From NCBI GenBank assembly GCA_021732785.1, contig JAKFUG010000015.1:1-39875 (forward strand): a stretch of DNA of 39,875 bases, read 5' to 3'. Every line of letters begins with the position of its first letter. The first letter of the stretch is position 1. The position numbers and the translations under genes are program-made. This DNA comes from Planctomycetaceae bacterium (GTDB taxonomy: Bacteria; Planctomycetota; Planctomycetia; Planctomycetales; Planctomycetaceae). Under the pieces are notes generated by a model that was not told the DNA's origin, did not search any database, and saw nothing but the letters and a program-made list of their open reading frames with translations. Positions 1-39,875 of this stretch are shown one piece after another.

Positions 1-108
1 GCCCGCTACCGTATCCCCTTCAACGACGCGCCCACTGCCTCCGGCCCTCACATACGCACCGCCACGCGTAAACTTCGCCAACTCTACCACAGCCTCACCG
101 CCGCATAA
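1..108 (+). CDS. C-terminal end of an unidentified protein (partial)
   Basis: Frame 1 is open from the window edge to a TAA at 106-108 and gives 35 residues rich in Arg, Thr and Ala. It ends in a short basic stretch with a helical look (RKLRQLYHSLTAA). No motif is recognisable in so short a tail, and the start lies outside the window. It could also be chance open sequence, so only its existence as an open frame is supported. Confidence 0.3.
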   Translation, partial: ARYRIPFNDAPTASGPHIRTATRKLRQLYHSLTAA

Positions 109-122
109 AATCCGTCACGGCG

Positions 123-1124
123 TTGCCCTGTCGGGTCGCGGCTAAACGATTAGAATCTGTCGCGTTCTTTCGCCGAATCCTGTCACCAGCATCGAATAAG
201 CCGACTTCTGCCGATAACGCAGGCTATATTCAGGGCGGCTCGCGATGTTTCGCCACAAATCCCTGGGCATGCGGAATCTCTGACTGTCAGAAAGCGACAA
301 TCACCATCGAAATCAAAGTCGGCTACGAAATTGCCTACCAATGCCCGCAACCAACTCCCATGCTGTTGATGCTGAATATCCATTACAGCCATGCCTATCA
401 AATCGTCCGGCCGGATCACCTGGTGGTGACACCGGCCGTGCCCATTTCGTCTTATCGCGACGGATTTGGAAATTGGTGCAGTCGTCTCGAAGCACCGGCG
501 GGGCCGTCGCGAATCAGCACGTTCGCGATCGTTCGCTCCACGGGCATTCCCGATCCGACTTTTCCCGCCGCCCGGCAACACCCTGTGTGGGAATTACCCG
601 CGGAAACGCTGGTTTTTCTGCTCGCCAGCCGCTACTGCGAAACCGACCTGTTGACGCCGATTGCGTGGAGTCTCTTCGGAAACACGCCCTTGGGTTGGGG
701 ACGCGTTCAAGCCATTTGCGACTTTGTGCATCGGCACATCCGCTTCGACTACGCCACGGCGCGGCCGACAAAAACGGCGCTGGAAGCCTACAACGAACGG
801 ACCGGCGTCTGTCGCGACTTCGCTCATCTGGCGATTGCGTTTTGTCGCTGCCTGAATATCCCCGCGCGGTATTGCACGGGGTATATCAGCGATATCGGTC
901 TTCCGCCCAACAACAGTCCGATGGACTTCGCCGGTTGGTTCGAGGCCTTTCTCGGCGGTCAATGGCACGCCTTCGATCCGCGAAACAATGCTCCACGAAC
1001 GGGCCGCATCCTGATCGCCGTCGGCCGCGACGCCATCGACGTGGCCATCAGCACGGCCTTCGGTCCGAACATCCTCACGAAGTTCCAGGTCATTTGCGAG
1101 GAGTTAACCACTTCAGCATCGTAA
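123..1124 (+). CDS. Transglutaminase-like cysteine peptidase family protein
   Basis: The protein matches the bacterial transglutaminase-like family: an N-terminal beta-rich region (VGYEIAYQCPQPTPMLLMLN) followed by the papain-like core. The candidate nucleophile is the Cys of GVCRDFAHLAIAFCR, and the core continues through YISDIG and the WHAFDPRNN segment. The position where many relatives have the catalytic His (HxW) reads FAGW here; a His lies nearby in WHAF. I recall that FAAW occurs in one branch of this family, so this may be a subfamily trait rather than inactivation. No ATG lies upstream of the conserved region: the frame opens with TTG at 123 and the first in-frame ATG is at 360, inside the domain. 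The true start is therefore uncertain. Its substrate is unknown; relatives are probably peptidases or amidases. Confidence 0.8.
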   Translation: MPCRVAAKRLESVAFFRRILSPASNKPTSADNAGYIQGGSRCFATNPWACGISDCQKATITIEIKVGYEIAYQCPQPTPMLLMLNIHYSHAYQIVRPDHLVVTPAVPISSYRDGFGNWCSRLEAPAGPSRISTFAIVRSTGIPDPTFPAARQHPVWELPAETLVFLLASRYCETDLLTPIAWSLFGNTPLGWGRVQAICDFVHRHIRFDYATARPTKTALEAYNERTGVCRDFAHLAIAFCRCLNIPARYCTGYISDIGLPPNNSPMDFAGWFEAFLGGQWHAFDPRNNAPRTGRILIAVGRDAIDVAISTAFGPNILTKFQVICEELTTSAS

Positions 1125-1226
1125 CCGCGCGGCCATCGCTGGTGCCAACTTGCCGCGTGTGTGGAATTGTGGGATAACATCCGTCACCTGATCGACGTGG
1201 ATTGCAGGAAAGGATGCCTGCGGGTG

Positions 1227-3452
1227 ATGGAACCCCCTTCGGATGCGCTGCTGCAACGGCTGCGGGACTGGCATTTATGCCGGCCGGCGGATCTGCGTCG
1301 GGCGCGCGGCCGCGTCCGTCAGCTCGCACGCGATTTGCCCGCGTTTGATTCCGTCTGGATCGACGCTCTCGTGCAAATCGGTTGCCTCACGCCATTCCAA
1401 GCGCGGATGCTCGAATCAACCACGCCGGAGCAATTGCTCGTCGGTGAGTATCTGTTACAAGACGAACTGGGCCATCGCCGGTGGACGCGATCGTGGGTCG
1501 CCCGATCGCTGTCGCAAAAGCAGATCGTCGTTGTGAAACGGCTGACCGCTCCGCGGGAAGCGGCTACGGAGGTCGCGGCGCGGGGTCGGGAACTGGTCCG
1601 CCGGGCGGCAAATGTTCCGCGAGCCGATAGCATCCTGCCGCACGCCTGCTGGGAAGACGCGAACGGCTTTTATCTCGCGTCACCGTTTGTCCCCGGCACG
1701 CCGTTGAGCGAACTGCTGGTCCGCCGGGGTCGGTTTCCCGCCACGGTGGTGTGGCACATCGCCCGGCAATTGCTGGCCGCGTTATCGACTGTGCATCGCA
1801 GCGGCATCGTCCACGGCGATGTGCGGCTGTCGCAGATTCGTCTGACGAAAGCCGGGCGGAGCGTGCTGGTTGAGACCGGTTACCGCCCGGTCCTCACGCC
1901 GGAGATTCATCTGCACGCGGGGTTGTCGCTGGAAAGCTACGACGGCGTCGCGCCGGAAACGATCGGGGTCGGTCGCGCTCCGACACCCGCCGCCGATTTG
2001 TACGCACTCGGATGTGTCCTGTGGCAATTGCTCGCCGGACGACCGCCGTTTCCGACCGCCGATCCGCTGGCCAAACTCGCGGCCCATCAGACACGGGTCA
2101 TTCCCGACATCCGCGAGTGGGCCCCGGAGACACCGGAATCCTTCGCCACCGGGTTGCTGCAACTCACCGCACGCGATCCACAAGACCGCCCGACATCCGC
2201 GGAAAGTCTGCTGGCCGAATGGGGCACACCGGGTTATTCCAGCCGCAGCACGGTGGCGACGTTTCTGCGGCAATTTCAAGAAACCGTCCCGCACTTGCAG
2301 GCTCCGTTGACCGCGGGAACCGGCCGATGGGCTCTCACCGCGGCGGCGATCTTCGCGGCCAGCGGTCTGGTTTGGGCGCTCGCCGATCGTGGGACCCGCA
2401 CGGAATTGCTCTCCGTGTCACAGCGCTGGCTGAGCACCCCGCAACAAACGGAGCCGGAATCGCCCGCGGTCCCCGATCATCGGCTGCCCTTTCCGCCCCC
2501 CACCGCCGATGGAACCGTCGTGCTGACCGAACCGGGGCCCTACAGCGTGGCGGATGTCCGATTCGCGGGAAATCTGCGGATTACGGGGGCCGATGGCATC
2601 AACCCGGAGATCGTGGTCCGCGATCAACCCTTACGGCTCGCCGCGGAGACCGTGCAGTTGGAAAACGTACGGATTCGCTTCGACAGCCCGCTTCGCCAGA
2701 TCGAACAGGCCGACGCGCTGGTGATGGTGCAGTCGCAACAGCTCACCATCAAACGCTGCGACATCGACACCGGGCTGCACCGCCTTCGCGGCAACGCGCA
2801 GGTGGACCCGGCCACGGGCATCGCCTGGAAACTGTTTGACCCGTTGGTCGCGAAAGCCGGGCAACTCCGCGTGGTGGATTGCCGTTTCACCGGTCACGGC
2901 ACCGGACTTTTCGCCCACGGTTCCGCCCGGCAAGTGACGTTCGACAATCTGCTGCAAATGGGGACAGGACCATTATTCGCCATCGCCCCGGAAGCCGCGA
3001 ATCGGTATCCGGTCTGTGAGTTCCGCCAGATCACCCTGCGGGAAAGCGGGGCCGCGGTCCGTTTGTTCGGTGAGAAGCAACCGGCCGACCGATATCCCTT
3101 ACGGATCACCGCGCACGATTGCGTCTTCGGACTGCAACAACGGGGCGGGGCGGGATTGATCGAGTTTGAGACGGAGTCCGCCCCGGCATGGCGGCCGCGC
3201 GATTTCGTCTGGAGCGGCGACGGATCGGTCATGACGGAATCGGCACCGCTCGTTGTCTGGACGGACGCCACGACGAAATCCCGCAGCCCGATCGAGACCG
3301 ACGATTGGGTCTTCGATGGCCTTGCCCGCGGCCGGTTCACCTTTGCCGGGCTGCCGACCGCGAACCCGGACGATTCACGGATTGTCGAATGCGAAGTCCC
3401 GCGAACATCACCGACGCCGCCGGGGATAGATCCCGAACGTCTCCGCAGATGA
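1227..3452 (+). CDS. Membrane-anchored pseudokinase with beta-helix-like extracytoplasmic domain
   Basis: A Ser/Thr kinase-like fold of about 741 residues. It opens with the N-terminal segment usual in planctomycete kinases (CLTPFQARML). It keeps the VAIK-type Lys (IVVVKRL, about residue 104), the APE motif (about 242) and DLYALGCVLWQLLAGRPPF. Three other elements have changed. There is no glycine-rich loop. The HRD-to-Asn catalytic loop reads HGDVRLSQI, so Arg and the Mg-binding Asn are gone. The DFG position reads ETG. A hydrophobic segment at about 367-385 (WALTAAAIFAASGLVWALA) is followed by about 350 residues of short beta-strand turns resembling a right-handed beta-helix (LRITGADGI, VQLENVRIRF, LTIKRCDI). 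Phosphotransfer is therefore doubtful and a scaffold or sensor role is more likely. I chose ATG 1227 because AGGAAAGG lies upstream; the frame is also open from GTG 1161. Confidence 0.75.
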   Translation: MEPPSDALLQRLRDWHLCRPADLRRARGRVRQLARDLPAFDSVWIDALVQIGCLTPFQARMLESTTPEQLLVGEYLLQDELGHRRWTRSWVARSLSQKQIVVVKRLTAPREAATEVAARGRELVRRAANVPRADSILPHACWEDANGFYLASPFVPGTPLSELLVRRGRFPATVVWHIARQLLAALSTVHRSGIVHGDVRLSQIRLTKAGRSVLVETGYRPVLTPEIHLHAGLSLESYDGVAPETIGVGRAPTPAADLYALGCVLWQLLAGRPPFPTADPLAKLAAHQTRVIPDIREWAPETPESFATGLLQLTARDPQDRPTSAESLLAEWGTPGYSSRSTVATFLRQFQETVPHLQAPLTAGTGRWALTAAAIFAASGLVWALADRGTRTELLSVSQRWLSTPQQTEPESPAVPDHRLPFPPPTADGTVVLTEPGPYSVADVRFAGNLRITGADGINPEIVVRDQPLRLAAETVQLENVRIRFDSPLRQIEQADALVMVQSQQLTIKRCDIDTGLHRLRGNAQVDPATGIAWKLFDPLVAKAGQLRVVDCRFTGHGTGLFAHGSARQVTFDNLLQMGTGPLFAIAPEAANRYPVCEFRQITLRESGAAVRLFGEKQPADRYPLRITAHDCVFGLQQRGGAGLIEFETESAPAWRPRDFVWSGDGSVMTESAPLVVWTDATTKSRSPIETDDWVFDGLARGRFTFAGLPTANPDDSRIVECEVPRTSPTPPGIDPERLRR

Positions 3453-3618
3453 ACGAGTCGTCGATTCGTCGCTTGCGGTTTCGCGCCTCACGCGAATCGT
3501 TTCCCCGTGATGTCGGTCAACACCCCGACAGGATTTGCGCGGTGCGCGAAACCGCAAAGCGACGTCGGTCATCTTGTCGAAACAAATTTCACCGCTACAG
3601 TTGAGATGTGAATTCGAC

Positions 3619-3624
3619 TATAAT
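3619..3624 (+). promoter_or_regulatory. Candidate -10 box of prfB
   Basis: A perfect TATAAT lies 52 bases before the prfB ATG. No good -35 hexamer sits at the usual 16-18 base spacing; TACAGT at 3596-3601 is the only sequence at that distance. It is plausible because nothing else in the 224-base gap resembles a promoter. Confidence 0.35.
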
Positions 3625-3676
3625 CTGTGGTTGAGAAATGGTTTCGTTCCTCGTTTTCGTCGGAAGTCTCCCCGTC

Positions 3677-4805
3677 ATGGATCACGAACTTCGTGAACGC
3701 TGTCAATCGTTGATCACCCGGATTGTCCATCTCCGAGACTCTCTTTGACTGGGCGGCGAAGAACGGCCGCGTGGCCGAGATTAACGAACTTATGGGGGCT
3801 CCCGGTTTCTGGGACAATCAGGAAAAAGCCCAGGGGCTGATGACCGAACTCCGGCAACTGAACGCCGGATTGAAGCCGATCAACGATCTGGTGAAGGGGA
3901 GCGACGATCTCGGCGTGCTCGTCGAATTCGCGGACGATGATCCGTCACCGGAGAATATCGCCGAGTTGACTTCACTGCTGGAAACGCTGGAAAAGCAATT
4001 CGGCGAAGTTGAGTTGCAGGCGATGCTGTCGCAACCGGAAGACTCCATGCCGGCGTACATCTACGTCCAGGCGGGAGAAGGCGGGACGGATGCGTCGGAC
4101 TGGGCGCAGATGTTGCTGCGGATGTATCAGCGCTGGGCCGAAGAACACGGCTATGAGTGCGAACTGTTCGACATTTCCCCCGCGGAAGAAGCGGGGATTC
4201 GGAATGCGTCGATCGCGATCCGGGGCCCGTTTGTGTACGGGAAACTGAAGGGCGAAACCGGGGTCCATCGGTTGATCCGCATCAGTCCGTTCGATTCCGC
4301 GGGACGGCGTCAAACATCGTTCGCGGCGGTCGATGTCATCCCGGAACTCGACGACAGCTTCGAAATTGATATCGACTGGACGAGCGAAGTCCGCGAAGAC
4401 ATTTGCCGGTCCGGTGGAGCAGGGGGCCAGCACGTCAACAAAACCGACTCCGCGATTCAGTTGACGCACCTGCCGACCGGCGTCTACGTGAAGTGCCAGA
4501 ACGAACGGAGCCAGCACAAGAACCGGGCCACCGCGCGGAAGATGCTGACGGCCAAACTCTATCAAATGGAAATTGACCGGCGGGATGCCGAAAAGTCGTC
4601 GAAGCGCGAATCGAAATCCCGCATCGGCTTCGGCGGCGAACCGATCCGGCATTACGTCATCCACCCGGAAAGCTATGTGAAAGACGCGCGGAGCGGCATG
4701 AAAAACGCTCATCCCCTCACCTTGCTGGACGGCAAACTCGACCCGTTCCTCGAAGCCTATTTGCGGTGGAGTCTCAGCCAATCGGCCGGGAAGTCGGACG
4801 AATAA
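3677..4805 (+). CDS. prfB: Peptide chain release factor 2, expressed through a programmed +1 frameshift
   Basis: RF2 terminates translation at UGA and UAA. The ATG at 3677 starts a 23-codon leader (MDHELRERCQSL...) that runs into CTT TGA C at 3743-3749, the classic RF2 shift site. Slipping one base continues as GAC TGG GCG and gives a 375-residue protein, close to the usual RF2 length. The codon-recognition tripeptide SPF falls at about residues 203-205 and the catalytic GGQ at about 249-251. A ribosome-binding-like GGAAG precedes the ATG. The enterobacterial AGGGGG stimulator is absent; the bases before the slip site read CGAGACTCT. UGA in the zero frame makes synthesis autoregulated by RF2 level. 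A frame open from TTG 3723 would skip the shift, but that would discard a conserved arrangement. A hairpin at 4844 follows. Confidence 0.95.
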
Positions 4806-4843
4806 GGGTTTCTACTGGCAATGCTTCCTAAGTTTTGAAAGTG

Positions 4844-4878
4844 AGCCCAGGTGCATTCGCAGCTGGGCTTCTTTGTTG
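4844..4878 (+). terminator. Probable rho-independent terminator of prfB
   Basis: AGCCCAG at 4844-4850 pairs with CTGGGCT at 4863-4869 (7 bp, 12-base loop), followed by a T-rich tract (TCTTTGTT). It lies about 40 bases after the prfB stop codon. Confidence 0.55.
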
Positions 4879-5038
4879 GATTTTAGCAATAGCCTCTTGC
4901 GGACGGTTCGTGGCGACTTTAACGTGTGGGCAGCCGTTTCTACCGCGTTGACTTCTCTCATCACGACGATTGAGCATCTTGCGTCGTCTGGGAGTTGCAT
5001 CGCCTGTACCAGGGCCACTCGGCACGTCAGGACCCCTC

Positions 5039-8000
5039 ATGCTGCGCTCCAACTGGTTGTCGTCCGTTCGTGGATTGTTGACCCAAGGCCGGTTTTCAAA
5101 TCGCCGGTCCCGTCCGCGAGGAACCCGATCGCGATCGGTTTACGCATCGGAGATTCTCTCAATTGAGCCGCGGGTGTTGCTCTCGGCGGTGATCCCGACC
5201 GTTGCGCCGGAAGATGCGAAACTGGAGGTCCCGCCCGATGCCGTAAACGAGTTGTTCGCGGCGCGACCGAGTGTCAGCGCACAGGTCAATAACAATGCCA
5301 CCTGGACACCGGTGGGTCCGACACCAATCCAAGGGGGTCAAACCGAAGGCCTGAACGCGCAGAACAATCCCGTCTCGGGCGGTGTCCATGTCGTGCTGGC
5401 AGATCCGACCGACGTCAATACCGTTTGGATTGGAACAACGAACGGCGGCATCTGGAAGACAACCAATGCTTCGGCTTCCGCTCCAACATGGACGCCGCTG
5501 ACCGATCAGGAAAATTCGCTTTCCATCGGTGCGATGGCCTTTGATACGGCGGACGCGACGAACAAGACCGTTGTCGCCGGGATCGGCCGGTATAGCTCGC
5601 TGGGAAATGACGGCGGCGCACGGATCGGACTGCTGCGAACCACGGATGGCGGCGCAACCTGGGCGTCCATCACCGGAACCGGGGCGGTTTCCCTCGTCGG
5701 GAAAAACATCTCCGGGATTTCCGTCGATGGCCAAAACATCGTCGTCTCGGTGAATGTGGCGGACAACTTCACGTACGGCAATATCGGCATCTTCCGCAGC
5801 ACCGATGGCGGGACCACCTTCACGCAAGTCAGCGGGGCGAACGGCAGCGGCTTGCCCCAAGGGGTCTGCTACGATCTGGTGACCGATCCTCTCAATAAAG
5901 ACGTGCTCTTTAGCAGCGTCGTCTTCGCCAGCGGGGGACCGAACGGCGTTTATCGATCCACGAATGGTGGAGCCAGTTGGACGAAGGTCGGCAGCGCGGC
6001 CATGGATGGGCTGTTTGCGGGCGGAACGACGAACAATGTGGAGTTCGCCGTCGGTCGTTCGAACAACGTCTTCGCAGGAATTCTGAACAACGGCCAACTG
6101 GCAGGCCTGTTCATGAGCCAGAACGGTGGAACCACCTGGGTGCAACTGGATAGTCCTTCCACCAATGAAAATGGCACGGATGTCGGCCTGAATCCCGTAG
6201 AGGACGATGAAGATTTTGGCGATACCCCCGAAGAGATTGCCGGGGGACAGGGATCGATTCACTTCTCCATTGCCGCCGACCCGGCGATTGCGACACTCGT
6301 CTACGTCGGGGGCGATCGCCAGCCGAATCCGTTCCCCAATTCGCTCGGGGCCAACAACTTTTCCGGGCGGTTATTCCGCGTGAACGGAGCCTTGGCGACC
6401 GGTTCGCAAGCCACGGCGCTGACGCACAACCCCTCGACGACGAACAAGAGTTCGCCGCACGCCGATTCGCGCGACATGACCATCGACGCGGCCGGGAACA
6501 TCCTCGAAGGGGACGATGGCGGGATCTATCGCCGCACCAATCCGCAAGCCACCGGCGACTGGTTCAGCGTGCATGGCAACCTGCAGAACACCGAGTTTCA
6601 TTCCATCGCCTACGATTCGGTCTCGAATATCTACTTCGGTGGTGCCCAGGACGTGGGAACGCCCGTGCAGAATAGCGCTGGCAGCCCGGCATGGAGCGAC
6701 CTCATCCAGGGGGACGGGGGCGTGGTCGCCGTCGACGATGTCTCGCTGGCAGCGCAGAATCAGTCGATTCGCTACGTCAGCTTCCAGGGATTCGGCTTCT
6801 TCTCGCGCGTTGTCGTGGACGCCAACAATCAGATCCTTTCCTTCACGCAGCCGACTCTGACGGTCACGCAGACGGGTACAAGCCTGTCCGCTGCCGATGC
6901 AAACATTCAGTTCTATCAGCCGTATGTGCTGAACGCGATCGATCCGTCCCGGGGCATCATCGGAACGCGCAACATCTACGAATCGGCGAATCGGTTCGAT
7001 ACGCTGGATCGACTGTTTGTCGGTAGCTCCACCATTACGGCCATGGCCTACGGCGGCACGGGCAACGCCGACGCGATCTACTACGGTGACAGTTCCGGCA
7101 AACTCTTCGTCCGCCCGACGGCGGGCGGCAGTTTCACCCAGTTGAGCAACTACCAGGGGGGAACTCCCCGCGACATCATTCTCGATCCGTCCGATTGGCA
7201 AACGCTGATCGTCGTGGATTCCGCTGGTGTCTATCGGTCGACCGATGCCGGTGCCAGTTGGACCAACGTGACCGGCAATCTGGCCGCGTCGAATCCCGGC
7301 AACATTCGTTCCGTGACCTACATTGAAGGCACGGACGATGACGGGATTCTTATCGGGGCCGATCGTGGTGTGTTTCTGACGGAACTGGCGACTATTGGCA
7401 TGTGGGACAATTTTGGTCCCGATCTGCCCAACGCCCCGGTGCGCGACCTGCGCTACGACGCCACGGATGACGTTCTGGTTGCCGGAGTCATGGGCCGCGG
7501 TGCCTGGGTCGTCAACAACGCCCATCTCGAAGTCGGGCTCGATAACAACCTCCCGGTCATTGCCGATCAAACGTTCGCCGTCAACGAAAATGCCTCCCCG
7601 ACAACCGTCGTGGGAACTGTGGTCGCCAGCGATCCCGACGCCGGACAGACACTCACATACGCCATCACCGCGGGCAACACCGGGAATGCGTTTTCGATCA
7701 ATGCGTCCACGGGGCAATTGACGGTGCAAACATCCGCGCCGCTCAACCTGCAAACGAATCCGGTCTTCACATTAACCGTGCAAGTCACCGACAACGGACT
7801 TCCCGCGCGCTCCAGTTCTGCGACGATCACCGTCAACGTGCTGGAAGTGAATGTCGCCCCGGTCGTTCCTCCGCAGACGTTCTCGATCCCGGAAAACCGG
7901 CCGGCAGGTTCCGTTGTGGGTACGGTGACTGCCACGGATACCAACGTCGGTCAGACGCTGGCCTTTTCGATTACCGGCGGCAATATCGGCGGCGCATTCG

Positions 8001-11000
8001 CGATTAACGCCACGACGGGTGAACTGACCGTGGCCAATGCGACCGCGGTGAATTTCGAAGTGACTCCCACGTTCACGCTCACCGTGCAGGCCCTCGATAA
8101 TGGATTGCCGCCGCTCTCAGGGTCCGGCACGATCACGATCAATCTCAGCAATGTCAACGATCCGCCGAAGGTGCCTCCGCAGACGTTCTCCGTGATCGAA
8201 AATGCCGCCGTGAATACCGTCGTGGGAACGGTGACCTCCACCGACGAAGACTCCGGGCAAACGCGAACTTATGCGATCACCAATGGCAACATCGGCAATG
8301 CCTTCCAGATCAATTCCACCACCGGTGCGATCACGGTCAAGACGATGGCCGCCATCGATTTTGAAACGACTCCGGTCTTTTCGCTGACGGTCACCGCGAC
8401 GGATAACGGCAACCCCGTGGCCGTCGGCTCGGGTACGATCACCGTGAGCGTGATCAACATCAACGACCCGCCAACGCAAGTTTCGTTCATCAACGCCACG
8501 ACGAACCTGGCGGAAAACGTCGCCAAGCTGAATCGCGTCAAAGTGGCCGACATTGTCGTCACCGATGACGGGCTGGGGACCAATCAACTGTCCTTAAGCG
8601 GTGCGGACAATGCCACATTCGAAATTATCGGCACCGCCCTGTTCGTCAAGGCGGGAACCGATCTCAATTTTGAGGTGAAGAAGAGCTACACCGTGAACGT
8701 CAATGTCGACGACACTTCGGTCGGCAGTACCCCCGATGCTTCGGCGACATTCGCCTTGAACATCATCGACGTCAACGAAGCCCCTCTGTTCCCGCCCAAG
8801 ACCGTCACACTGCCCGAGAACAGCCCCGTCGGAACGTTCGTGGCGGGGAACTATGCGACCGATCCCGATGTTGGCCAGACGTTGAGTTATGCGATTACCG
8901 CCGGTAATCGAAACAGTGCGTTTGCCATCAACCCCAGCACCGGCGCGATCACCGTCAACAATCCCGCCGCGCTCGATTGGGAAAACGAACCGCCGTACGA
9001 ATTGAAAATTGCGGTGACCGACAACGGCAGTCCCGCTTTGATTACGTCGGGCATTCTCAAAGTCGTTCTCACCAACGTGAATGATGCGCCGCTGGTGTAC
9101 CGGGCTTACAAGACGATCCCCGAGAACTTGCCGAATGGATCGGTCGTGCTCGACTACAAAATCGTGGCGAGCGATCAGGATGCCGGACAGACGTTGAAGT
9201 ACGCCATCACCGGCGGAAACGACGGGAACGCGTTCGCGATCGACCCCAACACGGGGATCATCACCGTCAATAATTCGCAGGAACTCGACTACGAAAATCA
9301 ACCGCCGTTCGAGTTGAAGATTTCCGTGACGGACAATGGCATCCCCGCGCTGACATCAATCGGCAGTCTGCGGGTTGCGTTGAGCGACATGAATGATGCG
9401 CCGCGTCTCTACAACGGTGCGGTCACCATTCCCGAAAACTCGCCGGTCGGTGCCACGGTGCTGGATTACACGATTGTCGCGAAGGACCAGGACGTCGGCC
9501 AAACGCTGTCGTATGCCATCCTGTCGGGCAATCGCGACAATGCCTTCGCGATCGATCCCAACACCGGCCTCATTACCGTCAAGAACTCGGTGCCGCTCGA
9601 CTTCGAGACCGCGGCACCGTTCGATCTGGTGATCGCCGTGACCGATACGGGGACTCCGGCCCTCACATCGCAGGCCCACTTGCTGGTGAAGCTTTCGAAC
9701 GTGAATGACGCGCCACAATTCACGAATGCGTCGGTGGTGATCTTTGAAAACCTGCCGACCGGAACCACGGTTTTCGACTTGAAAACGGTGGCCAAAGACG
9801 CCGATGCCGGCCAGTCGCTGAGCTATGCCATCACCGGCGGGAACCGCAACAACGCGTTCAAGGTGAATCCGCAGACGGGCATCGTGACGGTGGATAACTC
9901 GCTGGCACTCGACTGGGAAAACGCCCCGCCGTTTGCGCTGGAGATTTCCGTCACCGATAGTGCGAACCCCGCAAAAACCACGGTGGGGTCGCTGCGGGTC
10001 TATCTGAAAGACGCCAACGATGCCCCGCATCTTTACGACGCCTCCAAAACGATTCCCGAGAATCTGCCCGCCGGAGCGCTGGTGCTGGATTACACGATCG
10101 TGGCCCGCGACCAGGACGCCGGGCAGATTCTGAAGTACGCCATTACCGGCGGTAACACCGCGAATGCGTTTGCGATCGACTCGAACACGGGATTGATCAC
10201 CGTCAGTAATGCGGCCGCGATCGACTTCGAAACGAATCCCACGTTTGAGTTGCTGATCAAGGTGACCGACAACGGCAGCCCGGTGATGTCCTCGACCGCG
10301 AAGCTCACCATCAAGCTCACCGATCTCAAAGAACCGGCCTCGGTGCTGACGGCGACATTCACGCTGCCGGAGAATAGTCCGAATGCGATTGTTGTCGGGA
10401 CGGTCAGCGCCAGCGCACCCCCCGATCCGGGCCAGACGCGTTCGTTCTCCATCACTGGCGGGAACGTGAACAATGCGTTTGCCATCAATGCCACGACGGG
10501 ACAAATCACCGTCAATAACTCGGCGGCCCTCAATTTCGAAGGGACGCCGACGTTCTCGTTGACGGTCACCGTGACGGATACGGGTGCCGTGACCACCACC
10601 GGTTCGGGTTTGATCAAAGTCAATTTGACCAACGTCAACGAAGCCCCGGTAATTCTTGCCCAGACGCTCGCCGTGAAAGTGCAGTCGCCCGCAGGCACCG
10701 TCGTGGGAACGGTTGCCGCCACCGACCCCGATGCGGGGCAGACGCGGACATTTGCGATCGTGTCGGGCAACGGCCTGTTGAATAACGTGTTTGCGATTGA
10801 TCCCGCGACCGGTAAGATCACGGTCAGCAATGCGCTGGGGGTTCTCTCCGCCCGCGAATTCAATCTCGGCATTCGCGTCACCGATAACGGATCGCCGGCC
10901 CTTTCGACCGTAGGCAACGTTCGCATCGTGGTGAATGCGAGCGGTGTAGCGACGTTACAATCCCCGAGTGCGTCCACCAAGCTGGTGAAGAAAACTCGCT

Positions 11001-11002
11001 GA
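5039..11002 (+). CDS. Giant surface protein: LEPR-XLL-like motif, Asp-box propeller, 11 cadherin-like repeats
   Basis: About 1,987 residues. The N-terminus is Arg/Ser-rich and carries IEPRVLLSA at about residues 42-50, matching the LEPR-XLL motif found near the N-terminus of large planctomycete surface proteins. Residues of about 90-820 hold Asp-box/BNR motifs (FRSTDGGTTF, YRSTNGGASW, LRTTDGGATW, YRSTDAGASW) and probably form a sortilin- or sialidase-like beta-propeller. From about residue 836 there are 11 tandem repeats of roughly 103 residues with cadherin features: PEN near the start, DxDxGQ, FAI(N/D)xxTG, VTDNG and the linker NVNDAP. The fourth repeat is divergent. The last repeat ends close to the C-terminus with no sorting anchor visible. 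ATG 5039 is preceded by AGGA at good spacing; TTG 4970 is an alternative. The likely role is calcium-dependent adhesion or outer-surface structure. Confidence 0.85.
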   Translation: MLRSNWLSSVRGLLTQGRFSNRRSRPRGTRSRSVYASEILSIEPRVLLSAVIPTVAPEDAKLEVPPDAVNELFAARPSVSAQVNNNATWTPVGPTPIQGGQTEGLNAQNNPVSGGVHVVLADPTDVNTVWIGTTNGGIWKTTNASASAPTWTPLTDQENSLSIGAMAFDTADATNKTVVAGIGRYSSLGNDGGARIGLLRTTDGGATWASITGTGAVSLVGKNISGISVDGQNIVVSVNVADNFTYGNIGIFRSTDGGTTFTQVSGANGSGLPQGVCYDLVTDPLNKDVLFSSVVFASGGPNGVYRSTNGGASWTKVGSAAMDGLFAGGTTNNVEFAVGRSNNVFAGILNNGQLAGLFMSQNGGTTWVQLDSPSTNENGTDVGLNPVEDDEDFGDTPEEIAGGQGSIHFSIAADPAIATLVYVGGDRQPNPFPNSLGANNFSGRLFRVNGALATGSQATALTHNPSTTNKSSPHADSRDMTIDAAGNILEGDDGGIYRRTNPQATGDWFSVHGNLQNTEFHSIAYDSVSNIYFGGAQDVGTPVQNSAGSPAWSDLIQGDGGVVAVDDVSLAAQNQSIRYVSFQGFGFFSRVVVDANNQILSFTQPTLTVTQTGTSLSAADANIQFYQPYVLNAIDPSRGIIGTRNIYESANRFDTLDRLFVGSSTITAMAYGGTGNADAIYYGDSSGKLFVRPTAGGSFTQLSNYQGGTPRDIILDPSDWQTLIVVDSAGVYRSTDAGASWTNVTGNLAASNPGNIRSVTYIEGTDDDGILIGADRGVFLTELATIGMWDNFGPDLPNAPVRDLRYDATDDVLVAGVMGRGAWVVNNAHLEVGLDNNLPVIADQTFAVNENASPTTVVGTVVASDPDAGQTLTYAITAGNTGNAFSINASTGQLTVQTSAPLNLQTNPVFTLTVQVTDNGLPARSSSATITVNVLEVNVAPVVPPQTFSIPENRPAGSVVGTVTATDTNVGQTLAFSITGGNIGGAFAINATTGELTVANATAVNFEVTPTFTLTVQALDNGLPPLSGSGTITINLSNVNDPPKVPPQTFSVIENAAVNTVVGTVTSTDEDSGQTRTYAITNGNIGNAFQINSTTGAITVKTMAAIDFETTPVFSLTVTATDNGNPVAVGSGTITVSVININDPPTQVSFINATTNLAENVAKLNRVKVADIVVTDDGLGTNQLSLSGADNATFEIIGTALFVKAGTDLNFEVKKSYTVNVNVDDTSVGSTPDASATFALNIIDVNEAPLFPPKTVTLPENSPVGTFVAGNYATDPDVGQTLSYAITAGNRNSAFAINPSTGAITVNNPAALDWENEPPYELKIAVTDNGSPALITSGILKVVLTNVNDAPLVYRAYKTIPENLPNGSVVLDYKIVASDQDAGQTLKYAITGGNDGNAFAIDPNTGIITVNNSQELDYENQPPFELKISVTDNGIPALTSIGSLRVALSDMNDAPRLYNGAVTIPENSPVGATVLDYTIVAKDQDVGQTLSYAILSGNRDNAFAIDPNTGLITVKNSVPLDFETAAPFDLVIAVTDTGTPALTSQAHLLVKLSNVNDAPQFTNASVVIFENLPTGTTVFDLKTVAKDADAGQSLSYAITGGNRNNAFKVNPQTGIVTVDNSLALDWENAPPFALEISVTDSANPAKTTVGSLRVYLKDANDAPHLYDASKTIPENLPAGALVLDYTIVARDQDAGQILKYAITGGNTANAFAIDSNTGLITVSNAAAIDFETNPTFELLIKVTDNGSPVMSSTAKLTIKLTDLKEPASVLTATFTLPENSPNAIVVGTVSASAPPDPGQTRSFSITGGNVNNAFAINATTGQITVNNSAALNFEGTPTFSLTVTVTDTGAVTTTGSGLIKVNLTNVNEAPVILAQTLAVKVQSPAGTVVGTVAATDPDAGQTRTFAIVSGNGLLNNVFAIDPATGKITVSNALGVLSAREFNLGIRVTDNGSPALSTVGNVRIVVNASGVATLQSPSASTKLVKKTR
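7546..10946 (+). repeat. Tandem cadherin-like repeat block (11 units of about 309 bp)
   Basis: Within the surface-protein gene, units of 303-315 bp recur, each encoding PEN, GQxLxYAIT, FAIxxxTGxITV and VTDNG followed by NDAP or NEAP. Units five to nine resemble each other most, sharing ENLP/ENSP, VLDYxIVA and DxDAGQ, which suggests a more recent internal expansion there. Confidence 0.85.
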
Positions 11003-11029
11003 TTGGACGGCGATGAATGAGCAGGAGGT

Positions 11030-11072
11030 GGGACGGTCCCTGTTGACCGTCCCGCTTCGTTTCATTCTTTTT
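11030..11072 (+). terminator. Terminator between convergent genes
   Basis: GGGACGGTC at 11030-11038 pairs perfectly with GACCGTCCC at 11045-11053 around a 6-base loop. It is followed by a T-rich stretch ending TTCTTTTT. It lies in the 59-base gap between the surface-protein gene and the minus-strand gene ending at 11062, so it probably stops transcription of the former. Confidence 0.6.
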
Positions 11073-12348
11073 GATCGAGCGCGTCTTTCAGAATCTGCAT
11101 CGTTTCGCGCTGGCGTTGCTCGACGAATTGCCGCGCGGCGACCGCTTTCCGTGTTGCGGATGCAGCATTCTGAGCGAGGGCCAACGCCGTCGCAGGAAGT
11201 CGCTGGAGATCGTCTTCTTTGTCGAAATCGAAAAGCCAGTCACCCAAGCCGATATCGCGCCACATGATTCCTTTGCTGGTCTGTTCGGCCCAGCGGCAAA
11301 CGATGGCGGGAATGCCGTGGCCGATGCACATGATCGGGGAGTGCATTTCGTTGCCAAACAAGCCGGCGCTGCGGACGTAGGTGGAAATCGCTTCCCCCGT
11401 CAGCCAGTAGTCGGGACGCCAGACAACACGGGACTTCACATCGGCGGGCAGCGGGTCGTAAAGCAACTCTTTCCCGACGGCCATTTGCGTCTGGTCTTCC
11501 GGGCAGACCAGCACCTTCATCTCCGTCTTCCGCACAATGTCGATGATCGCCCGGCGGTGCGGTTCATGATCGTGTTCCTTCATCGCTTCATTGCGGGCGT
11601 GCTTGGCGTCATCGCGAGCCGTCTTCTTTTCGGGAATCGTCCAATACGGCGTGTAACGCAGCCGCGGAATGCAGCAGAGAAATTTCCCCGCTTCAAGTTG
11701 TTGCGCTCGCAGAAACGCTTCCGCTTTATCGTCGTCGTGCAGGTCCGTGCCGAACGCACCATCCGGGCCGAACTCCATCACGGGGCAGGTGCAGCCGCGA
11801 TCCTGCGCCAACTTCCGGGAAACGGAATCTCGAAAGAAGACGAACTTCGCCTGGCTGAGAACGTCAATCGTTTTGGCAAACACATCGTCCGGTGTCGGCT
11901 TCGTCGACGTCGAACCTGTGACCGGCAACGTGATGCCGTAAATGCCGTACGGCTTCTTCGTTTCCTTGCGCCAGCGAACTACATCCCGTTCGGCAACGAG
12001 CGAGGCCCCGGAACCGTGTAACAGGAAATCGCTGTCGGCAAACGCGGCTTCGAGTGCGGCGGTGCCTTGTGCGATCTTCAAATGCGGAAACCGTTTTTGC
12101 AGGATCGCATCCACGCCGTTATCCAAACGGCTGGGCCACAGAGTGATTTCCGCTTCGGGAAGATAACGCTCCAGCAACGCGAGCACGCCGGGGGTATGGG
12201 CAATGTCCCCGATGTTTACGGTTTGCCACGATGATCGCAACAGAATCCGCGGCCGCCCAGATTTCCGCGTCTCCTGAGCAGACGCCGTTGCGAGCGCCGT
12301 GGCAGTTGCTCCTGCCAGAGCGGTATGAAGAAACTGACGACGCTTCAT
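11062..12348 (-). CDS. Polysaccharide pyruvyl transferase family protein, Tat-exported
   Basis: The start is ATG at 12348, giving [24 protein letters not shown], a twin-arginine-type signal ending in an ASA cleavage site. The frame stays open 13 codons further upstream. The mature part (about 400 residues) has the polysaccharide pyruvyl transferase layout. An N-terminal Rossmann-like half contains [29 protein letters not shown] and [19 protein letters not shown]-terminal half contains [37 protein letters not shown] and GDWLFDFD. CsaB/WcaK relatives transfer ketal pyruvate to glycans, but an exported, Tat-linked member is unusual and its acceptor is unknown. It lies 78 bases downstream of the FAD oxidoreductase on the same strand, so the two probably share a transcript. 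Confidence 0.75.
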
Positions 12349-12426
12349 GGGAAATCTTTCATCGAAGTCCATTTTGAATCGGCTCAATCCACTCTGCGGA
12401 CGGTCGGCTCATCGGCAGTCCCCTCA

Positions 12427-13815
12427 TCACGCGTCGGTAAACGGGCCGGCGTTCTGTGCCGCCAGATGTTCGCGCACCTTGACTCCATCCAGAGTCGCCA
12501 CATCGGTGCGTTGCTTCAGTGCCAGCGCCGCGGCAATACCGGCGGCTTCGCCCATGGCCATCGCGGTGACGGTGACTCGTGTCGAAGCATGCGCACCGCG
12601 CGTCGCCGAGTGACAGCGTCCCGCGACCAACAGGTTGCTCAACTTTTGTGGAACGAGCGAACGGAACGGAATATCGTACGGCTCGGGCTGCACCTTCTTC
12701 GGATCGAAGTCATTCGCGCTGCCGACCACCGTCTTGTTCGGATGCAAGTCGAGATACCAGCAACCGGTCGCGATGGCGTCATCAAACCGGCGGCTCGTCA
12801 TGAGATCATCCTCATTGAGAACGTGCTGGCCGATGATGCGGCGCGATTCGCGCACGCCGATCCACGGATACGCTTCCAGAAAATAGGCGTCCGCGAATGC
12901 GGGAATATCGCGTTTCCAGGCCCGAAACATGGCGTGCGCATCGGCACGTCCCTGCATCTCCGCGCGGGAAAGATCGGCGGCGTTCGTGGGATCGGCGGGA
13001 ACCCGTACGCCATGCACATAGACTTCGTTTTTCCCGAACAGAAACATCACTCCGGGGCCATAGTAGAAAGGGAGTTCGCCCCGTTGCTGAGCCGCTGCCA
13101 AGGCTGTGCGACACAATCCGCTGACCCCCGGTGTGGGCTGCACGTTCCCGATGCGGAAGTGGAGCGTCAGCGGTTGGACCTCGGCGTTTTGCTCAAACGG
13201 TGCCCCCGCCCAGGCAGCGACATCGGCGTCACCCGAACAGTCAACGACCACCTGCGGCTTCACGGTCACCAGCCCATCTTTGTTTGCGATCGTGACCGAT
13301 TCAATGCGACCGCCGCTGTCGGCATGGGCATCACAAATGAAACTGTTAAAGAGCACCCGCAAGTTGTCTTTCTGCTCCTGAAATAATCGGTCCAGCAACA
13401 ACTTGAATTCAAACGTGTTGGGAATCGTCGGATTATGTTTGGCGACGGTCCTGGCATCCGCAGCGCAAATGCCCGATCTGGAAAGCAATTCCATCGCGAT
13501 CCCGCGGACCACCACCCGATTGGTCGAAATGTGGGCAATGCCATCGAAGTAGGGGAGCCCCACACTCGTAATGATTCCCCCGGCAAACGGAGCCTTTTCC
13601 ACAAGGAGAACTTTCGCTCCCGCTCGCGCTGCCGCCAAAGCCGCCGCACTTCCCGCACACCCACCACCACAGACGAGCACGTCAGTTTCAATGGTTTGCG
13701 AATCACGGCCTACAGGTTTCGTCTCCGCGGCGACGGCGGGAGACGATGTCGCCGCCACGGCCAGTGTGGCCGATTGGATAAACGACCGGCGCGATTGCGA
13801 TGCAGGTTCATGCAC
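12427..13815 (-). CDS. FAD-dependent oxidoreductase, Tat-exported
   Basis: A flavoprotein of about 460 residues. A Tat-type signal (SRRSFIQSATLAVAA) precedes an FAD-binding Rossmann motif, VLVCGGGCAGSAAALAAARAGAKVLLVEK, in which the glycine run and the terminal Glu are visible. It ends with LLVAGRCHSATRGAHASTRVTVTAMAMGEAAGIAAALAL, the usual C-terminal FAD-contact region of the FAD_oxidored family (PF12831-like). The substrate is not evident; planctomycete relatives are often found with carbohydrate genes. GTG 13815 was preferred because GAAGG lies 8 bases before it; GTG 13830 is in frame but has no ribosome-binding site. The pyruvyl transferase-like gene follows on the same strand. Confidence 0.8.
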   Translation of the reverse strand: MHEPASQSRRSFIQSATLAVAATSSPAVAAETKPVGRDSQTIETDVLVCGGGCAGSAAALAAARAGAKVLLVEKAPFAGGIITSVGLPYFDGIAHISTNRVVVRGIAMELLSRSGICAADARTVAKHNPTIPNTFEFKLLLDRLFQEQKDNLRVLFNSFICDAHADSGGRIESVTIANKDGLVTVKPQVVVDCSGDADVAAWAGAPFEQNAEVQPLTLHFRIGNVQPTPGVSGLCRTALAAAQQRGELPFYYGPGVMFLFGKNEVYVHGVRVPADPTNAADLSRAEMQGRADAHAMFRAWKRDIPAFADAYFLEAYPWIGVRESRRIIGQHVLNEDDLMTSRRFDDAIATGCWYLDLHPNKTVVGSANDFDPKKVQPEPYDIPFRSLVPQKLSNLLVAGRCHSATRGAHASTRVTVTAMAMGEAAGIAAALALKQRTDVATLDGVKVREHLAAQNAGPFTDA

Positions 13816-13992
13816 AATCGTAACCTTCACGAAAGCAGAGTGACGAAGTGAGTGGTGAGCGCGGACCGGACTCGGCTCCTCTTCCGATCACAAAATCACT
13901 TGACCAACTCCCGGATTGAACTGCAAGGACGACGAGACGGGCTCACCTCCGCCCCTTCGTGACCCTGACAGCAAAACTTGTCTCCCGTTCGG

Positions 13993-14021
13993 TTTCACAA
14001 GAAGTCTTCTTCGGTTAGAAT
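13993..14021 (+). promoter_or_regulatory. Candidate promoter with a palindrome, upstream of tRNA-Lys
   Basis: TAGAAT at 14016-14021 (5 of 6 to the -10 consensus) lies 17 bases from TTTCAC at 13993-13998. The spacer contains the perfect palindrome AAGAAG-T-CTTCTT (13999-14011). The rest of the 337-base gap between the flavoprotein gene and the tRNA shows no convincing gene. Confidence 0.3.
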
Positions 14022-14152
14022 CCGGTGCTCCGCGACGTCCTCGTCGCATTTCCCGCGTTCGCGACAAATGGTCGATCACGAGGGAATCGCCGGAGGAGAC
14101 GGCACCGCCAATGTTGCGAAGATTTTCACAATCTCCTTCGCAACAAGCACTT

Positions 14153-14225
<73 letters not shown>

Positions 14226-14565
14226 TTTGCCGCTTCCTGCGGCACCGCGTCGCATAAGTTCGCAAGGGAAGCCAACTTATCGCCGCCTTCTCTCAGCCCG
14301 GCAAGGTCGCCTTCGTGGCACGGCGTCGCACCTTCTCGCACTGAATCGTGCCGCGACTGCTGTAAACCATGCTGTAAGTCGTTCGGCAACTTGGACCGAT
14401 CCAGAGCATCGAACAATCGGCCGATTCGGTCGACCAGCTTTGCTTGCTCGTCCGGGAACAGGTGCCCGTACTGATCCGTTGTGAGTGTGATCGTCGCTTG
14501 CCTTCGTGGTCGAACCACTCGGCATAATAGTTCCCGGCGTTGTTTCGTTTGAAAACGCTAGCCAT
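14226..14565 (-). pseudogene. Collapsed tyrosine-recombinase (integrase) remnant
   Basis: From ATG 14565 the minus strand reads MASVFKRNNAGNYYAEWFDH then EGKRRS, the N-terminal Arm/AP2-like start of phage-type integrases. At about 14490 the similarity moves to another frame, ATITLTTDQYGHLFPDEQ then AKLVDRIGRLFDALD. That is the extreme C-terminus, with the nucleophilic Tyr of TTxxYGHLF. The roughly 250 residues between, including the catalytic Arg and His-x-x-Arg, are missing, so this is an internal deletion with a frameshift. The open frame then runs on into antisense tRNA, which is not coding. An integrase next to a tRNA 3' end is the usual arrangement of an integrated island. I found no second copy of the tRNA 3' end (attR) in the window. 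Confidence 0.7.
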
Positions 14566-14938
14566 ATTTGATTTCCCTGTGGTTTGGTCACGTTTGACCA
14601 GACGGTTGTGATTGGATGATTTTCTGTGGGGTGGAAGTGAAGGTGACATACCCCAAAGTGCGGAATCAACCGCCGGGACTGGTCGAATTGGTCGAATGAC
14701 CGGGGTCAACGCCCCCCTGATCTCCGGAATTAACCACGCGCTCGAACAGAACCCCTTGCCGAGAGAACATTTGAATTGACAAATCGAAGCGATTGACATA
14801 CCCCCAATCCGCTAAATTTATTCCCGTCGCGTCCAGGGGTCTTCCGTCGGGCAATCCGTCCGCTTACGCTGGTATCGCATGGTTGCCTGATGGAATCCAC
14901 GGAGGACTTCCCACCCGCAAGATTGACACCCGACACCA
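14566..14938. other. Gap between integrase remnant and hsdM
   Basis: No gene is supported in these 373 bases. The sequence TGACATACCCC occurs twice (from about 14643 and at 14794), and the second copy overlaps the candidate hsdM promoter. The rest may be eroded island sequence. Confidence 0.4.
14793..14822 (+). promoter_or_regulatory. Candidate hsd operon promoter
   Basis: A perfect TTGACA at 14793-14798 is followed after 18 bases by TTTATT at 14817-14822 (4 of 6 to the -10 consensus). It lies about 115 bases before hsdM. A second TTGACA occurs at 14776-14781. Confidence 0.35.
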
Positions 14939-16593
<1,655 letters not shown>

Positions 16594-16594
<1 letters not shown>

Positions 16595-16661
16595 AACACA
16601 AAGGCACAGAGGACATGGAGAGAGGCCTCTTTAACTCCGTGCCCTCTGTGCCTCTGTGTTT
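16594..16661 (+). repeat. 68-bp palindrome, left copy
   Basis: The arm AAACACAAAGGCACAGAGG (16594-16612) is the reverse complement, with one mismatch, of the arm at 16643-16661. The loop is about 30 bases. It begins on the last base of the hsdM stop codon. A second palindrome of identical length and nearly identical arms lies at 17074-17141. Confidence 0.85.
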
Positions 16662-16687
16662 CCCTTCTCCTTTTGGGGGCAGGTCTC

Positions 16688-17065
16688 ATGGAACTCAACG
16701 AACTCAGTGGCGGAGTGATCGGGGCGGCGATTGAAGTGCATCGCCGGTTAGGGCCGGGACTGCTCGAATCGGCATATCGGAAATGTCTGGCGTACGAATT
16801 GCGAAAGCGCGGGTTCACCGTCGAAGAGGAACGGCCGGTCCCCGTAGTTTATGATGACGTAAAACTGGACTGCGGCTTCCGGGCCGATCTGGTGGTGAAT
16901 GGGTTGCTGGTCGTGGAACTGAAGGCCAAGTCGGCACTCCACCCGGTGGATGAAGCCCAGACCCTGTCGCACTTGCGGCTGCTGAAAATGCGGCTGGGAT
17001 TGCTGATGAATTTTCATGAAGTCAAGCTGGTCGACGGAATACGGCGGATCATCAATGGATATTAA
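16688..17065 (+). CDS. GxxExxY protein, PD-(D/E)XK nuclease-like
   Basis: The 125-residue protein carries the name-giving motif GLLESAY (residues 24-30). It also has a PD-(D/E)XK-like core, with Asp67 in FRADLVV and Glu77-x-Lys79 in VVELKAK, after helix EVHRRLGPG. That matches the GxxExxY family (TIGR04256/PF13366 as I recall), which has the nuclease-superfamily fold but no firmly assigned function. ATG 16688 follows a purine-rich GGGGGCAGG. The gene lies between hsdM and hsdS and is framed by two 68-bp palindromes, so it is probably not part of the restriction enzyme. It may be a passenger or the enzyme that moves or maintains the palindromic unit; that is inference. Confidence 0.85.
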
Positions 17066-17073
17066 GCAGGTGG

Positions 17074-17141
17074 AAACACAGAGGCACAGAGGTCACCGAG
17101 CCGGAGTTCTCCCTCCCCGTGCTCTCCGTGCCTCTGTGTTT
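17074..17141 (+). repeat. 68-bp palindrome, right copy
   Basis: The arm AAACACAGAGGCACAGAGG (17074-17092) pairs with the reverse arm ending at 17141 (CGTGCCTCTGTGTTT). The arms match the left copy closely, whereas the central loop is different. It begins 9 bases after the GxxExxY stop codon. Confidence 0.85.
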
Positions 17142-17159
17142 CCCCTCCCCGTCCGTACC

Positions 17160-17329
17160 AGCCTCAATTCCGGCCGTTACGTCGGCGTGGCGGACAAAGC
17201 CCCGGACGATTTCATCTTTGCCGAGCGGCTGGAAGAACTCAACGAAGAACTGGAAGTCCTCAACAGCGAAGCCCGTGAACTGGAAGAACGGATTGCCGCT
17301 AACGTTGCCAAACTGTTGGAGGCGGCGAC

Positions 17330-17333
<4 letters not shown>
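17160..17333 (+). pseudogene. Distal, detached copy of the hsdM 3' end
   Basis: The sequence encodes [18 protein letters not shown] then [17 protein letters not shown], matching the last 55 residues of HsdM, and ends with TGA at 17331-17333. The stop codon overlaps the GTG of hsdS (GTGA), the usual hsdM-hsdS coupling, so this was probably the original end of hsdM. The frame is open through the palindrome back to ATG 17055. It could therefore still be translated as a small protein that couples translation to hsdS. Confidence 0.75.
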
Positions 17334-18612
<1,279 letters not shown>

Positions 18613-18616
<4 letters not shown>

Positions 18617-19758
18617 CGCGAAAAGCCGTCCGACGGAAAACCGACACGGCCCCCGGTCCCGTGCCGTATCACACCGGACGATTCCCGCCGAAAGCCCTCG
18701 ATTGGCCCCGGCTGGTGCCGTTGCTCGGTCCCGCCAGTGCGGCGTTGGCCCGCTACGACGGACTGCTGCAAGCGGTGCCGAATCCAGGGATTCTGCTCGC
18801 CCCGCTGACCACGCAGGAAGCCGTCCTCTCGTCCCGCATTGAAGGGACGCGGGCCACAATGGGCGAAGTGCTGGAGTACGAAGCCGGAGGAAATGCCGAG
18901 ACCGTTCCGCCCGAAAAGGAAGCGGATATCGAAGAGGTTCTCAACTATCGCCGCGGACTGCGACAGGCGATTGAGTTGATGGATACCCTGCCGGTGTGCG
19001 GTCGGCTCTTGCGGCAAGTCCACGCCACGCTGCTGTCGGGGGTCCGGGGCCACGACAAAGCCCTGGGAAAGTTTCGGACGATTCAGAACTTCATCGGCGT
19101 CTACGGCAGGCCGATGGAACAGGCCCGTTTCGTCCCGATTCCCCCGGAACAGGTCGCGGACGGGATGAGCCGGTGGGAGCGGTATCTGCATGGCTCGGAA
19201 CCGGACGTGCTGGTGCAACTGGCCATCGTACACGCCGAGTTTGAATCGCTGCATCCGTTTCTGGACGGGAACGGACGGTTGGGGCGGATGCTGATTCCGC
19301 TGTTCCTGTTCGAGCGAAAGCTGCTGCATGTGCCGATGTTCTATCTGAGCGAACATCTGGAGACGCATCGGCAGGCATACTATGACAAGTTGCTGGCGGT
19401 CTCACGGGACGATGACTGGACCGGCTGGTGCGAATTCTTCCTGCGGGCGGTGACGGATCAGGCCACCCGCAATGAAGCCCGAGCACGGCAGATTCTGGAC
19501 TTGTACCGGGAGAAAAAAGACTGGATTGTCAACACGACCCATTCCCAGCACGCTATGCGGGCGTTGGATTTCCTGTTTGGTCAGCCGATTTTCAGCGGAA
19601 CGCATTTCAGCGAGCAATCGAACATTCCCGGTCCGACAGCGCGACGAATTCTGAAGGAATGCACAGATGGCGGATTATTGGAGGTCGTTCGGCAAGGAAG
19701 TGGTCGGCGTCCGACGATCTACCGATTCCCTGAGTTGCTGGAGATTACGGAACGCTGA
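18613..19758 (+). CDS. Fic family protein (AMP-transferase type) inside the type I R-M operon
   Basis: Fic proteins usually transfer AMP from ATP to a hydroxyl of a target protein. This 381-residue member has a Fic_N-type N-terminus with the inhibitory-helix motif S73-x-x-x-E77-G78 (SSRIEG), typical of self-inhibited class II Fic. The full active-site motif HPFLDGNGRLGR lies at 214-225. The C-terminus is winged-helix-like (FSEQSNIPGPTARRILKECT then DGGLLEVVRQGSGRR), suggesting DNA binding. All catalytic residues are intact. It overlaps hsdS by 4 bases, so it is made with the modification subunits and before hsdR. A role in restraining or regulating restriction is possible but not shown by the sequence. 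Confidence 0.92.
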
Positions 19759-19763
19759 TACCG

Positions 19764-19827
19764 TTGTCGCTCATCGGTGAGCCACAACGGATGTTGACGA
19801 TCACAAGCGAGAAAAAATGAGCGACAA
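19764..19827 (+). repeat. Inverted and direct repeats between fic and the small hsd gene
   Basis: TTGTCGCTCAT (19764-19774) has a perfect reverse complement, ATGAGCGACAA, at 19817-19827. The related direct repeats CATCGGTGAGC (19772) and CATTGGTGAGC (19842) lie in the same 154-base gap. This could be an mRNA hairpin or an operator controlling the downstream small gene and hsdR. Confidence 0.45.
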
Positions 19828-19912
19828 GTCCGTTTGATGTGCATTGGTGAGCGACGAAGCATCTCGACTTTCCTTCACGCGATACGTTGTAAATCCATCA
19901 AGGCGTCACGAA

Positions 19913-20170
19913 ATGACAATCAAGCTGCCGCATTTCGAGATGGTCAGCGATGCTGAAGCCGATCGGTTGCGGCGATTGATGCCCGCCGAACGGCTGGACG
20001 AAGCCTTCGCCATCTGGACACGGACACGAGATCTTCTGCGCGAACAGCTTCAACAAGCGCATCCGGAGTGGGACTTGGATCAGATTGCACGCGAAGCAGG
20101 CCGACTCCTGAGTTTGGGGATCACCGACTTCAAAGATGAGCCCCGACATCAAACTGAGGCAATGCCATGA
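19913..20170 (+). CDS. Small protein of unknown function, coupled to hsdR
   Basis: An 85-residue acidic helical protein (DAEADRLRRLMPAERLDEAF, REQLQQAHPEWDLDQIAREAG). ATG 19913 follows AAGG at a fair distance, and the frame is also open from 19844. Its TGA overlaps the hsdR ATG (ATGA), so it is translated with hsdR. The HPEWxxxxIxxEAxRLLxxG pattern near its end resembles the fragment DHPDWSEERVDRETAHRLSH at 24088-24164. In that locus a similar small protein preceded a nucleotidyltransferase. The function is unknown; an antitoxin-like or adaptor role would be a guess. Confidence 0.7.
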   Translation: MTIKLPHFEMVSDAEADRLRRLMPAERLDEAFAIWTRTRDLLREQLQQAHPEWDLDQIAREAGRLLSLGITDFKDEPRHQTEAMP

Positions 20171-23100
20171 CGGGCGACTATTCCGAAGACACGTTGGTGG
20201 AGCAACCGGCCATCGCGCTGTTCGGCGAATTGGGCTATGCGACCGCTAACGGGTTCGCGGAAAAGTTCGGTGCCTCTGCGACATTCGGCCGGGAGACAAC
20301 CGGAGAAGTCATTCTCTGGCCCCGTCTCAAAGCGGCTTTGGCGAAGTTGAACCCCGGCGTCGCCGATGATGCGATTCAACTGGCGGTCGATGAACTGGCC
20401 AAAGACCGCGGCGCGATGAGTCTGGCCAACGCCAACCGGGAGGTCTATCGGCTTCTGAAGGACGGCGTGAAGGTCTCCTTCCAGAATGACGAAGGGGACG
20501 AGACCGACGAAACGGTCCGCGTGATCGATTGGCACGACCCGGCGAACAACGACTTCTGCCTGGTGTCGCAGTTCTGGGTGTCCGGCAACATCTATAAGCG
20601 GCGAACCGATCTCGTCGGCTTCGTCAACGGGTTGCCGCTGTTGTTCGTAGAACTGAAGAAAGCCCACGGCAAGCTGGAGCATGCCTACAAGCACAACCTG
20701 AAAGATTACAAAAGCACGATTCCGCAACTCTTCTGGTACAACGCCGTCATCATTCTGTCGAACGGCAGCGAAGCCAAAGTCGGCAGCATGACCGCCGGTT
20801 GGGAACACTTCGCCGACTGGAAGCGAATCAATGCTGAGGGAGAGCAAGGCGTCATTTCGCTGGAGACGGTGATTCGCGGCACTTGCGAGAAGTCCCGCTT
20901 CCTGGACCTTGTGGAGAACTTCACCGTCTTCGATGAGTCGAAAGGCGGACTGGTCAAGGTTACGGCGAAGAATCACCAGTTTCTCGGCGTGAACAACGCC
21001 ATCGCCGGATTGCATCGGATCAAGAGCAATCAGGGACGGCTCGGCGTTTTCTGGCATACGCAAGGGAGCGGCAAGTCATTGTCGATGACGTTCTTCTCGC
21101 AAAAAGTGTTGCGGAAGGTTCCCGGCAACTGGACGTTCTTGGTCATCACCGACCGGGACGACTTGGATAACCAGATTTATCGCAACTTCCGCAACACCGG
21201 CACGGCCACCGAAGAATGCCAGGCGGACAGCGGCGAACATCTGAAGCAACTGCTGAAGGAAGATCACCGGTTCGTCTTCACGCTGATTCAGAAGTTCGGC
21301 GTGAAGAAAGGGCAGACGTATCCGAAGCTGTCGGATCGCAGCGACATCATCGTGATGACTGACGAAGCCCATCGGTCGCAGTATGACACGCTGGCCCTCA
21401 ACATGCGGAACGCCTTGCCGAATGCGGCGTTCATCGGCTTCACCGGTACGCCGTTGATGGCCGGGGAAGAACGAACCAAAGAAGTCTTCGGCGATTACGT
21501 TTCCATTTACAACTTCCGGCAATCCATCGAAGACGGGGCGACGGTTCCACTGTTTTATGAAAACCGGATTCCCGAACTGCAACTGGCGAACGACCACTTC
21601 AAAGACGACTTGGAGGCGTTGATCGAAGCTGCTGAACTGGACGACGAACAGGAGAAGAAACTAGAGCGGGAGTTTGCTCGTGAGTATCACCTGATTACCC
21701 GTGATGACCGGTTGGAGAAAGTCGCCGAAGACTTGGTGGCCCATTTTCTGGGGAGAGAACGGGGCGGCAAGGGGATGGTGATCTGCATCGACAAGCTGAC
21801 CGCCGTCAAGATGTTTGACAAGGTCAAGAATGACTGGAATGCCTCACTGGCCGGTCTGAAGTCGCAATTGTCGGTGGCGGATGAACTCCAACGGCCGGAA
21901 CTGGAAGCCCGCATTCAGTTCATGGAAACGACCGATATGGCGGTCGTCGTGTCGCAGCAGCAAAACGAAGTCGACTATTTCAAGGAGAAGGGCTTCGACA
22001 TCACGCCGCACCGGGAACGGATGGTCAAAGAGGATTTGGAGACCAAGTTCAAAAATCCCGACGACCCGTTCCGGCTGGTGTTTGTGTGTGCGATGTGGTT
22101 GACGGGCTTCGATGCTCCCAGCGTGGCGACGATCTATCTCGACAAGCCAATGAAGAATCACACGCTCATGCAGACGATTGCACGGGCGAACCGAGTGTTC
22201 GGTGAGAAGAACAACGGGTTGATTGTCGATTACGTCGGCGTGTTCCGGGACTTACAGAAGGCGTTGGCCATCTACGGCACGGCGTCCAACGGAGGCATCA
22301 ATCCCGGCGAAAGCCCGATTCAGAAGAAAGACGAACTGGTCGCCGAACTCAAGGTGGCGATTGCCGAAGCAACGGCGTTTTGTACCGAACGGGGCGTGAG
22401 CCTTGAGCCGATTCTGAGTGCGGACGGATTCCAGAAAGTGGCGTATCTGGACGATGCCGCCGCTCATCTGGTCGACAAGGAAGTGATTGCCGCGGTCGAT
22501 GATCGGGTTGAAAAGATCATCGTCAACGACGAACTCAAGAAACGGTTCGTTTCGCTGGTGGGGCAAGTCGTCCGGCTTTACAAGGCGATTCTGCCCGATC
22601 CGTTGGCCAATGAATTCGCCCCGATCAAAACGTGTCTGGTCGTACTGGCGGACAAGATTCGCACGTTCTTGGAAGAGGCGAACATCGACGACCTGATGGA
22701 GAAGGTCGGGGAGTTGCTGGACGAGTCCATCGCCACCGTGGGCTATGTCATCCATGCAACCGAAGAATCGTCGCTGATCGATCTTGGACAAGTCGACTTT
22801 GAAGCATTGAGGGCGCATTTTGACAAGGGGCGAAAGCGGACCGAAGCCGAGAAACTGAAGGCCGCATTAAGCAAGAAACTGTCGCAGATGGTCCAACTCA
22901 ACAAGACACGGACCGACTTGCTGGAGAAGTTCAAGAAGCTGATCGAAGAATACAACAAGGGGTTGGACGTTGAATCGTTCTTCGCCAAGCTGATGACGTT
23001 CGCCAAGGAACTGAAGGAAGAGGACCGCCGCAGTGTTACGGAACAACTCACCGAAGAAGAACTGGCGGTCTTTGACATCCTGACGAAGCCGGAAATTGAA

Positions 23101-23358
23101 ATCACAGCGGCCGAACGCAAGCAAGTGAAAACCGTTGCCCGGAAGCTGCTGCAAACCCTTAAAGAAGCCAAGCTGGTGTTGGACTGGCGGAAGAAACAGA
23201 AAACCCGTGCCGACGTTTATTCGACCGTGAAGACGATCTTGGACGACTTGCCCCGCACGTTCACGAAGGAACTCTATGAGCAAAAGTGCGATGTGGTGTA
23301 CCAGCACGTTTACGACAGCTACACCGGCGAAGGCGTGAGCATCTACGCCGCGGGTTAG
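20167..23358 (+). CDS. hsdR: Type I restriction-modification system endonuclease/translocase subunit HsdR
   Basis: The 1,063-residue subunit translocates DNA and cleaves it away from the recognition site. Its N-terminal PD-(D/E)XK nuclease shows Asp148 in RRTDLVGF and Glu162-x-Lys164 in FVELKK. The SF2 motor follows: Walker A HTQGSGKS (297-304), DEAH (399-402), TGTP (426-429) and later helicase motifs (WLTGFDAPSVATIYLDKPMK, QTIARANRVF). The long helical C-terminus (from about 780) is the region that docks to HsdM/HsdS. No frameshift or stop breaks it, so the system appears intact at this subunit. It is translationally coupled to the small upstream gene. Confidence 0.95.
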   Translation: MTGDYSEDTLVEQPAIALFGELGYATANGFAEKFGASATFGRETTGEVILWPRLKAALAKLNPGVADDAIQLAVDELAKDRGAMSLANANREVYRLLKDGVKVSFQNDEGDETDETVRVIDWHDPANNDFCLVSQFWVSGNIYKRRTDLVGFVNGLPLLFVELKKAHGKLEHAYKHNLKDYKSTIPQLFWYNAVIILSNGSEAKVGSMTAGWEHFADWKRINAEGEQGVISLETVIRGTCEKSRFLDLVENFTVFDESKGGLVKVTAKNHQFLGVNNAIAGLHRIKSNQGRLGVFWHTQGSGKSLSMTFFSQKVLRKVPGNWTFLVITDRDDLDNQIYRNFRNTGTATEECQADSGEHLKQLLKEDHRFVFTLIQKFGVKKGQTYPKLSDRSDIIVMTDEAHRSQYDTLALNMRNALPNAAFIGFTGTPLMAGEERTKEVFGDYVSIYNFRQSIEDGATVPLFYENRIPELQLANDHFKDDLEALIEAAELDDEQEKKLEREFAREYHLITRDDRLEKVAEDLVAHFLGRERGGKGMVICIDKLTAVKMFDKVKNDWNASLAGLKSQLSVADELQRPELEARIQFMETTDMAVVVSQQQNEVDYFKEKGFDITPHRERMVKEDLETKFKNPDDPFRLVFVCAMWLTGFDAPSVATIYLDKPMKNHTLMQTIARANRVFGEKNNGLIVDYVGVFRDLQKALAIYGTASNGGINPGESPIQKKDELVAELKVAIAEATAFCTERGVSLEPILSADGFQKVAYLDDAAAHLVDKEVIAAVDDRVEKIIVNDELKKRFVSLVGQVVRLYKAILPDPLANEFAPIKTCLVVLADKIRTFLEEANIDDLMEKVGELLDESIATVGYVIHATEESSLIDLGQVDFEALRAHFDKGRKRTEAEKLKAALSKKLSQMVQLNKTRTDLLEKFKKLIEEYNKGLDVESFFAKLMTFAKELKEEDRRSVTEQLTEEELAVFDILTKPEIEITAAERKQVKTVARKLLQTLKEAKLVLDWRKKQKTRADVYSTVKTILDDLPRTFTKELYEQKCDVVYQHVYDSYTGEGVSIYAAG

Positions 23359-23373
23359 CCTTTGTGGCGGTGT

Positions 23374-23730
23374 TCATCGTCCCGACAGAATCCATCCGCT
23401 CAGAATCAGGATGTAGACGGACAACGCAAGGCAGATGGCCACGATCAACCAGCGGTGTTTCGTTGGCGTCGCCTTGCTGTTCGCCGCGGGGTTGGGATTG
23501 GTCGATCTTGCATCCACAATCGCGCCGAGATGCACGGCCAATCCGGGAAAGATCAACAGGTATCCAAGCCCCGCGAAGATCATCAGCAACAATCCGCGGA
23601 CGATCTGCCCTTTGTAGAGTTGCCCTAATCCGGGCAATAAGAATGAGAGCACGGCGGCGAACCGAGAAGACGGTGGCCATCGGCGGTATTTCTTGATCGA
23701 GATGGAACCAACCGTTTGCCAGAACGTCAC
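23374..23730 (-). CDS. Small TM2-like membrane protein
   Basis: 118 residues with SFLLPGLGQLYKGQIVRGLL, the Gly-rich motif of TM2-type small membrane proteins, followed by a second hydrophobic stretch (LLMIFAGLGYLLIFPGLAVH). A third segment near the C-terminus is WLIVAICLALSVYILILSGW. It is predicted to be a small inner-membrane protein with three membrane segments and a Ser/Thr/Asn-rich linker; its function is unknown. The start (GTG 23730) is weakly supported. It faces hsdR tail to tail with only 15 bases between the ends. A run of ten C residues lies about 45 bases upstream of its start. Confidence 0.6.
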   Translation of the reverse strand: MTFWQTVGSISIKKYRRWPPSSRFAAVLSFLLPGLGQLYKGQIVRGLLLMIFAGLGYLLIFPGLAVHLGAIVDARSTNPNPAANSKATPTKHRWLIVAICLALSVYILILSGWILSGR

Positions 23731-23774
23731 GGCCCAGCGTCTGACGAAGGCTTCTCAGCAAGCCACGCATCTTG

Positions 23775-23784
23775 CCCCCCCCCC
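23775..23784. repeat. Homopolymer of ten C
   Basis: Ten consecutive C lie in the gap upstream of the TM2-like gene (minus strand) and before the methyltransferase fragment. Such tracts are prone to slippage and to sequencing error. Confidence 0.8.
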
Positions 23785-23835
23785 GAGATTCGCGCGCCCT
23801 CTGTTGCGCCGCAGCCGACCTCCTCCAACCAGCCA

Positions 23836-24083
23836 TTTAGCGAAGGCTTCCGCTACTGTTCGCTGGCTGAACCACTCTTTGACGAAGCGGGGCAAATTCG
23901 CTCCCACGTCACGTTCTCCGATCTGGCCGCCCATCTGTTCTTTACGGAAACGGGCGAACCCATCCCCAAACGAGCGACGGGCAAAACGCCGTTCATCGGC
24001 GACTGTCACGGCATCGCCTATTACCTCTTGTTCAACGGCGTGCTCGGCGACAAGCGGCCCGCGAGCGGAAACGTCCTGACGGC
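23836..24083 (+). pseudogene. Fragment of an adenine-specific DNA methyltransferase
   Basis: About 80 residues remain open: LFDEAGQIRSHVTFSDLAAH, LFFTETGEPIPK and YYLLFNGVLGDKRPASGNVLT. This resembles an internal segment of large planctomycete site-specific DNA methyltransferases, from memory of the ETGEPIP and NGxLGDKRPxxGNVLT wording. Neither an upstream start nor the catalytic motifs (DPPY, FxGxG) are present, and the similarity ends abruptly at about 24083. It is probably the relic of another restriction-modification system. The identification rests on recalled family patterns. Confidence 0.5.
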
Positions 24084-24308
24084 TGACCGATCATCCCGAT
24101 TGGAGCGAGGAGCGAGTCGACCGCGAAACCGCCCACCGGTTGAGTCACGGGCTGGTTCCCCGATGAATTCCGCCATCCAGTCACCCAACGATCTGATGCA
24201 GCGGATCGCGAATTTCTGCGAAACCCACGCGATTTCTTACCGCGTGGTGGGATTGATGGCGAGCATACGCGCGTTGAGTCCGGCACGACCGGCTCGTCGG
24301 CTCCAATC
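24084..24308 (+). pseudogene. Fragments of a small partner protein and a nucleotidyltransferase
   Basis: The frame reading LTDHPDWSEERVDRETAHRL then SHGLVPR ends at a TGA that overlaps ATG 24162 (ATGA). The next frame reads MNSAIQSPNDLMQRIANFCE then THAISYRVVGLMAS, then loses all family character before TAG 24308. The second resembles the start of nucleotidyltransferases of the YRVVGGMAS type (AbiEii-like), normally far longer. Both look like ends left by deletion. The first resembles the C-terminus of the small protein encoded at 19913. Confidence 0.4.
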
Positions 24309-25400
24309 CTAGTTGCTAAACAGGAAGTGGCAAATGTCGCCGTCCTGCATCACGTAGGCTTTGCCTTCGACGCGGAGTTTCCCGGCGTTGCGGATTTCTT
24401 TTTCGCTTTTGTACTTTTCGAGGTCCTCGAGCTGATAGATTTCCGCGCGGATGAAGCCCTTCTCGAAGTCGGTGTGAATCACGCCGGCGGCTTGCGGGGC
24501 GGTCGCACCGATGGGGATCGGCCATGCGCGGACTTCCATTTCCCCGGCGGTGAAGTAACTGTGCATGCCGAGCACGCGATACGCCTCGCGCGCCACCACG
24601 CCGAGTGCGGGTTCGGCTAACCCGACGGAATCGAGCATCTCTTTGCGGTCGGCTTCTTCGAGTTCCGCGATTTCGGCTTCGAGTTTCGCGCAGACAGGCA
24701 CCACACCCGCACCAACTTTGGCGGCGAACTCACGGCACTGCATCACCAGCGGGCCTTTACCTTCGAGATCGTTCTCATCGACATTGGCGACGTAAAGAAT
24801 CTGCTTCGCTGTCATCAGGCCGAAACTTGACACGACCTTCTGTTCGTTTTCGTCGAATTCCAGCTTCCGCAGCGGTTGATCGGTCTGCAGATGGGCGAGA
24901 CATTTCTTGATCACGTCGACCCGCAGTTTCGCTTCTTTGTCGCCACTTTTGGCCGCGCGTTCGGCTTTGGAGTGCGAATTGTCGAGCGTCTGCATGTCGG
25001 CGAGCATCAGTTCAATTTCGATCGTCTCGATATCCGACACCGGGTCGACCTTGCCCGAAACATGGATCACGTCCGGGTCATCGAAACAGCGAACGACCTG
25101 CAGAATGGCGTCGACTTCGCGGATATGACTGAGGAACTTGTTGCCCAGTCCCTGACCTTCGCTTGCGCCTTTGACGATACCGGCGATGTCGACGAGCTTG
25201 AGGGCCGTCGGCACCAGCTTCTTCGGCACGATGTACTGGCTGATCCGCCGCAGCCGGTCATCGGGAATCGCGACGATCCCTTCGTTCGGCTCAATGGTGC
25301 AGAACGGATAGTTCGCGCTCTGCGCCGACTTCGACGACGTGAGCGCGTTGAACAGCGTACTCTTGCCCACATTAGGCAACCCGACAATCCCGACTTCCAT
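24309..25400 (-). CDS. ychF: YchF/OLA1-type ribosome-associated ATPase
   Basis: A 363-residue protein, the standard length for this universally conserved Obg-like P-loop NTPase. It shows G1 GLPNVGKST (9 residues into the N-terminal MEVGIVG), G3 DIAG followed by [13 protein letters not shown], and the NxxE-type G4 (NVDE), which underlies preference for ATP over GTP. The helical coiled-coil insertion lies in between, and the C-terminal TGS domain ends [16 protein letters not shown] 25400 matches the family start; the frame extends 26 codons upstream without conserved residues. YchF binds ribosomes and affects stress tolerance and translation of leaderless mRNAs in other bacteria. It marks the return to core genes after the accessory block. 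Confidence 0.96.
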
Positions 25401-25528
25401 GTGACCGCACCGACCTCGACCAGAATGTTCCTGAAAAACCGAAGTCAGTGTGATAACAGACCGGCCGCTCAAAGTCACGCCGAGGGGAGTGGTATAGTTT
25501 GCGGATAGGCTTCAAATCTGGCGTAGGA

Positions 25529-25834
25529 TCATCGTTCGTTCGTAACGATTTCGGCTCGAACGATTCGCTCGTAATGATACAAGACGACCAGCATTGCTAT
25601 GCCGAAGAACATTCGCGGTGTGATATCGGTTTCTTTCGCACGCTTTATAGGCACGAACATAAAGCAAAGCAACAATATAAAGGCCAGCCATCGCCACGAA
25701 CCGGCAGACCATCGCAGCGCGACGCCGCATTTTGGGCAAGGAAATGAAAAGACGTACCGCGATTCCCAGTAACCTAGATGTTCACCGCACCGCGGGCAGG
25801 ATTTGCGGATGATTGACGTGTCTTCCATTTCCAT
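25529..25834 (-). CDS. Small zinc-ribbon membrane protein
   Basis: About 101 residues. Two CxxC knuckles, CPRCGEHL and CPKCGVAL, form a zinc-ribbon at the N-terminus. Two hydrophobic segments follow, WRWLAFILLLCFMFVP and FFGIAMLVVLYHYERIV. The starts ATG 25834 and 25828 are adjacent; the frame is open further but without conserved sequence. Function unknown; probably an inner-membrane protein with a cytoplasmic metal-binding head. Confidence 0.65.
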   Translation of the reverse strand: MEMEDTSIIRKSCPRCGEHLGYWESRYVFSFPCPKCGVALRWSAGSWRWLAFILLLCFMFVPIKRAKETDITPRMFFGIAMLVVLYHYERIVRAEIVTNER

Positions 25835-25918
25835 CGCGATATGCGGAGATAGCGGGAATAGAAGGAGAAACTTTCCACTCGTTCCCACACGGATAGTGGG
25901 AACGAGTGGATTAGCCCG

Positions 25919-26875
25919 TTAGCTTAGTCCAAACGCTTTCTGCATCTGCTTACGGACAATCGTGAGGCGTTCCAGTCCGCCGCCGCCGACTTCGGCGGTG
26001 GTCCAACCGGTGAAGCCGATGTCGTCGAGGCCCTTCTGCACTTCGCCCCACGGCAGGTCGTCGTCTTCGGATGTGATGTCCACGAATTTGTTCTTCGCCC
26101 GGCTGAACCCTTTCACGTCGAGCTTCACGGCGCGGTGACCGAAGGCCTTCAACCATTCGCGCGGCTGGCCGTATTTCCAGTGGTTGCCGATGTCGTAGTA
26201 CATGCCGATCCACGGGCTGTTGAAGCTGTCCACGAACTTGATGAACCGGTCCGCGGTCTGTTCCGGCGGGGCATCGTGGTCGTAGTGCATCTTGTTCCAG
26301 ACGTTCTCGAAGAGAATCATCTGACCGAGCGAGGCCGCCAGGGGAATCAGTTGTTTAATCTCCTTGCGGGCCCGCTCTTCGATCTCGGCTTCCGGGCCGT
26401 CGTCACCCCTTCCGATGACGATGAGAACGCCACTTCCCCCGGCGGCATGCGAGACCCGCAGGCAGTGGGCGATGTTGTTCCGGCCGGTGGTCCGTTCGTC
26501 TTCCTTCGCGCTGGTGAGGCGTTGGCCCCAGTGGGCGTGATTGATGGCGTTGTGAACGAACATTCCCGATTCCCGCACGGCGTCGCGGGCCTGCTCGGGG
26601 GTGAAGTTGCCCGCTTCGTCGAAGTCAACGCCGTCAAACCCGGCTTCTTTGGCGAGCTTCAGCCGTTCGACGATGGTGTAGTCTTTTCCTTCGGGGGACT
26701 TCTTCGCGATCATGCCCAGCTTGCACGACAGCAGAATCCGCTTGCCGGTCGGTGGTTCGATGATCGGCGCGGATTCAGCAGCCGTGACGTTGGCGGCGGG
26801 CAACATCGCGGCCGCAGTGGCAGCGGCACCGACGGTGAGCAGGGAACGGCGGCTGAAGGCATTTGTATGCGACAT
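25919..26875 (-). CDS. Sugar phosphate isomerase/epimerase family protein, Tat-exported
   Basis: The 318-residue protein has a Tat-type signal (FSRRSLLTVGAAATAAAM) and a xylose-isomerase-like TIM barrel (AP_endonuc_2 family). Visible elements are LKLAKEAGFDGVDFDE near the first strands, VLIVIGRGDDG, ILFENVWNKM, MYYDIGNHWKYG, VKLDVKG and WTTAEVGGGG. The Glu, Asp, His and Glu residues usual for metal binding can be found in these strands. The reaction is probably isomerisation or epimerisation of a keto-sugar, but the substrate is not deducible. It diverges from the Gfo/Idh/MocA oxidoreductase at 27173; such pairs commonly act in the same exported sugar pathway in planctomycetes. Confidence 0.85.
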   Translation of the reverse strand: MSHTNAFSRRSLLTVGAAATAAAMLPAANVTAAESAPIIEPPTGKRILLSCKLGMIAKKSPEGKDYTIVERLKLAKEAGFDGVDFDEAGNFTPEQARDAVRESGMFVHNAINHAHWGQRLTSAKEDERTTGRNNIAHCLRVSHAAGGSGVLIVIGRGDDGPEAEIEERARKEIKQLIPLAASLGQMILFENVWNKMHYDHDAPPEQTADRFIKFVDSFNSPWIGMYYDIGNHWKYGQPREWLKAFGHRAVKLDVKGFSRAKNKFVDITSEDDDLPWGEVQKGLDDIGFTGWTTAEVGGGGLERLTIVRKQMQKAFGLS

Positions 26876-27172
26876 GGAAGCATCCAGGTTCGAGGAATGA
26901 TCGACGACGATCTTCTGAAAGATTGATCAGTCTGACTTCCGATCGCAAGGGAAGCCGAAACCAAGTTTGGCCGGAAGCGACACACGATTTGTCCGGATGG
27001 TTATCGATCACCGATCTACGAATCGGCGGCGAAAGCCGTCAGACGGTTCGCATGCTTGCAGGTTGATGGAAAGGCGACGTAAACTCCGAGAGGTGAATCG
27101 GTGCCCGCTGGGTGCCGAGGTTCGATCCCCGCTGATTCTCCTGCCGTCAGTCGCTGCATAAAGGTCGCCCCG

Positions 27173-28630
27173 ATGTCCAAGCAATCGCGTCGTGAATTTC
27201 TGGAAAACTCGATGTTCGCCGCAGCGACCGCGGCGCTGGCGACATCGGCCGCGCAGACAAGTTCCGCACAAGAAGGTTCGTCCAGCCCCAACGAGACTCT
27301 GAACGTGGTCGTGGTGGGTGTGAACGGTCGCGGCATGTCGCACGTGGGGGGCTTCGGCAAGCGGAAGGATTGCCGGATCGCCGCGATTGTCGATGTCGAT
27401 GAAGTCGTTGGCAATCAGAAGGCAGAGTCCGTGGAGAAGCAGTTCGGCTACAAGCCGAAAGTCTACATCGACATGCGGAAGGCGTTCGAGGACAAGTCGC
27501 TGCATATCGCCAGCATCGCAACACCGAACCATTGGCATGCGCTCGCCGCGATTTGGGCCGTGCAAGCGGGGAAGGACGTCTATGTCGAAAAGCCGGTGAG
27601 CCACAACGTCAGCGAAGGCCGGCGACTGGTGGAAGCGGCTCGCAAGTACAAAAAGATGGTGCAGTGCGGCACCCAAAGCCGTTCCAATCCCGGCATGCGG
27701 GAGGCGATTGATTACATGAAGGCCGGCAAAATCGGCGAAGTGAAACTGGCCCGCGGGCTGTGTTACAAACCGCGTCCATCGATCGGGGCGAAGGGAAATT
27801 ACGACGTCCCCGCCAGTGTGAACTACGAGATGTGGTCCGGCCCGGCCCAGTTGGAAACGTTGACCCGGCCGAAGTTCCACTACGACTGGCACTGGCAATG
27901 GGCCTACGGCAACGGCGACCTCGGCAACCAAGGCATTCACCAGATGGACATCGCCCGCTGGGGCCTTGGCGAAATGGACCTCGGCGACACCGCACAAAGC
28001 TACGGCGGCCGCTTTGGTTACGAAGATGCGGGCGAAACCGCCAACACGCAGGTTTGCATCCACCAGTTCCGTTCGGGCAAGCGGCTCGTGTTTGAAGTCC
28101 GCGGGCTGCCGACGGACGCCTTCAAAGATGCGAAAGTCGGCGTCATTTTTGAAGGGACCGACGGTTATCTCGTCTCTCCCAGCTACAACGGCGGGATGGT
28201 CTTCGATAAGGATGGCAAGAAACTCGAAACATTCCAAAACGGTGGCGACGACCATCACTTCGCCAACTTCGTGAAAGCCGTCCGCAGCCGGAATTACGAG
28301 GATCTCAACGGCGAGATTCTCGAAGGACATCTCTCCAGCGCGTTGTGCCATGTCGGCAACATTTCCTACCGGCTGGGCAAATCGATGTCAGCTTCCGAAC
28401 TCGGCGGGGCGTTGAAAGACGACGCCGAAGCCAGTTCGACAATGGATCGCTTCCTGCAACACCTGCGCGACAACAAAGTCGACCCGGCAACCACGAAGAT
28501 CACCCTCGGACCGAAGCTGACGCTCGCCGGGGAGGAAACCTTCCGCGGTCCGATGGCCGAAGAAGCAAACAAGCAACTCACACGCGAATACCGAGCACCG
28601 TACATCGTCCCGGCAACCGCGGATCTGTAA
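27173..28630 (+). CDS. Gfo/Idh/MocA family oxidoreductase, Tat-exported
   Basis: 485 residues starting at ATG 27173, with AAAGG 9 bases before it. The Tat-type signal (SKQSRREFLENSMFAAATAA) precedes the NAD(P)-binding Rossmann fold (LNVVVVGVNGRGMSHVGGF). The EKP motif follows (YVEKPVSHNVSEGRRLVEAA), then the C-terminal alpha/beta dimerisation and substrate domain. Its YDWHWQWAYGNGDLGNQGIH motif, with the active-site His region, is typical of the planctomycete subfamily. Family members oxidise or reduce sugar hydroxyls, often with bound NADP. A strong terminator follows at 28643. Confidence 0.92.
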   Translation: MSKQSRREFLENSMFAAATAALATSAAQTSSAQEGSSSPNETLNVVVVGVNGRGMSHVGGFGKRKDCRIAAIVDVDEVVGNQKAESVEKQFGYKPKVYIDMRKAFEDKSLHIASIATPNHWHALAAIWAVQAGKDVYVEKPVSHNVSEGRRLVEAARKYKKMVQCGTQSRSNPGMREAIDYMKAGKIGEVKLARGLCYKPRPSIGAKGNYDVPASVNYEMWSGPAQLETLTRPKFHYDWHWQWAYGNGDLGNQGIHQMDIARWGLGEMDLGDTAQSYGGRFGYEDAGETANTQVCIHQFRSGKRLVFEVRGLPTDAFKDAKVGVIFEGTDGYLVSPSYNGGMVFDKDGKKLETFQNGGDDHHFANFVKAVRSRNYEDLNGEILEGHLSSALCHVGNISYRLGKSMSASELGGALKDDAEASSTMDRFLQHLRDNKVDPATTKITLGPKLTLAGEETFRGPMAEEANKQLTREYRAPYIVPATADL

Positions 28631-28642
28631 CCGACGCACTCG

Positions 28643-28681
28643 CCCCCCGGCTGCTTCCTCGCAGCCGGGGGGCTTTGCTTT
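28643..28681 (+). terminator. Strong rho-independent terminator
   Basis: CCCCCCGGCTGC (28643-28654) pairs perfectly with GCAGCCGGGGGG (28661-28672) around a 6-base loop, followed by CTTTGCTTT. It sits 13 bases after the oxidoreductase stop codon. Confidence 0.88.
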
Positions 28682-28790
28682 GCAGAAACCGAGCGAAGTC
28701 AGAAAAAGCAAGTTGGGCGTCAGTCCGTCCGCTAAGCGGCAAGCGTGGGTTGTTTGACGTCCCCCCATTTGACACTGTTCTTTCACCCCG

Positions 28791-28819
28791 TTGCCGTTAG
28801 TTGTCTCGACGACTATTAT
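28791..28819 (+). promoter_or_regulatory. Promoter of the acyl-adenylating enzyme gene
   Basis: TTGCCG (28791-28796) and TATTAT (28814-28819) are separated by exactly 17 bases, matching the sigma-70 consensus at 4 and 5 positions. They lie 41 bases before the first ATG. Confidence 0.5.
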
Positions 28820-28859
28820 GATCTGACCGCCTGCGTTCGCCCACCGTCCGCATTCTTCA

Positions 28860-29969
28860 ATGAGAGATCGCTCCGTGACGACACTTCAGGAACGTGCTGC
28901 CCAGGCTCGTGCCGCGCTCGATGCCCACACGCGGGAAACCGTGCAGTGGCACTTCAACCCGGCGACCGGTTCGCCCTACTGGCTGGAAAAAGCCCAGACG
29001 TTTAACTTCAACCCGCTCACGGACGTGAACTCGTTCGATGACTTGAAGAAATTCCCGCTGTTTGAAGACGATGAACTCCGCGGCGGTCCGGTGACGCGGT
29101 GGATGCCGAAGGGGCTCGAAGGCCAGCCGATGTATGTCTTTGAAACCGGCGGCACCACCGGCATTCCGAAGAGCCGGCTGGTGGTCGAAGATCACTGGAT
29201 CGACTACGAAAACTTCAGTGATACGCTGCCGGACAAGTTCTTCCCGAAAGGGTCCAACTGGTTGATGCTCGGTCCATCGGGACCGCGCCGGTTGCGGCTG
29301 GCGGTCGAACATCTCGCTCAACACCGCGGCGGCATCTGTTTCTGTGTGGACCTCGATCCGCGCTGGGTCGTGAAACTCCTCAAAAAGGGCAAGATCAAGG
29401 AAGCCGAAGAGTACAAAGAGCACGTCATTGATCAGGTGCTCACGATTCTCTCCGCCGGGCACGACATCAAGTGCGCCTTCATGACGCCGAAGCTGCTGGA
29501 AGCCCTTGCCAGCCGGTTGATGAACGAAGGCCGGACGATCGAGGAAACCGGGATTACGGGCATCTTCGGCGGCGGGACCGAGTTCTCGCCGCAGTGGTAC
29601 CGCGTCTGTTGTGAAGAGTTGCTCGGCCCCAACGTCTTCATGACGCCGACGTACGGCAACACGCTGATGGGTCTCGCGTGCAGCAAGCCATTTGACAAGG
29701 CGGACAACTACAAGATCACCTACCATGCGCCGCAGCCGCGGGCGGTCATCGAAGTGGTTGAGTTCGACGATTACAATAAGCTCGTCGACTACAGCCAAAC
29801 CGGCCGCGTGAAGTTGTACACGCTCACCAAGGAACTCTTCATCCCCGGCTTCATGGAACGCGACGAAGGCGAACGCGAACACCCGTGCGAAGCCTATCCG
29901 TGGGACGGCATCAGCGGTACGCGCCCATTCCACGTGTTCGCGAAGACCACGACGGTGGGGGTTTACTAG
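28860..29969 (+). CDS. AMP-forming acyl synthetase, LuxE/phenylacetate-CoA ligase-like
   Basis: The 369-residue protein has the adenylate-forming P-loop ETGGTTGIPKS (95-105), SGPRRLRLAVEHLAQ, IFGGGTEFSP and PTYGNTLMG, the equivalent of the TYGxTE motif. It lacks the long C-terminal domain of typical acyl-CoA ligases; its length is close to LuxE-type acyl-protein synthetases. It would activate a carboxylic acid as acyl-AMP. The aldehyde dehydrogenase-like gene at 30756 could reduce the activated product to an aldehyde, as in LuxE/LuxC pairs. ATG 28860 lacks a ribosome-binding site; GTG 28875, preceded by GAGAGA, is a good alternative. Confidence 0.75.
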   Translation: MRDRSVTTLQERAAQARAALDAHTRETVQWHFNPATGSPYWLEKAQTFNFNPLTDVNSFDDLKKFPLFEDDELRGGPVTRWMPKGLEGQPMYVFETGGTTGIPKSRLVVEDHWIDYENFSDTLPDKFFPKGSNWLMLGPSGPRRLRLAVEHLAQHRGGICFCVDLDPRWVVKLLKKGKIKEAEEYKEHVIDQVLTILSAGHDIKCAFMTPKLLEALASRLMNEGRTIEETGITGIFGGGTEFSPQWYRVCCEELLGPNVFMTPTYGNTLMGLACSKPFDKADNYKITYHAPQPRAVIEVVEFDDYNKLVDYSQTGRVKLYTLTKELFIPGFMERDEGEREHPCEAYPWDGISGTRPFHVFAKTTTVGVY

Positions 29970-29996
29970 CGTTCATATTCAGCAAAGGAGCCTTCG

Positions 29997-30257
29997 ATGA
30001 TCGAAGTCAAGCCGCTGACACCGGAGGAGATCGTTGCGCGGGCAAGAGTCTTGTTCGAGAACGACATTCGTCCTCAGTTGTCCGATCGAAGTCCAGACGA
30101 TTATGTAGTCATGGACATCGACTCCGGAGACTATGAAGTCGGGCCGAACTCACTCGAAGTGAATCTGGTTCTGCTGTCAAGGCATCCAGGCTCTCGGCAT
30201 CTCTTTGGCCGCTATGTCGGAAATGAGGTGTCTCTCAAGTTTGGTCGCATGCAATGA
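29997..30257 (+). CDS. Small protein paired with an aspartic protease
   Basis: 86 residues (IEVKPLTPEEIVARARVLFE, YVVMDIDSGDYEVGPNSLEV) with an excellent AAAGGAG before ATG 29997. Its TGA overlaps the ATG of the next gene (ATGA). I recall similar small proteins next to clan AA aspartic proteases in planctomycetes and cyanobacteria, so this is a two-gene module. The function is unknown; a toxin-antitoxin-like arrangement is possible. Confidence 0.75.
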   Translation: MIEVKPLTPEEIVARARVLFENDIRPQLSDRSPDDYVVMDIDSGDYEVGPNSLEVNLVLLSRHPGSRHLFGRYVGNEVSLKFGRMQ

Positions 30258-30643
30258 CCAATTCCCGGACAATCGAGGGACGATGCAATACCGCGTTGGA
30301 ACTGATCCTCGAATTGCATGTCATCAATGATCAACAGCAGGCCATTCTGGTGGACGCGGTCATCGACACGGGGTTTTCGGGTGCGGTTTCGGTTCCCAAA
30401 GCCGTCGTCGATCAGCTAAACCTTGTTTTCGCTCGGCGGGTGGTAGGCAATCTGGCGGACGGATCGACGACTTTAGTCGAGTTATACTTTGCACGCCTGC
30501 TTTGCGGCGAGCGATTGGTTGATACCGAAATCGCCGCTGCGGGGACACAAGCGTTGATTGGTGTCCAATTTCTTGCGGGTCAGAGACTCACTGCCGACTT
30601 TGTGCTTGATGGTTCCGTGAAACTGGTTCCCATCCCTCCATGA
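30254..30643 (+). CDS. Clan AA (retropepsin-like) aspartic protease family protein
   Basis: 129 residues, half the size of pepsin-like enzymes, as expected for retropepsin-type proteases that work as dimers. The catalytic motif AVIDTGFSGAVSVP has the DTG at 38-40. A hydrophobic strand and ALIGVQFLAGQRLTADFVLD follow; the latter corresponds to the second conserved Gly region (usually ALIGxxxL). It has no signal peptide, so it probably acts in the cytoplasm. It overlaps the preceding small gene by 4 bases. The pair lies between two enzymes of what looks like a single pathway. Confidence 0.8.
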   Translation: MTNSRTIEGRCNTALELILELHVINDQQQAILVDAVIDTGFSGAVSVPKAVVDQLNLVFARRVVGNLADGSTTLVELYFARLLCGERLVDTEIAAAGTQALIGVQFLAGQRLTADFVLDGSVKLVPIPP

Positions 30644-30755
30644 ATTCCATTGCATTCCGTCACGCGACGGACAACCGCACTCGTTAGAAATCAAAACCGG
30701 CAGGACGCGATAACCTGTTCCGCCCGACTCAAAACTGACAACGGACCAACACCGC

Positions 30756-32192
30756 ATGTTCGACATCCCGATTCTTCGCTGGGGCCAAATCTACGAAAGC
30801 ATGGAGAAGCAGCCGGTCGTCCATTTCGACACCGGCGAGGCGCTCGCGCAGCTTCACCAGGCCACCGGCATGCAGGCCAAGCTGGACTTGAAGAAAGCCC
30901 AGAAGGCACGCGATGCCCTGCGTCAGCTTTCGATCCCGCAGCTTATCGACATCTGCGCGAAGGCCGCGGACCTCTACCTCAATGCCACGCTGCCGTGTGG
31001 GAACGGGTCGCTCTCTCCGGCGGAATTCTGCCGGATGCAATCGGCGACGACGGGGCTGCCCGAACACATGTGTGCCGGGAACATGCGGAAGAATGCGTTC
31101 GTCCTGTCGCACATGGGCGAAGTGATCGATGCCCTCACACGTGGGTTGCCACACGATGTGCTCACCAACGGCTACGGCATGGAAAGCCGCGGCGTGATGG
31201 TCAGTTTCCAGGCGAACACACCGGTGCTCGCCGCAGTGCTGCCCAATAATTCGCCCGGTGTCCATACGCTGTGGCTGCCCGCGATCCCGATGCAGATCGG
31301 CCTGATGCTCAAACCCGGTTCGCAGGAATTCTGGACGCCGTACCGCGTCGCGGAAGCCTTTTTCCAGGCGGGACTGCCGCGCGAAGCCATCGGCATCTAT
31401 CCCGGCGGTCACGATGTCGGCGGTGCGATGATGGCCGACAGCCCGCGCACGATGATCTTCGGCGGACAGCAAACCGTCGACCAGCATTACGGCAACCCGA
31501 AGATTTCCGCTCACGGGCCGGGTTTCTCGAAGGTCGTCCTTGGCGATGATCTCGTCGACAAGTGGGAAGACTATCTCGACATCATGGTCGACAGCATCTT
31601 CGCCAACAGCGGCCGAAGCTGCATCAACGCCAGTGGCGTGTGGGCCTCGCGGCATACCGAAGAGATTGCGGACGCCATCGCGCAGAAGCTCGGAGCTGTT
31701 GCGCCGTTGCCACCCAATGATCCGCAGTCTTCACTCGCGGCCTTCACGACCAAGGGTGTCGCCGCGGCGATGAACGCCCAAATCGAAGAAGGGCTGAAGT
31801 CGCCCGGCGTGACGGAAGTCACCGCCAAGTATCGCAACGGCGACCGGCTGATCGAGCGTGAACGCTGCGATTACCTGCGGCCGACCATCGTCCATTGCAA
31901 CGCCCCGGACGTGCCGCTGGCGAACACCGAGTACATGTTCCCATTCGCGTCGGTGGTGGAATGCCCGCAGGCCAGGATGATTCAGGCGATGGGCTCGACG
32001 CTCGTCTGCTCGGCGATCACCGAAGACCTGAAGTTCAAACAGCAACTCGTTGACGCCGTCACGATCGATCGCCTTAACATCGGCCGCGTGAAGACGGTGC
32101 AACTCAACTGGCTGCAACCGCACGAAGGGAATATCGTCGACTTTCTCTTCCGCGCGAGAGCTTTCCAGGACAGCCCGCCACCCGCTCATTAA
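30756..32192 (+). CDS. Aldehyde dehydrogenase / acyl reductase-like protein
   Basis: 478 residues in the aldehyde dehydrogenase superfamily. They include VLPNNSPGVHTLWLPAIP, the cofactor-binding Lys region LKPGSQEFWTPYRVAEAFFQ, and the nucleophilic Cys289 in IFANSGRSCINAS. The length equals LuxC-type acyl reductases, and the nearby acyl-adenylating gene supports reduction of an activated acid to an aldehyde (or the reverse). Classical ALDH general-base wording is not obvious, which also fits a reductase. The ribosome-binding site is weak (GGAC). A 112-base gap separates it from the aspartic-protease gene, so it may have its own promoter. Confidence 0.8.
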   Translation: MFDIPILRWGQIYESMEKQPVVHFDTGEALAQLHQATGMQAKLDLKKAQKARDALRQLSIPQLIDICAKAADLYLNATLPCGNGSLSPAEFCRMQSATTGLPEHMCAGNMRKNAFVLSHMGEVIDALTRGLPHDVLTNGYGMESRGVMVSFQANTPVLAAVLPNNSPGVHTLWLPAIPMQIGLMLKPGSQEFWTPYRVAEAFFQAGLPREAIGIYPGGHDVGGAMMADSPRTMIFGGQQTVDQHYGNPKISAHGPGFSKVVLGDDLVDKWEDYLDIMVDSIFANSGRSCINASGVWASRHTEEIADAIAQKLGAVAPLPPNDPQSSLAAFTTKGVAAAMNAQIEEGLKSPGVTEVTAKYRNGDRLIERERCDYLRPTIVHCNAPDVPLANTEYMFPFASVVECPQARMIQAMGSTLVCSAITEDLKFKQQLVDAVTIDRLNIGRVKTVQLNWLQPHEGNIVDFLFRARAFQDSPPPAH

Positions 32193-32215
32193 ATTGCATC
32201 GACCGGCATTTCCGA

Positions 32216-32500
32216 TCAGATGCCCATCATCGCCAATTGATCCACCAGTTGTGACAGCGACGCGGAAAGCCGCGGATGCTCGACTTCAAAATCGGTCATC
32301 GCGGCGGCGATCCGCTCACGAAGCGGCGCAGCGGTTGCTTCGGCAGTCGCCTCTTGTTGCTTCAAGTGAACGACGCCGCGCTCAACATCCGCAACCAAGG
32401 CCTGCAGTTTTTGACGTGAGATTTCGTCCAACTCCCCAGTCTCATTCAATTCTGTGCGAAGGTGATTCAATCGTAGCTGCAATTCATCTGAGTTTTTCAC
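32216..32500 (-). CDS. DUF4404-like small helical protein
   Basis: 94 residues with LQLRLNHLRTELNETGELDE and KLQALVADVERGVVHLKQQE, matching my memory of the DUF4404 pattern of short coiled helices. GTG 32500 is chosen because GGGAGGAG lies 9-16 bases upstream; the frame is open 35 codons further without support. The function is unknown. It probably follows the cytochrome gene in the same transcript (43-base gap). Confidence 0.7.
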   Translation of the reverse strand: MKNSDELQLRLNHLRTELNETGELDEISRQKLQALVADVERGVVHLKQQEATAEATAAPLRERIAAAMTDFEVEHPRLSASLSQLVDQLAMMGI

Positions 32501-32543
32501 GTTGAGGTCTCCTCCCGTGGCAGTGACGTGATCGCGTTCCTCA

Positions 32544-33902
32544 TTATAAGCAGCGAAGGAATGCCACCAGATCCGATTTCTCTTCGACCGTGAGCTTCGT
32601 CCCAAGAACCAGGTTGAAGAATTCGACGGTGTCTTCCAGCGTCAGGAGCCGATCATCGTGCAAGTAAGGCGGCGAATCCTTGATGCCACGAAGGGGGAAA
32701 GTCTTGATCGGGCCATCTGCCGAAGCAAGCCGACCGTTGATCATCTTTTCTTCAAAGAATCGTTCGACGCGCAGATTGTGCATCGAGCCATCGGTGTAAT
32801 AGGGAGCCGGGTGGCACGTCGCGCATTGCGCTTTGCCGAAGAAGAGTTTTTCACCCCGGAGTTCGCTATCACTGGCTTTTTCCGGATCGAGCTTGCCGAA
32901 GATGGTAAGTTTCGGAGCAGGGGGGAAATCGAGCAATTCCTGGAACTCGGCCATGAAGTGGACCTGGCTGCCGCGTTCGAGGGGGTTGATTCCTTTCTTG
33001 GCTGCGGTGGTGATATCACCGTCGAAGTAAGCCGCCCGTTGTTCAAATTCCGTGAAGTCTTCGACAGTCTTCAGCGCTCGTTGTGACCCGAAGAGCCTTT
33101 GCACATTGACGCCACGGAGAGTGGGCGTATCGATACGGTGGCGATATTCGTTGGGGCGAACGTCGCCCACGGTGTGCGTCGCGGCATTGGTATGCCCGTT
33201 GGCATGACAGTCGAAGCACGTCACGCCAGCATGGGCATGCAGCGAACGGCGGTCGTCCGTTGAATTGAACTGCTGTTGCGGGAAGGGCGTGACCAGCAAC
33301 CGCAATCCTTCAAGTTGCTTCGGGTTCAGAACATCTTTGAATAATTCATAGTAATTGGCCAGTGTGACAAGCTGACCTTTCGACACATCGCCTAACGCGG
33401 GTCGTGTTGTCAAATAGATCGGTGCCGGAAACTCTGGCAGCAGGTGGTCGGGAAGATCATAATCGAGATCGAAGCGTATCAGGTCGCGCTGATTCTGCCG
33501 TTTGACTTCAGTAATCTGGGGCTTCGGAAACAGCATGCCTCCGGCCTCATGATGCGGATGCGGCAAGGGGAAAAATCCTTCCGGCCAGAGCTTTTGGCTC
33601 TTAATGTCCTGAGGCGCCATTGCGGCCAGCTTCTCCCACGTCATCCCTTGGGGAAGCCGAACGCGGATTCCCACCTGAACGGGTTTGCCCCGCGACATCA
33701 CCACCCCCTCGGCTGGACGATCCGCCAGGTCATAGCGGGTCGCGAGAAGTTTCGTATGACGCTCGGCAAACTTCGGTTTCTCGCTTTGGAGCCGCTTTAC
33801 CAAGGCGTCGAACGATTCCTCCTGGGCTCCGACACCGTGCAGGCCGCCAAACGTGAGGATGGCAAGAAACGTCATTCGTTGAAAAGTGCGTGATGTGTCC
33901 AT
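32544..33902 (-). CDS. Exported di-heme cytochrome c / cytochrome c peroxidase-like protein
   Basis: 452 residues with an N-terminal signal peptide (MTFLAILTFGGLHGVGA) and two c-type haem sites, CFDCH (229-233) and CATCH (360-364). The second half has the MauG/CcpA layout, with RIDTPTLRGVNVQRLFGSQR, the GEKLFFGKAQCATCH stretch, TFPLRGIKDSPPYLHDDRLL and EDTVEFFN. Only the second haem site is at the typical spacing, and the roughly 220-residue N-terminal part is unlike ordinary peroxidases. A periplasmic electron-transfer or oxidising role is likely. The start is ATG 33902. Confidence 0.85.
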   Translation of the reverse strand: MDTSRTFQRMTFLAILTFGGLHGVGAQEESFDALVKRLQSEKPKFAERHTKLLATRYDLADRPAEGVVMSRGKPVQVGIRVRLPQGMTWEKLAAMAPQDIKSQKLWPEGFFPLPHPHHEAGGMLFPKPQITEVKRQNQRDLIRFDLDYDLPDHLLPEFPAPIYLTTRPALGDVSKGQLVTLANYYELFKDVLNPKQLEGLRLLVTPFPQQQFNSTDDRRSLHAHAGVTCFDCHANGHTNAATHTVGDVRPNEYRHRIDTPTLRGVNVQRLFGSQRALKTVEDFTEFEQRAAYFDGDITTAAKKGINPLERGSQVHFMAEFQELLDFPPAPKLTIFGKLDPEKASDSELRGEKLFFGKAQCATCHPAPYYTDGSMHNLRVERFFEEKMINGRLASADGPIKTFPLRGIKDSPPYLHDDRLLTLEDTVEFFNLVLGTKLTVEEKSDLVAFLRCL

Positions 33903-34010
33903 GGCTGATTCCCATACGACTCCAGGTGATGATCAATGACGCGATAGCAGAGAAGCGGAACGCCCTCTTGATGATGACGTTCCGCTTGGATTCAATTGTC
34001 TGCGACGTCG

Positions 34011-34817
34011 TTATGGGTTCTTCGGCAGTGCCGGTTTCGCAGGCGGCTTCGGCAGCGGAAGGGGCGGTGCCGGATTCGGCAACGGCTTCGGGCTTGGCGT
34101 CTTGGCCATCGGTTCCTTCGGGCTTTCTTTCGGTGTGTTCACGCCCGGCTTGGGTGGCTCCGGATCTCTCGGGTTCTCGGCATCTTTCTTAGGCGACTTG
34201 GGATTCACGCTCCGTTCGCCATCCGGGATTGCGCCAGGATCGCGATTGGTGCGCGGCGCAGGTTGATCCTCTTTCGTAGACTTCTCGCCATCTTTCTTGG
34301 TCTTATCTCCGTCTTTGGGCTTGTCACCATCACGCTTGTTGTCGTCCGCGTTGCGGTTTTTCGAATCGCCGTCATTCAGATCCTGTTTGAATGTCCGACG
34401 TTCACCGTCGTTGCGGAATCCTGAGACATTGAAGAACGAGAAGGCTTGTTGACGGTAGTTCGTCGCGTAGAAATCGGGCCAGTTGTTGTTCCGGAAGAAG
34501 GCCACCTTTCGGAACTGAACGGGCGTAATATTGATGAACACGACCTGATCGGTATAGCGAACCTGCGTCGCGCTATACGGCACGGCGTAGTATTGGTCGT
34601 CGTAGTTCGCGACCAGGTAATCAATGCAGCCACCATCATTGAAAACCACATCCACGATTTGTCCCGCGGCTTGATTCTCTTGAATCACGACCTTGGACTT
34701 CATCAGCACGCTGAACCGTTGCCCGCCGGAACGAACCGCCGTCGCCTGATCTTGAGCCATTGCCACACTGGCGGTGACCGCCACCGCGAGCCCCATCGCC
34801 AACCATTGTCTTAACAT
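34011..34817 (-). CDS. Exported PRC-barrel protein with Lys/Pro-rich tail
   Basis: 268 residues from ATG 34817, preceded by AAAAGGA. The signal peptide is MLRQWLAMGLAVAVTASVAMA. A PRC-barrel-like domain follows (MKSKVVIQENQAAGQIVDVV, CIDYLVANYDDQYYAVPYSA) and ends in WPDFYATNY. The C-terminal ~110 residues are a low-complexity Asp/Lys then Pro/Lys tail (DGDKPKDGDKTKKDGEK, PNPAPPLPLPKPP), probably disordered and perhaps wall-spanning. It resembles the protein at 37329, which has the same domain and a WPDF motif but no tail. Confidence 0.75.
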   Translation of the reverse strand: MLRQWLAMGLAVAVTASVAMAQDQATAVRSGGQRFSVLMKSKVVIQENQAAGQIVDVVFNDGGCIDYLVANYDDQYYAVPYSATQVRYTDQVVFINITPVQFRKVAFFRNNNWPDFYATNYRQQAFSFFNVSGFRNDGERRTFKQDLNDGDSKNRNADDNKRDGDKPKDGDKTKKDGEKSTKEDQPAPRTNRDPGAIPDGERSVNPKSPKKDAENPRDPEPPKPGVNTPKESPKEPMAKTPSPKPLPNPAPPLPLPKPPAKPALPKNP

Positions 34818-35105
34818 GCGCTGATCCTTTTCGCAGAAGAGTCGACGCTCGGCAGCGAGCTTCGAAACGTGAGTCGATTCACGACATGGCGAATCCATCG
34901 CGGCATAACGCAATTGCCATTCCTCAGTTCGTTACGACCGACGGTTTTTGTGAAAATGACGTAAGCAGCGAGAGAAACCACTTTGGGGCCCATAAAGCGA
35001 TTCTTTGAAGGCAATGGAAGGTGATGCTTAAAGCTCCAGCCTGGTGTCTCATGAACCATCTCAGGCGTTGCCGAGCAATTTGAATGTCAGACTGATCGCG
35101 ATCGA

Positions 35106-35411
35106 TCAAAAATCTTGAAACTGCAGCTTAAATAACCGACGTTGCAACAACGGCAAACCATCGGCATCAGGGATGAGGTAATGGTTGTTGTCGATATCGG
35201 TCAGCAAGCGACCGTGATAGCCGAAACGTTTGACGCAATGGGGGTTGTTATGCACGACAAATTCCACGGGGCTGTCTTCCGTCTCCGCTGAGCAGGTCAC
35301 AAAGCCGTCATCACTACGGAGTGAAACCAGCGCGGTGACCACCCGCAGCAGATATCGTCGGTTGAGCGACCGACGGAAGGCCTCCTGCGTTTCGGCCGGC
35401 CAATCCTTCAA
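35106..35411 (-). CDS. DUF1854-like protein, N-terminally short
   Basis: 101 residues from a TTG codon. The core (RRYLLRVVTALVSLRSDDGF, EFVVHNNPHCVKRFGYHGRLL then TDIDNNHYLIPDADGLP) fits my recollection of the C-terminal half of DUF1854 proteins. The open frame continues upstream (RDLEVGRIRQ) into the end of the phosphatase gene without an ATG or GTG, so the start is uncertain and the N-terminal half of the family may be missing. It follows the PP2C gene on the same strand. Confidence 0.5.
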   Translation of the reverse strand: MKDWPAETQEAFRRSLNRRYLLRVVTALVSLRSDDGFVTCSAETEDSPVEFVVHNNPHCVKRFGYHGRLLTDIDNNHYLIPDADGLPLLQRRLFKLQFQDF

Positions 35412-35469
35412 CTGCCGGATCCTGCCGACTTCGAGATCGCGTCCAGAACCTGAGCCGCTGCCCGCGAGT

Positions 35470-36387
35470 TTAGATGGTGGCCAGAAGTTCGCTCTCGAGC
35501 GCGGCGGCGACCGATCCGGGCTCAGCCTCCGCGGCGGGTCGCTCGTCTGTTGCTTCCACTTCGCGGGCCAGCATCGTATCTATGCCATTGCGGATATGGG
35601 CCACGACAGCGGTGACATTGTCGCGACCGCCGTGACGGAGCGCCCCCTGAACGAGGCACTGGCAGGTTTCGCTCGCACTCTGGTCGTGATCCAGGCACTT
35701 CGCGATTTCTTCATCGGCCAATTCCCCCGTCAATCCATCGGTGCAGAGGAGCAACCTGTCCGCGGGCTGCAAGGATTCCCGATAAAGGACGGGCAACATT
35801 TCCGGCAACCCCAGGCAACTCCAGAGGGGATGTTTCGCGACGATGCGATGAAAACGATCGTAGTCGAAAGTTTGAATGGTCTGATCGTCGGTGATCCGAC
35901 GGAGCCGGTGTTCGCGATGCAAATAAGCCCGGCTGTCGCCAACATGAATCAGATGCAACTCCAGCCGCGTGATCCAGGCCATGGTGAGCGTCGTTCCCAT
36001 CGCTTCCTGGTCTGGCAATGTTGCGCTCTCGCGCTGAATTGCTTCCTGACAACGGTCCAATGCGAGCCGCAGTTCTTCATCGATTTCATCCGAGGGCTTT
36101 TGATCCGGCTGGAAAAACCACGGCAAAAGATCGGTGAAATAATTGGCCATCGTATCGATCGCCACCCGGCTGGCCCGCTCGCCGTTCGGACGTCCGCCCA
36201 AACCATCGGCGACCATCAGAATCTGACCTTGAGTCGCACCATTCAGCGTCTCTCCGTCATCCATCGACAGGCTGCTGAAATGAACATGCACGCATCGCGT
36301 CAGGTCCGCGATCATAAACTGATCTTCGTTTGCCGGACGGTGCAAACCCTGATGGGTCAGTCCAAAGCAATCGAGCTTTAACGGCAT
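35470..36387 (-). CDS. PP2C-type Ser/Thr protein phosphatase
   Basis: 305 residues with the metal-dependent phosphatase motifs in order: RPANEDQF, VADGLGG, GTTLTMAW, HVGDSRAYL, LLCTDGLTGELADEE and GGRDNVTAVV. The metal-binding Asp residues of DGLGG, TDGL and RDN are all present. It is cytoplasmic and would remove phosphates placed by Ser/Thr kinases. GGAGAG lies 7 bases before ATG 36387 but only 1 base before ATG 36393, so the former is the likely start. It lies between two small genes on the same strand, in what looks like a stress operon. Confidence 0.92.
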   Translation of the reverse strand: MPLKLDCFGLTHQGLHRPANEDQFMIADLTRCVHVHFSSLSMDDGETLNGATQGQILMVADGLGGRPNGERASRVAIDTMANYFTDLLPWFFQPDQKPSDEIDEELRLALDRCQEAIQRESATLPDQEAMGTTLTMAWITRLELHLIHVGDSRAYLHREHRLRRITDDQTIQTFDYDRFHRIVAKHPLWSCLGLPEMLPVLYRESLQPADRLLLCTDGLTGELADEEIAKCLDHDQSASETCQCLVQGALRHGGRDNVTAVVAHIRNGIDTMLAREVEATDERPAAEAEPGSVAAALESELLATI

Positions 36388-36433
36388 GATCATGCTCTCC
36401 GGAGGAAATGCGATGGAGACTCTTGCATGGCCT

Positions 36434-36820
36434 TCATGCAGTAAATTGCGTGTCGACAAGATCGCCGAAATAGGTCACGCTCCGCCCCCCATGGGTCCCG
36501 GCAATCTCGGCAATCTTCTCGGCTTCCTTAGGATCTTTCACGGTCACGGCGAAGATGGCATGACCTTCTCCCAAAACCGCGATTCCCTGTTTTAGAAACT
36601 TTTCGGCCTGTTCGCCCCAAGTCGACTGACCCATCATCTCCTCCCAGGCATGCTCTCCCTCCGAACCGTAAAAAACTTCGACCCGCGAGTCTTCGACACT
36701 CAGGCGGTTCAATGCTTCTTTCAAGCTCCCGGCATAGATGACCGAGTCGAGGAAACCAATGATCTTCCCTCGAGGTCCATGCGAATAATCATCATCGTGT
36801 TCAAACAGCGAGTCGGTCAT
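36434..36820 (-). CDS. Unknown protein, possible stress-response family
   Basis: 128 residues, acidic, beginning MTDSLFEHDDDYSHGPRGKI. The middle (LKEALNRLSVEDSRVEVFYG) and the end (AIFAVTVKDPKEAEKIAEIA) look like a ferredoxin-like fold similar in style to the DUF1269/YflT group, but I cannot assign a family. It has no signal peptide. GGAGA precedes ATG 36820 at good spacing. It heads a minus-strand group with the PP2C gene. Confidence 0.7.
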   Translation of the reverse strand: MTDSLFEHDDDYSHGPRGKIIGFLDSVIYAGSLKEALNRLSVEDSRVEVFYGSEGEHAWEEMMGQSTWGEQAEKFLKQGIAVLGEGHAIFAVTVKDPKEAEKIAEIAGTHGGRSVTYFGDLVDTQFTA

Positions 36821-37328
36821 GTTCTATCTCCGTAGGGATTCCGCATAGGCGAGCAAGCTATCCTCACTACTCCCCGGTAAAAGTGATTCGTGAGGCACAA
36901 GCCTGGAAAGAGATTAAGCAAGTCGCATTCCACAACCTCAATTCTCATTAGAAATTGGCGAATTGAAGCCGATGATTCGCGAAGACCGGATTTGAGAAGG
37001 AGCGTTGATCCATTGAAAAAGGCATCTCGAATGATGAGCAGGCACGATGGCCGCTGAGCAGTCAATCTGCTGATCAATGTTTGGTTTTCGGATGTCGCCT
37101 CAAAATCGCTTGTTGATGAGAATCGCATTTTCATGTGAAGTTTGGTTCCGCAGCCAAGTCCCGCTCGGATCCCGCATTTCTCACGATCCGGTCCTGTTCT
37201 CAGCGACCGAGGCTTTTCAAAGGGAGTAAGTGGCGCGCGGTTTGCGACATCTTCAGCACGTACTAACAGCGGCCCCTCGGTGTGGCCGCTTCAGACTCTG
37301 CTCCTTGTCCCGCAACGAAAGGCAAATC
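36821..37328. other. Intergenic region between divergent stress genes
   Basis: No convincing gene is present; a 105-codon minus-strand open frame here lacks coding character. Near the right end, AGCGGCC (37268-37274) pairs with GGCCGCT (37284-37290) to form a hairpin about 39 bases before the exported PRC-barrel gene. Confidence 0.5.
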
Positions 37329-37814
37329 ATGCTTCGCACAATGTCACTTGCGCTCGCATTAGCGGCCGCCACCACCGTAGCCACTTCGGTCCGCGCAGAA
37401 GAACCACAAACCTCTGCCAAGAAGGTGGCGGCCGATGTGAAACCGAGTCAGCGCGCGGCGGAAATCGTGGGAATGAAAATCAAGAACGCCGCGGGGAAAG
37501 ACTTGGGGACGGTGAAAGATATCGTCCTCGATGTGTCGAAAGGGAACATCCGTTACTTCGCGGTGTCGTACGGCGGTTTTCTCGGGCTGGGCGACAAGCT
37601 GTTTGCGGTTCCGCCCCATGCCTTCGAATGGCATCGGGACGGCAGCACCAACTACCTGGTTCTGAACCTCTCCGAAGAGCGACTGAAGAATGCTCCCGGC
37701 TTTGACCAGAGCCACTGGCCCGACTTTGCCACCGATACGCAATGGCGGGAAAAGATCGACACGTATTACATCATCGAGAAAGTCGAAGTGAAGCGTGACT
37801 CCGCCGCGCGTTAA
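37329..37814 (+). CDS. Exported PRC-barrel protein
   Basis: 161 residues from ATG 37329 with AAAGG upstream. The signal peptide is MLRTMSLALALAAATTVATS then VRA. A full PRC-barrel follows (IVGMKIKNAAGKDLGTVKDI, YFAVSYGGFLGLGDKLFAVP) and then SHWPDFATDTQW. It is the shorter relative of the 34011-34817 protein. PRC-barrels often bind partners or sit at membranes; its target is unknown. A long hairpin follows the stop codon. Confidence 0.85.
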   Translation: MLRTMSLALALAAATTVATSVRAEEPQTSAKKVAADVKPSQRAAEIVGMKIKNAAGKDLGTVKDIVLDVSKGNIRYFAVSYGGFLGLGDKLFAVPPHAFEWHRDGSTNYLVLNLSEERLKNAPGFDQSHWPDFATDTQWREKIDTYYIIEKVEVKRDSAAR

Positions 37815-37845
37815 CGCCCCTGATCATGTTGACGACGACGCCATG

Positions 37846-37879
37846 AGCCCCCTGCGATCGAACGCGATCGCGGGGGGCT
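37846..37879 (+). terminator. Long GC-rich hairpin after the PRC-barrel gene
   Basis: AGCCCCC-T-GCGATCG (37846-37860) pairs with CGATCGC-G-GGGGGCT (37865-37879) with one T.G wobble and a 4-base loop. It has no T run, so termination is plausible but not certain. The adjacent TGTCAT-T-ATGACA (37879-37891) is a perfect short palindrome. Confidence 0.45.
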
Positions 37880-38041
37880 GTCATTATGACAGACATGTTC
37901 TGAAGTTGTGGCCCCGAGCGAAATCCGCTCACCCTTCCTCTGGGAACGCGGATTGCATTCTTATCGAAGAGTTCGTTGAGAAGAGCGGAAAACGGAACCG
38001 ATTCCGTTCATCCGGTCTGCATCCACAACAAGGAGAATGAC

Positions 38042-38614
38042 ATGCTACCAAGCCGTCATGAAACTGTGATTGCTGTTTTCGAAGACCCCCGGCAGGCGAA
38101 GGAGGCGTTACTGCAACTGCGCATTGCCGGGTTCGGGAGTTCGCACCTCGGGCTTGTGAATGCGGATCATCATCATGCGGACGAGTCTTCGTACGCGGGT
38201 GAAGAAGCCGCAGTGGGTCCAAGCGCGGGATGGATGTGGGGCATGGGAGCCGCGACCGAGACCTTGCCTGCGATTGCACCCGCCATCGCCGGTGGGGCAG
38301 GGCTAGCGTTGTCGAGCACCGGGGCCGGAGCGTCGGCCGCCAGTCTGGTGGGAGCACTGCTCGGCATTGGAGTTTCACCAGCCGAAGCGGACATCTTTGA
38401 ACACGCGCTCGAGGATGGGCACACCGTAATCACCGTGGAGGCGGGTGATCGCGATGTCGTGGCTATGGCAATCTTGAAGCAATGCGGAGCCGAACGGGTG
38501 GAGCGTTATCACGCCGAGGCTGAGCCATCGATTTCCAGCAGCACGAAACCGCGCTCCGAATTCGCGAACAGCCAACCTCGAGGCCCGGAAGACGCCGTGG
38601 CCGGCTCGGAATAA
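38042..38614 (+). CDS. General stress protein 17M/YflT-like
   Basis: 190 residues from ATG 38042 with AAGGAG upstream. The start HETVIAVFEDPRQAKEALLQ then LRIAGF, the Gly/Ala-rich hydrophobic hairpin (LPAIAPAIAGGAGLALSSTG, LVGALLGIGVSPAEADIFEH) and the end HTVITVEAGDRD fit the YflT (general stress 17M) group. Such proteins have an N-terminal ferredoxin-like domain and a hydrophobic centre, possibly membrane-associated. The exact role is unknown. A Ser/Pro-rich tail follows. It fits with the neighbouring PRC-barrel and PP2C genes as a stress group. Confidence 0.78.
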   Translation: MLPSRHETVIAVFEDPRQAKEALLQLRIAGFGSSHLGLVNADHHHADESSYAGEEAAVGPSAGWMWGMGAATETLPAIAPAIAGGAGLALSSTGAGASAASLVGALLGIGVSPAEADIFEHALEDGHTVITVEAGDRDVVAMAILKQCGAERVERYHAEAEPSISSSTKPRSEFANSQPRGPEDAVAGSE

Positions 38615-39064
38615 GACATGTTGTCCGGCATCATCCTGAATGCTTGCGACAGCGCGCGATGCTGTGAAGGAAGATTGCGGTGCTGCAAATCGGCAGCACG
38701 ATAATTTCTGATGAAAAGAGTGGTCCGACCCGTTTCAAGAGTTGCCCGATGGGGAGCTCGCCGTCTTGATCCAGGCACGGCCCCGAAGAAGGTGAGTTCA
38801 CCGCCTCACCGGACAAAGCGCCTGACTCGGTTGGCTGACAACGCCTGCTCACCCGCACTTCGCCAGCCTATCGCGGACACTCGCGACCGCAGCATTGGAA
38901 GTTGGTCGCCATTCGATTGACGGCTTCAAAATCTCGCCGTGGCTTGGGACAAACGGCTTTGAATGTTTTCCCGTTTCCACTGACGGAGATTCGACGGGCC
39001 ATTGAAAAAGTCCTCGCCACGATGACAATGTAATCATCCCGAACACAAGCTGCGCGAGTTTTCT
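38615..39064. other. Intergenic region without recognisable gene
   Basis: These 450 bases contain only short open frames on both strands with no family resemblance, and I see no repeat, RNA gene or clear promoter in them. Confidence 0.4.
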
Positions 39065-39622
39065 ATGTTAGATGTTTCTCACCGAACGGAAGCGGAAATT
39101 TGGGAAGGTTTGGCGGAGATCAGGAAGTCGCCTCCGGACAATGGCGTGCTCGACGCAATCGTCATTCGACCGGGATCGGAAGAGAGGCTCAGCTTGCAAC
39201 AATGTCGTCTCAGTCCCGAAGGAGGCACGGAAGGCGATGCCTGGGCACGCGGTTGCTGGTTGAAGCTCCCCAATGGATTACCGCATCCGGACGTTCAAAT
39301 CTGCATCATGAATTCGCGGATGATCAACTTGCTGGCGGGCGAACGACAGCGCTGGGAATTGGCCGGTGACAATCTGTTTGTTGATTTGGATCTCAGTCGA
39401 GAGAACCTTCAACCGGGCCAATCACTGCAAATTGGCGAATGCGTCATCGAAATCACCGAACAGTCGCATAACGGATGTGCCAAGTTCAGCCGACGCTTCG
39501 GCCCTTCGGCTCTTCAGGTCGTCAATTCGCCGACGGGAAAGCAACTCCGGCTCCGTGGAATCTATGCCAAAGTTCTCAAAGCCAGAGAGGTTCGAGTGGG
39601 CAATCGGATCAAGAAACTGTGA
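39065..39622 (+). CDS. MOSC domain-containing protein
   Basis: 185 residues spanning a MOSC (molybdenum cofactor sulfurase C-terminal) domain. Visible parts are GDAWARGCWL, ICIMNSRMINLLAG, WELAGDNLFVDLDLSREN, IGECVIEITEQSHNGCAKF with the conserved Cys, and LRLRGIYAKVLKAREVRVGN. MOSC proteins bind molybdenum cofactor or carry sulfur and reduce N-hydroxylated compounds in some relatives. Length fits a stand-alone MOSC protein. It has no signal peptide. The remaining 253 bases to the window end show no gene. Confidence 0.88.
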   Translation: MLDVSHRTEAEIWEGLAEIRKSPPDNGVLDAIVIRPGSEERLSLQQCRLSPEGGTEGDAWARGCWLKLPNGLPHPDVQICIMNSRMINLLAGERQRWELAGDNLFVDLDLSRENLQPGQSLQIGECVIEITEQSHNGCAKFSRRFGPSALQVVNSPTGKQLRLRGIYAKVLKAREVRVGNRIKKL

Positions 39623-39875
39623 TCACCGAGGGAGTTCTGTTACCCTTCTCCCTGCGAAAACAGCATGCCTTGACCCGAACGTCCACATAAACGGCAAAAG
39701 CCCTGTCGAAGTCGACAACCCTGCCGCGGCCAACGTTCGACACCTCAAAGCTCGACTTTGGCCATCCGCGCGTTGTTGTCGCTGGGGAAACTGGTGAAGC
39801 AGAAGGAGCTTTCTTGCTGGTCGATTCGAGGTGCTTACAAGTCTTGAATCCGTCCGAGCAAGGAAGCTCCGATGG

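Follow-up and report, generated by a model that had tools for sequence, protein, structure and literature searches.

GxxExxY genes between inverted iteron arms: a candidate mobile DNA element in a planctomycete and other bacteria

Introduction

The window analysed here is the whole stretch of 39,875 nucleotides of contig JAKFUG010000015.1, from a Planctomycetaceae bacterium. It carries a small gene of the GxxExxY family bracketed by two palindromes, and this locus raises the question of whether gene and palindromes belong together and what kind of unit they would form. GxxExxY proteins are present in many phyla and their name says nothing of function; in the available excerpts of the literature mentioning them (including PMC8934634), no account of that function was found. 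Among the matches listed in full-text literature outside subscription journals, no description of GxxExxY iteron elements or palindromes was found.

Results

The GxxExxY unit of the window

The unit lies between protein genes, i.e. hsdM and hsdS, and comprises the following features:

16688-17065, + strand: GxxExxY gene, coding for a 125-aa PD-(D/E)XK-type protein (TIGR04256 and PF13366)
16594-16661, no strand: left palindrome, with iterons forward, a loop and iterons reverse
17074-17141, no strand: right palindrome, with arms as in the left palindrome and a different loop
16585-16663, + strand: left arm of a unit-wide inverted repeat, 73% complementary to 17072-17150
17072-17150, - strand: right arm of the unit-wide inverted repeat, partner of 16585-16663

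Each palindrome is 68 bp long, and the first base of the left one (16594) is the final base of the hsdM stop codon. The bracketing of the gene by these two palindromes, as announced by the original prediction, is real, and the arms were rightly described as conserved around differing loops. As a direct pair, the 77-nt stretches counted from each palindrome start match at 75%. The arm AAACACAGAGGCACAGAGG occurs at four places in the window with 0-2 mismatches (0.01 in shuffles), and a search of the 6.69-Mb draft genome with up to 3 mismatches returned these four places and no others, against one for the backwards pattern. Folded as single-strand DNA, the two palindromes reach z-scores of -7.2 and -5.5, none of 200 shuffles being equally stable. 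The unit can also be read as the wider inverted repeat listed above, which is the arrangement of most other sampled GxxExxY genes; this repeat had been overlooked, as had the presence of the hsdM 3' end on both sides of the unit.

Between positions 16400 and 17400, 21 Rfam matches (20 microRNA models and one snoRNA) were obtained at E ≤ 1; all were far below the gathering score and were taken as generic hairpins. As for the gene neighbourhood, the region 14939-19758 contains hsdM and hsdS, both type I restriction genes, and after them a Fic-domain gene matching the PADLOC SoFic model.

The GxxExxY protein

The window protein scores 135.3 bits against TIGR04256 (GxxExxY; curated cut-off 35) and 128.8 bits against PF13366 (PDDEXK_3; curated cut-off 22). 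The latter is the sole domain match of the unit's gene, with neither a HUH tyrosine transposase nor any known transposase type. Across 50 aligned sequences, D67 and K79 never vary and at least 90% retain E77, these being the D...ExK active-site residues; the name-giving motif, G24-E27-Y30, is conserved in relatives. PD-(D/E)XK membership is thus predicted from the active-site residues, and the family assignment supports the core fold. The structure model has a pLDDT of 95.8, and its top solved Foldseek matches were SSO0001 (which we take to be a Cas4 protein), LHK-Exo and MGME1, with lambda exonuclease lower; all were weak (best E 0.014, none ≤ 0.001). The Cas4, RecB and lambda-exonuclease nucleases and Rpn, which GxxExxY presumably resembles, share the PD-(D/E)XK type, although the fold matches are weak; unlike them, the GxxExxY protein has only 125 aa and no extra domain, and its gene sits between its own inverted arms.

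Sequence comparison with the PDB gave no match at E ≤ 1, and the PADLOC defence library has no family for the protein. Phages and plasmids were rejected as its common home: with the window protein as single query (E 1e-5), 5 of the 72,556 plasmid records and none of the 50,697 phage records matched, and PHROG gave no match. Five stretches matching a pattern turned up in a scan of viral contigs, none of them encoding a GxxExxY relative.

In two contigs (G044:C105, locus L215; G041:C73, locus L225), short N-terminal GxxExxY gene fragments adjoin the full gene, which suggests tandem duplication or decay of units.

Inverted arms at GxxExxY loci

Three GxxExxY genes were found in the own genome, and inverted arms enclose every one of them, with a sequence that differs from gene to gene: besides the window gene, the second has arms ACCACGAAACACG... 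of 38 nt (82% complementary) and the third arms GCCACAAGAGGCACAGAAGACACAAAAG... of 54 nt (85% complementary).

The survey was extended to 97 distinct GxxExxY loci from planctomycete relatives, a public genome contig scan, 16 further genomes and plasmid records. They remained from 126 places after exact duplicates and second genes of a locus had been dropped; the loci L172-L195 and L227-L256 and tblastn matches shorter than 80 residues were left out of the set. Acidobacteria, Opitutae, an Anaerolinea, Armatimonadetes, Sumerlaeota, Alpha-, Beta- and Gammaproteobacteria and Bacteroidota are represented, with distant family members under-sampled, since loci were picked by similarity to the window protein or as the family's best matches. 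Four of the 97 loci were dropped for short flanks, and likewise 4 of 76 in the layout reading.

Counting as arms an inverted repeat with a score of at least 15 between the two 300-nt flanks, inverted arms were found at 77 of the remaining 93 loci; the other 16 have none by the score used. Swapped flanks reached this score in 7.8% of cases and non-complemented flanks at 6 of 93 loci. Among other ORFs of 100-260 aa in the same loci, only 2 of 209 did so, these control ORFs being mechanical and possibly overlapping each other. The link between arms and gene proposed for checking thus holds across the sample. Ordinary REPs were rejected as an explanation on this ORF control and on the own-genome arm count.

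Coherent triple iterons are present in both flanks at 38 of 76 loci, against 26 matches in 244,682 bp of background sequence from those loci. Two layouts occur: many units have a single arm per end and form one large inverted repeat, and others, including that of the window, have a full palindrome per end. The original prediction had spoken of direct palindrome copies, which is right for the window but not as a general rule, given the many units with one inverted arm per end.

Target duplications and direct repeats were sought around 64 units, out of the 97, whose arms match and whose flanks are long enough. No short constant target-site duplication was detected around these units. In 11 of the 64, the direct repeat in the outer 150 nt exceeded the 99th percentile of swapped controls; the longest such flanking repeat measures 373 nt (L037), and several hold further palindromes. 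A site-specific extension of the palindromes into flanking DNA was weak, being reached by 24 of 2000 permutations, and is partly explained by outer end sequence common within a genome.

Iteron structure and its variants

The original prediction had taken a single arm sequence as the conserved part. What is conserved is rather a row of iterons: each arm consists of 2-4 tandem units of about 9 bp, with the consensus CRCnRAG, placed after T-T-n-A-A-[C/A]. The autocorrelation of 148 arms peaks at lag 9 (0.38 vs. 0.28 in shuffled arms).

Agreement between left and right arms was read over arm positions -25 to 23 in 59 of the 97 units, which were selected for matched arms and sufficient flank, so that the figures lean high. 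Iteron position 2 (A or G) agrees in 100% of these units (50% in swapped pairs) and position 5 in 97% (55% swapped), position 4 being looser (75% vs. 39% swapped). The resulting CAC and CGC classes were placed on a tree of 70 proteins, i.e. those of 77 stop-free proteins with readable iterons. On this tree, which leaves many of its deeper branchings unresolved, the class changes 13 times; shuffled labels need 23.4 changes on average, and none of 500 shuffles needed as few. It also switches inside a well-supported clade of 18 planctomycete rows (13 CAC, 5 CGC). Because the matched arm variants follow the protein tree, arms and protein tend to travel together. A link to iteron class is seen for residues 102, 103 and 124; once the tree is allowed for, it is not significant (5 independent pairs).

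Concerning mismatches between arms, 194 of 374 are transversions, and G.U-compatible mismatches exceed A.C mismatches only mildly (105 vs. 75, p = 0.03). These figures do not establish the selection on structure that had been suggested for the arms; given the G.U excess, some role as RNA is conceivable.

Gene-less copies and other cargo

Across 148 genomes of the class, a generic three-iteron pattern was matched 1135 times, the matches falling in 56 of these genomes, vs. 2 for the backwards pattern; many of the listed places are opposite-strand pairs about 60-160 bp apart. GxxExxY was found in 48 of the 56 pattern-bearing genomes vs. 38 of the 92 pattern-free ones (Fisher p = 6e-8; Spearman 0.56), and the proposed association thereby holds across genomes as well. 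These 38 genomes with GxxExxY and no generic match include the own genome, whose arms start with AAAC or otherwise depart from the required AACC. In 18 further genomes, 405 matches were found vs. 1 backwards, with up to 116 per genome; this set is no independent test of the association, since all 18 were already known to carry GxxExxY. The own genome shows none of the abundance of unlinked palindromes that would make the bracketing coincidental, but in some other genomes abundant gene-less copies do lie away from the gene.

In eight of the 56 genomes with the pattern, no GxxExxY match was found, so that copies persist or spread without the gene; one of the eight, G493, is a one-contig genome with 32 pattern matches. 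Four genomes of this kind (G493, G514, G479 and G535) have 17-39 three-iteron matches each; they may possess a different mobilising enzyme or may have lost the gene.

In one genome (G024), the content between closely similar single-arm ends (TTGAACCACAGAGACACAGAGG...) varies: it may be a GxxExxY gene, a SUKH-family gene or another ORF, and some of these ends hold no ORF at all. The other enclosed ORFs (128-364 aa, no Pfam match at E 0.01) were called mechanically, and some are perhaps not genes. Twelve loops without GxxExxY in this genome resemble one another in their 31-38 bp ends. For the pair L119/L128 the agreement extends over 66 bp, a stretch that contains a second, nested palindrome. 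This nesting, in which the loop of one iteron type holds a palindrome of another type, is clean at L119 and L128, but less so at L130 and L134. In G052 (contigs C25, C38, C68 and C70; loci L307, L309, L311 and L313), CACAGAG-type and CGCAAAG-type iteron blocks alternate, all in the same orientation, and the alternation in C25 is partly periodic (about 99 bp).

TIGR02436 genes between 7-bp iteron arms

A parallel was found for TIGR02436, presumably a four-helix-bundle family related to S23. In related planctomycete genomes, its genes lie in inverted iteron arms at 17 of 27 loci, vs. 1.2% for swapped flanks (set L081-L110, including L086 of the own genome, with 3 of 30 loci cut by contig ends left out). 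The arms are made of tandem 7-bp units such as GGTTGAG, with an autocorrelation of 0.56 at lag 7 vs. 0.33 shuffled (34 arms). Differing from the GxxExxY units in protein family and in having 7-bp rather than 9-bp iterons, these loci are possibly a sister kind of element, and they indicate that different proteins can sit in such ends.

Sites with and without the unit

In Bacteroides finegoldii (L113), a GxxExxY unit fills the spacer between radA and a FAD gene; in genome G114 this spacer has 32 bp and no unit, with 80% identity over the radA part compared. Short radA-FAD spacers are present in several other Bacteroidales, a different, frameshifted GxxExxY unit occupies the spacer in G313, and gene-less palindromes follow radA in G057. 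Likewise, the place of a GxxExxY unit of G024 is without it in the syntenic region of G009, a genome with no GxxExxY match. The comparison of occupied and empty loci, suggested at the outset as a way to define the ends of the unit, thus showed its absence at the gene level (L113/G114 and G024/G009) but only at that level, because divergence of the unit-free sites hides the ends and exact junctions.

Three Bacteroidales genomes (L113, L241 and L250) carry three different iteron elements in the radA 3' spacer, and this spacer is possibly an insertion hot spot.

The hsdM flanks of the window unit

The unit has the 3' part of hsdM on either side:

16427-16563, + strand: hsdM 3' part, first copy, also found beyond the far side of the unit
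17160-17296, + strand: hsdM 3' part, second copy, 127 of 137 nt identical to the first copy

The reading frame of the second copy stays open as far as a stop codon at 17333, which overlaps the start of hsdS. Of the last 31 nt of the first copy before the first stop, only 20 agree with the second copy, so that the two may stem from different alleles. For the window copy alone, recombination that joined two alleles of hsdM, one of them followed by a GxxExxY unit, may therefore account for the arrangement in place of the unit's own insertion with target duplication, and we hold this as a tentative option. The allele-like pattern of high identity followed by a divergent end fits it, whereas long flanking direct repeats also occur at a minority of other units (the 11 of 64 mentioned above), several of them holding further palindromes. 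Such recombination is compatible with a mobile element in general and does not compete with it. Among five genomes compared for the window site, no usable synteny and no relative with uninterrupted hsdM-hsdS was found.

Within hsdM, the stretch 16073-16142 has 21 matches in a same-genus genome (G002). As several of these lie on both strands at one place, a different palindromic repeat family seems, from sequence, to lie within the intact hsdM reading frame.

Discussion

Nature of the unit and rival explanations

The window unit is probably a mobile element that encodes the small nuclease recognising and cutting its ends. This reading is based on the arms, the matched end variants, their fit to the protein tree, the dispersed and nested copies, the unit-free sites and the conserved active site. 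From these we infer mobility, binding, cutting, mobilisation in trans and the route of copying. A nuclease tied to its own palindromes, one of the options of the original prediction, is accordingly the best reading, its activity being predicted from sequence. The element would measure about half a kilobase, with inverted iteron arms as ends (TTnAA[C/A] followed by CRCnRAG units) and GxxExxY as its only gene. As a small multimer, the protein would bind the iterons at the two ends, recognise the variant specific to its lineage and cut or nick there; the DNA between two matching arms might then be moved or copied, host repair completing the insertion. Gene-less palindromes and copies with other ORFs may be non-autonomous derivatives, moved in trans.

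The main rival holds that the iteron palindromes are moved by another enzyme, of the host or of another element, GxxExxY being a frequent passenger or a user of foreign ends. Closely similar ends around other ORFs would fit such a scenario, even if these examples come from loci mostly fetched through GxxExxY, and so would the eight pattern-positive genomes with no match to the gene and the TIGR02436 genes between analogous 7-bp arms. We nevertheless judge it unlikely in view of a protein tree that follows iteron class, of the 77 of 93 sampled genes within arms and of the co-occurrence of pattern and gene across 148 genomes. Chance co-location of common palindromes and a common gene, for which the abundance of palindromes in some genomes could be invoked, is hardly credible against 77 of 93 GxxExxY genes and only 2 of 209 other ORFs within arms in the same loci, and against an own-genome arm found only at the window GxxExxY gene.

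Less probable than a foreign enzyme, though well ahead of chance, is an action of the arms as RNA, in which a transcript stem around the ORF would be processed as in 23S rRNA intervening sequences while the nuclease acts elsewhere. The architecture does resemble the Coxiella intervening sequence, as far as the excerpts of PMC4990558 describe it, and the mild G.U-compatible excess points the same way. Since more than half of the arm mismatches are transversions and the strictness of arm agreement varies by iteron position, reading by a protein fits better than RNA.

Comparison with known systems

By architecture alone, the GxxExxY element would be of the palindrome-plus-nuclease kind. In the excerpts available of PMC3733652, REPtrons (REP palindromes with RAYT transposases of the HUH tyrosine type) and TIRtrons are described as a small nuclease gene flanked by palindromes, with many gene-less palindromes besides. 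In the RAYT/REP system, following the same excerpts, the REPs are GTAG-tagged and 20-40 bp long, and the HUH tyrosine nuclease is thought to spread the palindromes. To that extent the REPtron is the system working most like the GxxExxY elements, both combining palindromes with a small nuclease. The GxxExxY elements differ by their PD-(D/E)XK protein and by arms of about 9-bp iterons starting with AACC or AAAC, and the GTAG tag is absent from the element ends read.

As for the 23S rRNA intervening sequences, the one of Coxiella is, in the part of PMC4990558 available, a selfish element of 428 nt with terminal inverted repeats forming a 28-bp stem and one small ORF. Together with their S23 protein, these sequences resemble the GxxExxY unit in size and architecture, as far as can be told from that source; the unit, however, lies between hsdM and hsdS and encodes PF13366, not an S23-type ORF in 23S rRNA. 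MITEs and insertion sequences share with the GxxExxY elements terminal inverted repeats, short gene-less derivatives and dispersed copies, but the latter have PD-(D/E)XK as sole gene, no short target duplication found and lineage-specific iteron variants. From Beggiatoaceae, the available part of PMC4679880 reports abundant copies of a 7-bp repeat, TAACTGA, whose role is uncertain.

Compared with each of these known classes of element, the GxxExxY element departs in at least one defining feature. A lone PD-(D/E)XK nuclease that would recognise a lineage-specific 9-bp iteron code and move DNA lying between matching inverted arms, unrelated single genes among it, may represent a new class of transposable element in which the palindromes form a gene-cassette system, with a sister class of 7-bp iterons and a four-helix-bundle protein that would take in the 23S rRNA intervening sequences; this wider proposal is possible, and we advance it with reserve.

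Significance

Recurring in many bacterial genomes, the GxxExxY unit looks like an undescribed kind of mobile DNA element. A protein family whose name says little is hereby tied to a defined DNA end, with a variant that tracks the protein tree, which gives a directly testable substrate, and a candidate agent is named for a large palindrome family. The TIGR02436 parallel in 7-bp iteron arms bears on the origin of the 23S rRNA intervening sequences. If GxxExxY moves DNA between such ends, it would be, to our knowledge, the first transposition-like system resting on a lone PD-(D/E)XK enzyme.
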